Shown piece by piece: positions 1 to 56,698 of a stretch of DNA of 56,698 nucleotides. The DNA is from a virus. Where the stretch lies: IMG/VR virus record IMGVR_UViG_3300042698_000010, positions 1-56,698 of that record, one strand, 5' to 3'. The position numbers and the translations under genes are program-made. Position 1 is the first letter of the stretch; each line of letters starts with the position of its first letter. The notes beneath the pieces were generated by a model. That model worked only from the letters and a program-made list of their open reading frames with translations. It had not been told where the DNA came from and made no database searches.

Positions 1-127
1 GATGGACGCGGTCGACAGCGAGGCTGCCACGCTGTTCGTCAAGATCGAAGGCAAGCTGGCCTTCCAGCCGGTCACCGCGGCGCGGCGCCTCATGGACCGG
101 GCCCCGGCCGCCATCACCGCCGAACGC
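1..127. repeat. 127-bp redundancy, left copy
   Basis: These bases are identical to 56572-56698. The repeat lies inside the primase-helicase gene and keeps its reading frame across the join. The length 127 equals the largest k-mer of common short-read assemblers, so this most likely marks a circularly closed contig and not a biological terminal repeat. Confidence 0.95.
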
Positions 128-1546
128 AACATCGCGATGTACCGGAACGGCGTCTACGGCGTCCACCAGGACGACGTGCTGGCAGCCTTCGTGGGCATGC
201 TGGGCAACTTCTACAGCCCCGGTCACATGAACAGCGCACGGGACGCGCTGATCGGCCAGCTGCACCTGGACGGGCTTCGTCTTCCCGAGCGCATGACCGA
301 GCCGCTGCTGAACTGCCCCAACGGCATGGTGGACCTGCGGACCGGCCAGCTGCTCGATCACGACCCGGCGTACCTCTCGCACATCCAGGTGACGACCGAG
401 TACGCGCCCGACATGGCGACCCCGGTTTACGATGCCTGGCTGCGCGAGGCGCTGCGGCAGGACGGCCACACGGACGCCGATGTGGAAGCCCTGATCGCTG
501 ACCTGGAAGAGACCGCGGGCACCATGCTGGACCCCACCATGACGCCGTCGAAGGCGCTGTTCCTCTTCGGCCCGTCGCGCTCTGGGAAGTCCACCTTCCT
601 GCGGCTGCTGAAGGCCGTGTCGGGCGCCGTCAACACGTCGGCCGTCACGCTGCACGAGCTGGGCGCCGACCAGTTCGCGACGGCCAACCTCTACGGGAAG
701 ATGCTGAACGTCGCGGCCGACCTGAGCAGCGCCCACGTGGCGGACCTGTCGAAGTTCAAGATGGCGACCGGTGAGGATCTGCTGCACGCGAACCGGAAGT
801 ACGGCCAGCAGTTCAGCTTCACCAATCAGGCGCTGTTCGCCTTCAGTGCCAACGAGCTGCCGACGGTGTCCGAGGCAAGCCGCGCGTACGCCGAGCGCAT
901 GAAGCCCTTCAACTTCCCGAACACCTTCGCCGGACGCGAGGACAAGACGCTGGAAGCCAAGCTGCTGGCCGAGCTGCCCGGCATCCTGGCCCGCTGGGTG
1001 AAGGCCTACGGCCGCTACCTGGCGCGCGGCGGCTACGCACCCACGGACGCGGTCACGCAGGCCATGTTCGAAGCGAAGTCGGACCGCGTGGTCCAGTTCT
1101 TCCAGGACATGTGCACGCTGACCGAGGCGGCGCACGGGGCCCGGCTGTCCGACCAGCAGGCGACCGGCCGCCGTGACGTCGCCGTGGCCTTCAACGCGTG
1201 GGCCGAGCGCAACGGCGGCAGCAAGATGGGCGAGCGCGCGTTCTTCCAGCGCTTCGCCCAGATCACCGGGATCAACGACGTGAAGATCGGCCCGAAGGAC
1301 CGGCGCGGCTTCAACGTCACGGTGGCCCGCGCGGACGAGGACGAGTGGTCCGAGGTCGACACCGAGCCGAAGGCCGACCCGATCCCCGCCTCGGGTGTGG
1401 CCTCTGAGGACGACTGGGCTGCCTACGTCGCGTTTTCCGAGGCGTGCCCGGTCCCCGGTGTCACCGCGGGTCTCAACGAGCCGCAGACGGCCGTACACGG
1501 CGCCGACCCCTTCGGCTCGGGTCTCGGTCTCAACTACGATCTGTGA
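1..1546 (+). CDS. Primase-helicase, 3' part (5' end cut by window)
   Basis: This is the C-terminal 515 codons of a replicative primase-helicase. The rest of the gene is at 55934-56698, in the same frame, and the closed circle gives a 727-residue protein. The part here carries the helicase: a Walker A loop GPSRSGKS at about residues 403-410 of the joined protein, preceded by the D5-type linker region seen in phage and plasmid P4-family primases. Such proteins unwind DNA as a ring and make primers at the fork. The DNA polymerase follows one small gene later. The gene ends at a TGA followed by a strong terminator hairpin. Family assignment is by motif only. Confidence 0.88.
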   Translation, partial: MDAVDSEAATLFVKIEGKLAFQPVTAARRLMDRAPAAITAERNIAMYRNGVYGVHQDDVLAAFVGMLGNFYSPGHMNSARDALIGQLHLDGLRLPERMTEPLLNCPNGMVDLRTGQLLDHDPAYLSHIQVTTEYAPDMATPVYDAWLREALRQDGHTDADVEALIADLEETAGTMLDPTMTPSKALFLFGPSRSGKSTFLRLLKAVSGAVNTSAVTLHELGADQFATANLYGKMLNVAADLSSAHVADLSKFKMATGEDLLHANRKYGQQFSFTNQALFAFSANELPTVSEASRAYAERMKPFNFPNTFAGREDKTLEAKLLAELPGILARWVKAYGRYLARGGYAPTDAVTQAMFEAKSDRVVQFFQDMCTLTEAAHGARLSDQQATGRRDVAVAFNAWAERNGGSKMGERAFFQRFAQITGINDVKIGPKDRRGFNVTVARADEDEWSEVDTEPKADPIPASGVASEDDWAAYVAFSEACPVPGVTAGLNEPQTAVHGADPFGSGLGLNYDL

Positions 1547-1579
1547 CCAGGCCGGGTCAGCACGACGGGTGATCGTTCC

Positions 1580-1610
1580 ACCGCGGGGGTTGCATCACAG
1601 CCCCCGCGGT
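1580..1610 (+). terminator. Terminator hairpin after primase-helicase
   Basis: A perfect 10-bp stem (ACCGCGGGGG with CCCCCGCGGT) with an 11-base loop follows the stop codon at 1546. The loop contains TTGCAT, the -35-like element of the next unit, so terminator and promoter overlap. There is no U-tract, as is usual in high-GC actinobacteria. Confidence 0.7.
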
Positions 1611-1618
1611 GCTTCACT
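1590..1618 (+). promoter_or_regulatory. Candidate promoter (weak -10)
   Basis: TTGCAT is followed after exactly 17 bases by TTCACT, upstream of the gene at 1647. The -35 and spacing match the phage's recurrent promoter type, but the -10 is poor. Confidence 0.35.
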
Positions 1619-1646
1619 GGAAGCAACGGAACGGAAGGAAGCGACC

Positions 1647-1847
1647 ATGAGCCGCACGAACTACACGCGCACCATCCTGGCCCAGCTGGCCCTCGGTGAC
1701 TTCGTCGCCGTGGTGACCTTCGGTCTCGGGCGCACCGCCTACTACCACCCGCGCAACGGCCACGACCCGCGCCCCTGGACCGATGGTGCGTCCCGCTACT
1801 CGGGCCGCCAGCTGCACGCCGAGCTGGCCGCCACCGCCCACGCCTGA
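1647..1847 (+). CDS. Hypothetical protein, 66 aa
   Basis: A short ORF between primase-helicase and DNA polymerase. The ATG is preceded by GGAAGGAA at a good distance, which decides the start. The product contains LALGDFVAVVTFGLGRTAYYH and ends in an alanine-rich tail. No family is recognised. Its position suggests a minor role in replication or its control, but that is only inference from context. Confidence 0.65.
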   Translation: MSRTNYTRTILAQLALGDFVAVVTFGLGRTAYYHPRNGHDPRPWTDGASRYSGRQLHAELAATAHA

Positions 1848-1848
1848 G

Positions 1849-1877
1849 TTGCATCGCAGGTACAGGTCTGCTAGGCT
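1849..1877 (+). promoter_or_regulatory. Promoter of DNA polymerase gene
   Basis: TTGCAT, 17 bases, TAGGCT. This matches the recurrent promoter type of the genome and starts at the stop codon of the preceding small gene. The expected transcript has a leader of over 110 nt that contains a strong hairpin. Confidence 0.65.
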
Positions 1878-1904
1878 CACCCTGCGGTTGACGGGATGGT
1901 CAAC

Positions 1905-1932
1905 GGCCCCACCTTTTGCCGAAGGTGGGGCC
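1905..1932 (+). terminator. Leader hairpin upstream of DNA polymerase
   Basis: GGCCCCACCTT pairs perfectly with AAGGTGGGGCC around a 6-base loop. It lies between the promoter at 1849-1877 and the polymerase start at 1999, so it would act as an attenuator, or as a barrier overcome by antitermination, rather than as a simple gene-end terminator. Confidence 0.6.
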
Positions 1933-1998
1933 ACCCCCGGAAGCCGCGATTCCCGGTATCCGCCACAGCGCGGTCACCCAACCACCGGAAGGAACACC

Positions 1999-4089
1999 AT
2001 GCGCATCCTTGCCTTCGACATCGAGACGGCGGCAGCCGAAGAGCTGCACAGCTACGGCCACGGCTTCGTCCGCCTCTGCGGCTGGCAGTGGATCGGCGGC
2101 CCGGACGCCGCTGGCGTTATGACGAGCCCGGATGCCAGCGGGCTGATCGACGCGATCAACGCGGCCGACGCGCTGACCGCGCACAACGGACTGAACTTCG
2201 ACCTCTTGGCCCTGGCGAAGTGGAACGGCCTGGACTACGAGCGGGCCGCGGTCAAGATGTTCGACACGCTGGTTACCGAGAAGCACCTGGTTCCCGTCGC
2301 TGCGAAGGGCGCGCAGGCCAACGGCTTCTATCAGCTGGGCAACACCGCCGAGCGCTACGGGCTTGACGGGAAGGACACCGTCGACTTCGCCGGGAAGGTA
2401 GAGATCTACCGCCGGATCAAGGGCGACGCGTACGCGGACAAGATGCTGAAGAACCGCGCGGCCGCGCTGGTGAAGGCCGTCGGACGTGAGCTGGACAGCG
2501 ACACCGACTACGTGCGCTACCTGGCTTCCGGTGACATCGAGCGTTGCCACCTGATCCGCGAGGCGACCGAGGCGCGTATCGCGGCCAAGACACAGCCCGC
2601 CGAGACCAGCGTTCTGAAGATCCTGGCCGACGTCTTCGGCGGATTCGACAAGATCCCCGTTGACGACCCGGACTACGTCAGCTACCTGATCAAGGACGTC
2701 ACGGCGCAGGCCGCGCTGTTCGGGGCGCAGCGGGCCGCCGTCGCCCGCGAGGACGCCGCCTCGCAGCGCTACCTTCGCCGCGAGCACTACGTCTCGGCGG
2801 CCATGGGCCGGGTCACCCTGGAAGGCTTCCGCACGGACGTCGACCTCACCATGAAGCGGTGGGCCGAGGGCCAGGCCCGGCTGGAAGAGGCCAAGCAGCG
2901 GCTGCACGAGCAGCACGGCATGCCGCTCGAAGGCGCTAAGCCTCACACCACCAACCCCGGCAAGGCAGCCTTCCGCGCGGCCATCCTGGCGACCGGTATC
3001 CGGGAAGAGGCGCTGGACAGCAACTGGCCGCTCAACAAGGACGGGTCCCTGTCGACGGCGAAGGAAACGCTCACCCGGATGATCGGGGTCTTCGAAGGGC
3101 GCAACACGCCCGCGGCAGAGCTCTGCCGGACCATCCTGGCGATGAACGGCGAGCGGACCGTCTACGGCACCGTCCTGGCCCACCTGGTGGGCGACCGGGT
3201 CCACCCGTACATCGGCCCCGACCAGGCTTCCGGCCGCTGGTCCATGAAGGACCCCGGTTTGACCGTCCTGGGCAAGCGCGGTGGCAAGGCGCGCGAGCGG
3301 GCCATGATGGTGGCCGACGAAGGCGACGTCCTGGTGGCGATCGATGCGGACCAGATTGACGCCCGCATGATCGCCGCGCTGTCGCAGGACCCCGAGTACA
3401 TGAAGCTGTTCGTCCCCGGCGTCGACCTTCACAGTGAGGTGGCGTTCCGCGTCTGGCCGGACATGGGCTTGCACGGCGCCGACTGCCACCAGGTGGTCAA
3501 GCCCGGCTGCGAATGCGGCGTGGTCCGCAAGTGTCACTGCGAGTACCGCGACCGGGCGAAGGTGTTCGGCCACGGGTGGAACTACGGCATGGGTCCCAAC
3601 AGCATGGTCCGTCAGCACGGCGTGGACATTGAGGTGGCCCGCCAGTTCGACCAGGGGATGCAGACGGGATTCCGGCGGCTGTGCGACTGGAAGGCCGAGG
3701 TCCGCGAGGCGGCCGGGGCCGTCGGCTTCGATGAGCCGGTTCCGGCGAACGACAGCTACCGCATCCTGCACACCGCCTTCGGGCGGCCGGTGCGTGTCGA
3801 GCGGCAGCGGGCGTACACGCAGGCCACTGCGCTGGTCGGCCAGGGCAGCACCCGCGACGGCATGGCCGAGGCGATCCTGAAGCTGCCTGCCGCCATCCGT
3901 CGCCGGATCCGGGCGATCATCCACGATGAGATCGTGATCAGCATCCCGGCCGGACCGGATGCGCAGGAACGGGCGCAGGCCATCGCCGACAGCATGGCCT
4001 ATGAGGTCCACGGCGTCACGATCAGCTTCGGGTGCAGCCGTGTGGCGAAGACCTGGGCGGGCTGCTACGGGGCCGAGTACGAAGTCTGA
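1999..4089 (+). CDS. DNA polymerase I-like (family A) DNA polymerase
   Basis: The 696-residue protein is the replicative polymerase. The N-terminus opens with the 3'-5' exonuclease motif FDIET (residues 7-11). The polymerase palm has motif A as DADQIDAR (about 449-456), motif B as the RAKVFGHGWNYG helix (about 517-528) and motif C as IIHDEIVI (about 640). Start ATG has GGAAGGA upstream. Between motifs A and B there is an extra cysteine-rich stretch (CECGVVRKCHC, about 499-509) directly before the O-helix, which could bind a metal. The gene sits behind its own promoter and leader hairpin and is followed by a UUCG-loop terminator. It should work with the primase-helicase and the RecB-like nuclease nearby. 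Confidence 0.95.
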   Translation: MRILAFDIETAAAEELHSYGHGFVRLCGWQWIGGPDAAGVMTSPDASGLIDAINAADALTAHNGLNFDLLALAKWNGLDYERAAVKMFDTLVTEKHLVPVAAKGAQANGFYQLGNTAERYGLDGKDTVDFAGKVEIYRRIKGDAYADKMLKNRAAALVKAVGRELDSDTDYVRYLASGDIERCHLIREATEARIAAKTQPAETSVLKILADVFGGFDKIPVDDPDYVSYLIKDVTAQAALFGAQRAAVAREDAASQRYLRREHYVSAAMGRVTLEGFRTDVDLTMKRWAEGQARLEEAKQRLHEQHGMPLEGAKPHTTNPGKAAFRAAILATGIREEALDSNWPLNKDGSLSTAKETLTRMIGVFEGRNTPAAELCRTILAMNGERTVYGTVLAHLVGDRVHPYIGPDQASGRWSMKDPGLTVLGKRGGKARERAMMVADEGDVLVAIDADQIDARMIAALSQDPEYMKLFVPGVDLHSEVAFRVWPDMGLHGADCHQVVKPGCECGVVRKCHCEYRDRAKVFGHGWNYGMGPNSMVRQHGVDIEVARQFDQGMQTGFRRLCDWKAEVREAAGAVGFDEPVPANDSYRILHTAFGRPVRVERQRAYTQATALVGQGSTRDGMAEAILKLPAAIRRRIRAIIHDEIVISIPAGPDAQERAQAIADSMAYEVHGVTISFGCSRVAKTWAGCYGAEYEV

Positions 4090-4125
4090 CGACTTCGGTC
4101 GTCGGTACGAAGCCTGATCGACTTC

Positions 4126-4157
4126 ACAGCGGGGGTTGCTTCGGCAGCCCCCGCTGT
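4126..4157 (+). terminator. Terminator with C(UUCG)G tetraloop
   Basis: ACAGCGGGGG-T-TGC pairs with GCA-G-CCCCCGCTGT around a TTCG loop closed by C-G, the classic very stable tetraloop. It follows the DNA polymerase stop. The 3' part overlaps the promoter-like element of the next gene. Confidence 0.75.
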
Positions 4158-4165
4158 GACATGCT
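4136..4165 (+). promoter_or_regulatory. Candidate promoter inside terminator
   Basis: TTGCTT, 18 bases, CATGCT upstream of the gene at 4200. It is a weaker match to the recurrent promoter and is embedded in the hairpin at 4126-4157. Confidence 0.35.
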
Positions 4166-4199
4166 GGGTGTTGCAACCACAACAACGAGAGGCACCGAC

Positions 4200-4850
4200 A
4201 TGATCGTCCCCGTTACGGACCGGCTGGCCGAAGAGCTGGTGACGACGGAAGCATTTATCGAGAAGCTGAAGTCCGAGCGCGTCAACGACCGCACCCACTA
4301 CGGCAGCATCGTGGCCCGGCTGGAATCCCTTGCACTCGCGCTGCTCAGCACCGGTTCCGCCGGTTCGCTGCTGGTGCCGAAGCGGGACGGGGCGCGGCTG
4401 AACCTCGGCCCGAACACGCGGCTGTCAGGCGAACTGTCCGAGACAGCTTCGTACCTCGGTGACACGGCGGCACGGCTGCTGAGCCGCGGCACCCTGAATG
4501 AGTTCAGCACCCTGAATGCCGAGGCGGCCATGGCACACCTGAAGAGTCTCTTCGGTCTCACCGGGACGGCCATCCGGCGCCAGGCTGAAGAGGACCTTCA
4601 CGCGATCCGCGAAGGCGGCGTGAGCGGCCTGCTGGCCGTGGCGCACACCCTGGCCCGGACCGCCGATTCCCCGGCCGGGTCACACGTCGACATCCCGGCG
4701 GAACGCATCACGGTGAAGAACCCGGCTGGCGAAACGGTGGTGGACACCTGGCCGCAGGGCTCGACCGTGCGGGTCAAGCGGCGCGCTACGGCGCCCACCA
4801 CGTCCGCCAGCTCGGCCGGGGACGTGGACGACAGCCTGATCCCCGAGTAG
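4200..4850 (+). CDS. Hypothetical protein, 216 aa
   Basis: The ATG has GAGAGG upstream, preceded by a CAACAACGAGAGG leader like those of other units here. The product has a helical N-terminal region (VTDRLAEELVTTEAFIEKLKSE), a middle with alternating small residues, and a C-terminal segment resembling a beta strand pair (ITVKNPAGETVVDTWPQGS) before a low-complexity acidic end. No family is recognised. It lies in the replication block, convergent with a small HTH gene. Confidence 0.75.
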   Translation: MIVPVTDRLAEELVTTEAFIEKLKSERVNDRTHYGSIVARLESLALALLSTGSAGSLLVPKRDGARLNLGPNTRLSGELSETASYLGDTAARLLSRGTLNEFSTLNAEAAMAHLKSLFGLTGTAIRRQAEEDLHAIREGGVSGLLAVAHTLARTADSPAGSHVDIPAERITVKNPAGETVVDTWPQGSTVRVKRRATAPTTSASSAGDVDDSLIPE

Positions 4851-4853
4851 TTC

Positions 4854-5045
4854 TCAGCACCGCCTCAGGTAATCGCGCGGCAGCGTGGCCAGCTCGGCCA
4901 CCTGCCGCGCTTCCACGCGTACCCACCGGCCCGCGATGCGGTACCGCGTCAGCACCCCGTGGGCGATGAGGCGGTCCACCACGGCGACGTCCACGCCGAG
5001 CGCTGCCGCTGCTTCCTGGCGGCTCATGAACCTGGTCTCTGTCAC
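4854..5045 (-). CDS. Small helix-turn-helix protein, excisionase/MerR-like
   Basis: The 63-residue product contains MSRQEAAAALGVDVAVVDRL followed by a wing-like IAGRWVRVEARQVAEL, the pattern of excise-type (HTH_17) DNA-binding proteins. I prefer the GTG at 5045 because a TATCAT -10-like element ends 6 bases before it, which would give a leaderless mRNA. An upstream GTG (5069) and a downstream ATG (5027) are possible. It is the only minus-strand gene in this block and diverges from the nuclease gene, so it may control that gene or the early region. No integrase was found, so an excision role is not implied. Confidence 0.65.
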   Translation of the reverse strand: MTETRFMSRQEAAAALGVDVAVVDRLIAHGVLTRYRIAGRWVRVEARQVAELATLPRDYLRRC

Positions 5046-5051
5046 TCGTCC

Positions 5052-5061
5052 ATGATAGAGT
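5052..5061. promoter_or_regulatory. Overlapping divergent -10 elements
   Basis: On the minus strand TATCAT (5052-5057) lies 6 bases from the GTG at 5045. On the plus strand TAGAGT (5056-5061) lies upstream of the nuclease gene at 5096. Neither has a clear -35, so this is tentative. Confidence 0.35.
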
Positions 5062-5095
5062 GGCAACACGGAATCACACAGTGAGAGGCAGCAGC

Positions 5096-6178
5096 ATGAG
5101 CGACACCTTTGACAGCCCGGACGAGTTCGACTCGGCCACCGCCGTGGTTGAGCAGATGGTGGGCAACCTGTCCAGCGACCCGGCCCGGCCCAGCGCCAAG
5201 CGCGGCCGCTACTACCTGCCCAACCCGGACACCGGGAAGACCGCGTCCTGGCAGCGCGTCACCAACTTCGTCAAGCTGACGGACGACACCTACCACCTGG
5301 ACCGGTGGAAGAACCGCAACATCCTGAAGGGCGTTGCGATCCTGTCGCAGACGCGGCCGCAGCTCATGAATGAGCTGGCCGAATCGAGCGTCAAGGCCGA
5401 CAAGGACCGGCTGAACAACATCGCAGACAAGGCCCAGGAAGCGGCCGACGCCTACAAGATGGCCGACGAGGGTACGGCGCTGCACCTCAGCACCGAGCTG
5501 GCCGACTACTCGGGCGGCGACCTGAACCGCGTCCCCGAGCACCACCGCGGCCGCGTGCGGCAGTACCTGGACGCGCTGGCGGTCAACGGCCTGCACGTGC
5601 TGCCGGACATGATCGAGCGCGTCACGGCGTCGACCCGCTACCAGGTGGCAGGGAAGTTCGACCGCATCTTCGGCCTGCGGGACGGCTCGGCCGTGATCGG
5701 CGACCTGAAGACCGGTGACTCGCTCGACTTCTCGTTTCCGTCCATCGCGGCTCAGCTGGACTGCTACGTGGACGGCGTGAACAACGTCGGCATCTTCGAC
5801 GGCGCTCGCTACGGCACCGGCGTCAAGGTGCGCACCGACTTCGCCATCGTGGTGCACCTGCCGTCGACCCGCGAAGAAGTGACCGTGTACGCGGTCGACC
5901 TGTCGCAGGGCCGGATCATCAACGCCGCGAACCTGGAAGTCCGGGCCGCCCGCAAGATCAAGGCGCAGCACGTGGCATGGGTGTTCAACGGCGCCAGCTA
6001 CCTGCCGACGGCCGATGAGCTGGACGCGCACTGGCTGGAAGCCATGAACGCCGTGCACACGCACGATGACCTGGTGGCCGTGGCGCAGCGCGCACGCAGC
6101 TTCGGCCAGTGGAATGAGCGCCTCGCCACTCAGGCCCGTCTTGTGGCCGCCGAGCTGCGCACGGGGGTGCTGTCGTGA
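5096..6178 (+). CDS. RecB/Cas4-like PD-(D/E)XK exonuclease
   Basis: The 360-residue protein has the nuclease signature GKFDRIFGLRDGSAVIGDLKTG around residues 185-207, where the first Asp, the second Asp and the Lys of DLK form the metal site typical of RecB/Cas4 nucleases. Start ATG 5096 has GAGAGG upstream. Phages of this group use such nucleases in recombination and end processing. The next gene starts by 4-base overlap (GTGA), so the two are translationally coupled. Function is by motif; partners are inferred from context. Confidence 0.85.
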   Translation: MSDTFDSPDEFDSATAVVEQMVGNLSSDPARPSAKRGRYYLPNPDTGKTASWQRVTNFVKLTDDTYHLDRWKNRNILKGVAILSQTRPQLMNELAESSVKADKDRLNNIADKAQEAADAYKMADEGTALHLSTELADYSGGDLNRVPEHHRGRVRQYLDALAVNGLHVLPDMIERVTASTRYQVAGKFDRIFGLRDGSAVIGDLKTGDSLDFSFPSIAAQLDCYVDGVNNVGIFDGARYGTGVKVRTDFAIVVHLPSTREEVTVYAVDLSQGRIINAANLEVRAARKIKAQHVAWVFNGASYLPTADELDAHWLEAMNAVHTHDDLVAVAQRARSFGQWNERLATQARLVAAELRTGVLS

Positions 6179-6513
6179 GCGCCTTCGAACGGGTCTGGGT
6201 CGGCGCCATCGGCCGCTGCACCAACCACGGCCAGCTGGAAGAGACCGTCAACGGCGCCATCCGTGCCCGCGCCTACGGCGAGCAGGCCCGCTGGGCCTAC
6301 GTCCAGCGCCTGAACCAGTTGCACACCGAAGAGGTGATACGGCTGGACGAGCGGATCAAGGTTCTTCGCGAGGTGCGCAACGCCGTGGCGTCCGCCGAGC
6401 GCGGGTCACACGATCCGTACCTGTGGGGTTACGGGACCATGCTGGTCCGGAAGTACCTGACGTGGATGCTGGCCGAGGCGCGCCGCGCAGCCGGGCTGGA
6501 ACCGCCGCGGTAG
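6175..6513 (+). CDS. Hypothetical protein, 112 aa
   Basis: The GTG start overlaps the stop of the RecB-like nuclease. The product is highly charged and probably all-helical (QRLNQLHTEEVIRLDERIKVLREVRNAV) with a C-terminal YLTWMLAEARRAAGLEPPR. No family is recognised. Coupling to the nuclease suggests a partner or accessory factor. A long hairpin at 6522-6559 ends the unit. Confidence 0.75.
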   Translation: MSAFERVWVGAIGRCTNHGQLEETVNGAIRARAYGEQARWAYVQRLNQLHTEEVIRLDERIKVLREVRNAVASAERGSHDPYLWGYGTMLVRKYLTWMLAEARRAAGLEPPR

Positions 6514-6521
6514 CCTGCTGG

Positions 6522-6559
6522 GGCCCGGTTGATACGTGAGTTCACGTTGACACCGGGCC
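6522..6559 (+). terminator. Compound hairpin with operator-like core
   Basis: An outer 8-bp stem (GGCCCGGT with ACCGGGCC) encloses an inner palindrome ACGTGA-GT-TCACGT (6534-6547). It probably terminates the nuclease unit. The inner palindrome could also be a protein-binding site because it abuts a TTGACA -35 element. Confidence 0.5.
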
Positions 6560-6576
6560 TCAGTTACTGGCAGAAT
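6547..6576 (+). promoter_or_regulatory. Candidate promoter, TTGACA type
   Basis: TTGACA, 18 bases, CAGAAT upstream of the gene at 6712. The -35 overlaps the 3' arm of the palindrome ACGTGAGTTCACGT by one base, so a bound repressor could block it. Confidence 0.4.
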
Positions 6577-6711
6577 AGAGGCAACGCACAGGGTTCGGAA
6601 GCACCCCGTGCAAGGGTCCGGCGGCCCGGCAGTTCCAAGGTTCCCCCAGGGCTTAGGACAGCAGCGGCCGCCGGACCGGCCACAACGACAGCAGCAGAAA
6701 GAGGTAGCAGC

Positions 6712-7167
6712 ATGAGCCGTGACGAGTTCGACAGCGCGAGCGCGTACGTCGCGATCAAGGACCTGATGGGTGAGCTGGTGCTCTTCACCCCGTCCGAGCA
6801 CGTCGAAGAGGTCCAGACCGACTTCGGTCAGAAGGACGCGGTCCTCACCGACATCGTGGTCCTGTCGCAGGACGGCGCCCCCGAGTTCAACGACGTGATG
6901 ATCTTCCAGGGGTCGCTGATCGGCCAGCTGAAGCGGCGCGTCCCGCAGCGCAACCAGGCCACCGGCCAGGTCATCCGCGAGGGCCGCAAGCTGCTCGGCC
7001 GCATCGGCAAGGGTGAGGCGAAGAAGGGCCAGAACGCCCCCTACATCCTGGTCGACCCGAGCGACGAGGACAAGCAGGCGGCCCGCGACTACCTGGCGGG
7101 ACGCATCGTCGCCGCTGCCGCCCCGGCGTCCACCCCCGCGGCCGAAGACCCCTTCGCGGTCAAGTAG
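6712..7167 (+). CDS. Conserved replication-region protein, possible ssDNA-binding protein
   Basis: The 151-residue product starts MSRDEFDSASAYVAIKDLMG, echoing the N-terminus of the upstream nuclease (SPDEFDSATAVVEQMVGNL). It is followed by a beta-rich segment (GELVLFTP, AVLTDIVVL, NDVMIFQGSLIGQLKRR) and ends in an alanine-rich linker with an acidic tail EDPFAVK. That architecture resembles a single-stranded DNA-binding protein with an acidic tip, and the position fits. The fold cannot be shown from sequence alone, so the function is an inference. ATG 6712 has AAAGAGG upstream. Confidence 0.7.
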   Translation: MSRDEFDSASAYVAIKDLMGELVLFTPSEHVEEVQTDFGQKDAVLTDIVVLSQDGAPEFNDVMIFQGSLIGQLKRRVPQRNQATGQVIREGRKLLGRIGKGEAKKGQNAPYILVDPSDEDKQAARDYLAGRIVAAAAPASTPAAEDPFAVK

Positions 7168-7228
7168 GCCAGCCCCGGCCCGGTGATCCTGTCGACCCCC
7201 ACTCGGCGGATCACCGGGCCGATGTTCC

Positions 7229-7303
7229 GCCCCCGTAGCTCAGTCTGGCCAGAGCAACCGCGTCGTAAGCGGTCAGCCGCAGGTTCGAATCCTGCCGGGG
7301 GCT
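7229..7303 (+). tRNA. tRNA-Thr (anticodon CGT)
   Basis: A complete cloverleaf: acceptor GCCCCCG/CGGGGGC, D-stem GCTC/GAGC, anticodon stem ACCGC/GCGGT with loop GTCGTAA, and T-arm GCAGG-TTCGAAT-CCTGC. Anticodon CGT reads ACG (Thr). CCA is not encoded. Antisense reading gives the GRIRTCG peptide typical of tRNA-antisense ORFs. Confidence 0.93.
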
Positions 7304-7305
7304 CT

Positions 7306-7386
7306 GGAAGTCCTGTGTACGCCAAGAGGTAGAGCGGCCCGGTCACGCGGGTGGATGCGGGTGTCCGGACCCGCCACAGGACTTCC
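7306..7386 (+). ncRNA. 81-nt stem-loop RNA 1 (tRNA-like)
   Basis: A perfect 12-bp inverted repeat (GGAAGTCCTGTG, 7306-7317, with CACAGGACTTCC, 7375-7386) closes a 57-nt interior. Inside are a CCCG/CGGG hairpin with loop GTCACG and a GCGGG/CCCGC hairpin in T-arm position, so a cloverleaf-like shape is possible. A T33 and a TTCRA T-loop are missing, so this is not a standard tRNA. It begins 2 nt after the tRNA-Thr. A second element of exactly the same length follows the next tRNA-like gene. Confidence 0.55.
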
Positions 7387-7388
7387 GC

Positions 7389-7454
7389 GGGACCGCAGCT
7401 TAACGGCCGAGCGGTGTGACGACACAGGTGCGGGTTCGAATCCCGCCGGTCCCA
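7389..7454 (+). tRNA. Short tRNA-like gene, anticodon arm reduced
   Basis: Acceptor GGGACCG/CGGTCCC with discriminator A, D-stem GCTT/GAGC and a canonical T-arm GCGGG-TTCGAAT-CCCGC are all present. Total length is only 66 nt, because the anticodon arm is reduced to TGTG-ACGA-CACA, a 4-bp stem with a 4-base loop. No amino acid can be assigned with confidence. It may be a decaying tRNA or a tRNA mimic. Confidence 0.55.
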
Positions 7455-7456
7455 CT

Positions 7457-7537
7457 GGAAGACCGAGACCGTCAACGTAGCGGCCAGAGTATCGGCGAAC
7501 GGGGAACAGTCGCGGCCCCGGTCGGTCTCGGTCTTCC
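7457..7537 (+). ncRNA. 81-nt stem-loop RNA 2
   Basis: A perfect 15-bp inverted repeat (GGAAGACCGAGACCG, 7457-7471, with CGGTCTCGGTCTTCC, 7523-7537) closes a 51-nt interior holding a CGGGG/CCCCG hairpin near the 3' side. Like element 1 it is 81 nt long, begins GGAAG, ends CTTCC and follows a tRNA-type gene after the bases CT. Beyond the GGAAG/CTTCC ends the stems differ in sequence yet stay paired, which points to a conserved RNA structure. Confidence 0.55.
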
Positions 7538-7569
7538 GTCCTAGCAGCAGCAGTAGCAGAGAGGTTCCC

Positions 7570-7764
7570 ATGGCCATTACCGAAGGGCGTCGCCTTGACG
7601 TCCGCGCCATCGCGCCGCACCGCGGCGTGTCCGAGCGCCGTAAGCAGTTCGACAAGCACATCGACGACTGCACCGACTGCCAGCCCGTCCTGTGTTCGAC
7701 CGCTCAGGCCATGTGGCGCGGCCTCTGCCTGGCGGCCCTGCGGGCCACCCCCGGCGGTGCGTGA
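7570..7764 (+). CDS. Hypothetical cysteine-containing protein, 64 aa
   Basis: ATG 7570 has AGAGAGG upstream, behind the RNA cluster. The product contains HIDDCTDCQPVLCSTAQAMW and a later Cys, a spacing that could form a small zinc site. The stop codon overlaps the ATG of the next gene by one base (TGATG), so the two are coupled. No family is recognised. Confidence 0.65.
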   Translation: MAITEGRRLDVRAIAPHRGVSERRKQFDKHIDDCTDCQPVLCSTAQAMWRGLCLAALRATPGGA

Positions 7765-8708
7765 TGGCGCGGCGTATCGACACGGGCTGGCGTGACACGC
7801 TGCTCGGCACGCGGCACGCGAAGTGGGGCTTCCACGCACCGGCCGCCGGGATGAAGATGCCGATGATCGAGTACGACCGCGGCCGCGCCGTCGGCATCGT
7901 CTCGTACCTGCCGCTCGGGCTCGACCTTCCCAGCGGCCCGGACGTGAACTCGGCGTACAGCGCCTTCGGCGCGCTGCGGGACGCCAGCGGCATGGACCAG
8001 CTGCCGTTCCTCACGGCCCGCTACGACGTGCGGGACTGGTCGATGGAAGTCTTCCCCCACAACGACGCGGCGCAGCGCCTGATGAGCCTTGCAGGGTCCG
8101 CATGGGTGAAGATGGCAGAGGCCGACTTCGCCGCGCTGCTCTACCGCATGCGCGGGCGTGAGCTGCCGGACCTGTCGCCGTACTGCGTGACATGGAACAC
8201 GGAATGGCTGCGGATCTACGGCGGGGACCTTCCGCTGGCCGACGGCTTCGAGCGCTGGCCCGGTGAGCCCATGAGCGTGCGGCGGCGGAACTACGAGCCG
8301 AAGGTGTCCATCCCGTTCGGCCAGCGGGTGCCGTGCCTGGACATCGACTTCGCCGTGATTGACCGCGAGAGCCGCGTGGCTGCCCTGGTCGACTACAAGG
8401 CGGCCGGTGGGCGGCTGCCGGTGAACCTGGTCCACCCGAACCTGAAGGCGCTGGCCAGCCTCACGAGCGGTGGCCTGAGCAGCGGCACCAACGTGGCTGC
8501 CTTCGTCGCCGAGTACACGCCGGTGCGGCACAGCTGGGAACTGAGGGTTCACCCGATCAACAAGTCGGCCCGGCTGCTGCTTGCCTACGCGCTCGGCGCC
8601 GTCAACGCCAACGTCTCGGCCCTGGCTTCCACCGTCGCCGGTGGCGAGTGGATCGCACTGACCGAGGACGAGTGGACCGACGTGCTTCGCTGCGCACGCG
8701 ACACCTAG
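7764..8708 (+). CDS. Probable PD-(D/E)XK-type nuclease
   Basis: The 314-residue product contains CLDIDFAVIDRESRVAALVDYKAA at about residues 190-213. An Asp followed about 15 residues later by Asp-x-Lys (VDYK) is the arrangement of restriction-enzyme-like PD-(D/E)XK nucleases, which often cleave or trim phage DNA. The region before it is not recognised. It is coupled to the small Cys gene upstream and is followed by a terminator fused to the next promoter. The motif is short, so the assignment is moderate. Confidence 0.6.
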   Translation: MARRIDTGWRDTLLGTRHAKWGFHAPAAGMKMPMIEYDRGRAVGIVSYLPLGLDLPSGPDVNSAYSAFGALRDASGMDQLPFLTARYDVRDWSMEVFPHNDAAQRLMSLAGSAWVKMAEADFAALLYRMRGRELPDLSPYCVTWNTEWLRIYGGDLPLADGFERWPGEPMSVRRRNYEPKVSIPFGQRVPCLDIDFAVIDRESRVAALVDYKAAGGRLPVNLVHPNLKALASLTSGGLSSGTNVAAFVAEYTPVRHSWELRVHPINKSARLLLAYALGAVNANVSALASTVAGGEWIALTEDEWTDVLRCARDT

Positions 8709-8721
8709 CCCGACCTGCGGT

Positions 8722-8756
8722 AACAGCCCCGCTGGATTCCTTCCGGCGGGGCTGTT
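8722..8756 (+). terminator. Terminator fused to next promoter
   Basis: AACAGCCCCGC pairs with GCGGGGCTGTT across a 13-base loop after the stop at 8708. Its last two bases start the TTGCAT -35 element of the next unit. The motif GACCTGCGG (8712-8720) stands directly before the stem. Confidence 0.75.
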
Positions 8757-8783
8757 GCATTCCCTGGCGACTAGATGTAGTGT
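8755..8783 (+). promoter_or_regulatory. Promoter, TTGCAT-N17-TAGTGT
   Basis: A clear member of the recurrent promoter type, upstream of the basic protein gene at 8828 and abutting the terminator at 8722-8756. Confidence 0.7.
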
Positions 8784-8827
8784 TGTTCCTGTCAGCAGGA
8801 CGCAGCAGCAGCAGAGAAGAGGACCCC

Positions 8828-9166
8828 ATGAACGCCAGCGCACGCAAGGCCCGCCGCCTGATCAACGAGCGCCGTGACCTGGCGAAGGGCATCGAGCGCA
8901 AGCGCCTCATCTCGGCCCACGTGGCCCGCGCCACTGCCGACACCGCGGCACGCAAGACAGTGACCGCCGCGCTTCAGAAGGCGGCCAAGCCGCTGCGCGA
9001 GGCTGGCGACCTGGGCACCGTGAAGACCCGCGTCTGCGCTGTCGCCGACGGCGTCCGCGGGAAGACCCACCGCTACACCGCCCGCCAGGTGGCGAAGATC
9101 GCCGCCCAGTACAACCCGCGCAAGGCCGAGGGCAAGGCCGCGAAGGCCGCGCTGCTCGGCGCGTAA
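8828..9166 (+). CDS. Small basic, possibly nucleic-acid-binding protein
   Basis: The 112-residue product is rich in Lys, Arg and Ala and should be mostly helical (ARKARRLINERRDLAKGIER, YTARQVAKIAAQYN), a composition often seen in DNA-binding or nucleoid-type proteins. ATG 8828 has AGAAGAGG upstream. It is a single-gene unit with its own promoter and a strong terminator. No domain is recognised, so DNA binding is inferred from charge only. Confidence 0.7.
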   Translation: MNASARKARRLINERRDLAKGIERKRLISAHVARATADTAARKTVTAALQKAAKPLREAGDLGTVKTRVCAVADGVRGKTHRYTARQVAKIAAQYNPRKAEGKAAKAALLGA

Positions 9167-9174
9167 GGACCTGC

Positions 9175-9205
9175 GGGGCCCGGCGTTCAACCGGGGCCGG
9201 GCCCC
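9175..9205 (+). terminator. Terminator hairpin
   Basis: GGGGCCCGGC pairs with GCCGGGCCCC around an 11-base loop, just after the basic protein gene. GACCTGCGG (9168-9176) overlaps its 5' edge. Confidence 0.75.
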
Positions 9206-9257
9206 TTCGCCAACCCGACTCGTGCCCGCTGGCACGGTTAAGCGAAAGGCCACCACC

Positions 9258-9581
9258 GTGACCGAAGCCGACAATCCCCGCACCACCTTCGAAGCGTTCG
9301 AATGGGTGGCCTTCGCTGCCTGTGGCCAGCTGGACGCGCCGCCGATGTTCCCCCACCCGACGGACGAAGTCGGCGTTGCGGCCGCCAAGGCGACCTGCGC
9401 CGTCTGCCCGGTCCAGCCCGAGTGCCTGGACCGGGCCATCGCCACTGGCGAGCAGCACGGCGTATGGGGCGGCATGACCGAGGAAGAGCGGCGCAACGCA
9501 CGGCGCCGTGAGTCTCGTGCCCGCAGCCGGAAGCCCGGCGCCATCGCCGTGACGATCGTGCCGCTCGGCGACCTTCTCTGA
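9258..9581 (+). CDS. WhiB-like iron-sulfur transcriptional regulator
   Basis: The 107-residue product has the four-cysteine WhiB pattern (Cys22, Cys47, Cys50, Cys56) and the GVWGG turn (68-72), followed by an Arg-rich DNA-contact tail. WhiB proteins carry a 4Fe-4S cluster and act with the principal sigma factor. Phage members can rewire host septation genes or exclude other phages. GTG 9258 has GAAAGG 9 bases upstream, which decides the start over an in-frame ATG-less extension. It stands alone between two terminators. Confidence 0.93.
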   Translation: MTEADNPRTTFEAFEWVAFAACGQLDAPPMFPHPTDEVGVAAAKATCAVCPVQPECLDRAIATGEQHGVWGGMTEEERRNARRRESRARSRKPGAIAVTIVPLGDLL

Positions 9582-9587
9582 TCCGCG

Positions 9588-9618
9588 GCGGCCCCCGCCC
9601 GATCTGGACGGGGGCCGC
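9588..9618 (+). terminator. Terminator after WhiB-like gene
   Basis: GCGGCCCCCG pairs with CGGGGGCCGC around an 11-base loop, 6 bases after the stop codon. The loop and 3' arm hold the TGGACG -35-like element of the next gene. Confidence 0.75.
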
Positions 9619-9633
9619 ATCTGCCGCTAGGAT
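9605..9633 (+). promoter_or_regulatory. Candidate promoter for leaderless HNH gene
   Basis: TGGACG, 17 bases, TAGGAT. The -10 ends 6 bases before the ATG at 9640, so transcription would start at or next to the start codon. Confidence 0.45.
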
Positions 9634-9639
9634 GAAACC

Positions 9640-10212
9640 ATGAACAATATCAACGGGACCTACCGCAACCCACGGCACGACGAAATCGCCGACGCGATCC
9701 GCCAGGGCCTGAGCGACCCGGCCGTGGCCAAGCGTATCGGCGTCGCCCGCAAGACCGTGACCCGTGTCCGGAAGATCGAAGGCCTGCCCGCGTTCACCGT
9801 GGCGCGGACCGTGGCACAGATCTTCCTTGAGGACGCCCGCACAGAGGACGACGGGCACACCTACTGGGACGGCTGCCGGGATACCGGCGGTGCGCCTCAG
9901 ATCCGCTTTGAGGGGCGGTACCTGCGGGCTTCGCACGTGGCCTTCGAGACCTTCCACGGGCGGCCGCCGGTGGGCTACGTCAAGGCCGACTGTGACGTGC
10001 CGCACTGCCTCACCCCGAGCCACATCCTTGATGACCTCGGCCGCCGGAAGCTGTACATGCAGCTGCGCACCCTGGAAGGCCTGTACGGCCACTGGGACGC
10101 GTGCACGGCCTGCGGTGCCGACTGGGACACGTGGGGCCGCGTGCAGCCCAACCTTCAGATCTACTGCGGCGCGTGCAGCCTGCGGCGCAGCCGGGGCCAG
10201 GCGGCGGCATGA
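9640..10212 (+). CDS. HNH-type endonuclease with N-terminal HTH
   Basis: The 190-residue product begins with a resolvase-like helix-turn-helix (EIADAIRQGLSDPAVAKRIGVARKTVTRVRK, split here as residues 15-45). It continues into an HNH-like core (HVAFETFHGRPPVGYVKADC, then CLTPSHI, about 90-130) and ends in a zinc-ribbon-like tail with CTACGAD and YCGACSLRR. That layout is typical of free-standing phage homing nucleases. There is no clear ribosome site, and the -10 is adjacent to the ATG. The stop overlaps the next start (ATGA). Confidence 0.8.
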   Translation: MNNINGTYRNPRHDEIADAIRQGLSDPAVAKRIGVARKTVTRVRKIEGLPAFTVARTVAQIFLEDARTEDDGHTYWDGCRDTGGAPQIRFEGRYLRASHVAFETFHGRPPVGYVKADCDVPHCLTPSHILDDLGRRKLYMQLRTLEGLYGHWDACTACGADWDTWGRVQPNLQIYCGACSLRRSRGQAAA

Positions 10213-10484
10213 GCCACGTCATGAAGTACGGGCCTCGCCGTCCGGCCCCGGTGGCGAGCACCGAGCAGCTGGCCGAGGCGACGTGCCGCAGGCTGCGGCT
10301 GAACGGCGGGGATGCAGCATTCTTCGCCACGGTGTTCGGCTACGTCCGCGAGGAAGAGTTGGCGGGCCGTGACACCTACGCGCTGTGGTCTCAGTACCGC
10401 CGCGACAAGCACAGCGACCTGGCCACCGCGGCGTACCTGGAAGCCCTGGCATCGACACGGAAGATGGGACGGCCAGCACTGTGA
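10209..10484 (+). CDS. Hypothetical protein, 91 aa
   Basis: Starts by 4-base overlap with the HNH gene and ends by 4-base overlap (GTGA) with the LuxR-type gene, so the three are one coupled operon. The product is helical and charged (TEQLAEATCRRLRLNGGDAAFFATVFGYV is followed by an acidic-basic stretch). No family is recognised. Confidence 0.7.
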   Translation: MSHVMKYGPRRPAPVASTEQLAEATCRRLRLNGGDAAFFATVFGYVREEELAGRDTYALWSQYRRDKHSDLATAAYLEALASTRKMGRPAL

Positions 10485-10708
10485 AGACGCGAGCGAGGAC
10501 CATGACCGAGCGCGAGCGTCTCGTGATGCTGGACACCGCGCGCGGCCTTACGGCGCAGCAGATCGCCGACCACCGGGACCTGTCGCTGTTCGGCGTACAG
10601 CACACGCTGCGCCGCGTGAAGCTAGCGCTCGGCGCCGAGACGATCGCCCACGCTGTGGCCCTGAGCATTGCCCTGGGCTACATCACCCCCGAGGACGTGA
10701 CGGCATGA
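10481..10708 (+). CDS. LuxR/GerE-type HTH regulator
   Basis: The 75-residue product is almost only a GerE domain: TERERLVMLDTARGLTAQQI then an HTH ending in TLRRVKLALGAETIAHAVAL. It lacks any sensor domain. The GTG at 10481 overlaps the previous stop; an ATG at 10502 is an alternative start that keeps the whole domain. Such stand-alone GerE proteins bind promoters directly, and this one is a candidate switch protein for the late or accessory promoters. The target is not known. Confidence 0.85.
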   Translation: MKTRARTMTERERLVMLDTARGLTAQQIADHRDLSLFGVQHTLRRVKLALGAETIAHAVALSIALGYITPEDVTA

Positions 10709-11445
10709 GCATGCGCTACTGCGACCGGTGCGACGGCTGCGCCGACGACTACTGCGGGGGCGGCTGCGGGTCGCCTCGCTGGTGCAACGCCGCTTACCAC
10801 GGCTTCGGCTGCGACGCCTGCCACAAGCCCGTGATGCGGCCCGCATGGGCCTTCCGTCCGGCCAAGTTGGTGCACTGCCACCTGAACCGCCACCACAGCG
10901 GCGACTGCTCACCTGGCAGCAAGGCCGTGCCGCAGCCCGAGCCGGTCAAGCAGCCCGAGCCCCCCGAAGGCGCCCCCGCGCCGGGTCACGTTCACGCTCT
11001 ACACCAACGAAGGGAACTGATCATGCAGCACATCCAGTACACCGACCGCGACTTCGTCGCCCACGCGGCCGAGGTGATGGCCGACCGGATCCTGGAAGAG
11101 GGCGGCTACACGCACGCGGACGAGCAGGCGTGCCGGAAGCTCGAAGCCATCGGCAAGGGCGGCACCGCGCTGGTGCTGACCGGGGCCGAGCTGGACCTGT
11201 CGCAGGCTTCCTCGCTCATGGGCAAGGTGATCCAGGCCGAGCTGGACCACTGGGTCCCCGGTTCCTCGCAGCGCCTGATCTGGCGTGCGGCGCAGGCCCT
11301 CGGCTTCACGGCACCCGCCGTCCTGAAGCACCCGTTCAACGACACCGACTGTGGCACCGAGCCGCGCTATCACTCGCTGACGCCGAGCTGGCTGGCCGGT
11401 CGCTACCTCATGTGCTGCTCGGTGTGCGGGCGGCTCTACAGCTGA
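10705..11445 (+). CDS. Cysteine-rich protein fused in frame to second module
   Basis: The 246-residue frame begins with a dense Cys/His zinc-binding region (CDRCDGCADDYCGGGCGSP and CDACHKP, then HCHLNRHH), followed by a Pro-rich linker. After that comes MQHIQYTDRDFVAHAAEVMA and a C-terminal CCSVCG. An internal ATG at 11023 has its own AAGGGA ribosome site. In the next frame the sequence before it reads like a natural gene end (VTFTLYTNEGN then stop at 11020). Two ancestral genes may thus have been fused, or a frameshift in the C-run near 10970 may hide a gene boundary. No function is assigned. Confidence 0.65.
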   Translation: MSMRYCDRCDGCADDYCGGGCGSPRWCNAAYHGFGCDACHKPVMRPAWAFRPAKLVHCHLNRHHSGDCSPGSKAVPQPEPVKQPEPPEGAPAPGHVHALHQRRELIMQHIQYTDRDFVAHAAEVMADRILEEGGYTHADEQACRKLEAIGKGGTALVLTGAELDLSQASSLMGKVIQAELDHWVPGSSQRLIWRAAQALGFTAPAVLKHPFNDTDCGTEPRYHSLTPSWLAGRYLMCCSVCGRLYS

Positions 11446-11476
11446 CCCTGGACAACCGCGGACAACCGTGGACAGC

Positions 11477-11515
11477 GAAGGGCCCCCACCGATCCGAACT
11501 CGGTGGGGGCCCTTC
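11477..11515. terminator. Bidirectional terminator between convergent operons
   Basis: GAAGGGCCCCCACCG pairs perfectly with CGGTGGGGGCCCTTC (15 bp, 9-base loop). It separates the plus-strand early region from the end of the minus-strand late operon. Confidence 0.85.
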
Positions 11516-11523
11516 GGGTTGCG

Positions 11524-11799
11524 CTACTTCGTGATCAGGTACGTTGCGACGGCCGCGAGGGCACTCACAACGCCCGAAGCGGCAGCCACCGGGGCCAGTG
11601 GCCAGCGCCGCTCTTCCAGTGCGCCTACACGCCCTTCCAGGGCCGTGACGCGGTTGTTCACGGTGTCGATGTCCTTGACGGCGTTGGCCTGAGCCTGACT
11701 GATCAAGTTCAGCTTCCCGTCTAGGCGCTCGAATCCGGCAGCCATTTCCCCTCGAAGGGTAGCTAGGGCGGCTGCAACGTTCACTTCGTCGTCAGCCAT
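11524..11799 (-). CDS. XhlA-like holin accessory protein
   Basis: The 91-residue product has a coiled-coil with repeated hydrophobic positions (ATLRGEMAAGFERLDGKLNL, then KDIDTVNNRVTALEGRVGAL) and one C-terminal membrane segment (LAPVAAASGVVSALAAVATYL). That is the layout of XhlA-type lysis proteins, which work with a holin. ATG 11799 is chosen; a longer form from 11820 is possible. It is the last gene of the late operon, next to a holin and the amidase. Confidence 0.7.
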   Translation of the reverse strand: MADDEVNVAAALATLRGEMAAGFERLDGKLNLISQAQANAVKDIDTVNNRVTALEGRVGALEERRWPLAPVAAASGVVSALAAVATYLITK

Positions 11800-11832
11800 G
11801 ACAGCCCCCCACGGCTGCAACGACCGCCACGG

Positions 11833-12060
11833 CTACTCGCCCTGGTCGCGGGTGTCCACCGCGAGTGCGCTGTTGCGGTTGCCGAGCGCCTTGACGACGG
11901 CGCCGTACAGCACCACCAGGACGGACGGGAACGCGGCGACACCAGCGGCCTTGACGGCGGTCAGGTTCGTGATGTCGAACCCGGACGCCGTGAGCAGGCC
12001 CAGGAAGCTGGCCGCGTAGGTCAGCCCCGCCAGCTCAGCGAGCGACTTCAGGTACTTCAT
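11833..12060 (-). CDS. Holin, r1t-type
   Basis: The 75-residue product has two hydrophobic segments (GLTYAASFLGLLTASG and AAGVAAFPSVLVVLYGAVVKAL) joined by a short polar turn and a charged C-terminus, matching small r1t-type holins that open the membrane for the endolysin. It lies directly after the amidase gene in the late operon. Confidence 0.75.
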   Translation of the reverse strand: MKYLKSLAELAGLTYAASFLGLLTASGFDITNLTAVKAAGVAAFPSVLVVLYGAVVKALGNRNSALAVDTRDQGE

Positions 12061-12119
12061 GATGTGATCCTCTCGGGACGGTTACCGCGCAGCCCCCGCG
12101 CCCGCCGTACGGCTTCGCC

Positions 12120-12968
12120 TCAGCTGGCGTTGCCGTGCACGTTGACGTCCACCGAGACGGCGTTGGCCGCCAGTGCCTCGGTGACGGCAGCCTTCACCTT
12201 CGCGGCCACCTCATCGGCGGACAGGCCGTGCTGCGCGGCCACCAGGCCGGACAGCGCGCTGATCGCAGCGAGCAGTGCGGCCAGGTCATTCTTGTTGCCC
12301 CACAGCATGGCGTTCAGCTGGCCGAACCAGGCGCGGACTTCCTCATCCATGATGAGCCCCTTCGGTGCATCGGCCGCGAACAGTTCGAAGATCGGGCCGG
12401 GGTCGGTGTGGTCGTTCTCGGGGATCTGGCTGTGCCCGTAGTGTCCGGGCACCGACTGCCAGGTCCCGCTGTTGCGGTTGCCGTTCCAGGTGGGCTGGCC
12501 CATGGGCCAGACGTCGGGCACACCCCAGCTGCGCAGCCAGGACATGATCCGGTCCAGGCCTGCGGCCGGCGTGTCCTTCAGCGTGGGGTAGACCTTCCCG
12601 CCGACGCGGCAGTACGGGAAGAACAGCCACTCGATCTGGATGTTCACCGTGCCGTGCCGGTTCGTCTCGACGCCGCCGCTGGCATTGATCAGGGCCCGAG
12701 CGGACCGGTCCGCCGGGATGAACTGCGCCACGCGGCCGGTGAACGGATCGGCCAGCAGATGCGGTGCGCTGCCCGCACCGGCGCCGCTGAAGTATCCGGC
12801 GAGGCTGTCGAACGGGATGAGGTCCAGTGGCGCAGCGGCGGTGCCGTTCTTGTCCCACGTGATGTGGTGGGTAGCGCGTGCGCCGCCTACGCCGTCCATG
12901 GTCCCGCCGTTGTTGGTCGGGCGCTGCTCGGCGCCCGGAAGCCAGATGGCTGGCATCGCGGTTGTCAC
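12120..12968 (-). CDS. Endolysin, N-acetylmuramoyl-L-alanine amidase
   Basis: The 282-residue product has an Amidase_2/PGRP-like core: THHITWD supplies one zinc His, and VPGHYGHSQIPENDHTDPG the second His and the Asp of the zinc site. The C-terminal 90 residues are helical and Ala-rich (LAALLAAISALSGLVAAQ) and may mediate wall binding or oligomerisation. It cleaves the amide between muramic acid and the peptide stem. The GTG at 12968 sits very close to GAGAGGAA, and an ATG four codons later is an alternative start. It precedes the holin genes. Confidence 0.85.
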   Translation of the reverse strand: MTTAMPAIWLPGAEQRPTNNGGTMDGVGGARATHHITWDKNGTAAAPLDLIPFDSLAGYFSGAGAGSAPHLLADPFTGRVAQFIPADRSARALINASGGVETNRHGTVNIQIEWLFFPYCRVGGKVYPTLKDTPAAGLDRIMSWLRSWGVPDVWPMGQPTWNGNRNSGTWQSVPGHYGHSQIPENDHTDPGPIFELFAADAPKGLIMDEEVRAWFGQLNAMLWGNKNDLAALLAAISALSGLVAAQHGLSADEVAAKVKAAVTEALAANAVSVDVNVHGNAS

Positions 12969-12974
12969 TTCCTC

Positions 12975-13781
12975 TCAGTTGGGGCAGAGCGTGCTGTCCG
13001 GCACGGGCACCGGCAGCGGGTTGGCGCCCGAGCGGACCACGCCGTCGGCCGAGAGCAGCGGGCCCATGCAGCGCCACCACACCCACGCCATGTACCGGTA
13101 GCCGGTGTCGCCGGGGTGGACGCCGTCCGGCAGCAGCCCGGACGGGACGGCAGCGCTCATGCGGGCCAGCGACACGCGGGGCCCGGCCGCCGAGACGATC
13201 TGGGGCAGCCGCTCGTTGAAGCGCTGCTGCGCCACGGACGCCACGTCGCTGTAGGTGCCGTACCAGTTCGGGATCAGGTCGCCGACCACTACCCGCACCG
13301 TCGGCGACGCCGAGGTGATCCGGCCGATCAGGTCGGCCATCCGGCTGGCCATGACGTCGGCATTGGCACCCTGGCGCGCGTCGTTCGTCCCCGCGTCCAG
13401 CAGGACAACGTCAGGCTGATACGCGGCCATCCACCCGTCGATCTGCTCGGACAGCTGGTCGATGCGCCAGCCCGAGTGGCCTTCGTGGTGGGGGTTGGAC
13501 TGCTGGCCGCTCGACTGTGAGCCGACCCATGTGGCGGTATAGATCTGCTGGACTTCGACCATGTAGCGGGCGACGTCCCATCGGTATCCGTCGCCGGTCG
13601 AGCTGCCGACACCGGCCGTGATGCTGTCGCCCAGCGGCATGACCCGCAGATGCTTCGACGTGTCGATCGGCGGCAGCGTCGACTCTGCGCCGGTGGCGGC
13701 CGGGCCCGGTATGAGCAGCGCTGCGGCGACCGAGGCGGCCAGGGCCGCACCGAGAACTGCCGGAAGGGTGGTGGTGCGCAA
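12975..13781 (-). CDS. Secreted SGNH/GDSL hydrolase
   Basis: The 268-residue product has an N-terminal signal-peptide-like region (residues 1-32). The SGNH blocks follow: GDSITAG with Ser53, GTND with Asn133, and DGVHPGD with Asp219 and His222, so the catalytic Ser-Asp-His set is complete. These enzymes remove acyl groups from sugars or lipids. The start is TTG with AGGA upstream. It lies between minor tail genes and the amidase, so it may act on cell envelope polymers during lysis or entry. The substrate is not known. Confidence 0.85.
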   Translation of the reverse strand: MRTTTLPAVLGAALAASVAAALLIPGPAATGAESTLPPIDTSKHLRVMPLGDSITAGVGSSTGDGYRWDVARYMVEVQQIYTATWVGSQSSGQQSNPHHEGHSGWRIDQLSEQIDGWMAAYQPDVVLLDAGTNDARQGANADVMASRMADLIGRITSASPTVRVVVGDLIPNWYGTYSDVASVAQQRFNERLPQIVSAAGPRVSLARMSAAVPSGLLPDGVHPGDTGYRYMAWVWWRCMGPLLSADGVVRSGANPLPVPVPDSTLCPN

Positions 13782-13789
13782 GGGTGGTC

Positions 13790-14161
13790 CTAGTCGTTGG
13801 TGGTGAAGGCCTGAGTGCGCAGCGACAGCCAGGTCAGAGAGTGCTGGTCCGGGCGGCCGGTGGGCCGGTTGCCGAGGTACTTCTGAAGCCCTGCCAGGCT
13901 GTCACGGAAGGTGTCGCCAGGCTGCTGGAAACCGCACTGATCGAGAGCCGACCAGACGATCATCTCGGCGTCCGCGTCCCGCTCGACCAGATCGAGAAGG
14001 CGGACGTGAGGCTTCGTCGGCACCGCGGGCTGCTGAAGCGCCTTCCGCACGGCCGAGGCGGCCGAGCGCTTCCCGGCCGTCCCCTTCGGGTGCGCCTCGG
14101 GCGCCAGGTCGCCGAACTCGGCCGGGCCGTCCTCGGCCGCGGGCACGTCAATGTCTGTCAC
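13790..14161 (-). CDS. Hypothetical late protein, 123 aa
   Basis: GTG start with AAGGGG upstream. The product has an acidic N-terminus, a basic middle (AGKRSAASAVRKALQQ) and an RLLDLVERDADAEMIVWSALDQC stretch. No family is recognised. It lies in the tail-to-lysis part of the late operon. Confidence 0.65.
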   Translation of the reverse strand: MTDIDVPAAEDGPAEFGDLAPEAHPKGTAGKRSAASAVRKALQQPAVPTKPHVRLLDLVERDADAEMIVWSALDQCGFQQPGDTFRDSLAGLQKYLGNRPTGRPDQHSLTWLSLRTQAFTTND

Positions 14162-14188
14162 GGTGTTACCCCTTCCGGTCCGTAAAGT

Positions 14189-14458
14189 CTACTGGGCCGC
14201 GGGGGCTGCCCCGGCCCGCTGCGCCGCCAGGTAGAAGGCCAGTGCCTCGTTGACAAGAGCAGCCTGCTGGGCTGCCTGCTCGGCCTCTGCCGTCCGGGCT
14301 GCGTGCTCGCGCTCTTCCTCGGCCTTGACGTAGTCGAAGTAGTCCTTCGGGTCGATCAGTTCGCAGCCCTCGGGCAGCTCGGGCGCCGGGGTGCCCGAGT
14401 GCTCTACCAGCGCGCCGCCGGTGGTGCGGTAGTAGATCGTTCCGGGGGTGATGTCCAT
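14189..14458 (-). CDS. Hypothetical late protein, 89 aa
   Basis: ATG 14458. The first half is beta-like (ITPGTIYYRTTGGALVEH). The second half is a charged alanine-rich helix likely to form a coiled coil (KAEEEREHAARTAEAEQAAQ). It follows a tail-fibre-like gene, so a small chaperone or tail-tip role is possible but unsupported. Confidence 0.65.
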   Translation of the reverse strand: MDITPGTIYYRTTGGALVEHSGTPAPELPEGCELIDPKDYFDYVKAEEEREHAARTAEAEQAAQQAALVNEALAFYLAAQRAGAAPAAQ

Positions 14459-14468
14459 GGCAGCCTTC

Positions 14469-15314
14469 CTACAGGGTGAACATGCGGACGCGGAACGCCA
14501 TCACGAACTGGCTGATCAGCGAGGACGCGGCACCCGCACCGGCCATCGGCTGCATGGACAGCAGGATGGACGCGCCGGGGGCGAGGCTCGCCGATTCCTG
14601 GACGGTGCGGCTGACGTACGAGTGGATGCCCGTCATCGTGGTGGCCGCACCGGTGTTCATCATGCGGTAGACCTCAAGCCCGTCGACCCCGATTGAAGCG
14701 GCGCCGCCAGCAGGCATGGTCAGCTTGGCATCGAACTCACGGTCAGAGACCACCATCACGGACCGGAAGCTGTTCGGGTTGGTGACCGAGAACGTGAACG
14801 GCGAATCGATGTTGGCCAGTGCCGCCGTAGGGACGGCCAGGGCCGGGGCCGTGAAGTTGCGCGTCACGGTCGACTCGAAGTAGTAGGTCGGCCAGTCGGG
14901 CGAGGCGCGAAGCAGGCCCGTGCTGTCGACGTAGACGCCCGAGCCGCCCAGGTCCGCGGTGGACGGGAACGGCCACGCCGAGACGTTGGCCCGCACCGTG
15001 TTGCCCACCGAGCCGTTGCCCAGGATGCCGGGGCCCGTCGTGACGGTGTTGTTGTTGGGCGAGATGTACAGCCCACCGTCGACACCGAAGGTGACGCCGT
15101 TGCCCGCGGTGGTCGACAGCTTCGCCGCGATGACGCCGGTGCCCGAGGTGTACGTGATGCCGTTGCCAGCCGAGACGCACAGGCGGGCTTCCGCGCAGCT
15201 GGTGTGCGCAGCGACCTGGTAGGGGCTGGCGGGCGTGCCGGACCCCGTGACAACGGTGTTCGTCCCGCTGACCAGGACGCCCCCGCTCGTGGAACCGCAA
15301 CCGCAGCGTGCCAT
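14469..15314 (-). CDS. Probable tail-tip or fibre protein, 281 aa
   Basis: The product opens MARCGCGSTSGGVLVSG and then repeats GNG, SGTGVI, GNGVTF and GNGSVGNTV units, giving a beta-helix or fibre-like N-terminal half. The C-terminal half is a beta-rich domain (FTFSVTNPNSFRSVMVVSD). Composition and position among minor tail genes suggest a virion tail component, perhaps in host recognition. This is by composition, not by homology. Confidence 0.65.
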   Translation of the reverse strand: MARCGCGSTSGGVLVSGTNTVVTGSGTPASPYQVAAHTSCAEARLCVSAGNGITYTSGTGVIAAKLSTTAGNGVTFGVDGGLYISPNNNTVTTGPGILGNGSVGNTVRANVSAWPFPSTADLGGSGVYVDSTGLLRASPDWPTYYFESTVTRNFTAPALAVPTAALANIDSPFTFSVTNPNSFRSVMVVSDREFDAKLTMPAGGAASIGVDGLEVYRMMNTGAATTMTGIHSYVSRTVQESASLAPGASILLSMQPMAGAGAASSLISQFVMAFRVRMFTL

Positions 15315-15328
15315 GTGTCAACCCCCGA

Positions 15329-16054
15329 TCAGAAGTAGAGCTCAAGGAAGACGGCACCGGTCGCACCCGCGCCGCCGTTGGTGGCCGCGCCGCCGTTGAC
15401 CGTCTGGTTGCCGGATCCGCCGCCGCCGTACGCCTTGCCTGCCGTGCTGAGGGACGAGCCACCGGCGCCGTAGCCGCCGCCCGCGTCGCCGCCGGGGCCA
15501 CCGGCCGCCACCGAGTTCGACACCGCAACGCCGTTCATCGACGCGCCGCCGGGAACGGTGATGTTGCCCGTGCCCGCGGTACCGCCGAGAACGCCGAAGC
15601 TGGTGGCCGCACCGGTGGCCGCGTTGGTGACACCGACGCTGCCGCCCGCGCCGCCGTTGGCGATCACGATGCCGCCGAAGTTGGACGCGGTTCCGGCCGT
15701 ACCGGCATTCGCACCGACGCCACCGGCGCCGCCCGCGCCGACGGTGATCGCCGTGACGGCGCCGAGCGAGGACGCCGCGAGGACCGATTCGCTGTAGCCG
15801 CCGCCGCCACCGCCGGACGAGACAGCCGAGCCGGTACCCGACGGACCGGCCGGGGTACCGCCACCGCCGCCACCGCCGCCGATCACCCGGACGCGGACGC
15901 GGACCAGGCCGGGGAAGGACGCCTTCGTGAAGCTGGCTGCACCGGCCGTGGTGAAGGCGACGATCTGGCGAAGGCCGATGTTCTCGGGCTTCAGCGTCAG
16001 CTCACCGGCGCCGGTGATGTCGAAGTAGTTCGGGTCCACACACACGCGGGCCAA
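15329..16054 (-). CDS. Glycine-rich tail protein
   Basis: The 241-residue product begins with an ARVCVDPNYFDITG tag and contains long glycine runs (IGGGGGGGG and repeated GGAGG, GGSG units) with a hydrophobic end (GAVFLELYF). Glycine-rich tail domains of this kind occur in actinophage minor tail proteins. I prefer the TTG at 16054, because AGAAGG lies 8 bases upstream, over the GTG at 16063 that would be too close to that site. Confidence 0.75.
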   Translation of the reverse strand: MARVCVDPNYFDITGAGELTLKPENIGLRQIVAFTTAGAASFTKASFPGLVRVRVRVIGGGGGGGGTPAGPSGTGSAVSSGGGGGGYSESVLAASSLGAVTAITVGAGGAGGVGANAGTAGTASNFGGIVIANGGAGGSVGVTNAATGAATSFGVLGGTAGTGNITVPGGASMNGVAVSNSVAAGGPGGDAGGGYGAGGSSLSTAGKAYGGGGSGNQTVNGGAATNGGAGATGAVFLELYF

Positions 16055-16108
16055 GGTGACCACCTTCTGTCTCTCGGGGTGCCCGGCCCGCAGAGGGCCG
16101 AGCCCAGT

Positions 16109-16492
16109 CTAACGGGGGTGGACCACCACGTGGACGGGCGTCCCGGTCGGCACGGCGTTGCCGTCGAAATCCCAGACCCGCAACGCGACGGCGGCATACG
16201 TCGCCCATGCAACGGCGACCATCGCGGGCAGATCGGACACCGCAACGGCTGCAACGACGGGCGTCGCATCCAGCGTTGCGGGGAAGACGAAGTGGGCCAG
16301 CCCGCTGGCGTTGGTCTCGACCACCGCAACGAACGGGCCCGGCTGCGCCGCAGCGGGTGCAACGGCTTCGGCCTCTTCGACCGGCCGCGTGACGCGCCGC
16401 GTTGCAGCCCGAGCCTGGCGTTGCGTCGCACGCATCACCCCGCCGAGCGCGTTGCCCGGCAGGCTGCGCGCCGCGCTGGTCCGTCGTCCCAT
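16109..16492 (-). CDS. Hypothetical tail-region protein, 127 aa
   Basis: ATG 16492 overlaps the stop of the Gp37-like gene (TGATG). A basic N-terminus (MGRRTSAARSLPG) precedes a compact beta-sandwich-like domain (FVAVVETNASGLAHFVFPAT and TPVHVVVHPR). That domain could be a small tail appendage. No family is recognised. Confidence 0.7.
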   Translation of the reverse strand: MGRRTSAARSLPGNALGGVMRATQRQARAATRRVTRPVEEAEAVAPAAAQPGPFVAVVETNASGLAHFVFPATLDATPVVAAVAVSDLPAMVAVAWATYAAVALRVWDFDGNAVPTGTPVHVVVHPR

Positions 16493-17553
16493 CAGCTCAC
16501 TTCCAGTTCGTTGCCGTGCGCGGCCACCTGAATGGTCACCTTTTCCTGACCGGGGCTGCCCTCGGTCCCGCCGTCCTCGGACACCTGAAGCCCGGTGATC
16601 TTCAGCCGCTGCGTGATCGTGCGGCAGGTGCTGTCGCTCGTCACGTCCAGGCACCATCCGGGCACCAGGTTGGACACGTCCACGTCGGCCAGCGGGGACA
16701 GCGTGATGTCCTGCGTGTCGATGAACACGGGGACGGCCAGCAGAGGCGCCAGCGCCCCCGCTGCGGCTGCATCGGCAGCGGCCTGGTCCGGGATGTTCCG
16801 CTGCTCGATGTAGCGTTCCAGCAGCCCGTAGTAGGCGTTCGTGCCGCCCGCCGTGCCGACCGGGTCGCCGTCCTCGGTGCCCGCCACGATGACCCGCGTA
16901 GCGAGGCTCGCGCCGTCCTCGGCCACGGACAGGCCCGACGGAAGGTCATCGTCGGACAGCCGCCCGACCACGTCGCAGAAATCGTCGGGCAGGACGATGA
17001 CGCTGGCGCCCACGGCCGTGAAGTCGATCCCGGTGTCTGCCAGGTCGCGGACGTGATCGAGCGTCTGGCCGACGTTGGCCGCGTAGGTCCGGCCGCCCAG
17101 GACGTTGCACGGCCCGATCACGGTGGTGGTGTGTCCGGGGTCGTCAGGCTGGAAGCCGTCGTCAATGAGGGCGGCCGCAATCTCGGTGAGGTCGGTGAGG
17201 TCGAAGGCGAAGTCCTGGTGCGGCACGCGGCGTTCCAGCCAGCCGAGCACGTCGACCGCGCTGATCGACACCTGGTCCTGGTTCCAGTCCACGTTGATGA
17301 TCGGGCCGGTCCACACCAGCCCGGACGCCCCGGTCTCGGTCACGCGGTAGATGTTCAGCTGGTGGCGCCAGCTGCGGATCCCGCCCAGCTCGGCGCAGCA
17401 CTCAAGGCCCGAGACGCCGATGATGGCGGCCGCGGTGCTGACCTCATTCAGCACGCGGTTCCAGCTGACCGCGGTCAGGATGCCCGAGCTGTTGACGTCC
17501 CCGCCGTCCCGGTCGGTGATCGTGTACGCGTGGGTTGCGCAGCCGAGTGCCAT
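16492..17553 (-). CDS. Minor tail protein, Gp37-like
   Basis: The 353-residue product has features of the siphophage Gp37-like minor tail family: an N-terminal beta domain with WNRVLNEVSTAA, then LVWTGPIINVDWNQDQVSISAVDVLGWLERR, and a later VDVSNLVPGWCLDV before a C-terminal beta region. These proteins sit at the distal tail. Start ATG 17553 overlaps the stop of the preceding minor tail gene. Homology is judged by eye. Confidence 0.75.
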   Translation of the reverse strand: MALGCATHAYTITDRDGGDVNSSGILTAVSWNRVLNEVSTAAAIIGVSGLECCAELGGIRSWRHQLNIYRVTETGASGLVWTGPIINVDWNQDQVSISAVDVLGWLERRVPHQDFAFDLTDLTEIAAALIDDGFQPDDPGHTTTVIGPCNVLGGRTYAANVGQTLDHVRDLADTGIDFTAVGASVIVLPDDFCDVVGRLSDDDLPSGLSVAEDGASLATRVIVAGTEDGDPVGTAGGTNAYYGLLERYIEQRNIPDQAAADAAAAGALAPLLAVPVFIDTQDITLSPLADVDVSNLVPGWCLDVTSDSTCRTITQRLKITGLQVSEDGGTEGSPGQEKVTIQVAAHGNELEVS

Positions 17554-18971
17554 CAGTAGCCCCGTCCCGAGATGGACAGTTCGAAGGAAGAGTCGGTGCC
17601 CGGCGGGAACAGCGGGTCGGCTTCCAGGCAGACACAGTATTCGGCACAGTCCAGCGTCTTGATCACCAGCGGGCCGCCGTCGGCCGAACCGAATACGGTC
17701 GACGCGTTGCGGCACTCACCACCACAGTCGAGCGTGGCCCGCCCCGTCTGCCCGTCGATCGTGATAACGCTGCCCGCCGGAACGAACGTGATGTAGAAGT
17801 CATTGACCGGGGCGCAGCGGTCAGCCTCTGCGATCTGGTCGCACGTGAGGCTGGTGCCCGTCGGCTTCTCGTAGAAGGTGACCCGGACGTTGCGCAGCGC
17901 GTTGGCCCCCGCGGTGATCGTCATGATCGGGACGTCCGTCGACCACGTCGGCCGGTTGGTCAGATCGATGCTGTAGCAGGCCGACTCGGGCGCCAGCGGG
18001 GTGCAGAACGGGGCCGAGGGTGAAGAGGGCTGCGGCGGCGCGACCACCGGGTTGAGCGGGTCCGCGCACGCGTCGGCGGCCGGTACGCACTCGGCGTGAA
18101 GGCAGGTCTCGCCGGGGCACGGGTCAGCCGTGAGCACGTCGATGCAGAGGTCGCCGCCCGAGGTGTCCCAGGTGCAGCCGCCCACGCCGGACAGGTCCCA
18201 CAGAATGCAGTCGTCCGCCGTCGCCTCGGGGAAGCACCAGACCAGGCAGTCGCCCTCGCCAGCCTGCGGCCAGCCGACGTCCAGCAGCGGGGTGGGGTCG
18301 GTCCACGCCCACGGGGTGGCGGCCACCAGGACGAACTCAACCGTGACCAGGTCCCCGCCCGCGCAGTTCCCGCGCGCGCAGCTGCCGGTGCTCTGGCGGG
18401 CCACCTCGGTCGGGCCGGACACCAGCGCCGTACGGCGGAAGGTCCGCTTGTGCGCGGCGTCCAGCTGCACGTTGGTGAGCAGCTCGGTCGGGCAGCAGTC
18501 GAACATCTCGAAGCAGTCGCCGTCGCAGCCGCCCGAGCAGCCTGACAGGACCTCGCTCAGGTACTGCATGCCGTAGTCCACGCCGCAGCAGCTGGTGCCC
18601 AGCAGGACGCCCTGCACGGTCATGGTCCTCGGCTGCACCCGGACCGGGCCGAACACACCGCCGCCGCCCACCGCGTTCGTCACGGTCCTGGCGCGCGGGT
18701 TGTCGGTCGTCCCGGTCACCGTGAGCGGCATGAAGCCGAGGAACTCGGCCGAGACGGGAAGGTCGACGTCGAACCAGGGTGCCGGATGCAGCGGATCATC
18801 CGGCGTGGTGTACAGGGTGCCCGGTGCTTCCAGGTTGGCGGGCGTCAGCGTGTCGCAGCTGCACAGCTCGGGGCCCGAGTCGAACGGGCTGCCAACACTC
18901 GTGAGGTAGGCCTGAGTTCGAATGAGGTTCCAGACCTCAATCCCGTTCGCCGCGGCGTAGTCCTTCAGCAT
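17553..18971 (-). CDS. Cysteine-rich minor tail protein
   Basis: The 472-residue product contains dozens of cysteines (CSGGCDGDCFEMFDCC, CARGNCAGG and many singles), plus a distal-tail-like N-terminal domain (FDVDLPVSAEFLGFMPLTVTG). It lies directly before the Gp37-like gene, where distal tail proteins usually are. The high cysteine load suggests disulfide or metal stabilisation of the tail tip. ATG 18971 has AAAGGA upstream at a somewhat long distance. Confidence 0.75.
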   Translation of the reverse strand: MLKDYAAANGIEVWNLIRTQAYLTSVGSPFDSGPELCSCDTLTPANLEAPGTLYTTPDDPLHPAPWFDVDLPVSAEFLGFMPLTVTGTTDNPRARTVTNAVGGGGVFGPVRVQPRTMTVQGVLLGTSCCGVDYGMQYLSEVLSGCSGGCDGDCFEMFDCCPTELLTNVQLDAAHKRTFRRTALVSGPTEVARQSTGSCARGNCAGGDLVTVEFVLVAATPWAWTDPTPLLDVGWPQAGEGDCLVWCFPEATADDCILWDLSGVGGCTWDTSGGDLCIDVLTADPCPGETCLHAECVPAADACADPLNPVVAPPQPSSPSAPFCTPLAPESACYSIDLTNRPTWSTDVPIMTITAGANALRNVRVTFYEKPTGTSLTCDQIAEADRCAPVNDFYITFVPAGSVITIDGQTGRATLDCGGECRNASTVFGSADGGPLVIKTLDCAEYCVCLEADPLFPPGTDSSFELSISGRGY

Positions 18972-19004
18972 GCCCAGGGCGTCCTTTCGGCGGTGGTTGG
19001 TCCC

Positions 19005-19010
19005 ATCGTA
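19005..19010 (-). promoter_or_regulatory. Late -10-like element TACGAT
   Basis: On the minus strand the sequence CTGCGCCGGTACGATGG almost repeats the element before the tape measure gene (CTGCGCCGGTAGCATGG). No -35 matches, so a phage activator would be needed. It is 34 bases upstream of the minor tail gene start. Confidence 0.4.
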
Positions 19011-19047
19011 CCGGCGCAGCGCTGCTCGGCCGGTAGGCGGGCACACA

Positions 19048-19102
19048 GCGGCCCCGGTGCTCACCACCACCGTCAGGGGTGTGGTTGTTGCACCGGGGCC
19101 GC
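19048..19102 (-). terminator. Long-stem hairpin in late operon
   Basis: GCGGCCCCGGTGC pairs perfectly with GCACCGGGGCCGC around a 29-base loop that contains further pairing. It sits in the gap between the gp10-like gene and the minor tail gene and may terminate, process or protect the late mRNA. Confidence 0.6.
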
Positions 19103-19163
19103 CGGTCGTCGCCAGGAAGGCTCTGCCATCCTACCGCGTCTGCGCCGCGGGCCCGGACCGCCC

Positions 19164-19547
19164 TTAGCCAGCGCTCAGCACCAGGGCGTCATGCAGGAAC
19201 GGGTTGCCCGCGTAGCCGGGGTGGCGGACCAGCTTCGTATAGATCACCCGCCCGCCGATCTGGAAGCGCAGGTACTTGGCCCGCCTCGGACGGATCAGGT
19301 GGGCCCGGCTGCCGTTGTGCACCAGCACCGTGTGCGGGTTGCTGCTGATCACCTTGATCTCTTTGCCGATCACCGGGCCTTCGTAGATGCCCAGCGGGAT
19401 CGAGCCGTTGTGGGCCGAGAAGATCCGGGCGTAGGTCGCCACGATGGCAGCCCGGCGGCGCAGCAGCGCCTGTCCGTCCGGCCCCTCGGCCAGCCGCCCG
19501 ATGGCGCCCGGTCGGATGACCACCGTTGCGTTACCCCTGCGGGCCAC
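19164..19547 (-). CDS. Neck protein, HK97 gp10-like
   Basis: The 127-residue product (IRPGAIGRLAEGPDGQALLRR, YEGPVIGKEIKVISS, GNPFLHDAL) has the size and pattern of HK97 gp10-type head-tail joining proteins. GTG 19547 has AAGGGG upstream. It follows the connector genes in the late operon, which supports the call. Confidence 0.7.
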   Translation of the reverse strand: MARRGNATVVIRPGAIGRLAEGPDGQALLRRRAAIVATYARIFSAHNGSIPLGIYEGPVIGKEIKVISSNPHTVLVHNGSRAHLIRPRRAKYLRFQIGGRVIYTKLVRHPGYAGNPFLHDALVLSAG

Positions 19548-19559
19548 AGAACACCCCTT

Positions 19560-20156
19560 CTACGGCGTTACGGGCATGGGGCCAACCACGTCGTCCAGGG
19601 CAACCAGGACGCGTGTCTGAAAGCCCACGCAGGCCCCAGCAGGCCCCAGCGTGTTGGTGGCTGCCAGGACGTAGCGGCGCCCCTTGCGCCCCTCGATCGT
19701 TCCGGCGTAGCAGCACAGCACCGCCCGCTGGACCGCGAGCATGTCGGCATGCAGCTGCATGGCGGTCATGCCCAGCTCTTCGCAGCTCGGCGGGCAGCCC
19801 TCGTCGGTCGGCATAGGCGAGCACCGCCACAGCGTGACCGCCAGCTCGACTACCGTCACCGCGGGAAGAGCACAGTTCTTCGAGTCGCGGACCGTGCTGA
19901 TCTCTCGCGGGAAGCTGACCGCGTCCGAGGTGAACAGACGGACCACGTTCACAGTCAGCTGACCAGGGTACTCACCGGGCTGTATGTCGCAGCCGCCGTC
20001 GCAGCCGTCGGCCGCCGGGGCGCCGGGCACCACGCAGACGCGGCATGGGCAGCCAGCCAGCCCCGGCACCTCGGTAGGAAGGCCCGCCAGTGAGTCGCAC
20101 GCGCAGTTCAGCAGCGCCTCGGCCGCCTCATGGACGGCCAGGATCGAGAGCGTCAC
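19560..20156 (-). CDS. Head-tail completion or tail terminator protein
   Basis: The 198-residue product (LSILAVHEAAEALLNCACDSL, QLTVNVVRLFTS, VTVVELAVTLWRCSP and an LVALDDVVGP-like end) has the mixed alpha-beta layout of small connector or tail terminator proteins, but with about a dozen extra cysteines. GTG 20156 overlaps the stop of the upstream connector. The precise role is inferred from gene order. Confidence 0.65.
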   Translation of the reverse strand: MTLSILAVHEAAEALLNCACDSLAGLPTEVPGLAGCPCRVCVVPGAPAADGCDGGCDIQPGEYPGQLTVNVVRLFTSDAVSFPREISTVRDSKNCALPAVTVVELAVTLWRCSPMPTDEGCPPSCEELGMTAMQLHADMLAVQRAVLCCYAGTIEGRKGRRYVLAATNTLGPAGACVGFQTRVLVALDDVVGPMPVTP

Positions 20157-21025
20157 GGCGAGACCACCGGCCCGTACCAGACCCGCGGCGGACGGGGGCT
20201 GTCCGGCGAGACGACCCTCATCTGTCGGGGCAGCTTCGACGGGTTCACCATGTGCAGCCACTGATCCACCAGCGGGATGCCGGTCCGGCCGTCGGTCAGC
20301 GCCTGCTGGGGGTCGACGAACTCAAGCTCGACACCCTGGCGCGACAGCCGCGAGAGGTTCTGCCGCGACCCGACCCCGCAGCCGCAGCCCTTGCAGCCCT
20401 GAAGGTAGTGCTCGGTCAGCTTGGACAGCGCCTGGATGCCGAGCTTGGACAGCGGCAGCCCGGTGCGGTACACGACCGTGAAGGTGTTGGCCGAGCCCGG
20501 CGGTCGGCTCATGTCCTGGCAGCTCGGCCAGCACGTCCCGCCGGGGGTGTCCTCGGGCGCCAGGTCGCTGCGCACCAGGTACCGGCCGTCCAGGATCCCG
20601 TAGGTAGCCGGGTCGACAACGTCCCCGTCGATGTCCACCGAGACAATGTCGTAGATCGGCCCCGGAAGGTAGACCTCGCACAGCTCGGGCCCGCAGTGGC
20701 ACTGGGCGGCGCAACCGCACAGCGAGGCGTTGAACATCAGGCCGCGGTCCATGAAGGGGATGAACTGGCCCGTCCCCTGGTAGGCCTGGCCCTGGTAGAG
20801 GAACCGGCCGAAGAGGCCGAAGCTCTCGGCGCAGGACTTGCGGCAGGGGCGCACGGTGACCGGGCAGCTCGGCCCGAAGCGGTTGCCGGACAGGCCGAAG
20901 AGCAGCTCGGCGGCGGCCCACTGCTGCGTGGTGATCTGCTCTTCCGTGGTCCCGTCCGGGATCTTCATGCACGTGCGGTCGATCGTCCAGCCGTCAAGGC
21001 TGCACAGACCCGAGGCGAGAGGCAC
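20153..21025 (-). CDS. Head-to-tail adaptor, cysteine-rich
   Basis: The 290-residue product has an adaptor-like helical N-terminus (TTEEQITTQQWAAAELLFGL) and an unusual cysteine-rich middle (CGCAAQCHCGPELC), then CKGCGCG. It is placed after the major tail protein and before the gp10-like neck protein, where adaptors are found in these phages. GTG 21025 has AAGGGA upstream. Confidence 0.7.
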   Translation of the reverse strand: MPLASGLCSLDGWTIDRTCMKIPDGTTEEQITTQQWAAAELLFGLSGNRFGPSCPVTVRPCRKSCAESFGLFGRFLYQGQAYQGTGQFIPFMDRGLMFNASLCGCAAQCHCGPELCEVYLPGPIYDIVSVDIDGDVVDPATYGILDGRYLVRSDLAPEDTPGGTCWPSCQDMSRPPGSANTFTVVYRTGLPLSKLGIQALSKLTEHYLQGCKGCGCGVGSRQNLSRLSRQGVELEFVDPQQALTDGRTGIPLVDQWLHMVNPSKLPRQMRVVSPDSPRPPRVWYGPVVSP

Positions 21026-21067
21026 AGCCCGTCCCTTCGTTGCGGTGGTTGCAGGTGTTGCAGTGCC

Positions 21068-21107
21068 GCAACGGGCCGCGTTGCAGAGGCGCAACGCGGC
21101 CCGTTGC
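21068..21107 (-). terminator. 17-bp terminator after major tail gene
   Basis: GCAACGGGCCGCGTTGC pairs perfectly with GCAACGCGGCCCGTTGC around a 6-base loop. It is the longest perfect short-loop stem seen here and lies 3' of the major tail gene on the minus strand. Confidence 0.8.
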
Positions 21108-21115
21108 CCCGGCGC

Positions 21116-21817
21116 TTACGGGGCCGGGGTCGGAACCGTGGTGTAGTCGCAGTTGGGGTCCGGGGTCGGCGGCGCCACCGTGGTCGTCTGGATACGGCGG
21201 TGGCAGGTGCTGCCCAGCGGGGTCAGCAGCGGGCCGGGGGTGCCCGGCGCAACGCCGTTCAGCACGACGTTGTACGGGCCGACACCCCACTGGCCGCCCG
21301 CACGGGTCGAGCCGAGAAGCTGGAAGGTGACCGCCTCGGAACCGATCGACAGGTCCGAGATGTAGCCGTTGCTGATCCACGGCATGAGCACGTAGAGGAA
21401 CTTCGGCAGCCCGGTAGCCGAGCAGGCCTGGCCCACCAGCTCGGCCCAGAATTCCAGCGCGAAGCCACCGTCGCACTTGATCGAGCAGTCGTCCCAGCCC
21501 GCCGGGTCACCGGTGTTGTCGAGCACCAGCGGCGAACTGGTGAGGACGTCGACCAGCTCGGGGCTGACCTGGAAGAAGTTGAACTCGGTGTCGTAGCCAA
21601 GCAGCGTCGGGCAGCCGCGCTTGACACCGCAGAGGTTGCCGTTCGCCGCGCGGTAGAGCACGTCGTCCGGCGTGTCGATGTTCGGGTTCATCGCGATGGA
21701 CGCGACGCACTCGCTGACGAAGGCGTTCGGGCCGGGGATCGGCTTGCCACACGCGTCCAGCTTCGTGACGCGGACCACGTCAAGGTTGGCAATCAGGTCG
21801 CAGGTAATGGGAACCAC
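21116..21817 (-). CDS. Major tail protein
   Basis: The 233-residue product has the beta-rich pattern and features of actinophage major tail subunits (GYDTEFNFFQVSPELVDVL, FALEFWAELVGQAC, VTFQLLGSTRAGGQWGVGPY). It is flanked by a late-type promoter element upstream and a strong terminator downstream, as expected for a highly expressed virion gene. GTG 21817 is very close to GAAGAGG, so the exact start is uncertain. Confidence 0.8.
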   Translation of the reverse strand: MVPITCDLIANLDVVRVTKLDACGKPIPGPNAFVSECVASIAMNPNIDTPDDVLYRAANGNLCGVKRGCPTLLGYDTEFNFFQVSPELVDVLTSSPLVLDNTGDPAGWDDCSIKCDGGFALEFWAELVGQACSATGLPKFLYVLMPWISNGYISDLSIGSEAVTFQLLGSTRAGGQWGVGPYNVVLNGVAPGTPGPLLTPLGSTCHRRIQTTTVAPPTPDPNCDYTTVPTPAP

Positions 21818-21846
21818 CTCTTCGGGCGGGGGCGCCGAGCGCCCGA

Positions 21847-21911
21847 CATGCCCGGCCTACCGCCAGCGGCTTCACCGGTCAGGATACCTGGCCCGGCATG
21901 CCGCTGGCGGC
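21847..21911 (-). promoter_or_regulatory. Late hairpin with -10-like TATCCT
   Basis: CCGCCAGCGGC and GCCGCTGGCGG form an 11-bp stem whose loop holds TATCCT (minus strand, 21881-21886). The same stem and the GCTGGCGGTAGGCCGGG flank occur before the capsid gene, so this is a repeated late control element rather than a chance hairpin. Confidence 0.5.
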
Positions 21912-21920
21912 CGTGGCAGC

Positions 21921-22280
21921 CTACGTGTAGGTCCACCCGCTGATCGTCGCCGAGCTGGACCCGGCGGCGCCAGTGGCGAACACGAGCGTGACGGCGTTCT
22001 CGGCGGGTGCCTTGACCACCACCTCGAATTCGCAGGAATCGGCGGCAGCCGCAGCCAGCAAACCGGTGACGGTCAGCCGCGCGATGACGGTCCCCGCGGC
22101 CGGGGCCGCGTTGGTGCCCTGGACCGTGACGGTCGGGGTCGACGTACCGGCCACGGCCACGGCCGCGGTCAGCAGGATGTTGGCGGTCAGCGTGTTGCCC
22201 GCCGGAACGGTGGCCAGCGTCCCGTTGGCCGTGAGCGAGTTGCCGATGATCTGGTCTGAGCCGGGGCTGCCGGGGAACAT
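21921..22280 (-). CDS. Small virion protein, 119 aa
   Basis: ATG 22280 overlaps the stop of the upstream gene. The product is Thr/Ala/Val-rich and beta-like (ANGTLATVPAGNTLTANILL, TVTVQGTNAAPAAGTVIARL, CEFEVVVKAPAENAVTLVF), which suggests a small beta-sandwich decoration or cement protein on the head. No direct family match is recognised. Confidence 0.65.
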   Translation of the reverse strand: MFPGSPGSDQIIGNSLTANGTLATVPAGNTLTANILLTAAVAVAGTSTPTVTVQGTNAAPAAGTVIARLTVTGLLAAAAADSCEFEVVVKAPAENAVTLVFATGAAGSSSATISGWTYT

Positions 22281-22819
22281 CAGGCCTCATTCCATGCGAT
22301 CGAGAGGTTCCAGCGCTGGTCGGTGTCGCCGGTCTCGGTGCGCAGCACGGTGCCTTCACCGGGCAACAGCGTGATCGAGCCGGACGCGATGGTGGCGGGC
22401 ACCTGGTGGATGAACGGTGACGAACCCTTGGACGCACCGAGCAGCGGGGGCGAGTTGAACCACGCTGCGCCGAGCGTCGCCGCCGGGTTGCCGGTACGGA
22501 TCTGGGCCGTCGGTGTCGGCATGTTGGACCGCACCTTGCCGATGGACGCCGATGCTTCCAGCGTCCCGCCCGAGATGGCGGTGGCCAGCCACCCGCGCAT
22601 CGGGTCGACGGTCGCCGCCACGTCGGCGACGATGATCGAGCTGATGAATACACCGGCGACCAGGATCGTGCGGCCGCTGCCCACGGGGTTGACCAGGGCC
22701 AGGAAGTTGTTCGCCGCGACCACCCCCGGAATCTGCGGCTGACTGAAGACGTACCCGCCCTTGAACACCGGGTTCGTGACCGGGTAGGTCCCGGTCAGCC
22801 CGTTGATTGCTACTACCAT
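22280..22819 (-). CDS. Virion structural protein, 179 aa
   Basis: ATG 22819. A beta-rich product (LALVNPVGSGRTILVAGVFI, ITLLPGEGTVLRTETG, WNLSIAWNEA) typical of actinophage structural proteins between capsid and major tail genes. It overlaps the following gene by one base and probably forms a head decoration set with its neighbours. Confidence 0.65.
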   Translation of the reverse strand: MVVAINGLTGTYPVTNPVFKGGYVFSQPQIPGVVAANNFLALVNPVGSGRTILVAGVFISSIIVADVAATVDPMRGWLATAISGGTLEASASIGKVRSNMPTPTAQIRTGNPAATLGAAWFNSPPLLGASKGSSPFIHQVPATIASGSITLLPGEGTVLRTETGDTDQRWNLSIAWNEA

Positions 22820-22831
22820 GCCTCACACCCC

Positions 22832-23500
22832 CTAGGCGTACATCAGAGTTGCGGTGACCGAGCCGCCACCGACAACAACCTCGGACACTGTCCCGCGGAA
22901 GTACCGGAAGGCGCCCCCGTCAAGCGTCAGATACTGGTTCACGCCCGTGGCCAGGTTGCCGGTGGACGCCAGCCGCACCCAGTTGGCCCCGTCCTGGCTG
23001 GCCTGAAGGTCGACCACGCCGGACGTTACGGTGCCGTTCACCAGGGCAAAGAGGGTGACGTTCTTCTTCGCGTTGGCGAAGTCCACGGTGGTGCCGTTGC
23101 TGACCGCGGTGGCGGTCGTTAACGTCGTGCTGGCTGTGGTGGACCCGGCCGGGGCCGTGGTCACGGTACCCGCGACGCTGGACACCGCGACGGTTCCGCC
23201 GACGGTCACCGTGCCCGCGACGCTGGACACCGCGACGGTGCCGGACACGCCGATCGGCTGGCCGGTGATGCTGACCGGGACCGTGCCGACGATGGTGGCG
23301 TTGGTAGAGATCGGCTGGCCGGTGATCCCGACGCTGCCCGAGACCGGGACCGTGCCCAGTACGTTGACGTCCACCGGCTCGGCGATGGCAACCGTGTTGA
23401 GCACGTTGACGTCAATGGGCTGGTCCGTGATCTCTACCTGCTGGACCACACCGGGCGCGCCGCCGCAGCACGGCTGCGGGTCGAAGCTCGGCGTGCTCAC
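22832..23500 (-). CDS. Repeat-containing virion fibre-like protein
   Basis: The 222-residue product carries tandem short repeats: PIDVNVLNTV/PVDVNVLGTVPVSG, ITGQPI three times, and GTVAVSSVAGTVT twice, followed by a globular beta domain with WVRLASTGNLATGVNQYLTL. This fits a head fibre or decoration protein with a repetitive stalk. The repeats are visible in the DNA as well. GTG 23500 overlaps the stop of the upstream gene (GTGA). Confidence 0.7.
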   Translation of the reverse strand: MSTPSFDPQPCCGGAPGVVQQVEITDQPIDVNVLNTVAIAEPVDVNVLGTVPVSGSVGITGQPISTNATIVGTVPVSITGQPIGVSGTVAVSSVAGTVTVGGTVAVSSVAGTVTTAPAGSTTASTTLTTATAVSNGTTVDFANAKKNVTLFALVNGTVTSGVVDLQASQDGANWVRLASTGNLATGVNQYLTLDGGAFRYFRGTVSEVVVGGGSVTATLMYA

Positions 23501-23871
23501 TTCCCAGCCAGCTTCGCGGACGATTCCGCACGCTTGCGGGGACGGCGGGTCGGCAGCGTGGACTTGACCGTGGTGGCGGGCTGCTCACCGGCCAGGTCCC
23601 GCAGGACAGCCAGCGGGTCGGCCTCTTCCCGGCCCGTGGCGGGGGTCTCAGGGGCCTTCGGCTCGGGCTGCGGTACGTCGGGGCCGCCGTAGGCGTAGCC
23701 GTCCACGTAGGCCCCTTCCAGCAGCTCGGGCGGGACGCTCGGGTACAGGTCCAGCGGCACGTCCCAGGACGTTGCGCTGGACGTCTGAAGGGGCGGGTCC
23801 TGCGACAGCCCCCACAGCGCGAAGGCCGGACGCTTCGGGCCGTCCGGTTCAATGGAAATCGGGTCGTTCAC
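23497..23871 (-). CDS. Hypothetical head-region protein, 124 aa
   Basis: GTG 23871 gives a product with an N-terminal ISIEPDGPKRPAFALWGLSQD, a Tyr/Pro-rich middle (LDLYPSVPPELLEGAYVDGY), an acidic Pro-rich linker and a basic tail (RRPRKRAESSAK). It is probably flexible and may bind DNA or capsid. No family is recognised. Confidence 0.65.
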   Translation of the reverse strand: MNDPISIEPDGPKRPAFALWGLSQDPPLQTSSATSWDVPLDLYPSVPPELLEGAYVDGYAYGGPDVPQPEPKAPETPATGREEADPLAVLRDLAGEQPATTVKSTLPTRRPRKRAESSAKLAGK

Positions 23872-23888
23872 TGCGCTTCCCCCTCGGA

Positions 23889-24758
23889 TCAGCAGCAGGC
23901 GGACAGGTCGACGCGGACCGCGGCTGCCTTGCAGCACGCGACCTCGGTAACGAAGGTGGTCTCGGCCAGCGACCGGCGGTCGTTGACGGTGGTGTTCACG
24001 CCCTGCCACTCGCGGTTCATGACCAGGCTGCGGTCATCGCGGCGGATGCGCAGCGGCGGCGTGATGTACAGCCAGGCCTCGCCCGTCGGGGCTGCGACCG
24101 GCGGGCCGGGCAGCGCGACGGGGCCGACGTTGGCGGCGTAGCCCGCACCGATGATGACGGCGTTCCCGGCCCAGGTCCGGTAGCACTCTTCGTCACCGGT
24201 GCCGGTGATCTGGTGGTGCATGCCGAGCAGCGACGCGGTCCCGATCGGCGCGTGAAGGATGCCCTGGCCGCCGTAGTTGGTGCCGAGCCACGATTCCAGG
24301 ATGCCGATGCCGTTGACGATGTGGACGGCACCGGCGCCGGGGGTGAGGTCGACCGTGTGCGTGGCGTTGGCAAGCCAGCGGGTCATGAACCAGTTCTCAA
24401 GGGCCGCCTGCTCGCCCCTGGCCAGCTGGTCCATGGCTGCCTGTCCGGCTTCCTGGAAGCTCATGCCGATGGTGCTGCACTCGAAACCGGCATACGCCGT
24501 GAACGGCTCGAAGGTGCACGCGTCCGGCCGGTCGAAGATCTTCGACGCCGGGTTGGTCCAGGGGAACTCACCTGCCGTGGCGGTCGGGCAGTTCTGCCAC
24601 GGGTGGGCGGCCTCACAGCTGGCGGGCAGCAGATCAGTGCCGTTCAGCTGGTGCCCGTCGGTGGCGACCACCACCGGCACGCAGCCGCCGAGCAGGCCGT
24701 GAGGCGAAGGCTCGCCAGTGATCGGCGGGACGAGTGCCCGCATTCCGGCGTCAGGCAT
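23889..24758 (-). CDS. Virion structural protein, 289 aa
   Basis: It lies directly after the capsid gene and has its own upstream element (TACCAT at 24788-24793, minus strand). The product has YRTWAGNAVIIGAGYAANVG and WLYITPPLRIRRDD, features seen in actinophage head proteins, and ends in CC. It is probably a second major head component. The exact role is not known. Confidence 0.65.
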   Translation of the reverse strand: MPDAGMRALVPPITGEPSPHGLLGGCVPVVVATDGHQLNGTDLLPASCEAAHPWQNCPTATAGEFPWTNPASKIFDRPDACTFEPFTAYAGFECSTIGMSFQEAGQAAMDQLARGEQAALENWFMTRWLANATHTVDLTPGAGAVHIVNGIGILESWLGTNYGGQGILHAPIGTASLLGMHHQITGTGDEECYRTWAGNAVIIGAGYAANVGPVALPGPPVAAPTGEAWLYITPPLRIRRDDRSLVMNREWQGVNTTVNDRRSLAETTFVTEVACCKAAAVRVDLSACC

Positions 24759-24809
24759 GGTGGCCCCTTCTGATTGACGTCGCTCTTATGGTATCCGCCG
24801 CAAATGCAG

Positions 24810-24843
24810 ACGGGCCCCGGCCGCCGTAGCAGCCGGGGCCCGT
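24810..24843 (-). terminator. Terminator after capsid gene
   Basis: ACGGGCCCCGGC pairs with GCCGGGGCCCGT around a 10-base loop, 17 bases past the capsid stop on the minus strand. Confidence 0.8.
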
Positions 24844-24859
24844 CCTCACCCGATCAGGA

Positions 24860-26503
24860 TCACGGGCAGGTGTCGACGGCGTTGCGCGCGCCGACCTCGC
24901 CCGAGGCGCAGACGGTCACGGTGACGCGACGGGCCAGGCCCATGCGGTCGATCAGGACGACGGCCTCTTCCGAGAAGATCTTCTCGTCGTTGGTCGTGAC
25001 GGTCACCGAGTCGATGATGACACCCAGGTTGACCTCGGGACCACGGCCGATCTGGAAGTTGCCCGCCGGGTAGATCAGGAACTCGACATCCGCGGGCCAC
25101 ACGGTCGCCGGGGTGGCGTTGCCGATGTTGGTCGGGACGTCCGGGGCCAGGCCGCGGGCGAACTGGATCGACACGCCGAGCTGCGCGAACGCGGCGCGAA
25201 GGTCCGCCTCGGACACATCCAGGGTGTCCTTGCCCTGCTGGCGGGCCAGGTCTGCCAGCATCATGTTCCGCATCCAGAACGGGAACACGACTTCGAGCTC
25301 GGTCCCGTCGCAGAGGTTGAACCGCTCGATCATGTCCGCGGCCTGAAGGGCCACGGCGTAGTAGAGCTGGCTGAAGGCGGCGAAGCTGGTCGCGGCCGGG
25401 ATGGTGACAGCCGTGGTCGCGGCGGACAGCCGGGCCTGGTTGTACATCTCGGTCTTGACCCGGATCTCATGCGCCACCATGGCGTTGCGGACGTACCAGT
25501 CCACCATCTCGGGGAAGAAGCGCTGGGTCAGGATGCCCACCGAGAGGCAGACACCGATCGCCTCGGCACGGACGTCGATCGGGGCCGGGCAGGGGATGAC
25601 GAAGCACGGCTTGTCCGGGCCCGCGGGCTGCGTGGCGGCCGCGATGTCCTGCGCCTCGGTCCAGGTCCACGTCAGCGACGCGACGTCCAGGGTCGGGGTG
25701 CGGAAGAACCGCAGGCCACCGCGGTTCAGCTGGACCTCGGGCGCGTCCCACAGCATGTCCGGGCACGCGATGTCCGCGATGTCGTAGATCGTCTCGGACG
25801 GGGCGCACCAGCCACCGGACGCCACCAGGTCGCCCGCGGGCAGACGCGACTGCTTGGCGGCCAGCATGACCGCCTTGCTGCCCTCGGGGGCCGAGGACGA
25901 GTCCTTGACGACCAGCGAGTCCGGGAACGGCAGGCGGTAGGACGCCACCATGCCCGTGCCGCCGCCGGACGTCTTCAGACCCTGGGCGCGCTTCATGGCG
26001 CCGTCTACGATCTGGTCCAGCTCGATGTCCTCGCCCGGACGGTAGCCGGGGACGTCGACCGAGGCGGTGATCTCGATGCCGGTCGGGCTCTCGGCGGGCA
26101 GGTAGCGGGACAGCCCCGACGGCGTGCCGCTCTGCTTGGCGCGGACGGCGGCCAGGTTGAGCGAGCGGCGCGCGGCAGCGGTCACCACGGCGGTCGGCTC
26201 GATCACCTCGGGCTCGGTCACCTCGGGCTCGGTCACCTCGGCCTCAGGCTCGCCGAACACCTCGGCGGTGAGCGCGTCGATCTCGGCGGCGGCGGCCTCG
26301 GCCGCGGCGGTGCGCTCGGCCTGCTCGGCCTTCAGTGCGGCGATGGACGCCTTCAGCGAACGCAGGTTCGGAAGGGTGCTGGTGGTCGCCACGGTGGTGG
26401 AAGAGACGGCCTTGAAGGACCGCACGGCGGCCGCGAGGTTCGCGTCCAGGTCCTCGTCCGAGAGACGCGTGATGTCCTCGGGCAGTTCGTAGATCTCGGC
26501 CAT
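24860..26503 (-). CDS. Major capsid protein (HK97-like)
   Basis: The 547-residue product begins with a long charged coiled-coil region (LKASIAALKAEQAERTAAAE) with EVTEPEV repeats, acting like a scaffold or delta domain. The HK97-type coat follows from about residue 150, ending with FLIYPAGNFQIGRGPEVNLG and VTVTTNDEKIFSEEAVVLID. The order portal, MuF-protease, capsid supports the call. It is preceded by a hairpin with a late-type -10 and followed by a strong terminator. The coiled-coil part is probably removed by the protease in the upstream fusion. Confidence 0.92.
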   Translation of the reverse strand: MAEIYELPEDITRLSDEDLDANLAAAVRSFKAVSSTTVATTSTLPNLRSLKASIAALKAEQAERTAAAEAAAAEIDALTAEVFGEPEAEVTEPEVTEPEVIEPTAVVTAAARRSLNLAAVRAKQSGTPSGLSRYLPAESPTGIEITASVDVPGYRPGEDIELDQIVDGAMKRAQGLKTSGGGTGMVASYRLPFPDSLVVKDSSSAPEGSKAVMLAAKQSRLPAGDLVASGGWCAPSETIYDIADIACPDMLWDAPEVQLNRGGLRFFRTPTLDVASLTWTWTEAQDIAAATQPAGPDKPCFVIPCPAPIDVRAEAIGVCLSVGILTQRFFPEMVDWYVRNAMVAHEIRVKTEMYNQARLSAATTAVTIPAATSFAAFSQLYYAVALQAADMIERFNLCDGTELEVVFPFWMRNMMLADLARQQGKDTLDVSEADLRAAFAQLGVSIQFARGLAPDVPTNIGNATPATVWPADVEFLIYPAGNFQIGRGPEVNLGVIIDSVTVTTNDEKIFSEEAVVLIDRMGLARRVTVTVCASGEVGARNAVDTCP

Positions 26504-26532
26504 GGGTCGGCCTGTCCTTTCATCGGGGGCTG

Positions 26533-26593
26533 ACCCGGCCTACCGCCAGCGGCGCACACCGGCCATGATAGCCGGTTGCTGCGCCGCTGGCGG
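26533..26593 (-). promoter_or_regulatory. Late hairpin with -10-like TATCAT before capsid
   Basis: CCGCCAGCGGCGCA and TGCGCCGCTGGCGG form a 14-bp stem whose loop contains GGCTATCATGGCC on the minus strand (TATCAT at 26565-26570). The stem and flank repeat those before the major tail gene. Confidence 0.5.
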
Positions 26594-26614
26594 ACGCCGA
26601 GTCGATCGGGTGGT

Positions 26615-26794
26615 CTAGGCGCTCTGGCCCGGTGGCAGGATCGTTGCGTCGGCGAAGCGGGCCGCAACGGCCTGAGCGGCCGGTTCGCTGGTCGACTCGT
26701 AGACCTTGCGGCTGCCGACCATCACGCGGTAGGTACCGGATACGGTGGTGCTACCTGCCGAAGCGGTCCGGTTCTTGCTGCACGCGCACGCCAC
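26615..26794 (-). CDS. Small conserved-looking head-region protein, 59 aa
   Basis: This ORF is below the usual length cut-off. It starts with GTG 26794, 4 bases past the stop of the fusion protein gene. The product reads VACACSKNRTASAGSTTVSG, then YRVMVGSRKVYESTSEPAAQ and a short helical end. Two beta strands with a Cys-x-Cys start look like a real small domain. No function is assigned. Confidence 0.6.
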   Translation of the reverse strand: MACACSKNRTASAGSTTVSGTYRVMVGSRKVYESTSEPAAQAVAARFADATILPPGQSA

Positions 26795-26798
26795 TTCG

Positions 26799-29700
26799 TC
26801 ACTTCCCGTCGTCGGTGGTGTCCGTGACCATGGTACGGGCTTCGGCGAGCAGCTCGGCCAGCTCAGCTGCCTCGGCAGCCTTGCGGTCCTCGGCCCGCGA
26901 CATGGCCGCCACCAGGCTGTCGGCCAGCTTGTCGTAGTCGATGACGGGCTCGACCGCGATGCGGGCCTCTTCCTGCTGCCGGGCCTCTTCGGCCTTGACG
27001 GCCGCGCTGGTCTCGACCATGAGAGCGGCCGCCGTCAGCGCCAGCTGGCTGCGCTCGACCACGGCCGAGGCGAGCAGCGGGGACGAGTGACCGGGCACCG
27101 GCACAGACAGCACCGCGCGAAGTTCCCACCGGCCGCTCTGGCCCTGCTTCAGGTGGTAGCTCGGCTGGCACGTGGCGAACACGTTGCGGTCCCACTCGCT
27201 CATCCACGGGGCGGCCGCACCGCTGAACCACATGCCGCGCTCGGACATGCCCACGGTGATGATGCCCGCCACGGTCCGGGTGTCGTCGAACTGGCACGCC
27301 GCGGTTTCGCACTCGGCGCCGTCGCGGTGGTGGCCCGCGTTCATGGTGAAGGCACCGGCCTTGACCACCGAGCCGTCGTCCAGCGCGAACCGCTGGCGCA
27401 GGAAGTGGGTCGTGTCGATCTTGCCCAGCTCGTTGATCACGATCCGCTTCGCGTACCCGGCGTGAGGCTGGTTGGCCTGCGCCACCCAGCCGAAGATCCG
27501 GCCGTTGGCGTAGTTGACGCCGGGGCCACCGGGCGGCAGCTCTTCGGCGGTGGGCTCACGGAACCACGCCGCGGGCATAGGCGGAAGGTCGGCCATCGCC
27601 GCCCACGCGCTCGACTGCATCTCGTCCATGTTCTCGCTTCCGGTGACTTCGTCCACGTGCGCCCGCACGGCGGCCAGCCGGTCCTTGACGGCAGCAATCT
27701 CGTCCTGGGGGATGTCCGGCGTCTGGCCGTGGCTGCCGTTCAGCGCGCCCTCGGCCGCGAACACCCCGCGGGGGATGATCGTCAGCGTGCCGTCCACCAC
27801 GTCCGCGTAGCCCAGCTTGTAGGCAGCCTTCGTCGCCGGGTCCGCGCTGTCGTCCCGGTAGGCGTAGGCCCGGCCGATCTTCTCGGTGTCGCCGTCGGCC
27901 CACTCGAAGACGCGGGCGGTGGCCGCGTCCCCGTCCCACTGGACCTCGCGGCCCGCCACGGGAAGGTCCACGGCGCCGGTGACGGACGCCACCAATTCGC
28001 CGCTCGCGGCCAGCCGGTCGTCGTCCATCACGTGGTCCGCCTTCGCGGACGTGGTCGCGTCGGTGTACAGCCCGCGCGTCAGCTTCACAACCTCACCCCT
28101 CGAAGCGGCCAGCGCGAGCAGGCGCTGTGCCGCACTGATCGGAATCTTCAGGTACTGAGCCACGCGGCCAGGGCCCACCGGCGACTTCGAGCGGCGCACG
28201 TGGCGCAGCACCCGCGCGTAGTCGGTGTCGCTCTGGACGCCGGTGCTCTTGCGCTCGGCCCACGTGGCGGCGGTGCGCTCGGCCGATCCGGGCTGCGCGG
28301 CTTCCAGCGTGATCGACGCGCTCAGCTCGGCCAGCTCGGGCTCGGCAGCGGCGTAGAGAGCCGGGTCGTCCAGGGTGATGCGGGCACCGGCGAAGGCGGG
28401 GATGTTGACCAGCGTGGCGCCCCGGATGCGGCCGCGGGTGATCCGCATGAGGTAGTCACCGCACTTCTGTCCGTCGACCACCACGCCGTCCGTTGCGTCC
28501 GGGTCACCCGCGGCCGCCTCAATCTCGAAGGCCTCGCGCGGTACGGTCCCGTCCGGGCCGACGGTGAACAGCACGCGGGCCGACTCGGTCACGGTCGCGG
28601 TTCCGGACGCCTTCATGGTCGGCGCCAGCTCACCCCGCAGGAAGTACCCGCCGTCCGGGGTGGGCAGCATGGACGCGCGCAGCAGACGGGCACGGTAGAC
28701 GGCCTCGCCACCGGCGGTGGCGTCGACCATCTCAACATCCACGTCGTCCAGGTCGACGCTGACGCCGAGCGGCGCGCCCTGCGAGAGCAGCATGGCGGCG
28801 TCAAAGCCCTCTTCGCGCGACAGGTACAGGCAGCCGTCGGCGGCGATCCGGTCGCCGTCGCGGGCCAGGTTCATGATCGCACCGGCCAGCGCTGCATCGT
28901 CGTGGCTGTCGAAGTTGTCGTTCGCCATAAGCGGCCACGGGCCGGGGCCATCCCAGTAGAGAGCGCCGGGGGTGAACACCCGCCCGTCGCCCGTCTGCTG
29001 GTTCTCGTAGGCCAGCGCGTCGGTGCCCGGCGTCGACCACATGGCGAGCGCGGGCCCTTCCGGCGCGACGTAGTCGGCAGCTTCTTCGATGTCCATGGGT
29101 TCCACCTCAGGGTTGACGGTCAGCGGGAAGTCCGTGTACTGCCCGCCGAAGCCGACGCGAAGGCGGTCGAAGACGACCGGGCCGCAGGCCGACGCGAAGT
29201 CGCCCACATCGCCCACGTCGCCGTACCCGATCGCCATGTGCGGCGCCCACGGGGTGTGCTGGTCGGGCATCTGCGGCATGTCCGGTGACTCGCCACCGCG
29301 GTCTTCCAGCGAATACTGGACTTCCAGGTGGACGTCCCGCAGCCGCTGGCCGGTGTCGGCGATGTGGTCCACGTCGTCCCCGATGTTCCACACCCAGCAC
29401 GGGTTATCGCTGTCCGGGTTCCACAGCGCGACGCCGAAGGCCTTCGCGTTGACCGGCTGAAGCCACTCGGCCGCCGTACCCATGGCGCGGATCACCTCGG
29501 CCCGCGCGGCTTCGTCCCACTCGGCCGCCTCGCCCAGGTAGAACAGCGTCACGTGCAGCTGGTCCTCGGCTTCGCTGGCGTAGGCCGCGAGACGCGCAGC
29601 GTCCTCGGCACTCGGCATGAGCGCGACCATGGCGCCGGTGTGCTCGGCCGAAGCGGCCATGCTGGCGGTCCTTCCGTCGGGGCGCGGCGGCGCGGTTGCC

Positions 29701-30428
29701 ACCATCACGCACCGGCAGTTTACCGTCAGATCCGCGGGGGCCGTCGGGTCGCCGGGGTACTGCATCTCGAAGCCACCAACGTCGAACGGGTCGGCGAGAA
29801 GACGGATCTGTCCGTTCACCTCGCGGTGCGCCTCGCGGACCTTCGCGTCGTTGCGCGTCAGCCACTGCTTGACCAGCGGCCGGTCCGGCCCCTGGATCAC
29901 CTCGGCCGAGGCGAGCGCCCCGGCGTTGAAGGCGCGGACGGCTTCCGTCTGCGCAATGCGATCCGCACGGACCGGGCCGAGCTGGCTGCTGGTGTCGCTG
30001 AACGCAGCCAGCAGACGGGCCTTCAGCTGGTCCAGCGACTCACCCGCGTTGACGCCGTCGGCCAGCGTCTGCTGGGCTGCCTGCGCCAGGTTGTCGCCGA
30101 CCGTGCGCAGCAGCGGGCTGACGGCGTCGCCGTAGGCTGCCAGAGCGTCGGCCAGCTCGGCCGAGGACGGCTCGGGCGCCTGGACGTCCTCGGCCGTCAG
30201 CCGCGCGCTGCGCCGGAAGATGCTGCGCAGCGACGTCATGATCCGCGGGATCCGGCGGTTCCACAGCTCACGGATGTCGGACACGCTGTAGACGGCTGCG
30301 ACCAGCTCGGTGGCCGAGTCCACGTTGTCGGCGAACTCGGCCGACACCTGGTCAAGCTGGTCCTGGACGATCGGGACAAGCTCTGCCTCGAAGCCTTCGA
30401 GCAGCGCGTCCAGCTCGGCTTCGGTCAT
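26799..30428 (-). CDS. MuF-like head protein / 2H phosphoesterase / maturation protease fusion
   Basis: The 1209-residue product is a head polyprotein. Residues 1-240 are MuF-like and end in the GQIRLLADPFDVGG and NCRC pattern. About 265-415 is a 2H (LigT-like) phosphoesterase domain with both histidine motifs, HVTLFYLG (His292) and HMAIGYG (His397). About 455-700 resembles actinophage capsid maturation protease regions (ANDNFDSHDDAALAGAIM, GAPLGVSVDLDD). About 733-790 is a winged-helix-like segment (GRVAQYLKIPISAAQRLLAL). The rest is a structural region with a charged coiled-coil end. ATG 30428 overlaps the portal stop. The fused protease probably matures the capsid. Confidence 0.85.
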   Translation of the reverse strand: MTEAELDALLEGFEAELVPIVQDQLDQVSAEFADNVDSATELVAAVYSVSDIRELWNRRIPRIMTSLRSIFRRSARLTAEDVQAPEPSSAELADALAAYGDAVSPLLRTVGDNLAQAAQQTLADGVNAGESLDQLKARLLAAFSDTSSQLGPVRADRIAQTEAVRAFNAGALASAEVIQGPDRPLVKQWLTRNDAKVREAHREVNGQIRLLADPFDVGGFEMQYPGDPTAPADLTVNCRCVMVATAPPRPDGRTASMAASAEHTGAMVALMPSAEDAARLAAYASEAEDQLHVTLFYLGEAAEWDEAARAEVIRAMGTAAEWLQPVNAKAFGVALWNPDSDNPCWVWNIGDDVDHIADTGQRLRDVHLEVQYSLEDRGGESPDMPQMPDQHTPWAPHMAIGYGDVGDVGDFASACGPVVFDRLRVGFGGQYTDFPLTVNPEVEPMDIEEAADYVAPEGPALAMWSTPGTDALAYENQQTGDGRVFTPGALYWDGPGPWPLMANDNFDSHDDAALAGAIMNLARDGDRIAADGCLYLSREEGFDAAMLLSQGAPLGVSVDLDDVDVEMVDATAGGEAVYRARLLRASMLPTPDGGYFLRGELAPTMKASGTATVTESARVLFTVGPDGTVPREAFEIEAAAGDPDATDGVVVDGQKCGDYLMRITRGRIRGATLVNIPAFAGARITLDDPALYAAAEPELAELSASITLEAAQPGSAERTAATWAERKSTGVQSDTDYARVLRHVRRSKSPVGPGRVAQYLKIPISAAQRLLALAASRGEVVKLTRGLYTDATTSAKADHVMDDDRLAASGELVASVTGAVDLPVAGREVQWDGDAATARVFEWADGDTEKIGRAYAYRDDSADPATKAAYKLGYADVVDGTLTIIPRGVFAAEGALNGSHGQTPDIPQDEIAAVKDRLAAVRAHVDEVTGSENMDEMQSSAWAAMADLPPMPAAWFREPTAEELPPGGPGVNYANGRIFGWVAQANQPHAGYAKRIVINELGKIDTTHFLRQRFALDDGSVVKAGAFTMNAGHHRDGAECETAACQFDDTRTVAGIITVGMSERGMWFSGAAAPWMSEWDRNVFATCQPSYHLKQGQSGRWELRAVLSVPVPGHSSPLLASAVVERSQLALTAAALMVETSAAVKAEEARQQEEARIAVEPVIDYDKLADSLVAAMSRAEDRKAAEAAELAELLAEARTMVTDTTDDGK

Positions 30429-32191
30429 GCCGCCACCGCCTTGACGCGCAGCTGCGCGAGCAGCCGGGGGACGTTGTCGAACTCGTGCGGCTGGCCGGTC
30501 ACCAGCAGCGCGGTGACGTAGTCGTGCAGTGCCGAGGTCAGCTCGATCGAGTCGACGCCGTAGCGAGCTGCGATGACGGGCACGCGCACCCACGCGTCGT
30601 TCAGCAGGCCGAAGGCGTTCACGTCGTCCTCGCTGCGCAGCGGGTGGGACGTGTGAAGGCTGCCGCGGGCGGCCAGCTCACGGGCCGTACCGCGGTTCGG
30701 CCGGGGGACGACCGGGGTGAGCGTCAGCTTGCGGCCAGCGACCACCAGCGCGGACCACACCAGGCCGTCGACCGCTTCGGCGAGCGCTGCATCGGTGCCC
30801 GCGGTGAAGCTGTCGAGAACGGCCTCAGAGGCGGCCAGGGCGGTCTCGTTGGGCGTCCCGGTGTTCGGGGCTGACTGAGTGCTGTCCACGGGCAGGGTGC
30901 CCCCTTCGGGCTGGGTGGTGGCGGTTTGCTGCTCGTCCGGGGTGCTGCCGACGGCGCCCGGTGCGTCCGCCTCGGTGAAGCCGAGCTCACGCCGCGCGGC
31001 CTGGTCGCTGATCAGGCCCAGCTTGAATGCTTCCAGCGCGCTGGCCCCCTTGTTGCTGCTGGCCCGCAGCCCGGACGTGTCGTACCAGACCAGGAACTCG
31101 GCGGCGTTCGCCTCGCCCTCGGACGCCAGGATCGGCTGAAGCCACTGCGTGGTGAGCGACTGGCAGATGAGCGCGAGGCGGGGCTCTGCACCCAGCCGCA
31201 GCGCCTCGGCCGTGATGGCCCACGCGCCCCAGTGGTTCGCGTCGCCCATGCCCAGCAGGATTTCGGCCGGGATGTCGGCGCCAGCGGCGAAGCGGCGCAC
31301 GGCCTCATCGCGCAGCTGAAGGGCCATGGCGTCGAATTCGCTGGTGAACTGAAGCCACTTCACGCCGCTGATCAGGTCGCCGGGAACTTCCAGCACGATC
31401 GGCACGGTGGCGGCAGCGCTGTCCGGCTCACGGATGGCGGTGGACGCCACTTCGATGAACGTGTCCAGCAGCGAGTCTTCCGCACCGTCCTGGCCCGGCT
31501 GTGTCGGGAACCGGGTACCGGCGGGGATCAGCAGGATGCCCCGGCCGGTGATCCGGCTCTTGGCGATGGCGGCCACCGCGGCATTGAGCAGGCGCAGCTC
31601 TTCCAGCACCACCAGAGACCGGATGACGGGGCTGGTGGCCTGGCTGTGGCGGCGCGGGGACGGCTTCCAGATCCGCATGTAAACCGGGGCCGTGGGGTCC
31701 TGCTCGGCCTTCGGGTCGTACTCGGGGATCTCGATCTCTTCCCCGTCGATCACGGCCTTCAGCTTCCCGCGCTGAACGGTGACTTCCTCGGTGGACAGGA
31801 CCACCCAGCGGTCGTCCGCCATGTTGTCCGACTCGGGGGCGGGGATGACGATCAGCCACAGGTCGCCGGTGACGCACAGCTGCGTGCCCGCGTCGCCGAG
31901 CATGACGCCCTGGCCCTCGGGGCCGCCCGCGATGGACGCGACCAGCTCGGCGGCGCGGCTGCCCTCGGCAGCGGGCAGGATCTCACCGTCCGGCCCGCGG
32001 TACCCGGCGAACAGCGTCGCACCGGACATGGCGTTGGACACCCAGTCGCTGAAGGCGCCGACCTCGGGGATCGTCTCGAAGCAATCCCATGCCAGCGTGG
32101 CGCTGCCGTTGCTGGCGCTGTTGGCCGACCCCTTGCCCTTACCGCCCAGCAGCCGCGAGGCGGCCGCGGTGATCGTTGCGATAGCGCTCAT
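30425..32191 (-). CDS. Portal protein
   Basis: The 588-residue product has portal hallmarks: an N-terminal FSDWVSNAMSGATLFAGYRG region, YMRIWKPSPRRHSQATSPV, and a clip-and-stem region with LRLLNAAVAAIAKSRITGRGIL. A membrane-distal ILLGMGDANHWGAWAITAEA stretch follows. It precedes the MuF fusion by 4-base overlap. Portals form the dodecameric DNA gate of the head. ATG 32191 is clear. Confidence 0.9.
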   Translation of the reverse strand: MSAIATITAAASRLLGGKGKGSANSASNGSATLAWDCFETIPEVGAFSDWVSNAMSGATLFAGYRGPDGEILPAAEGSRAAELVASIAGGPEGQGVMLGDAGTQLCVTGDLWLIVIPAPESDNMADDRWVVLSTEEVTVQRGKLKAVIDGEEIEIPEYDPKAEQDPTAPVYMRIWKPSPRRHSQATSPVIRSLVVLEELRLLNAAVAAIAKSRITGRGILLIPAGTRFPTQPGQDGAEDSLLDTFIEVASTAIREPDSAAATVPIVLEVPGDLISGVKWLQFTSEFDAMALQLRDEAVRRFAAGADIPAEILLGMGDANHWGAWAITAEALRLGAEPRLALICQSLTTQWLQPILASEGEANAAEFLVWYDTSGLRASSNKGASALEAFKLGLISDQAARRELGFTEADAPGAVGSTPDEQQTATTQPEGGTLPVDSTQSAPNTGTPNETALAASEAVLDSFTAGTDAALAEAVDGLVWSALVVAGRKLTLTPVVPRPNRGTARELAARGSLHTSHPLRSEDDVNAFGLLNDAWVRVPVIAARYGVDSIELTSALHDYVTALLVTGQPHEFDNVPRLLAQLRVKAVAA

Positions 32192-32538
32192 GCGGCATCA
32201 GCCCGGTGACCGGGGCGGGAATCGTCCCAGCGGTTCAGCAGCGCCTGGACACCGGCGACGGCCCAGCAGTCGACGGCCACGGACCACAGCGGCAGGTTGG
32301 CCCACTGGCCGGTCGCGGTGACGTAGACCAGCACGGTGACCACGGACAGCCAGAAGCCGATGCAGTAGATGCAGCTGATCAGCTGGCGGACGAAGCTGCG
32401 CACCTTGCTCTCGTGACGCCTGGCGTGCCACAGCTCGATCCAGTTCCGGACGGGGTCGCCGATGCTGTCCCATACGAACAGCTGCGTGGCGCGATAGGCG
32501 GCGAAGCCCAGCACGATGACGGTTGCGAGGTGATCCAC
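32188..32538 (-). CDS. DUF1360 membrane protein
   Basis: The 116-residue product matches DUF1360: LGFAAYRATQLFVWDSIGDPVRNW, then CIYCIGFWLSVVTVLVYV with the Cys-x-x-Cys pair, and two more hydrophobic segments. Members occur near phage structural genes, but the role is not known. GTG 32538 overlaps nothing upstream; the gene is coupled to the portal downstream (ATGA). It is the first gene of this late segment, right beside the palindromic locus. Confidence 0.8.
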   Translation of the reverse strand: MDHLATVIVLGFAAYRATQLFVWDSIGDPVRNWIELWHARRHESKVRSFVRQLISCIYCIGFWLSVVTVLVYVTATGQWANLPLWSVAVDCWAVAGVQALLNRWDDSRPGHRADAA

Positions 32539-32650
32539 AGCGTCCCCTTCGGTCGGTCGGTTGCCTGGTCCAGCTTACCGGCGACGGTTCCCGCCACCGC
32601 ACGGCGCAGCCGTGACCGGTCGTACCAGGCAAACCGGACAGGAAGTGGAT

Positions 32651-32982
32651 CTTCCCGCGTTACGGGCCCGCGTTTCCCGGGAAACGCGGGAAGGACGTTT
32701 CCGCAGGTCAGGCCAGGTATTGGGGGTCAATCGCCCGCGTATCCCGACTTTGGTCGGAAGACTAGGACCCGTAAGGGGTTAATACAATGATTGGTACATA
32801 CGACGCCGTTACACAGGGTCACATAACTGCGCCTACTGGGGGGCCGTTCATGTCAAGTGTTCATACCCCGCTCAGCTCAAAGTGTTGGGCCGAAACTCGG
32901 GTAACGCGGGAATCCGGGCTCTAAAGGCCCTCTGACCTGCGGAAACGGTTTCCCGGGAAACGCGGGACCGTTTCGCGGGAAG
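32651..32982. other. Palindromic noncoding locus A (duplicate of locus B)
   Basis: The 526-bp gap between divergent genes (32539-33064) holds no ORF of note. It does hold a 332-bp element that shares most of its sequence with 55345-55675. It starts CTTCCCGCG and ends TTTCGCGGGAAG. Both flanks carry TTTCCCGGGAAA and GACCTGCGGAAAC or its inverse, so the element is roughly self-complementary. The core has TTAATACAATG and TGGTACATA, the most AT-rich stretch around, and the right half has CCCCGCTCAGCTCAAAGTGT, as in locus B. Candidates are an origin, a centromere or clt-like site, or a recombination site. Confidence 0.85.
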
Positions 32983-33000
32983 CCCGTTCCCCGGCGGGGG

Positions 33001-33029
33001 TTGCACTGCAACACGAAGCCAGGTACCGT
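33001..33029 (+). promoter_or_regulatory. Promoter, TTGCAC-N17-TACCGT
   Basis: A good member of the recurrent promoter type, at the right edge of locus A. It is followed by the conserved leader GCAACCGCGAGAGAGGAA before the ATG at 33065. Confidence 0.7.
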
Positions 33030-33064
33030 TAGGTCTATCAGCAACCGCGAGAGAGGAACCCACG

Positions 33065-33688
33065 ATGAACACGACCCACGCCGCAGCCGGTGTCTACTTC
33101 CCCGTCACCGAGCAGGACGACGTGCTGGTGAACCTCACCCTTCAGGGCCAGGTGATCCGGGCCGACGTCTACGCCGATGGCGCCTACACCGTCTGGGCGG
33201 GCTTCGAGTCCATCGCCACCGGCCAGCTGAACGGGACCGAGGGCCCGCTGATGGTCTTCTTCGCGGCCGAGGCGATGGTCTGGTCCTACGGCATCGACAC
33301 CGACCGAGAGGCCAACGCCGCCGCCGCCGAGCTGGCCGCCACGATCGAGCACGTGGACGCCAACGAGGTCAGCGAGGCGGTTGCCCAGGTCCGCGCCGAC
33401 GGTGCCGAGAAGCTGGCCGAGGCTGCCGAGATGGAAGCGCAGGGCAACGAGCCGATCGTGATCGCGGTCCGCCGCAACGGCGAGGTCCGGGGCCACCGCA
33501 AGATCGGCGCATGGGACCCGCGCCACCCCGCCCGTGCTGCCGCGTCCGTCCGCCGGGCCGGTGAGCGCCTGTCCCGCTGGACACAGGCTGACGAGGACGC
33601 CTACGGCCGCTACGTCTCGGACGGCCTGGCCGACACCGACGGCTACTACGCACCGCTGGACCGGGCGGCCTGGTCCTACGGCCGGTAG
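33065..33688 (+). CDS. Hypothetical protein in plus-strand island, 207 aa
   Basis: A single gene opposing the late operon, with its own promoter, leader and terminator. The N-terminal half is beta-like (VLVNLTLQGQVIRADVYADG). The middle is an Ala/Glu-rich helix (ANAAAAELAATIEHVDANEV), and the C-terminal part is rich in Tyr, Asp and Arg. No family is recognised. The same promoter type drives the early or accessory genes, so it is probably expressed with them rather than with the virion genes. Confidence 0.75.
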   Translation: MNTTHAAAGVYFPVTEQDDVLVNLTLQGQVIRADVYADGAYTVWAGFESIATGQLNGTEGPLMVFFAAEAMVWSYGIDTDREANAAAAELAATIEHVDANEVSEAVAQVRADGAEKLAEAAEMEAQGNEPIVIAVRRNGEVRGHRKIGAWDPRHPARAAASVRRAGERLSRWTQADEDAYGRYVSDGLADTDGYYAPLDRAAWSYGR

Positions 33689-33696
33689 CCAGCAGT

Positions 33697-33728
33697 GAAG
33701 CGGCCCCCGCTACGGCGGGGGCCGCTTC
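33697..33728. terminator. Bidirectional terminator
   Basis: GAAGCGGCCCCCGC pairs perfectly with GCGGGGGCCGCTTC around loop TACG. It lies between the island gene and the convergent tape measure gene and serves both. Confidence 0.85.
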
Positions 33729-33732
33729 GCCG

Positions 33733-36624
33733 TCAGAGCAGGAACGTCCCCGCCCCGGTGACCATGCGGTTGATCACCCGCTGCGCCGTCACCTCGCCGT
33801 CACCCACTTCGTTGATCGTGAAGTTGTTGACCACGGCCGGGCCGCCGTTGCCCGTGGGAACGGCCTGAGCGGCCCCCTGGCGGGTCGTACGGTTGCCGGT
33901 GGCACTCGGGGCCACGGACATCCCGAACGGCTGCGTGATGGCCCCCACAGCCGCGACGCCGGATGCCGGTACGGTCACACTCGCCAGCGGTGAGACGGCT
34001 GCGGCAGCCATGCCGATGGCTGCCCGGCTGGCCGCCGAGTTCATCGCGTCGATGCCGTTGACGAAGCCCTGGCCGACCTGCTCGCCGATGACCGTGAACA
34101 CCTTCGACGGCGAGTGAATCCCCAGGAAGTCCTTCGCCGCGTTGACAGCGCCGCTGGCCACGTCCTTGATCGCGCCCGCCAGGCTGCCCGCCAGGTTCTT
34201 CACGCCGTTGATCAGGCCCCGGATCAGGTCCTCACCCGCGTCGACCAGCAGCAGGCCGAAGCCACCGACGGCCTGAAGGATCTTCAGCGGCAGCTCGGTG
34301 AAGTTGTCGATCACGGTAGAGATGACGCCCGAGACCGTTTCCTTCAGCGACTTGAAGGCGCCCGAGAAGTCGCCCTTCAGCAGCGCGGCCACGGTGTTCA
34401 GCGCGGGCACGACCACGCTGGTCAGCATTGCGGCCAGCCGTCCCGCAAAGATGGCCGCCAGTTCGCCGATCAGTCCGATCAGCGGGGTGAGCAGAGGCAT
34501 GAGCGCGGTCAGGATCTGGGCCGCCAGCGCGCCGATCTGCTGAAGCACGGGCGCGAGCGCGAGCGCGACCTGAGCGAGCGCGGTAGAGATCTGGGCGAGC
34601 GACGGCTGAAGGGCCGTGAGCAGCGCGTTCAGGGGCGGCAGCAGTGCAGAGATCAGCGTGTTGAAGTTGTCCAGCAGCGGCTGGATCACAGTCGGCAGCG
34701 CCTGAAGGATCGGCGTCAGAACGGCGTCCAGGATGTTGGCGAGGGTCTGGAAGATCGGCGCCGTCTGGGCGATCACGGAACTCAGGGTGGTGAAGATCGG
34801 CGTCAGGATGGGGCCGATCTGGGCGACCAGCTGACCGGCCACGGCGAGCAGCGGCGCGACGGCGGTAACCAGCTGGCCGATGGCGCCGACCACGGTTCCG
34901 AGGACGGGGGCCAGCGCGATGATCACGGGGGTGAGCGCGGTGCCCAGCTCGGCGATCAGCTGCGCGGCGATCGGCAGCACCGGCGCGATGGCCACCGCCA
35001 CCTGACTGATCGCGTTCGCCAGGTCCTTCAGTACCCCGCTGTCCGCAATGCTGGTGATCGCGTCGCTCAGTCCGGTGGCGAGCGCCTGGACACCGGGCGC
35101 CAGCTCGGCCAGGGCCGGGCCGACGGCGCCGATCGCCTTCACGATGGCTGGCCCCAGGGTGTTCAGGACGGGCGCGAGCAGCGGCGCGAGGGTGCCGAGC
35201 TGCGTGGCGATGGCGCCGATGATCGGGCCGAGCTGCGCGGCCACGACGGCCAGGGTGCGGAAGACTTCCTGAAGCGCCTTCGTCCCCTCGGCCGACTTGA
35301 CCAGCGTCTCGACCTGGCCGGTGATCTGCACCAGGTTGTTGAGCAGCCCGCCGCCCACGCTCTGCGCTGCCGAGAACACGGCGCTCAGGATGCCGCCCAC
35401 GTTGCCGATGATGCCGCCCAGCTGGGCGAACACCGTAAGCGCGGTGTCGACCCACCGCACGGCGTTTCCACCGGTGGCCGCGTTGGTCAGGAACGCGCCG
35501 AGCTTGGACGAGACCGTGGCAATGCCGCTCGACAGCTGCGACCCGAAGGCCTTCGACACCGCACCGGCGATGGACAGGAAGCCCTGCGTAACGTCCTGAA
35601 GCGCCTGAGGCAGGCTGCCGAGCGCGTCGCCCGTTCCCTGAAGGATGTTGGTGACGTTCTTCACGCCCTCGGTCGACGCCACGTACGTCAGCACCGCGGA
35701 CGTGGCCCGGCCGAACTGGCTGCTGATCGTGGCCAGGCCGTCGCGCAGCGGGCCGCCGATAGCCTGCGCCGTTTCCTTGATCTGCCCCGAGAACTTCTCG
35801 AAGAAGACACCCTGGACCCGCTTGCGCAGGTCATCGAACTGGGGCTTCAGCGCGCGGACTTCCTTCGCCGCGGCCTGGGCCGAGGGGGCCAGGTCCTTGA
35901 TCGCCTTCTCGAAGGCCTTCGTGTCCCCCGTCAGCCCCGCCTTGAAGGCGTCGCCCACCCCGGCCGTCGCCAGCTTCAGCGCGCCGATGGCGGCCGCGCC
36001 GCCGAGGATCACGGCGGGCAGCGCGGCGAAGATGCCGACGGCCGGGGCCAGCGCGATGCCCAGCGAGAGAACGGACTGGGCGGCCGAGGCGGCGGCGATT
36101 CCGAGCGCGGCGATTCCGAGCGCGGCCGAGGTTGCCTTGCCCACCCCAGCCAGCGCGCCCGAGACGGTCTTCAGTGCGGACGCCAGCCGGGCACCGTTGA
36201 ACCGCGGTTCGATGTCGGCCCGGATGGTCGGGTTGCGGATCTCACGGATCCGGCGGTCGAAGCCGCGCACGTCCGGAACGACCCTGATCGGAATCTCGAT
36301 GCCAGCCGTCGCGGCCAGGATCATGCGGCGCCAGACGGCGGCGTTGACCTTCGGGACGACAGTGATCTCTACGGTGGGCAGCTTGCGCGTGAGAAGCGAC
36401 AGCTCGAACTGGAAGTCGCTGGTGTCCGCCGTGACCTGAATGGCCACGGGTGAGATCTTGCGGACGGCTCGGGTGATCGCCCGTTCCATGCGCTGTGCAG
36501 CGACACGGGCCCCGCGGTCCAGCGCTCGGGCGAGGCGGTCGGCGAGGTCTTCCGCGGCACGCTCGGCCGGTCCGTCGTCCAGCCTGATCGTGACGAAGCC
36601 AGAGCCGAGGTCCTCATCGGCCAC
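33733..36624 (-). CDS. Tape measure protein
   Basis: The 963-residue product is a long helical protein with many hydrophobic, proline-containing repeats (LAPVLNTLGPAIVKAIGAVG, LLPPLNALLTALQPSLAQIS) and a typical C-terminal GIHSPSKVFTVIGEQVGQGFVNGI motif. It sets the tail length. The GTG at 36624 has AAGGGG upstream. It follows the tail assembly chaperones, but a plus-strand island with a bidirectional terminator separates them, so it probably has its own promoter. Confidence 0.95.
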   Translation of the reverse strand: MADEDLGSGFVTIRLDDGPAERAAEDLADRLARALDRGARVAAQRMERAITRAVRKISPVAIQVTADTSDFQFELSLLTRKLPTVEITVVPKVNAAVWRRMILAATAGIEIPIRVVPDVRGFDRRIREIRNPTIRADIEPRFNGARLASALKTVSGALAGVGKATSAALGIAALGIAAASAAQSVLSLGIALAPAVGIFAALPAVILGGAAAIGALKLATAGVGDAFKAGLTGDTKAFEKAIKDLAPSAQAAAKEVRALKPQFDDLRKRVQGVFFEKFSGQIKETAQAIGGPLRDGLATISSQFGRATSAVLTYVASTEGVKNVTNILQGTGDALGSLPQALQDVTQGFLSIAGAVSKAFGSQLSSGIATVSSKLGAFLTNAATGGNAVRWVDTALTVFAQLGGIIGNVGGILSAVFSAAQSVGGGLLNNLVQITGQVETLVKSAEGTKALQEVFRTLAVVAAQLGPIIGAIATQLGTLAPLLAPVLNTLGPAIVKAIGAVGPALAELAPGVQALATGLSDAITSIADSGVLKDLANAISQVAVAIAPVLPIAAQLIAELGTALTPVIIALAPVLGTVVGAIGQLVTAVAPLLAVAGQLVAQIGPILTPIFTTLSSVIAQTAPIFQTLANILDAVLTPILQALPTVIQPLLDNFNTLISALLPPLNALLTALQPSLAQISTALAQVALALAPVLQQIGALAAQILTALMPLLTPLIGLIGELAAIFAGRLAAMLTSVVVPALNTVAALLKGDFSGAFKSLKETVSGVISTVIDNFTELPLKILQAVGGFGLLLVDAGEDLIRGLINGVKNLAGSLAGAIKDVASGAVNAAKDFLGIHSPSKVFTVIGEQVGQGFVNGIDAMNSAASRAAIGMAAAAVSPLASVTVPASGVAAVGAITQPFGMSVAPSATGNRTTRQGAAQAVPTGNGGPAVVNNFTINEVGDGEVTAQRVINRMVTGAGTFLL

Positions 36625-36683
36625 GGGTGCACCCCTTCCCGGTGGTTTGCGGGGTGCCCGGCCTAGCGCTCAGCAGCACGACC

Positions 36684-36689
36684 ATGCTA
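36684..36689 (-). promoter_or_regulatory. Late -10-like element TAGCAT before tape measure
   Basis: On the minus strand CTGCGCCGGTAGCATGG stands 60 bases before the tape measure start and is nearly identical to the element at 19005-19010. There is no recognisable -35. Confidence 0.4.
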
Positions 36690-36702
36690 CCGGCGCAGCG
36701 GC

Positions 36703-36731
36703 TTGCGTTCCGTTCCCCGTTACGGGACAAT
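36703..36731 (+). promoter_or_regulatory. Promoter, TTGCGT-N17-GACAAT
   Basis: A recurrent-type promoter facing the lipoprotein gene, divergent from the tape measure gene. Confidence 0.6.
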
Positions 36732-36797
36732 GGTGGCAACGCAACCACACCAATGAACGGCGCGACGACCACCACCGTGACCACGAAGGAAGAGCTC

Positions 36798-37148
36798 ATG
36801 CAACGGACGGCAGTGCTCGCACTGACCGCAGCAGCCGTGACGGCCACGCTGCTCACCGGGTGCTCGGACGCATCCGACGATGACCGCAACCCGTGCGGCG
36901 CGCAGCCGATCGTCTACGTCGAACGCGAGGACGGCGAAGACGAGTACCACTGCGGCAGCACCGCGGGCAGCATCGTCCCGATCTACCTGATCGACATGGA
37001 CACGCAGCACAAGGCGAAGTCGACGCCGGGCAAGGCGGTCCCGTTCAGGCCCGCCCCGAAGCCCGCTGCGCCGAAGGTCAACGTCAACAAGCCCGCAGCC
37101 CCGGCGCCGAAGGCACCGGTCGCACCGCGTCCCGCCGGGAAGCGGTGA
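36798..37148 (+). CDS. Phage-encoded lipoprotein
   Basis: The 116-residue product has a signal peptide and lipobox: MQRTAVLALTAAAVTATLLTGC with Cys22, then acidic SDASDDD. A small Cys-containing domain follows (CGAQPIVYVEREDGEDEYHC), and then a long Pro/Ala/Lys tail (PAPKPAAPKVNVNKPAAPAP) that could span the wall. Exposed phage lipoproteins often block injection by related phages. That role fits the early-type promoter and isolated island, but is inference. ATG 36798 has GAAGGA upstream. Confidence 0.85.
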   Translation: MQRTAVLALTAAAVTATLLTGCSDASDDDRNPCGAQPIVYVEREDGEDEYHCGSTAGSIVPIYLIDMDTQHKAKSTPGKAVPFRPAPKPAAPKVNVNKPAAPAPKAPVAPRPAGKR

Positions 37149-37152
37149 CGAC

Positions 37153-37515
37153 ATGGGCTACTTCTACAGCGCCTACCACTTCTACGGCGTCCACGTGCCG
37201 CAGGGCCAGTGGACCGAGGGCTACGCCGCGGCCGAAGGCGACCGGATCAGCGGCGTGATCCGCGACCTGGGCTTCAGCACCCGCGGCACGAAGGTGGGCC
37301 ACCTGTCCGCCGGGAAGTACGACCAGGACATGTTCTTCCTGCTGATCGACATTGATGGGCTGGACGCCGAGGTTGAACTGGGCGAGTACCGTGTGTCGAT
37401 GCCGCCCGCGTCGATCCCGCGAGAGTGGGACAAGGCGCTGGCCCAGGTGGCGTCCGCGGCGGGCTACAGCGGGCTGGCAAGGCCCGGCTGGATCACGGTT
37501 CCGTCGGTGGACTGA
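37153..37515 (+). CDS. Hypothetical protein, 120 aa
   Basis: It starts 5 bases after the lipoprotein gene and belongs to the same unit. The product is a compact alpha-beta protein (GYFYSAYHFYGVHVPQGQW, FFLLIDIDGLDAEVELGEY). No family is recognised. Pairing with an exclusion-type lipoprotein suggests an immunity or partner role, without direct support. Confidence 0.7.
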   Translation: MGYFYSAYHFYGVHVPQGQWTEGYAAAEGDRISGVIRDLGFSTRGTKVGHLSAGKYDQDMFFLLIDIDGLDAEVELGEYRVSMPPASIPREWDKALAQVASAAGYSGLARPGWITVPSVD

Positions 37516-37525
37516 ACGGGCGGCA

Positions 37526-37560
37526 GAAGGGCCCCGCAGCTTCCCGCTGCGGGGCCCTTC
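37526..37560. terminator. Bidirectional terminator
   Basis: GAAGGGCCCCGCAGC pairs perfectly with GCTGCGGGGCCCTTC around loop TTCCC. It lies between the convergent ends of the lipoprotein island and the tail chaperone gene. Confidence 0.85.
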
Positions 37561-37568
37561 GTCGTACA

Positions 37569-38287
37569 TCACCCGTATGCCGCGTCCGCGGCCGCCAGAC
37601 GGGCCATGAGCGCCTCTGCCGCTTCCACCGACATGACACCCCGGCTCGGCGCAGCCCGGCCGCTCAGGGCCGCCTCGCGGGCTTCCTTGCGCCTCTTCTC
37701 GCGGACGTCCGGCGGCTCGGCGGTCAGCTGCGCCTGAAGGCGCTGCCACTCGCTGTCGTCCTTCGCGCTTCGGCGCATCGAGACTTCGAAGGCCGCGAGC
37801 ACCCGGTTCAGGTCCCACCCGCGGGGGTCGGCCCCGCTCAATGCCAGGTCGCCCAGCCAGGCGTCCCAGCTGTCCGCCGCCAGCGTGGTCAGTCGGAAGA
37901 CGTGCCAGTGGCGGCGTCCTGGTTTCCCGAGCCACCGCCGTACAGCTCGGCGGTCCACTCGATCATCTCGACCAGCACCCGCTGGGGGATGCGCGTGGCG
38001 GCGAACGCCTCGCGCGACTCTTCGAGCATGAGCCCCGAGAGGAACTCACGCATAGCACGGTCCAGGTCGGCGACGATGGACAGGTCGGTCTCGGCCTGCT
38101 TGGCGTGCTTGCTGGACGAAGCCTTGACGGGCTTCAGCTTGCGCGAGACCTCGGCCTGCACGTCCTGAAGCTCGGTGTACGCCGCGACGAACTCGGCCCC
38201 CTCTGCCTCGGGCTGGAAGAGGAAGGTCTGGTCCCCGATGCGCGCCGTATGGGGCTTCGTCCGGACTTCGAATACGCGCTCTGCCAT
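37569..38287 (-). CDS. Tail assembly chaperone, gpG-gpT-like frameshift product
   Basis: The second chaperone ORF (frame running to 37569) has no good start and overlaps the end of the first. Ribosomes can reach it by a -1 shift at the slippery heptamer GGGAAAC (37928-37922, minus strand), which fits the first frame as G GGA AAC. The joined protein passes from GGGSGN into PGRRHWHVFRLTTLAADSWD and ends in an Ala-rich helix. This G/GT pair, just before a tape measure gene, is standard for siphophages, and the products help fold the tape measure protein. Confidence 0.85.
37889..38287 (-). CDS. Tail assembly chaperone, gpG-like
   Basis: The unshifted 132-residue product: an N-terminal beta domain (RTKPHTARIGDQTFLFQPEA) followed by helices (EFVAAYTELQDVQAEVSRKL, MLEESREAFAATRIPQRVL) and a Gly/Ser/Thr-rich tail. 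It follows the large terminase directly. The slippery site lies near its 3' end, so a minority of ribosomes make the longer form. Confidence 0.85.
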   Translation of the reverse strand: MAERVFEVRTKPHTARIGDQTFLFQPEAEGAEFVAAYTELQDVQAEVSRKLKPVKASSSKHAKQAETDLSIVADLDRAMREFLSGLMLEESREAFAATRIPQRVLVEMIEWTAELYGGGSGNQDAATGTSSD

Positions 38288-38333
38288 GGCGGTGCCTCTC
38301 TTCGGCGGTTGCGTTGCCCGACCAGCTTAGCGG

Positions 38334-39713
38334 TTAGCGCCCGACCGGCCGGGCCCACCGCGAACCCTGCCGCTGCGCCGCCTCGGGCCGCGCGGCGGCA
38401 GGGTTGTGCTTGCGCGGGGGCTCGTTCCAGTCCAGGTAGGCGACGGCGTACCGGCCCGCGTCCATGCTGTGGTCATGCAGCTTCAGCGGGACTTCCTTCG
38501 GGATGCCGTCGGGCCCCCGCTCGACGGCCCAGACGTAGCCGTTCACCTCGCCCAGGAAGCCGCGCGGCCGCTTCTGCTGCTCGCCGACCAGGTCCCTGCC
38601 CAGGACGCATCCCCTGAAGACGTACAGGCGGGGCTTCCCGTCGCCCGCCGGACGCATGCGCGACTGCATGAGCTGCACGCCGCGAGAGACCGCCTTGCGG
38701 GCCGCCACGGTGGGCAGCCCGAGGTGCTTCGTCAGCGTGGCCCGGTCCTCGGCATCGTGGTCACAGACCACCGCGACCGGCATGCCCTCGGCGTCGCGGT
38801 TCTCGGCCAAAATTTCCTTGATCCGCTTGGCGTGGTCTTCGACCAGGGTCTGTGTCTGGTGGATCTCACGGGTCAGGTACATCCGGCCGTCGGGGTCGAC
38901 CCGCCACCACTGGCAGACGAACGGGTTGCTGTACCCGAAGTCCACGCTCAGGATCAGCGGCCAGTCCTTCGGGATCGGGAACCACTCGATCGCGTTGACG
39001 TTGTCGCGCCAGTCATCGAAGACCAGGCCTTCGGCTGCGGCCCAGAGGCCGTCCCGGTAGCGCAGCCGACGGACGCCGGTGAGTGAGTCCAGGAACGCCA
39101 GGTAGTCGGTTCCCGCGTCGGTCCAGGTCCCGTCCGGGTTGCACAGGTACGGGTTGTCCTCATGCACGGACGTGTACATGCGCATCTTGTTGGACGCGTC
39201 GTCGGCGCGCTTCTTCAGCCAGTGGTCCGGGTGGTCCGGGTTGCACGCCGCAACGATCTGCTTGTAGGTCGCCGCGCTGCCGCGCAGACGGGTGAGCAGC
39301 GTCTCGTAGGCAACCACCGACACCTGGTTGGCCTCGTCGATCAGCACCCGGTCCAGAGACATGGACAGCACCTTGCCGGGGTTGTCCATGCCGCCGACCA
39401 TGATCATGCTGCCGTTCGGGTAGCGGTAGCCCGCGGGCTTCGACGCCGAGCCGCCGAACCACTTCACCTTCCCGCTGGCGATCTCTTCCGCCGCTACGAA
39501 CTGCTCGAAGGCGACCAGGGTCGACGCGGTCAGCGAGGCGTGCGTCTGGCGCACGATCAGCGACTGCATGCCGCGGACCGAGCTGCTGTCCGCATGCAGC
39601 TTCATCAGCGCGGCAGCGGTCTTGCCCGTGCCCGCGCTGCCCACGATGGCCACCTCGGGCCCGTGGTCGCGGATCAGGTCGGCCGCTGCGCCGCGGGCGA
39701 CGAACTCACGCAC
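38334..39713 (-). CDS. Terminase large subunit
   Basis: The 459-residue product has the packaging ATPase motifs: Walker A GSAGTGKT near residue 24, Walker B VLIDEA near residue 121, and a nuclease half with LSVDFGYSNP and VVCDHDAEDR supplying the acidic metal ligands. It drives DNA into the head and cuts the concatemer. I chose GTG 39713, which overlaps the small-subunit stop, over upstream starts that have no support. Confidence 0.93.
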   Translation of the reverse strand: MREFVARGAAADLIRDHGPEVAIVGSAGTGKTAAALMKLHADSSSVRGMQSLIVRQTHASLTASTLVAFEQFVAAEEIASGKVKWFGGSASKPAGYRYPNGSMIMVGGMDNPGKVLSMSLDRVLIDEANQVSVVAYETLLTRLRGSAATYKQIVAACNPDHPDHWLKKRADDASNKMRMYTSVHEDNPYLCNPDGTWTDAGTDYLAFLDSLTGVRRLRYRDGLWAAAEGLVFDDWRDNVNAIEWFPIPKDWPLILSVDFGYSNPFVCQWWRVDPDGRMYLTREIHQTQTLVEDHAKRIKEILAENRDAEGMPVAVVCDHDAEDRATLTKHLGLPTVAARKAVSRGVQLMQSRMRPAGDGKPRLYVFRGCVLGRDLVGEQQKRPRGFLGEVNGYVWAVERGPDGIPKEVPLKLHDHSMDAGRYAVAYLDWNEPPRKHNPAAARPEAAQRQGSRWARPVGR

Positions 39714-40191
39714 TACGGGGCCGCTCTTCCAGGATGATCCGGATGCCGCCGTTGCCCTGGCTGTCATCGTCGGCCTTCGGCGCCGTGACGCCGTTCAGCT
39801 TCGTGATGCTCTCGACAAGGCGGCGCGCCTCATCGACGGCGCGCAGCTTCACGGCCCGGTCGTCCGGCGTCAGCTCGTTGCCGTTCTCGTCATAGATCGC
39901 CGGGGCATCCGCGTCCAGCATGTCGAGCGTCTCGGACAGAAGGTGTTCCAGCCGCAGGTTCGCCGTGTCCCGCATCGTGTCCGCGGTCTCTTCGGCGCGC
40001 AGCGTGGCGGCGGCCATGGCGTCGCCGACGGCGCGCAGCGCTGCGGCCGGGCTCGGCCGCCCCTCGCTGTCCGTGAAGCCGCACTTGTCGGCGATCTCGG
40101 ACCAGTGCGCGCCGCGCACCCGCAGCTTCATGGCCCTGTCCAGCCGCTGCTGGGCGAGCAGCTCGGCGGCCACGTTGTCGCTGTCGGCCAC
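39706..40191 (-). CDS. Terminase small subunit
   Basis: The 161-residue product has an N-terminal helix-turn-helix-like region (LLAQQRLDRAMKLRVRGAHW then SEIADKCGFTDSEGR) and a helical oligomerisation part (EETADTMRDTANLRLEHLLS), and it overlaps the large subunit. GTG 40191 has GGAAGGGGG upstream. Small subunits recognise the packaging site. It is the first gene of the late operon, but two terminator-like hairpins lie between it and the promoter. Confidence 0.85.
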   Translation of the reverse strand: MADSDNVAAELLAQQRLDRAMKLRVRGAHWSEIADKCGFTDSEGRPSPAAALRAVGDAMAAATLRAEETADTMRDTANLRLEHLLSETLDMLDADAPAIYDENGNELTPDDRAVKLRAVDEARRLVESITKLNGVTAPKADDDSQGNGGIRIILEERPRSA

Positions 40192-40236
40192 GATGGCCCC
40201 CTTCCGTCGTGACCAGGGTATCGGGCCCGGACACAG

Positions 40237-40273
40237 CGAAGCCCCGGCAGCGGTTGAGACTGCCGGGGCTTCG
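40237..40273. terminator. Late-leader terminator T1
   Basis: CGAAGCCCCGGCAG pairs perfectly with CTGCCGGGGCTTCG (14 bp, 9-base loop). It is one of two tandem hairpins in the 362-bp gap between the small terminase gene and the FtsK-like gene. Confidence 0.75.
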
Positions 40274-40344
40274 CCGCGCAACCACCCGAAGGGCACCACC
40301 GGGACCGGGGCGGACACAGTCAGGATAACGCACGCATGGCACAG

Positions 40345-40380
40345 CGAAGCCCCCGGTCCGCCAGGATGCCGGGGGCTTCG
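40345..40380. terminator. Late-leader terminator T2
   Basis: CGAAGCCCCCGG pairs perfectly with CCGGGGGCTTCG around a 12-base loop. Both hairpins carry the same CACAGCGAAGCCCC and GGGGCTTCGCCGCG flanks, so they are a duplicated unit. Confidence 0.75.
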
Positions 40381-40459
40381 CCGCGAGCGCGGGGGAAGCG
40401 CGTGCGGGCAGTACCCACCCTATCGCTACAGCCGTGGTGCAACCGACCGTCGCGGACAT

Positions 40460-40488
40460 GTCATACACCATCGGCGTCCGTGGTGCAA
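40460..40488 (-). promoter_or_regulatory. Late operon promoter
   Basis: On the minus strand TTGCAC, 17 bases, TATGAC. It faces the terminase genes and has the best -10 nearby. Transcripts must cross T2 and T1 before reaching the small terminase gene. Confidence 0.65.
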
Positions 40489-40514
40489 CAGCATCCGTGA
40501 TCATGTGCTAGTGT
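40484..40514 (+). promoter_or_regulatory. Candidate promoter of FtsK-like gene
   Basis: A TAGTGT -10 with only a weak upstream element (TGCAAC, 19 bases away). It overlaps the -35 of the divergent late promoter, so the two could compete. Confidence 0.35.
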
Positions 40515-40553
40515 TGAAAGTCACGCGAAGAAACACACCAAAGGCGGTGTCCC

Positions 40554-42404
40554 GTGGCTATCGACCCCTTCCCCAGCAAGCGCAACGATCCTGCGTGGGC
40601 CGACTTCACCGAGTCGCACGATCTCACCCAGGTTCCCCGCCATGCCCCGGCCGTCCCGCCGGGCATCGACGTCCAGGCGATGATCAAGCTTGTCGAGCAG
40701 GCACAGAACGTACAGTCGGCGATCCTCGCGCCCGAGCGCGAGAAGCTGCCCTGGTGGGCGAAGCACGACGTGGCCAAGACGACGTACTGGACGCTGCTCG
40801 TCCCCACGCTGGTGACCGGCTGCGCCAACACCGCGGCGCACCAGTGGGGGTCCACCGGCCCCGCCATCACCGGTGGCCTGGTCTCGGCCGCCGCCACCAC
40901 GCTCGGCGTGGTCGGCCTGAACAACAACTGGCGCAGCCAGGGGTTGGCCGTGATGCTCGCCGGTGCCGTCGGCGGTGCGTCCTGGTCGGCCGCTGCGGCC
41001 GGTGGCGGCTGGACCGAGGTCATGGCGTGGCTGGCCGCCGCCAGTGCCACGCTCGGGTTCAAGCTGATCTGGAACCGGAAGCACGCCGAGTCGAAGGCGA
41101 AGGTGGCCCTCACCGAGGCGAAGGTTCGCACCGAGCTGGCGAAGGGTGACGCGGTCAAGTCGAAGTCAGCCATCACGGACTCACTCGGCCTGCTGCGCCT
41201 TCAGGAAATGCAGCGCGCTGCAACGGCCGCCGCCGCACCCGCGTTGCACGGTGCAACGCCCGAAGAGCGCGCGTTGCGCTGCGCTGTCTGGGACGTGTTC
41301 CAGGTCGAGCTGTACAGCTGCAACGTGCGTTACACCAGGACCGGCTACGTCGCAACGGTCGGCCTGCCCGTTGCGCTGTCGCGCAACATCGCGCACTCGG
41401 CATGGGACAAGGTCTCGTCCGCGTTGCGGGCCGACGGCCGGTTCGTCGTCACGGACGGGCGGCTGTCCAACGAGCTGGATGTCAAGTTCCTGGACAACGC
41501 GAAGGTGTCGACCGAGCCGCTTCCGTGGGACGTATCGGTCATGCCGGACAACCCGGCGCAGCTGATGAGCATCGGCGTGGACACCGAGACCGGTGAGCCG
41601 GTCCATGTCCAGTTCGATGAGCGCCTTCTCGTCTGCGGCGCCTCGGGCACGGGCAAGTCCTGGTCGACCCGGCCCATGCTGGGCCATGCGCTGATCAACG
41701 GCGACATGGTCATGATCGATGGCAAGGGTGAAGAGGCGAACGTCTGGTGCAAGGTCTGCCGCGTCGCGGTCGAAGCCGAAGAGATCGAGCAGCTGATCGA
41801 TGCGCTGCACGCCGAGATGAACACGCGGAAGGCCATCCTGGCCGCCCGCGGGATCAGCGTCTGGGACGGCCCGCAGCTCACCGTGTTCGTGGACGAGAAC
41901 CAGGTTGTCCTGTCCGCCATCGGGAAGGACGCCGGTCGGATGCAGCGCTACCGCGAACTGAGCAGCCTCGGCCGCTCGCGCGGGATCGTGCTGTGGATCG
42001 CCACGCAGAAGCCGACCATGTCCGGCTCGGCCCCCGGCATCGACAGCCAGATGGCGGGCAACTTCCTGAACCGCTTCGCGCTGCGCGTGGCGAGCGAGCA
42101 GGAAGCCCGCACGGCTCTGGACGACAACGCCTACTACGAGCCCAACAAGATCCCCGAGGGGCGCGAGTGGCGGGGCCACGGCTACTGGAAGGGCTACGGC
42201 CCGGCGCTGATCCGCACCTGGACGATGGACGACGATGCGGTCCGGCGGCTGCCGGTGAGCATCTGGCGGGGCCAGTCGGAAGAGCCGCTGGACGTCCGCG
42301 CCAAGCGCTGGCTGGAAGCCAACCCGGACGGCTCACAGCGTGCGATGGCCGCTGCCCTCGGTGTCCCGCGCAGCACGCTGCAAGAGGCCCTGAAGGGCCT
42401 GTGA
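40554..42404 (+). CDS. Membrane-anchored FtsK/TraB-like DNA translocase
   Basis: The 616-residue product has several membrane segments at about residues 78-170 (YWTLLVPTLVTGCANTA, GPAITGGLVSAAATTLGVVG, LAVMLAGAVGGASW), and then an FtsK/HerA-type motor with Walker A CGASGTGKSW (near 361) and Walker B VFVDENQ (near 443). It ends in a helix-turn-helix (SQRAMAAALGVPRSTLQEAL). Membrane part, motor and C-terminal DNA-reading domain are the plan of FtsK and of Streptomyces plasmid TraB/Tra proteins, which move double-stranded DNA between hyphae. It is not a terminase. GTG 40554 has AAAGGCGG upstream. It stands alone between the late and accessory blocks. Confidence 0.85.
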   Translation: MAIDPFPSKRNDPAWADFTESHDLTQVPRHAPAVPPGIDVQAMIKLVEQAQNVQSAILAPEREKLPWWAKHDVAKTTYWTLLVPTLVTGCANTAAHQWGSTGPAITGGLVSAAATTLGVVGLNNNWRSQGLAVMLAGAVGGASWSAAAAGGGWTEVMAWLAAASATLGFKLIWNRKHAESKAKVALTEAKVRTELAKGDAVKSKSAITDSLGLLRLQEMQRAATAAAAPALHGATPEERALRCAVWDVFQVELYSCNVRYTRTGYVATVGLPVALSRNIAHSAWDKVSSALRADGRFVVTDGRLSNELDVKFLDNAKVSTEPLPWDVSVMPDNPAQLMSIGVDTETGEPVHVQFDERLLVCGASGTGKSWSTRPMLGHALINGDMVMIDGKGEEANVWCKVCRVAVEAEEIEQLIDALHAEMNTRKAILAARGISVWDGPQLTVFVDENQVVLSAIGKDAGRMQRYRELSSLGRSRGIVLWIATQKPTMSGSAPGIDSQMAGNFLNRFALRVASEQEARTALDDNAYYEPNKIPEGREWRGHGYWKGYGPALIRTWTMDDDAVRRLPVSIWRGQSEEPLDVRAKRWLEANPDGSQRAMAAALGVPRSTLQEALKGL

Positions 42405-42426
42405 GGCGGTGGCCGGACACCCGGCC

Positions 42427-42457
42427 GGGCCCCTGCCGGAACGATCGGCAGGGGCCC
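42427..42457 (+). terminator. Terminator after FtsK-like gene
   Basis: GGGCCCCTGCCG pairs perfectly with CGGCAGGGGCCC around a 7-base loop, 22 bases after the stop codon. Confidence 0.8.
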
Positions 42458-42522
42458 CTTGCAGCCTCGCACCGGCCGCCCTGCGGCCAACGGTCCGGCC
42501 GCCCACTGACCTGCGGAAACGG

Positions 42523-42559
42523 CGAAGCCCCCACCCTCTCGCGGAAGGTGGGGGCTTCG
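42523..42559. terminator. Bidirectional terminator
   Basis: CGAAGCCCCCACC pairs perfectly with GGTGGGGGCTTCG around an 11-base loop, next to the stop of the convergent accessory gene. GACCTGCGG (42508-42516) stands just before it. Confidence 0.8.
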
Positions 42560-42565
42560 TCCTGC

Positions 42566-42874
42566 TCAGCGCTTGTAGAGCGACTGCCACAGGTCTTCCA
42601 GCTCGGCGGGCCACTCGCATTCGTTCTCGCAGAAGTCGACGTGCGCGCCGCACTCGCAGTTCGGCGCCCGGTGCAGCAGCACAACCTTCGCCCAGCCGCT
42701 TCGGTAGAAGTCACCGCCGCCCTTCAGCTCGACCGTGTAGCTGCCGTCCACGTAGTCGAGCGTCCGGACGACCGGGCCGTAGCTGGTGCCGTCCAGGTCG
42801 CCGACGAAGCGGAAGCGGTCGCCGAACAAAAGCTGGTTGAAGTTCAGGACGGTGCCGGTCGGGGTAATCGCCAT
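42566..42874 (-). CDS. Hypothetical protein, 102 aa
   Basis: ATG 42874 has GAGAGAGGAA upstream within the conserved leader. The product is beta-rich (FNQLLFGDRFRFVGDLDG, SYTVELKGGGDFYRSG) and ends with a Cys/His set (HRAPNCECGAHVDFCENEC) that could bind zinc. A single-gene unit with promoter and terminator. No family is recognised. Confidence 0.75.
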   Translation of the reverse strand: MAITPTGTVLNFNQLLFGDRFRFVGDLDGTSYGPVVRTLDYVDGSYTVELKGGGDFYRSGWAKVVLLHRAPNCECGAHVDFCENECEWPAELEDLWQSLYKR

Positions 42875-42909
42875 GGTGTGTTCCTCTCTCGCGGTTGCTT
42901 GCAAGAGCA

Positions 42910-42938
42910 ACGCTACAGGGCCGGGGCTGCAAGTGCAA
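42910..42938 (-). promoter_or_regulatory. Promoter, TTGCAC-N17-TAGCGT
   Basis: A recurrent-type promoter. The -35 lies in the loop of a CCGGGG/CCCCGG hairpin (42926-42943 region), a small version of the terminator-promoter fusion. Confidence 0.7.
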
Positions 42939-42960
42939 CCCCGGCCCAGGATGATGTACA

Positions 42961-43299
42961 TCAGCTGTCGTACCCGTCCGGGTCGCCAGTCTCGCAGGTC
43001 ATCGAGAGCACCGTCACAGACCAGCTGCGGCAGTCGTCACGGTCGTTCAGGCCCGCGTCGATCCACGCGTCCAGCCGTGACGGGATCTCGTCCATCGGGA
43101 TGTAGTCGCCGTGGAAGGTGACGTCCAGCGTGGCCCGCACGCGCTTCGTGGTGCGCTTGCGGTCGACCGCCGCAGCGGCCTCACGGGCCGCTTCCAGCTG
43201 CGCCGCCTTCTCACGGACGCGGGCTTCGTGGCGGGCGGCCCACTCGTCCCATGCGGCCGCGTCTTCCAGCGCGTCCCAGTCCACCGGCTCGAAGCTCAT
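42961..43299 (-). CDS. Hypothetical protein, 112 aa
   Basis: ATG 43299 overlaps the upstream stop. The first half is a charged helix (WAARHEARVREKAAQLEAAR) that may form a coiled coil. The second half is a beta domain with RVRATLDVTFHGDYIPMDEI and SWSVTVLSMTCE. Third gene of a three-gene coupled unit. Confidence 0.7.
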   Translation of the reverse strand: MSFEPVDWDALEDAAAWDEWAARHEARVREKAAQLEAAREAAAAVDRKRTTKRVRATLDVTFHGDYIPMDEIPSRLDAWIDAGLNDRDDCRSWSVTVLSMTCETGDPDGYDS

Positions 43300-43634
43300 A
43301 CCGGGTCCTCGCTTCCCAGGTTCATCGTCCACCGGTCGGTCTTGACGGCGATGTCCAGGCCGATCTTGCCTTCGCGGTGAAGCTCGTCCGCCAGCTTCAT
43401 GCGAACGGACAGCTCGGCCATGTCGCGGATCATCTCGTGCCCGTCGTACTGATGGGCGGGCACCGACTCACTGGCGTACCAGACACTCACGCCGTCGGTC
43501 GCCTCGGCGATCACCGTTACCAGGTCAAGCCCGGTGGCCAGCTGTGACACCACGGCCAGGTGCTCGGCGGCCAGCTGCTCATCGGCCGGGGCCGCCCCCT
43601 CGGGGGCGGCCTGGCTCTGCTGCTCGCTGCTCAC
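43296..43634 (-). CDS. Hypothetical protein, 112 aa
   Basis: GTG 43634 overlaps the upstream stop (GTGA). An Ala/Gln-rich N-terminus leads into a helical domain (DGHEMIRDMAELSVRMKLAD). No family is recognised. Confidence 0.7.
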   Translation of the reverse strand: MSSEQQSQAAPEGAAPADEQLAAEHLAVVSQLATGLDLVTVIAEATDGVSVWYASESVPAHQYDGHEMIRDMAELSVRMKLADELHREGKIGLDIAVKTDRWTMNLGSEDPV

Positions 43635-43801
43635 GACTCGTCCACCGCACCGGCCGGACGGCCGTAGGTGACGTCGCTCTCGCGGACCGGCTGGACCGCG
43701 CTGTAGTCGACCTGGTGCGGCCGGTCGGTGGCGGGCTGCGCCTGGCTGCTCGCGGCCGCCTGCTTGGCCGCCCAGTCCGTGCCCGGCTTGTCGTCGCTCA
43801 T
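43631..43801 (-). CDS. Hypothetical protein, 56 aa
   Basis: ATG 43801 with GAGAGGAA upstream in the conserved leader. A short polar, probably disordered product (MSDDKPGTDWAAKQAAASSQ). First gene of a three-gene coupled unit. Confidence 0.6.
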   Translation of the reverse strand: MSDDKPGTDWAAKQAAASSQAQPATDRPHQVDYSAVQPVRESDVTYGRPAGAVDES

Positions 43802-43832
43802 GGTGCGTTCCTCTCGGTTGGTTGCTGATACA

Positions 43833-43861
43833 AGACTACAGCCCCCGCCCTCAAGTTGCAA
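43833..43861 (-). promoter_or_regulatory. Promoter, TTGCAA-N17-TAGTCT
   Basis: The -35 lies in the loop of a hairpin formed by GCCCCCGCC and GGGCGGGGGC (about 43841-43870), so the terminator of the upstream unit and this promoter overlap. Confidence 0.7.
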
Positions 43862-43900
43862 GGCGGGGGCAGGTGGGGTGTCAGCGAAGCTGCCGAAGGC

Positions 43901-44101
43901 TCACGGCGCGTCAATCAGGTTGGCGGCCGAGTCGTGCGCGGCCAGCCAGGTGTTGTTGTAGGCGCTGTCGCCGCTGGGCTGCGGCATGCTGGCGCGGATG
44001 TGGTCGGCCAGCTCACGCCGGATCAGCGCGGTCGAGCACGGCCAGCGATCGTGGCACCAGATGCAGATGCCGTCGTGCTTCGCGTGGTCCATGGCAGCCA
44101 T
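43901..44101 (-). CDS. Small Cys/His protein, 66 aa
   Basis: ATG 44101 has GAAGGGGG upstream. The product contains HDGICIWCHDRWPCSTALIRRE, a possible zinc knuckle. It follows the next upstream gene closely and ends before a promoter-terminator cassette. No family is recognised. Confidence 0.65.
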   Translation of the reverse strand: MAAMDHAKHDGICIWCHDRWPCSTALIRRELADHIRASMPQPSGDSAYNNTWLAAHDSAANLIDAP

Positions 44102-44114
44102 GTCGGCGCCCCCT

Positions 44115-44405
44115 TCAGTCGTTGTCGCGGTTGTAGCGCAGCAGCGCTCGGGCCACGTCGTCCAGCCGCAGCATCACGATGCTGTCGACCAGCTTCGGCA
44201 GCCGGTGCGGCTCGTTGGCCGAGAGCTTGAAGAAGCCCGCCCAGAGGTTCGCCCGGACGACCGGCCCCCGCAGCGCAGCGGCTTCGTCCAGGGTCGTCAG
44301 AGCCCGCGTGGCCTTCGCCACGATGGCGTTGTGCCGGATGTCCCAGGCCGGGATGTTCGCGGCGTGGACGGCGTCCTGAACGGCCGCGGTGATGTAGTCG
44401 CGCAT
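44115..44405 (-). CDS. Hypothetical protein, 96 aa
   Basis: ATG 44405 has GAGAGGAA upstream. A mostly helical product (DYITAAVQDAVHAANIPAWD, KLVDSIVMLRLDDVARALLR). Its leader is longer than usual and has an internal repeat (GAGACAGAGACTACGTCTC). No family is recognised. Confidence 0.65.
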   Translation of the reverse strand: MRDYITAAVQDAVHAANIPAWDIRHNAIVAKATRALTTLDEAAALRGPVVRANLWAGFFKLSANEPHRLPKLVDSIVMLRLDDVARALLRYNRDND

Positions 44406-44464
44406 CGGGCTTCCTCTCTCGAAGATCTGAGACGTAGTCTCTGTCTCGCGGTTGCTTCGCTGCC

Positions 44465-44493
44465 AGCCTAGCGGTCCTGCCTCAGAAACGCAA
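44465..44493 (-). promoter_or_regulatory. Promoter, TTGCGT-N17-TAGGCT
   Basis: A recurrent-type promoter abutting the terminator at 44494-44530. Confidence 0.7.
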
Positions 44494-44530
44494 CACCCCG
44501 CCAGCAACCGGGGGGTTTGCTGACGGGGTG
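44494..44530. terminator. Terminator fused to promoter
   Basis: CACCCCGCCAGCAA pairs with TTTGCTGACGGGGTG-type sequence with one mismatch. The same stem occurs at 48744-48780 and 53975-54005, always touching a TTGCGT -35. Confidence 0.75.
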
Positions 44531-44614
44531 CTACGGGCCTCGCGGCCGTGGGGGGTACAAACCACCCTAGAGGGTGACGGGGTGTGCCAGTTACCGCGAC
44601 GCCTTGACGGGCCC

Positions 44615-45625
44615 TCAGTCCAGGCCGAGCACGTCGTTCGGGTGGTACATCGGGACCCCGTCGACCATGGTGTAGGGCAGCCGCCCGCGGTGCTTCAGCG
44701 AGCGGATCGTTCCGGGGGCGCAGCCCTTCAGCGCGGCCGCCTCGGCCGTGGTCAGCAGCTTCACCGTGGGGTCGCTGGTGACGGCCAGCTCGGCCTCGGC
44801 CATGGCGGCGGCCAGCGTATCCTCACGGTCCTGGCTGTGAAGCTGGACGCCGCGGAAGTAGTCGGCGATCGGCGCACGCGAGATGCTGCGGTATCCGCCG
44901 TTGTCCTCGGCCTTGTACGGCCCCTCAGACGCCTCGGGCGCAGCAGCCGGGGTGATGGACCGGGCAGCCGGTGCGGGGGCCACAGCGGGCCGCTCAGGGC
45001 CCGTGGCGGTACCGGCGAGCACGGCGGCCAGGTTGGCGTCCGCGCCCTGGCTGATCCGATAGCGCTGGATCTCACCGAGCTGGACCGAGAGCTGAGCGTC
45101 CGTGGCGGCGAAGCCCTTCGTCAGCCGCCAGACGGCCGCCTTGCTGAGCTTGCGGCCGAGCCCCTTGCCGTTGGCCGCGCGGTTCGCGTGCCAGAGCAGC
45201 AGGCCGCTGCGCCGCTGCTGCTCGATGTCGGTACCCGTCCGGTAGGCGACGACCCGGCGCGCGACGAAGGCGACGCCCTCACCGGCCGCGGTCATCGCCA
45301 GCGGCGTGAACGCCATGACGACCGCCTCGGCCGTGGTCGGGGCCAGCGCGATGCCGACGCCCGAGGCGGCCAGCGGCACCAGCCACATGCCCGCTCGGAC
45401 CGTGGCGGGGGTGTGCTGCCCCATGAGCGTGACGGCCAGCGCGACCAGTGCGCAGATGAGCGTTGCGCCCTCACCGGCGGCCACCAGGCCGAGGGCCGAG
45501 GCGCCGCGGTGAAGCACGTGGTTCATGTTGACGTAGGTGGCGACGGCGCCAGCAATGCCGACGGCGGCCATCGGGGTGGCGGCCAGCGCGAGGACGGCTG
45601 TCTGGCCCTTCGTGAGCTTCAGCAT
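44615..45625 (-). CDS. DUF2637/SpdB-like membrane protein with C-terminal HTH
   Basis: The 336-residue product has four hydrophobic segments in its first half (TAVLALAATPMAAVGIAGAV, GEGATLICALVALAVTLMG, TVRAGMWLVPLAASGVGIAL, AVVMAFTPLAMTAAGEGVAF), then a basic cytosolic region. It ends with a MerR/excise-type HTH (LLTTAEAAALKGCAPGTIRS followed by a wing). The membrane half resembles DUF2637 proteins of actinomycete mobile elements, including SpdB-type plasmid spread proteins. ATG 45625 has GAGAGG upstream. With the FtsK-like gene it suggests a DNA-transfer or anchoring function. The DUF call is by eye. Confidence 0.7.
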   Translation of the reverse strand: MLKLTKGQTAVLALAATPMAAVGIAGAVATYVNMNHVLHRGASALGLVAAGEGATLICALVALAVTLMGQHTPATVRAGMWLVPLAASGVGIALAPTTAEAVVMAFTPLAMTAAGEGVAFVARRVVAYRTGTDIEQQRRSGLLLWHANRAANGKGLGRKLSKAAVWRLTKGFAATDAQLSVQLGEIQRYRISQGADANLAAVLAGTATGPERPAVAPAPAARSITPAAAPEASEGPYKAEDNGGYRSISRAPIADYFRGVQLHSQDREDTLAAAMAEAELAVTSDPTVKLLTTAEAAALKGCAPGTIRSLKHRGRLPYTMVDGVPMYHPNDVLGLD

Positions 45626-45642
45626 GATCGTTGCCTCTCGGT

Positions 45643-45834
45643 TCATCGGTGGGTGCGACGCCGGTTGCGTGTGCGTCGCGGTCGGGTGTTGCGGGGGTGC
45701 AGCAGTGCGACGACCAGTGCGACGTTGCACGCGACACCGGTTGCGGTCCACGTCGCATCGGCCGGGGTGGTGGCGATCAGCGCCCAGCTCAGGGCTGCGA
45801 CGGTCCATGCGACGGCGTGCAACGGGCGCTTCAC
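45643..45834 (-). CDS. Small membrane protein, 63 aa
   Basis: GTG 45834 has GAGGGG upstream. Two hydrophobic segments (AVAWTVAALSWALIATT and TGVACNVALVVALLHP) precede a strongly basic tail (RRTRNRRRTHR). It is directly upstream of the DUF2637-like gene, which recalls the small Spd genes of Streptomyces plasmids. Confidence 0.7.
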   Translation of the reverse strand: MKRPLHAVAWTVAALSWALIATTPADATWTATGVACNVALVVALLHPRNTRPRRTRNRRRTHR

Positions 45835-45855
45835 GGCGGGCCCCTCTGCGTTGGG

Positions 45856-45894
45856 GACGGGCGGCCCGGCCTGTCGACATCCGGGCGGCCCGTC
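45856..45894 (-). terminator. Leader hairpin before small membrane gene
   Basis: GACGGGCGGCCCGG pairs with CCGGGCGGCCCGTC with one mismatch around an 11-base loop. It lies between the promoter at 45909-45937 and the gene start, so it is an attenuator-like element. Confidence 0.6.
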
Positions 45895-45908
45895 GTCTTT
45901 CTACTTCC

Positions 45909-45937
45909 AGTGTTGCACCAGCGTCGCAGGCTGTCAA
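45909..45937 (-). promoter_or_regulatory. Candidate promoter, TTGACA-N17-AACACT
   Basis: A perfect -35 with a modest -10, upstream of the small membrane and DUF2637-like genes. It differs from the TTGCxx type of most units. Confidence 0.5.
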
Positions 45938-45969
45938 GCACGGTGTTGCAAGAGGGCGTTGCACGTTGC

Positions 45970-45999
45970 GGCCCCTGTTGCAGTGTCGCAACGGGGGCC
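45970..45999 (-). terminator. Terminator hairpin
   Basis: GGCCCCTGTTGC pairs with GCAACGGGGGCC (one G-U) around a 6-base loop, 3' of the gene at 46011. Confidence 0.75.
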
Positions 46000-46010
46000 G
46001 TGGCAGCGTC

Positions 46011-46976
46011 TCAGTCCAGCGGCCGAGCAACCGTGGTGGTGACCGGCCCGGTGACGCCGAGGTGGCGTGCAACGCCTACAGCGGCCCCCTTCAGGCTGCT
46101 GCTGCTGACGCCGAACCCGAGGGTCGTCCAGCGGCCCCGCAGCAGGGCCACGGCCACCTCTGTCCCGTCAGCGTGGATGATGCCGACCGAGTCGCTGTCC
46201 ATCACGATGCGGACCTCGGTCACGGCGGGCGGCTCGGGCTGCTGCGCGGTCAGCGCCGTTGCAGCTGCGGACAGCTGCTCGGGCGTGAACACGATGCCCG
46301 CCGAGCTGAGGGCGGCCGCCAGGACGTCTTCCTCGGCGTCACCGGCGACTCGGGACGGGTCGACCGCCGGTGCCTCGGTGGTGCTGGTGACCGAGACGGC
46401 GGTGCTGTACTCGCGGGTCACGGTGATCCGGACCGTTCCGGCGAAGCCGTCGCTGCGGGCCAGGCCGTCGGCCGCCGCGGTGACCGAGCCGAAGCCGTCG
46501 CGGTGCCACATGGTCTCGGCGTAGGGGTCCTCGGCGTAGAAGCCCCCGTCGCCATCGGCGCCGATCAGGCCCTGGAAGCCGTCCGCGCCGTGGACCAGGG
46601 CAACGCCCTGGGTCTCGCTCTGCATGTCAACGCTCACCTGCCGGGCCTTGACCGGCTCGGCGTCGGGCTGCTGCGCCTCGGGCTTGGCCGGGGCCAGGTA
46701 GTCGCCCTCGCCGGTCGCGGGCTGCATGCTGGCATCCACGCGGTCCTGGTGCGCCAGCTCGGCCGCCTCTTCGGCCGCCAGCAGCTTCAGGCAGCGCTTG
46801 CAGTCGACATCGGCGGTGGTGACGTAGTACCGCTCGCTGGCCCGGTTGCCACCGCACTGCGGGCTGACACCCCAGCCGTCGTACTTGCGGGCGTAGTGGA
46901 CCTTGCCACTGCCGAGCTTCACAGCCACGCGGGTGAAGGTCTGGCCGCTGCGGTCGGTGTCCGTGGTGCCGATCAT
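46011..46976 (-). CDS. Hypothetical protein, 321 aa
   Basis: ATG 46976 has GAAGGG upstream. The N-terminal part (FTRVAVKLGSGKVHYARKYD, CGGNRASERYYV, CKRCLKLLAAEE) looks like a small zinc-ribbon domain with Cys near CGG and CKRC. The middle is acidic, and the C-terminal half repeats a beta-strand pattern (TVRITVTREYSTAVSVTSTT, AVTEVRIVMDSDSVGIIHAD). No family is recognised. A single-gene unit with a recurrent-type promoter. Confidence 0.75.
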   Translation of the reverse strand: MIGTTDTDRSGQTFTRVAVKLGSGKVHYARKYDGWGVSPQCGGNRASERYYVTTADVDCKRCLKLLAAEEAAELAHQDRVDASMQPATGEGDYLAPAKPEAQQPDAEPVKARQVSVDMQSETQGVALVHGADGFQGLIGADGDGGFYAEDPYAETMWHRDGFGSVTAAADGLARSDGFAGTVRITVTREYSTAVSVTSTTEAPAVDPSRVAGDAEEDVLAAALSSAGIVFTPEQLSAAATALTAQQPEPPAVTEVRIVMDSDSVGIIHADGTEVAVALLRGRWTTLGFGVSSSSLKGAAVGVARHLGVTGPVTTTVARPLD

Positions 46977-47016
46977 CGTGTTGCCCTTCGTTCGTTGCTT
47001 CCTGCTGACAGAAGTA

Positions 47017-47045
47017 ACTCTAGCCGGTCCTGCGTTGCAGTGCAA
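47017..47045 (-). promoter_or_regulatory. Promoter, TTGCAC-N17-TAGAGT
   Basis: A clear recurrent-type promoter for the gene ending at 46011. It is followed by GTCAGCAGGAAGCAAC, a leader shared with the unit at 48675. Confidence 0.75.
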
Positions 47046-47089
47046 CCCCTTCCCAGCAACGTTCTGATCCGCACGGCGGGCGGCATGCG

Positions 47090-47123
47090 ACGGCCCCCGT
47101 TGCAGTGGTGCAACGGGGGCCGT
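47090..47123 (-). terminator. Terminator hairpin
   Basis: ACGGCCCCCGTTGC pairs perfectly with GCAACGGGGGCCGT around a 6-base loop, 3' of the HicA-like gene. Confidence 0.8.
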
Positions 47124-47135
47124 GACCTGCGACGT

Positions 47136-47342
47136 TCAGAGCTCGATGCCGAGGTAGCGCCTCACGTCCTGGCGGACGTTCATCAGGGTCCGGTGGTCGC
47201 TCGGCGACTTCGCCATGGTGATGGACTGGTGGCCGTCTCGGCTCACCCGCCAGTGGCCGCCACCGGTGGGCCGGACGGTACAGCCCCGGCGCTTCAGCTC
47301 TCGCAGGATCTTGTTAATCTCTTTGTTCATGCCGACGCTCAC
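47136..47342 (-). CDS. HicA/YcfA-like small RNA-binding protein
   Basis: The 68-residue product has the HicA pattern: an N-terminal helix (NKEINKILRELKRRGCTVRP), GGGHWRVSR with the conserved Gly-His stretch, and a C-terminal helix. HicA proteins are mRNA-cleaving toxins normally paired with HicB. No HicB is seen next to it; the upstream gene (47752) has no HicB features that I can recognise. The GTG start overlaps that gene's stop. It may be a solo toxin-like protein used against host RNA, or a harmless RNA binder. Confidence 0.7.
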   Translation of the reverse strand: MSVGMNKEINKILRELKRRGCTVRPTGGGHWRVSRDGHQSITMAKSPSDHRTLMNVRQDVRRYLGIEL

Positions 47343-47752
47343 GACGCACGCTCGATCCGCAGCGACTTGACTTCAAGCGCCTTGACCTCGCCCGACGGGC
47401 GGCACTGCTCGATCAGCTCGACCACCAGCAGAGGCGTGCCTTCCAGCTCGGCCACATCCTTGGCGTAGCTGTTCCAGCTGGCCTGGTGCGTGGTCACGTC
47501 GCTGACGCGCAGCTCACCGTTGGGGCCGGGCTTCAGCACCCGGTAGCCGATCAGCTTGGCGCCACGGCAACGCCAGGTGTGGTGGGTCCAGCCAGCCTGG
47601 TCCGTGGCCCCGTTGTAGACGTAGACCAGCTCGGCGTAGAACGGCTGGATCAGGTGGCTGACGTAGTCGGCCTTCATGATCCCGGCGCCGGTGAAGCGGG
47701 CGCGGACTGTGGTGACGGTGAACGGTGTGACCTCGGTCAGCTTGGCGACCAT
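47339..47752 (-). CDS. Hypothetical protein, 137 aa
   Basis: ATG 47752 has GAAGGGAA upstream. A beta-rich product (TPFTVTTVRARFTGAGIMKA, FYAELVYVYNGATDQAGWTH, TPLLVVELIEQC, VKALEVKSLRIERAS). It is coupled to the HicA-like gene. An antitoxin role would fit the coupling, but the sequence does not show it. Confidence 0.7.
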   Translation of the reverse strand: MVAKLTEVTPFTVTTVRARFTGAGIMKADYVSHLIQPFYAELVYVYNGATDQAGWTHHTWRCRGAKLIGYRVLKPGPNGELRVSDVTTHQASWNSYAKDVAELEGTPLLVVELIEQCRPSGEVKALEVKSLRIERAS

Positions 47753-47788
47753 GGTGCTTCCCTTCGGGGTAGGGTCCTGCGGGGGATA

Positions 47789-47815
47789 GGGGCGGCCGCC
47801 GGTTGCGGCCGCCCC
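47789..47815 (-). terminator. Terminator hairpin
   Basis: GGGGCGGCCGC pairs perfectly with GCGGCCGCCCC around a 5-base loop, between two minus-strand genes. Confidence 0.7.
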
Positions 47816-47823
47816 GTCGTTCC

Positions 47824-48675
47824 TCAGATGCGGGTCAGCGTGTCCACGAAGGGCCGGTTGCGCGGCATCATCCACTGACCGGGGGTCTCGTCCCAGTTGA
47901 CGCCCACGTAGGCCCGGCCGAAGTTCGGGTGGTCGGTGCTGGTGACGTAGGACACGTCCAGGCCGTTGACGGTCCCGGTGCGCAGGTTGCCCGCGGTGTC
48001 GATGCCGCGGACGGTGGTTCCCTTCGGCCACAGCGCTGCAATGCAGTCCACGAACCGCGCCTTCGACCCGGCGTCCGCGTTGGTCCGCTGGATCCGGCCC
48101 GCCTTCGCCCACGTGGCCACCTCGCTGTCCGCGCTGGCCAGCTTCCGGATGCGGTTCATCAGCGCGGCGGACGCCTCGCGGCTGGCGTAGACCACGTCGG
48201 TGCGCTCGGCCAGGTCCGCCTCGGTGATCGGGTCGGCTTCCATGTTGCGGCGGAAGGCGTCCTCACCCGCGGCGTAGCGGCTGCCGATGCGCTCGGCCAC
48301 GTAGGTGCCGTCGGTGCGGTCCTCGACCGCGAAGCCGTCGCGGGTCTCGACCACCCGGTAGCGCTCGGGCTGCGAGGGCTTCGGCTCGGCGGGCTGCGGG
48401 ACGATGTGGGCCGGGCCACCGGCCTGGCCGGTGAGGACGCGGGTGTCGTTGTTGTCCTTGTCCAGCTGCGCCTTCGCGTCCGCGCCCAGGTCGGTGAGGT
48501 CCGCGTACTCGTGCGGCGCGACCATCAGGCCGAGGCGGTACAGCCGTACGTAGGTCGCCGACTTGGCGTTCCGGGCGTGGTGCACCCGCAGCGTGGTCGG
48601 GCCGCCGTTGACGGTGTGCGTGGTGGCGGTGCGGATGATGTAGGCCTGGATGCCGCTCAGTCGGTTGTAGCTCAT
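47824..48675 (-). CDS. Hypothetical protein, 283 aa
   Basis: ATG 48675 has GAGAGG upstream. The product opens with a beta region (SYNRLSGIQAYIIRTATTHT, VRLYRLGLMVAPHEYADL), has a Pro-rich linker (PQPAEPKPSQPERYRVVET), and a helical part (ALMNRIRKLASADSEVATWA), and ends PFVDTLTRI. No family is recognised. A single-gene unit with a fused terminator-promoter cassette upstream. Confidence 0.75.
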   Translation of the reverse strand: MSYNRLSGIQAYIIRTATTHTVNGGPTTLRVHHARNAKSATYVRLYRLGLMVAPHEYADLTDLGADAKAQLDKDNNDTRVLTGQAGGPAHIVPQPAEPKPSQPERYRVVETRDGFAVEDRTDGTYVAERIGSRYAAGEDAFRRNMEADPITEADLAERTDVVYASREASAALMNRIRKLASADSEVATWAKAGRIQRTNADAGSKARFVDCIAALWPKGTTVRGIDTAGNLRTGTVNGLDVSYVTSTDHPNFGRAYVGVNWDETPGQWMMPRNRPFVDTLTRI

Positions 48676-48717
48676 GGTCGTTGCCTCTCGCTTCGTTGCT
48701 TCCTGCTGACAGATCTA

Positions 48718-48746
48718 AAGCTACACGACTCGGGGCCGCAACGCAA
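48718..48746 (-). promoter_or_regulatory. Promoter, TTGCGT-N17-TAGCTT
   Basis: A recurrent-type promoter. Its -35 overlaps the 3' arm of the terminator at 48744-48780 by three bases. Confidence 0.75.
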
Positions 48747-48780
48747 CACCCCGCCAGCAACGGATGCTGACGGGGTGTTG
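48744..48780 (-). terminator. Terminator fused to promoter
   Basis: CAACACCCCGCCAGCA pairs with TGCTGACGGGGTGTTG (one mismatch) around a 5-base loop. GACCTGCGG lies just outside (48791-48799). Confidence 0.8.
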
Positions 48781-48801
48781 TTGCACGTCTGACCTGCGGT
48801 G

Positions 48802-49047
48802 TTACGCCTGCTGCGACGGCTCGGGCTGCGCCGTTGCGCTCTGGCACTTGCCGTTGCAGTCCGGGCTGCAACGCTGCGACGCGTCGCGCGACGGCTGCGG
48901 CAGCGCGTTCCAGGAAGCCATGGCGCCCAGGAACGCCAGGGCCAGGACGACCAGCCACACCGCGATCGGCAGGCCGCGGAAGATGCCGAGGACGATCACG
49001 CACCATGCGCCCGTATAGCCCAGCGCGGCGATGTACTTGACGGTCAT
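48802..49047 (-). CDS. Small membrane protein, 81 aa
   Basis: ATG 49047. Two hydrophobic segments (YIAALGYTGAWCVIVLGIF and IAVWLVVLALAFLGAMASW) and a Cys-containing polar tail (CSPDCNGKCQS). It is the last gene of a unit with the resolvase. No family is recognised. Confidence 0.7.
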   Translation of the reverse strand: MTVKYIAALGYTGAWCVIVLGIFRGLPIAVWLVVLALAFLGAMASWNALPQPSRDASQRCSPDCNGKCQSATAQPEPSQQA

Positions 49048-49049
49048 GG

Positions 49050-49271
49050 TCAGCCCTTCTTCGACGGGGTGTTCTCTTCCAGCCACAGTTGCCAGCGCCG
49101 GTCGCGCCGCACCTCGGCCAGGTCCTCGGTGATGCACAGCCAGGCCACGCAGAAGTTGACCAGTGACAGGGCCGCGACGGCCCACCAGTTGCCCCATGCG
49201 CCGAACACGATCAGCACCTGAAGCCCGGCCGATGCGGCCGCGGTGACGCCGAGCAGAGTGCGAGCGTTCAT
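49050..49271 (-). CDS. Small membrane protein, 73 aa
   Basis: ATG 49271 overlaps the resolvase stop. Two hydrophobic segments (LLGVTAAASAGLQVLIVFGA and WWAVAALSLVNFCVAWLCI) and a charged C-terminal helix (EDLAEVRRDRRWQLWLEENT). No family is recognised. Confidence 0.7.
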   Translation of the reverse strand: MNARTLLGVTAAASAGLQVLIVFGAWGNWWAVAALSLVNFCVAWLCITEDLAEVRRDRRWQLWLEENTPSKKG

Positions 49272-49843
49272 GATCCGATTCCTTCCGGCCACTTGACGGC
49301 CAGCAGCGAGTCAAGCCGGGGACGTCCGGCGGTGGGCAGCGGCTGCCCGATGCGGGCGTAGCCCATGGCTGCCAGAGCGTAGGCGTCCGCCATGTCGTAC
49401 TTCCCGTGCGCCACCTTGTGCGCCTTCAGGTCCAGCCCGTGACGCTCGGCCAGGGCTGACACCATCTCTGCCTTGCTGGCCCGGCCGTTGCCCGTGGTGT
49501 AGGCCTTCAGGCTGGTGGGCGCGATCACGGCGAACGGGACGCCCATGCGCCACAGGCGGGTGCGGACCATGAGGCGCAGCCCCGCCAGCTGGTCGACCGC
49601 GTCGCCCTTCGAGCCGTAGGCCGCGCCTTCGATGCAAACCAGGTCGGCGCGCTTGCCCTCGGGCTGCCCGTCCGTCCACTGCGTGGGCGACAGGACGAAC
49701 ATCACGCACTGCCGCGTGAGGCGGTCAAGGCGGGCTTCCAGCCTCTCGTCCGCGGACGTCTGGAAGACGTGCACCGACTGGCCGTCGCTGACGCCGGTGG
49801 ACGTCAGCGACAGGTCCAGCCCTACAACGCGCAGCGGCCTCAC
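49268..49843 (-). CDS. RuvC-like Holliday junction resolvase
   Basis: The 191-residue product has the RNase H-fold RuvC pattern: VVGLDLSLTSTG with Asp10, VCIEGAAYG with the second acid, SKAEMVSALAERHGL, and the late YDMADAYALA pair. RuvC-type enzymes cut branched DNA, which a phage needs before packaging. GTG 49843 overlaps the upstream stop. The neighbours are a DNA-binding protein and a helicase, consistent with recombination work. Confidence 0.85.
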   Translation of the reverse strand: MRPLRVVGLDLSLTSTGVSDGQSVHVFQTSADERLEARLDRLTRQCVMFVLSPTQWTDGQPEGKRADLVCIEGAAYGSKGDAVDQLAGLRLMVRTRLWRMGVPFAVIAPTSLKAYTTGNGRASKAEMVSALAERHGLDLKAHKVAHGKYDMADAYALAAMGYARIGQPLPTAGRPRLDSLLAVKWPEGIGS

Positions 49844-50277
49844 TGGTTCACCCGCCGGATCTGGTTCAGGTTCCCGGTCACCTGGTACGCGTCGGCCACG
49901 GACATGTCCACGCTGACGTGCCAGTCCATCCGGCGCCCGAGCATGTACGGGTGGATGGTCCAGGACCAGCCCGCGTCCAGCGCTGCGCGCACGTCGTCAT
50001 CGGACGGGTCACCCGCTGCGCCCAGCTCGGACAGCGTCAGGCAGGAAGCCGAGGCGCGGTCGTAGAGGGTGCCCGCGGTGTGGTCCGAGGGGACGCCCAG
50101 CGACACCATGGTCTCGGCGTCACGGATGTCCGCGAAGGCCACGCTCACGTCACCGTCGCTGGCGACGTAGCAGCCCAGATGATTGATGCCGAGACCTTCC
50201 AGCGTGATGGCCAGTTCCTCGGCCGCCACGGTGGCCAGTGACTCGGCACTGGTCCAGTCGTTGTCCGTCATGTCCAT
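49840..50277 (-). CDS. Hypothetical protein, 145 aa
   Basis: ATG 50277 has AAGGA upstream. An acidic N-terminal helix (AESLATVAAEELAITLEGLG) is followed by a mixed alpha-beta domain (CYVASDGDVSVAFADIRDAE) and a Trp-containing end. It is coupled to the resolvase. No family is recognised. Confidence 0.7.
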   Translation of the reverse strand: MDMTDNDWTSAESLATVAAEELAITLEGLGINHLGCYVASDGDVSVAFADIRDAETMVSLGVPSDHTAGTLYDRASASCLTLSELGAAGDPSDDDVRAALDAGWSWTIHPYMLGRRMDWHVSVDMSVADAYQVTGNLNQIRRVNQ

Positions 50278-50319
50278 GTTCCCGTCCTTCGGTGATCGCG
50301 GTTGTCGCTGCTGCTGGTG

Positions 50320-50934
50320 CTACTCGGCCGCGGGCTTGCGACGGCGGCGCGCTGGCTTGCCACCGCTGTACTGATTGCGGCTGGCCTCGCGGTGCATCGG
50401 CTGGACGCCCGCCTTGCGCGCGATGCGCAGCACGTGGTTGCGGTCGACGTTGACGGCGGCCGCGATGGCCGACGGGCCGAGGATCTTGCTCGCGTAGACC
50501 ATGGCCACGGTACGGTCGCGCTCGGCGCGGGCGGTCTTGACCGCCTTGGCCGCCTCGGCCTGCGCCTTGTTGGCCGAGGCCAGCGCGGCCTTCGTCTCGG
50601 CCACGAGCTTCTCGTCCAGGGACCGGCCAGAGCTGACGCGGGTCTGCTTGCCCGTGGTCGTGTCGCCGAAGGCGGACCACGTGCTGTCGATGTAGTTGCG
50701 GTCACGGCCGATCGCCGCCGCCATGGCGTCGACGGACAGGACGCCGGTCGGGCGCACGCGCACGATGGTCTCGCGAAGAGCGTCGATAGCGTCTTCCGAA
50801 GAGGTGACCGCGGCGTCCAGCGCCTCGCGCACCTGGCGCAGCGCGGCGATGGCGGTTGCCTGGTCGGCCAGTACGGACTTGTTGGCCGCGGCCAGGCCGG
50901 GGCTCTCGGCTTCGGTCCTCATGGTGGCATTCAT
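50320..50934 (-). CDS. Double helix-turn-helix DNA-binding protein
   Basis: The 204-residue product contains two similar HTH units, LSVDAMAAAIGRDRNYIDS and LGPSAIAAAVNVDRNHVLRI, separated by a charged helix (AALASANKAQAEAAKAVKTA). It ends in a basic tail (GGKPARRRRKPAAE). The two units share A-x-AA-hydrophobic-x-x-DRN, so they arose by duplication. A protein with two DNA-reading heads could bridge or bind repeated sites. ATG 50934 is chosen. Confidence 0.75.
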   Translation of the reverse strand: MNATMRTEAESPGLAAANKSVLADQATAIAALRQVREALDAAVTSSEDAIDALRETIVRVRPTGVLSVDAMAAAIGRDRNYIDSTWSAFGDTTTGKQTRVSSGRSLDEKLVAETKAALASANKAQAEAAKAVKTARAERDRTVAMVYASKILGPSAIAAAVNVDRNHVLRIARKAGVQPMHREASRNQYSGGKPARRRRKPAAE

Positions 50935-50972
50935 GGTCCTGTCCATTCTGGTCGATGTTGCTTCGTCGGTCC

Positions 50973-51001
50973 ATACTGGCATAGGTGAGGGCCGGATGCA
51001 A
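50973..51001 (-). promoter_or_regulatory. Promoter, TTGCAT-N17-CAGTAT
   Basis: A recurrent-type promoter whose -35 lies in the loop and 5' edge of the hairpin at 50989-51016. Confidence 0.65.
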
Positions 51002-51016
51002 CAGTGCATCCGGCCC
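50989..51016 (-). terminator. Terminator overlapping promoter
   Basis: GGGCCGGATGC pairs perfectly with GCATCCGGCCC around a 6-base loop, 3' of the helicase gene. The TTGCAT -35 of the next unit is inside it. Confidence 0.75.
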
Positions 51017-51031
51017 AGTCACAGCCCCTGA

Positions 51032-52870
51032 TCAGGCGGTCACGTACTTCCCGAAGCGCTCGTCCAGCGCCTTGCTGGCACGGGCCACGGCGATGGCGTC
51101 GGACGCCTCACCCTTCTTCATGCCCTCGGCCACCGCACCGCCCAGTCCGCGCAGCATCTTCAGCTGGCCGTCGCTGGCCGGACCCCGGCGCCAGCTGGCC
51201 TTCCGGTTGTTGTAGGTGTAGCCGGTGTCGGCTGCCAAGGCTTCCAGCGCGGCCACGGCCGTGACCGCATCGGTGGCGCCGCTGTCCAGCCGCTTGACGT
51301 CCACGCTGCGCCCCGACCCGCAGGCAAGCCCGTGGAAGAATCCGCCGTCCGGGGCGGGCAGAAGGAACACGTTCACCTCGTTGCCCACCGGCAGGAACTT
51401 GATCCCGGCCCGAGTGGTCAGCCAGGTGTAGCCAGAGCTCTTCAGCTCTTCGCCCAGGATGTCGACCTCGGTCAGCTTCTTCAGGACCGCGACGTCGACT
51501 TCCTTCGTCTCGATCTGGGGGCCCTCGCCACGGCAGTAGCAGCCGTCCGGGTTCAGCGAGCAGGCGCACGCATCCAGCCCGGTCCCGTCCTGGTCGCCGG
51601 GGCAGCCGCAGCCACAGTCCTCGGAACCGGCGCAGCGGCAGATGTTCGACGGCTTCTCGTGCTGCTCGACACAGCGGCAGCCGCACTGCCGGATGCCGCA
51701 CTTGCAGCGGTCCGAGCAGCCGCACGACAGGCAGTTGCAGTCACACCGGCCCGAGCAGTCGGATTCCAAGTCGTTGACACCGGCCAGGCTGTGCTTCAGC
51801 GAGGCGCCCGCGATGTCCAGGACCAGGCAGTCGCTCTTGCCCGACTCGGGGTGCAGCCGAAGCCCGCGGCCCACCATCTGAATGTAGAGACCGGGGTTGA
51901 GCGTCGGACGGCCGATGATCACGCAGCTGGTCTGGGGTGCGTCAAAGCCCTCGGTCAGCACCATGCAGCTAACCAGGATGCGTGTCTGGCCGGACGAGAA
52001 GCGCCCGTAGATGGCCTTCCGCTCGGTCGACGGGGTCGCGCCCGTGACAACCTCTGCCGAGGCGCCACAGACGGCTTCAAAGGCTTCCGCGGTCCGGGTC
52101 GCGGTGTGGACGTCCGGCATGAAGACGATCGTCGGACGCTCGCTGGCCTCTGCGCACCACGCCTCGGCAATGGCCGTGAACGCGTGGCTGTCTTCCAGCG
52201 CCTCGGCAACGTCCTTCGCGTTCAGGTCACCGGCGGTCACGCGGGTGGACGCCAGGTTGAGGCCCGGAACCTCGATCGACTTGGCGACCGGCGGCACCAG
52301 AAAGCCGCTCTTGATCATCCAGTGAATCTTCTTCGAGTACGCCACCGACTGCCAGACGTCGGGAAGCCCGCCGTCCATGCGGGTCAGCGTCGCCGTGAAG
52401 CCCACGGTGGGGGTGGCCCGGTCGTCCATGCAGCCGTAGTGGTCCAGGACCTCTCGGTAGGACTTCGCGGCGTAGCGGTGGCACTCGTCCACGATGACCA
52501 GGCCGATGCGGTCGACTGCCTCTCGGCGGGCGGGACGGGCCAGCGTCTGAACGGACGCCACGATCACGTCGGCGAACTGGTGCTTCTTCGCGCCCCGGCC
52601 GCCCTTGACGATGGCGGTCCAGACGCCGGGGACCATGGCTTTGATCTTCGCCTCGGCCTGTTCAAGCAGCTCTTCCCGGTGGGCCAGGACGAGCACCCGC
52701 TTCCCGTCCTTGCGCAGCTGATCGATGTGGCTGGCGATCAGGCCGCTGAAGCACACGGTCTTGCCAGCCCCCGTCGGCAGCACGACCACGGGCCGATTCA
52801 CGCCTTCAGCCCAACTGGCATCGACAGCCGCCAGCGCCTGTGACTGGTAGTCGCGCAACTGGAATCCCAT
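51032..52870 (-). CDS. SF2 DEAD/DEAH helicase with 20-cysteine insert
   Basis: The 612-residue product is an SF2 helicase: Walker A PTGAGKT (32-38), DECH box (128-131), TATLTRMDGG, and motif VI QMVGRGLRLH. Right after the second RecA domain, at about residues 368-446, comes a stretch with 20 cysteines in roughly 75 residues (pairs such as CDCNC, CGCRC, CGCGC). The C-terminal half then has a small domain (EVNVFLLPAPDGGFFHGLAC) and a helical end. Such helicases remodel replication or recombination forks. The insert probably binds several metal ions or Fe-S clusters. Confidence 0.9.
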   Translation of the reverse strand: MGFQLRDYQSQALAAVDASWAEGVNRPVVVLPTGAGKTVCFSGLIASHIDQLRKDGKRVLVLAHREELLEQAEAKIKAMVPGVWTAIVKGGRGAKKHQFADVIVASVQTLARPARREAVDRIGLVIVDECHRYAAKSYREVLDHYGCMDDRATPTVGFTATLTRMDGGLPDVWQSVAYSKKIHWMIKSGFLVPPVAKSIEVPGLNLASTRVTAGDLNAKDVAEALEDSHAFTAIAEAWCAEASERPTIVFMPDVHTATRTAEAFEAVCGASAEVVTGATPSTERKAIYGRFSSGQTRILVSCMVLTEGFDAPQTSCVIIGRPTLNPGLYIQMVGRGLRLHPESGKSDCLVLDIAGASLKHSLAGVNDLESDCSGRCDCNCLSCGCSDRCKCGIRQCGCRCVEQHEKPSNICRCAGSEDCGCGCPGDQDGTGLDACACSLNPDGCYCRGEGPQIETKEVDVAVLKKLTEVDILGEELKSSGYTWLTTRAGIKFLPVGNEVNVFLLPAPDGGFFHGLACGSGRSVDVKRLDSGATDAVTAVAALEALAADTGYTYNNRKASWRRGPASDGQLKMLRGLGGAVAEGMKKGEASDAIAVARASKALDERFGKYVTA

Positions 52871-52902
52871 GGGGTTGCCTTTCTCGCGGTTGGTGTGGTG
52901 CA

Positions 52903-52931
52903 ACTCTACCGAAGATCCGTAGATGATGCAA
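52903..52931 (-). promoter_or_regulatory. Promoter, TTGCAT-N17-TAGAGT
   Basis: A recurrent-type promoter for the helicase. It overlaps the 3' end of the HNH gene. Confidence 0.7.
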
Positions 52932-53475
52932 CCCCGATACCGAGAGGGCCCGAGTACCAGTTCAGCTCTGAGAGCAGTAGCACCGACTTCCGGTTGTTGC
53001 ATGCCTTGTGAGTCGGTGCCAAGTTGTCCAGGCAGTGCGCGCCACCACGAGCCAGCGGAATGATGTGGTCCAACTGAATCGGACCTGCCAACGGCTTTCC
53101 GCAGAGGTAACAGTCAGACGCGCTGGCCATGACTTCCGCTTCGTTGACGTCCCCGATCGTTGCACCCGCCTTGACAGCACGCCGCTTCTGAGCCCCCTTG
53201 CGCGCAGCTGCGCGAACAGCTTCGGGATTGTCCGCGTACCGGCGTCGCATCTTGTCGCGGTTGTACTCGCGGGCCGCTTCAGGGTCGGACCAGTACCGGG
53301 CCCGCTGCGCTTCCAACTGCGGAACCGGGTTGTCCGCGTACTTCGCGCGGGCCGCAGCGCTCTTGCAGCTGCGGCACCGGCTATTACGGCCATAGGCGCC
53401 AAGCTTGTTAAGGCTGAAGTCGTCAAGAGGCTTGGCCTCATTGCAGCCGGTACAGACCTTGATAATCCCGTTCAC
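52906..53475 (-). CDS. HNH endonuclease with zinc-finger N-terminus
   Basis: The 189-residue product starts with a zinc-finger-like region (VCTGCNEAKPLDDFSLNK, CRSCKSAAARAKY), has a long basic helix, and ends in an HNH core (DCYLCGKPLAGPIQLDHIIP then NLAPTHKACNNRKS). This is the plan of phage-borne HNH homing-type nucleases. GTG 53475 has GGAAGAG upstream. Codon use and lack of coupling fit a mobile gene. Confidence 0.88.
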   Translation of the reverse strand: MNGIIKVCTGCNEAKPLDDFSLNKLGAYGRNSRCRSCKSAAARAKYADNPVPQLEAQRARYWSDPEAAREYNRDKMRRRYADNPEAVRAAARKGAQKRRAVKAGATIGDVNEAEVMASASDCYLCGKPLAGPIQLDHIIPLARGGAHCLDNLAPTHKACNNRKSVLLLSELNWYSGPLGIGVASSTDLR

Positions 53476-53501
53476 GTCGGCTCTTCCCGAGAGATAACAC
53501 A

Positions 53502-53531
53502 GGATGCCCGCGGTTGCTGCCGCGGGCATCC
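53502..53531 (-). terminator. Terminator hairpin
   Basis: GGATGCCCGCG pairs perfectly with CGCGGGCATCC around an 8-base loop, between two minus-strand genes. Confidence 0.75.
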
Positions 53532-53551
53532 TTCCTTCTGACCAGTCTACC

Positions 53552-53902
53552 TCACAGGCCGAGCAGGGCCATGCGGTCCGCGTGGCGGGCCAGGAAGCCC
53601 GTCAGAACGCGGGCCCGGCTGAAGCGGTTGGCCCGCTTCGCCATCTTCCGGGCCGCCTCGCTGCCGAGGTTCCACAGGTCACCGGCGGCGGTCAGCTCTC
53701 GGGCGTACGCCATCGTGGTGGTGTCCATGGACGCGACACCCTCGCCGTACCACCAGACCACCAGGACGCGCGGGTCATCGGTCATCATGCCGAGCACCAC
53801 GCCCTTCTTCGGGCGGGCCGACGGCTTGCCCTCTCGGACCGGGCGGCCGGTGACGACGTCGCCGGTGAGGAAGGTGGCGGTGGCGGTGGCGGTGGCGGTC
53901 AT
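53552..53902 (-). CDS. Hypothetical protein, 116 aa
   Basis: ATG 53902 with GAAGGG upstream; it begins with a Thr-Ala repeat (MTATATATATF). A beta-rich middle (GVVLGMMTDDPRVLVVWWYG) is followed by a basic helical end (EAARKMAKRANRFSRARVLT). No family is recognised. A single-gene unit with a cassette-type promoter. Confidence 0.7.
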   Translation of the reverse strand: MTATATATATFLTGDVVTGRPVREGKPSARPKKGVVLGMMTDDPRVLVVWWYGEGVASMDTTTMAYARELTAAGDLWNLGSEAARKMAKRANRFSRARVLTGFLARHADRMALLGL

Positions 53903-53945
53903 GGTGTGTCCCTTCGTTGTGGTGAGCAACGTGCTCACAGGAAGA

Positions 53946-53974
53946 ACAGTACAGGCTGCGCCGCGGGAACGCAA
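53946..53974 (-). promoter_or_regulatory. Promoter, TTGCGT-N17-TACTGT
   Basis: A recurrent-type promoter touching the terminator at 53975-54005. Confidence 0.7.
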
Positions 53975-54005
53975 CACCCCGCCAGCAACTGTGGCTGGCG
54001 GGGTG
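53975..54005 (-). terminator. Terminator fused to promoter
   Basis: CACCCCGCCAGC pairs perfectly with GCTGGCGGGGTG around a 7-base loop, 3' of the Cys-rich gene at 54020. Confidence 0.8.
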
Positions 54006-54019
54006 TCGACCTGCGCTGA

Positions 54020-54325
54020 TCAGTGGTGGAACGGGCAGACGGCGTGGACCGAGAGGGCGCAGCGGACCCGCAGCGGGCTGCACGTCTCGGCCGGGTAGCT
54101 TCCGTGCACGGGGCACGCCGCGCCCCCGCACGGTGCCGGGCAGTCGGGCTCGGGCGCGTTGGGGCAGCCGTCCACGTGGTCGTCCTCACCCGCCGTCCCA
54201 CCGCAGCCACACGTCAGATCGCGCGGATCGGGGAAGCACCGCGGGCAGTCGTAGTTCTCTGCCACCTTGATCTCACCTACGCCGATATCGACGTACTCGC
54301 ACCAGCAGGACGGCTCAGCAGCCAT
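54020..54325 (-). CDS. Cysteine-rich protein, 101 aa
   Basis: ATG 54325 overlaps the upstream stop. About 15 cysteines and several histidines (CWCEYVD, CPRCFPD, TCGCGG, CPAPCGGAACPVHG) suggest several zinc fingers. The CPVHG unit also occurs in the upstream gene, so the two may be related by duplication. No family is recognised. Confidence 0.7.
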   Translation of the reverse strand: MAAEPSCWCEYVDIGVGEIKVAENYDCPRCFPDPRDLTCGCGGTAGEDDHVDGCPNAPEPDCPAPCGGAACPVHGSYPAETCSPLRVRCALSVHAVCPFHH

Positions 54326-54975
54326 CACGCACCGTCCACGCACTCGGTACCGTGCGACGGCTCGGCGCCGCAGCCGGGGCAGACGTCGGCCGGACGGTCG
54401 GACAGCCGCGCGAGGGCGGGCATCCCGTGCACGGGGCACGTGGCGTCCCAGTCGCACGCCGGGCCCTGGCCGCCCGGAAGGATGGGGCAGTCGTCGGCCG
54501 GGCCAGCGTTCAGCTGGGCGGCCGCCCACTCGGTCACCGCTACACGCTGCGAACAGCTGGGCTGGTGCGCCAGCTCGGTGAAGGTGCGCCCCTCGGCCCC
54601 GTACTGGACGTCCGAGTACAGGCCGACCCGAACGCCGCACTCGGGGCAGCGCGGCCGCCACACCGGCGCGCCCCACTTCGAGTCTTCGTAGCGGGCCAGG
54701 TCGGCCACCATGGACTCTTCCACGGCCCATGTGGCACCGCGCTGGATCTGCTCGCCGGTGAGGTACCGGGTGTGCGCCGAGACGCGGTCTTCGAAGTCCT
54801 CGGGGTCGTTCAGGTCGCTCTCGCCGTCGGTGGCCACGGACTTGCCTACGGCCTGGATCATCAGGCCGATCAGGCCGATCAGGTCATCCGCCATGGCGGC
54901 GCGCTTCTCGGGGTCCTGCGTGACGTGCTGCGCGACGTCCAGCGCGGCTGCCTTGAGCTCATCCAGCCGGTTCAC
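54325..54975 (-). CDS. Zinc-finger-like protein, 216 aa
   Basis: GTG 54975 overlaps the upstream stop. A helical N-terminal half (LKAAALDVAQHVTQDPEKRA, DDLIGLIGLMIQAVGKSVAT) is followed by Cys pairs (RCPECGVRVG, CPVHGMPALARLSD, VCPGCGAEP). No family is recognised. It is probably an accessory DNA- or protein-binding factor. Confidence 0.7.
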   Translation of the reverse strand: MNRLDELKAAALDVAQHVTQDPEKRAAMADDLIGLIGLMIQAVGKSVATDGESDLNDPEDFEDRVSAHTRYLTGEQIQRGATWAVEESMVADLARYEDSKWGAPVWRPRCPECGVRVGLYSDVQYGAEGRTFTELAHQPSCSQRVAVTEWAAAQLNAGPADDCPILPGGQGPACDWDATCPVHGMPALARLSDRPADVCPGCGAEPSHGTECVDGA

Positions 54976-55298
54976 TTCTCGGCCCCCTTCGCCTCGGCCA
55001 GCTTCTCGCCGTAGTGCTGCGCCACCAGGTCCTTCATGGCCCGCAGCGTCTTGGCCTGGCGGGCGTCGCGGTACAGGCAGAAGCTGCCGTTGACCCACCC
55101 GCGGGCGACCCACTGGTGCTGCCGGGGCTGGTCGATCACGTAGCGGTAGACATCGTCACCGATGGCGACCTCGGCGTAGTGGGTCATCCCCACCGTGCCC
55201 CAGACCCGCTTCTGCGACCAGGCCAGTGCGCCCGTCGCAAGCTGCTGCTGTACGGCGCCGACCTCGGGCGCCTCGGTGTTCCTCGCGGTGTCGTTCAT
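54972..55298 (-). CDS. Hypothetical protein, 108 aa, leaderless
   Basis: The ATG at 55298 lies 6 bases after a perfect -10 (TAGTCT) and has no ribosome site, so the mRNA should begin at the start codon. The product has a compact alpha-beta middle (HYAEVAIGDDVYRYVIDQPR, WVARGWVNGSFCLYRDARQA) and a helical end. First gene of a three-gene coupled unit beside locus B. No family is recognised. Confidence 0.75.
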   Translation of the reverse strand: MNDTARNTEAPEVGAVQQQLATGALAWSQKRVWGTVGMTHYAEVAIGDDVYRYVIDQPRQHQWVARGWVNGSFCLYRDARQAKTLRAMKDLVAQHYGEKLAEAKGAEK

Positions 55299-55304
55299 GG
55301 CTAC

Positions 55305-55333
55305 AGACTACCGGACCTGTGGCCGTAGTGCAA
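55305..55333 (-). promoter_or_regulatory. Promoter, TTGCAC-N17-TAGTCT (leaderless gene)
   Basis: A strong member of the recurrent type at the left edge of locus B. The -10 ends 6 bases before the ATG at 55298. Confidence 0.75.
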
Positions 55334-55344
55334 CTGGTACTGAG

Positions 55345-55675
55345 CTTCCCGCGAAACTTCCCGCGTTTCCCGCGGAACGCGGGAAGGGGTATCACCGCAG
55401 GTCAGGGGGTGTTTCAGGGCCCGCCGTCCCGGGTTTCCCGAGGTTGGCCGGAAAACTAAGACCCCTATAGGTGTTAATACAATGCCTGGTACATAACACC
55501 CACGAATCCGGACATACAGCACCAACGCGCGCGGGCATGAACAGATCAAGTAGTTGATACCCCGCTCAGCTCAAAGTGTTCAGCCGAAAGTTGGGAAACC
55601 CGGGACATCCGACCCTAAAGGGCCTCTGACCTGCGGAAACGGTTTCCCGGGAAACGCGGGAAGTTTCGCGGGAAG
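55345..55675. other. Palindromic noncoding locus B (duplicate of locus A)
   Basis: The 635-bp gap 55299-55933 lies between divergent units and contains this 331-bp element plus the primase leader. It begins CTTCCCGCGAAA and ends TTTCGCGGGAAG, perfect 12-bp terminal inverted repeats, and carries TTCCCGCG three times in its left arm. It shares with locus A the TTAATACAATG and TGGTACATA core, CCCCGCTCAGCTCAAAGTGT, and CTGACCTGCGGAAACGG followed by TTTCCCGGGAAACGCGGGA. The 18 bases CGCGGGAAGATCCACTTC (55667-55684) are the exact inverse of 32642-32659 at the opposite edge of locus A. Confidence 0.85.
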
Positions 55676-55797
55676 ATCCACTTCGGGCCCGGCGTGGCGT
55701 CAGCCGGTCGGCCCGCAGGGGTACAGTGGACACGCCGTCAGCGGCCCGCCCGGTCCCGCTGCCCCTGGCCACACGAGTGGTCGTCTCTGAGCAGCGG

Positions 55798-55827
55798 TTG
55801 CACTGATCACATGGTGTGTGTCACCAT
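55798..55827 (+). promoter_or_regulatory. Primase promoter with operator-like palindrome
   Basis: TTGCAC, 18 bases, CACCAT. The inverted repeat CATGGTG-TGTGT-CACCATG (55810-55828) covers the spacer and -10, a likely rep- or activator-binding site. Confidence 0.45.
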
Positions 55828-55845
55828 GGGCCCAGCAACGACGAA

Positions 55846-55874
55846 GGGGACCAGCCCTCGGAAGGCCGGTCCCC
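55846..55874 (+). terminator. Leader hairpin before primase-helicase
   Basis: GGGGACC pairs with GGTCCCC, with further GCC/GGC pairing inside. It lies between the promoter and the GTG at 55934, as in the DNA polymerase leader. Confidence 0.5.
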
Positions 55875-55933
55875 AACAGTTGGCGCGACAACCGCGAAGA
55901 AGCACACCCCAACAACCGAAGGGTACCACCGCT

Positions 55934-56698
55934 GTGGCCATCACTTCAGCCCACATGGACATGCTGCGAGGCAGCGCTATCAGCGAGGACGTCATCGCGG
56001 CCAGCGGCATTGAGTCGCGCGAGGACGGCCTGTACTTCCCGTGGGCGGACGGCGTCGGCGCCACCGTGTGGCAGGCCCGGCCGGACAGCCCCCGCACCAG
56101 CACGGACGGGAAGCCGATCAAGTACGAGTTCCCGAAGGGTGCGAAGGTCCCCTTCAACCGGCTGCGCGACGGGGACGACTACAGCCAGGTGATCCTGGCC
56201 GAGGGCACGAAGCAGCAGTACGCGGTGCTCTCGCACGCACCCGCCACCTTCGCCGTCTACGGCATGTCCGGGTGTTGGGGCTTCAGCCACGCTGACCTGT
56301 CCGTCCTGTCCGGCCGTGACGTCTTCCTGCTGCTGGACGCGGACTTCGAGACCAACGCGGATGTCTGGCTGGCGGCCGAGAAGCTGACGAAGCTGGCCAA
56401 GCGCAGCGGCGCCAAGTCGGTCCGCTACGTCGGCACCACCGGTACGGGCAAGCAGGGCGTTGACGACGTGCTGGCCGCCCTGCCTGAGGACAAGCGGGCA
56501 GCCTCGCTGCGCACCTGGCTGGCCACCGCGGCCGAGAAGCTCGGCCGCCGCCCGAAGGCGAAGGCGGCCGAGATGGACGCGGTCGACAGCGAGGCTGCCA
56601 CGCTGTTCGTCAAGATCGAAGGCAAGCTGGCCTTCCAGCCGGTCACCGCGGCGCGGCGCCTCATGGACCGGGCCCCGGCCGCCATCACCGCCGAACGC
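55934..56698 (+). CDS. Primase-helicase, 5' part (3' end cut by window)
   Basis: The GTG at 55934 has GAAGGG 10 bases upstream, which decides the start. The part here encodes a DUF3854/Toprim-like primase region: VILAEG with Glu90, then LLLDAD with Asp135 and Asp137, the acidic triad of Toprim domains, and a spacer into the helicase. It continues in frame at window position 2. The unit lies next to locus B, where replication functions would be expected if that locus is an origin. Confidence 0.9.
   Translation, partial: MAITSAHMDMLRGSAISEDVIAASGIESREDGLYFPWADGVGATVWQARPDSPRTSTDGKPIKYEFPKGAKVPFNRLRDGDDYSQVILAEGTKQQYAVLSHAPATFAVYGMSGCWGFSHADLSVLSGRDVFLLLDADFETNADVWLAAEKLTKLAKRSGAKSVRYVGTTGTGKQGVDDVLAALPEDKRAASLRTWLATAAEKLGRRPKAKAAEMDAVDSEAATLFVKIEGKLAFQPVTAARRLMDRAPAAITAER
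56572..56698. repeat. 127-bp redundancy, right copy
   Basis: Identical to 1-127. Removing one copy closes the genome at about 56,571 bp. Confidence 0.95.

Follow-up and report, generated by a model that had tools for sequence, protein, structure and literature searches.

The closest relative of known structure of the protein considered here is Escherichia coli RadD (YejH; PDB 6jde and 7r7j), in which two Cys4 zinc fingers (Cys384, Cys387, Cys411 and Cys425; Cys434, Cys437, Cys448 and Cys451) lie between the motor and the C-terminal domain (PMC9049331). The second finger needs its Cys437 in vivo, where a C437A mutant fails (PMC9049331); branched DNA is bound by Arg428 in the finger domain and Lys488 in the C-terminal domain (PMC9821108). 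Among cysteine-dense proteins, the two clusters of mammalian metallothionein are M4Cys11 and M3Cys9, and the EZ pre-SET domain holds 17 cysteines in about 80 residues (PMC3447885). Here, we describe a RadD-like helicase encoded by a 56,698-nucleotide stretch of viral DNA (IMG/VR record IMGVR_UViG_3300042698_000010; hereafter, the window), which carries an insert with 20 cysteines at the place of the RadD fingers. This insert is an extreme form of a metal-binding slot already present in the RadD family. It is genuine, unusual and strongly conserved, but it varies a part already known and does not amount to a novel system.

A RadD-like helicase gene and its neighbours

The listed open reading frame at 51032-53002 on the minus strand (656 aa) encodes an SF2 helicase of the DNA-repair type from a Streptomyces phage. 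Its close homologue in phage Geonosis starts at the residue that aligns with Met45, so that M45 (nucleotide 52870) is the likely true start, giving a putative RadD/YejH-like SF2 helicase of 612 aa (51032..52870, minus strand). Its two RecA-like motor domains (residues 45-400; 51803..52870, minus strand) were delimited by alignment and by an AF2 model with pLDDT mostly >85, and contain the Walker A motif (residues 75-82), DECH (172-175) and motif VI, QMVGRGLR (375-382). The frame matches ResIII and Helicase_C in Pfam and the DNA helicase family phrog_16 in PHROGs.

A preliminary description had placed the protein in a UvsW/RecG-like class; this assignment has to be replaced by a RadD/YejH-like one, as RadD was the best match by both sequence and fold. 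The top solved structure was E. coli RadD (6jde; E 9e-37 by sequence), and a 76-sequence profile matched RadD at E 1e-79 versus only 2e-20 for UvsW, while RecG models matched the helicase at only about 1e-6. In fold comparison, residues 46-440 of the AF2 model superposed on RadD residues 2-396 with a Z score of 34.1, and the structural alignment showed 33-35% identity to RadD across the motor domains. The NCBIfam RadD equivalog (NF053632) also ranked first, covering only residues 47-404 with 177.6 bits, which falls far below its curated cut-off of 720 bits; the helicase is therefore RadD-like, not RadD proper. Its SF2 motifs, its two RecA-like domains and RadD as its closest relative make it a member of the broad RadD-like SF2 group.

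The C-terminal domain (residues 508-656; 51035..51481, minus strand) is common to other phage relatives and, modelled alone, gave a confident AF2 fold (pLDDT 86). The C-terminal domain of RadD binds SSB. The model of the domain described here found no confident match in PDB or Pfam, RadD included. The top Foldseek rows were PC4-like single-stranded DNA binders (MoSub1), which were rejected, their E value of 0.2 being too weak. A RuvC-like resolvase gene lies near the helicase (49268-49843), and no RecA gene was found in the window. Directly upstream of the helicase is an HNH/endonuclease VII-like gene (52906-53529, minus strand), a position taken in phage Geonosis by a small gene of DUF6409 type. 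In two relatives, L018 (IMG/VR 3300048912_000251) and L027, the same helicase is interrupted in frame by a 347-aa intein with a LAGLIDADG endonuclease (Pfam Hom_end_hint, 1e-17; Hom_end, 5e-13), inserted in Walker A as PTG/CHRAG...VTHN/SGKT. The HNH/endonuclease VII-like gene is possibly a free-standing homing endonuclease beside a helicase that in a relative is the target of an intein.

Layout and conservation of the 20-cysteine domain

The domain covers residues 416-490 (51533..51757, minus strand) and contains exactly the 20 cysteines in about 75 residues that had been reported for positions 51530-51770. They occupy residues 416, 420, 422, 424, 427, 429, 433, 435, 440, 442 and 444 in the first half and 455, 457, 463, 465, 467, 479, 481, 488 and 490 in the second, with intervening gaps of 3, 1, 1, 2, 1, 3, 1, 4, 1, 1, 10, 1, 5, 1, 1, 11, 1, 6 and 1 residues. 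All 20 fall within residues 413-494, and the remaining 574 residues of the 656-aa frame hold only 10; about 1e-14 such stretches would be expected per protein at its own background cysteine rate (binomial). The described arrangement in CxC runs is borne out by 11 CxC pairs, where shuffled versions of the stretch average 5.0 (P 0.0006), and CC does not occur at all (P 0.001, same shuffles). Hydrophobic residues are indeed few (A/V/I/L/M/F/W/Y, 10/75).

The insert consists of a basic 11-cysteine half followed by an acidic 9-cysteine half. The first (residues 416-444; 51671..51757, minus strand) contains five K/R and two D/E and includes the near-invariant segment CDCNCLSCGCSDRCKCGIRQCGCRC. It is joined by the linker VEQHEKPSNI (residues 445-454; 51641..51670, minus strand), which holds one invariant His (H43 of alignment A1), to the second (residues 455-490; 51533..51640, minus strand), with one K/R and six D/E. 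A GDxDGTGxxD loop in the second half resembles a calcium loop; this reading is doubted because one homologue (L015) is without the second Asp, and the loop is probably just a turn. The insert was poorly modelled by AF2, which includes no metal (pLDDT 38-50), and its predicted structure is unusable.

All 20 cysteines are invariant in 14 distinct homologues, among which TGC and TGT are exchanged at 14 of the 20 positions; together, these two observations rule out a reading-frame artefact. Between the first and the last cysteine, 25 of the 55 other positions are also invariant in these 14 sequences, and the length differs by single residues only. Mean identity is 0.82 in the insert, compared with 0.80 in the motor core and 0.64 in the C-terminal domain. 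The carriers comprise 15 records from 12 named Streptomyces phages, plus 10 IMG/VR contigs, two counts that overlap, as some of the contigs are the same phages. They form one lineage, whose genus, where annotated, is Woodruffvirus. The preliminary description had named homologues that do without the segment as evidence against it; relatives outside Woodruffvirus indeed lack the insert, whereas within the lineage it was never lost among the sequences examined.

No relatives of the insert were found in genome_contigs at pattern-level sensitivity, and there were zero matches in Pfam and PDB. A search of 392 Streptomyces genomes gave a single weak match (L220, E 0.007), which was taken as chance because that place is without a cysteine-rich frame. 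In the literature on Woodruffvirus or metallothionein-like helicases, nothing was found that discusses the domain.

The zinc-finger slot in RadD and in phage relatives

The preliminary description had taken such a domain to be normally absent from the protein's class; however, RadD has its pair of Cys4 zinc fingers in this very position. Counted from the final Arg in motif VI, the insert cysteines stand at +34 to +108 (from Arg382) and the eight zinc cysteines of RadD at +41 to +108 (from Arg343). Given the superposition on RadD described above, the insert starts about where finger 1 (Cys384) starts. The insert does not significantly resemble known zinc fingers, and the RadD-finger spacings C-x2-C-x23-C-x13-C and C-x2-C-x10-C-x2-C are absent from it. 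The common position is observed; the insert may have grown from an old finger or have replaced one.

RadD-like helicases of Mycobacterium, Gordonia and uncultured phages share the motor and the C-terminal domain signature, and mostly have 0-4 cysteines at the slot, with 9-10 in a few. Our survey counted cysteines per 82 residues in 244 distinct RadD-like relatives whose tail is complete: 13, all of Woodruffvirus type, had 20 cysteines, and none had 11-19. Seven relatives had 9-10 (L047, L190, L191, L192, L221, L250 and, apart from these, L234), and the remaining ones had 0-8; most of the 244 have no metal site at the slot. Such helicases can therefore work without metal there. Four-cysteine ribbons or knuckles were also found at the slot, namely CPNC..CYAC in L008, CPTC..CVC in L213 and CPCC..CDFC in L098. 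The cysteine-rich middle segment of L234 is a further, separate one (CQCGQGATLCACAPRRCFSSCMCGGGKPNGAPCGC). Two other relatives, L020 and L021, are without cysteines after motif VI and have a four-cysteine insert inside the first motor domain, before motif II (CRNQQVDEDGNPMGRCNQCSRC and CPNQKTDADGNKLGRCRTCSRC, respectively).

In the core tree, the 8-10-cysteine group (L047, L190-L192) and the 20-cysteine group stand apart, with cysteine-free lineages between them, and an hhalign comparison of the 20-cysteine insert with the other cysteine-rich phage segments was not significant (E 0.065 over 6 columns). The 8-10-cysteine phages were consequently rejected as ancestors of the 20-cysteine form, and the cysteine-rich forms, as far as tree and profiles indicate, arose separately. 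Together, these two results suggest that the slot gains and loses metal sites repeatedly; the 20-cysteine form is the extreme. These phages thus give a natural series of 0, 4, 8-10 and 20 cysteines at one slot, which lets one ask what metal does for a translocase.

Metal binding, function and comparison with known systems

The few hydrophobic residues, the invariant cysteines and the failure of AF2 to resolve the insert point to a fold held together by metal, although the low pLDDT, which fits this reading, would look the same for a disordered segment. The insert very probably binds metal, and the family precedent of RadD makes zinc the likely one; 20 cysteines in CxC runs favour bridging thiolates, so that clusters with shared thiolates are rather probable. 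In the model that we infer, and that we favour with some reserve as to metal, cluster type, stoichiometry, DNA contact and pathway, the zinc-finger region of a RadD-like helicase is replaced by a multinuclear zinc-thiolate module that helps to hold branched DNA. Its 20 cysteines would bind several zinc ions via terminal and bridging thiolates, probably in two clusters of first 11 and then 9 cysteines (for example, Zn4 and Zn3), and metal rather than a hydrophobic core would hold the fold together. The module would do the job of the RadD fingers in linking the motor to the C-terminal domain. Its first half, being basic, would help the helicase to hold on to branched DNA in recombination or in the processing of forks, a role with which the nearby RuvC-like gene is compatible. 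The RadD analogy makes the basic half the likeliest place for such a contact; the acidic second half counts against the model, and direct contact of the insert with DNA is close to an even question, leaning slightly against. A more specific version, in which a new metal-cluster fold of metallothionein size, with about 7 Zn and 20 cysteines, arose in phages independently of the eukaryotic CXC and metallothionein domains, as one of several separate cysteine expansions at the slot, and grips DNA, is rather doubtful.

Two other functions are unlikely to a similar degree. The insert might dock onto proteins: kept rigid by metal and making no contact with DNA, it would bring in a partner from the phage or obstruct a host factor. 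This would suit its restriction to one lineage, its very strongly conserved non-cysteine residues and its acidic second half; however, it has no known partner, and both the RadD precedent and the basic character of the first half speak for DNA. Alternatively, a fused metallothionein-like segment might buffer or sequester Zn or Cu, or sense metal or redox state and switch the helicase. Mammalian metallothionein, which binds 7 divalent metals, likewise has 20 cysteines split 11+9 over its two clusters (PMC3447885), many CxC pairs and few hydrophobic residues, and the likeness drawn in the preliminary description is apt in composition. The equality of 11+9 is nevertheless arithmetic only and no sign of homology; Pfam metallothionein models found no match in the insert at E values up to 10. 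Moreover, the strongly kept non-cysteine positions and near-constant length exceed the need of a mere store, and the insert occupies the structural zinc slot of the family.

An iron-sulfur domain, suggested by the cysteine-rich domains of the SF2 helicases XPD and DinG, is very unlikely: the XPD-type cluster uses four cysteines inside the first motor domain and not after the second, whereas the insert follows motif VI, ferredoxin-type and XPD-type spacings are absent from it, and 20 cysteines far exceed the need of one or two 4Fe-4S clusters. Of the multi-zinc or iron-sulfur domain first proposed, the multi-metal (zinc) site is thus retained as the best fit. No zinc-ribbon spacing fits the insert either. 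The pattern C-x2-C-x5-C-x-C fits at residues 424-435 in 14/14 sequences, which may be chance among 20 cysteines.

If many zinc ions are bound as clusters, this would be an unusual metallothionein-like structural domain for DNA processing in a bacterial virus. Metallothioneins are small free proteins, whereas the insert belongs to a motor protein, in which it forms a conserved domain, and has no sequence match to them. CXC and pre-SET domains (MSL2, LIN54 and EZ proteins) are also cysteine-dense, with Zn3Cys9, and the CXC domains of MSL2 and LIN54 bind DNA; however, these domains are eukaryotic and none lies in a helicase, unlike the phage insert. The CXC superfamily consensus, CX[C/H]X2-13CX4-7CXCX5-60CX2-4CX1-2CX2-15CXN, was matched by 0 of 14 homologues, and the consensus without its terminal Asn was also unmatched in the insert. 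Overall, the zinc-finger slot of the RadD-like family is filled here by a probable metal-thiolate domain, which is expanded and unclassified. E. coli RadD has similar motor domains, the same order of motor, zinc region and C-terminal domain, and a cysteine region after motif VI that is alike in position and length, but fills it with two Cys4 fingers of C-x2-C spacing, where the helicase of the window has 20 cysteines in CxC runs.
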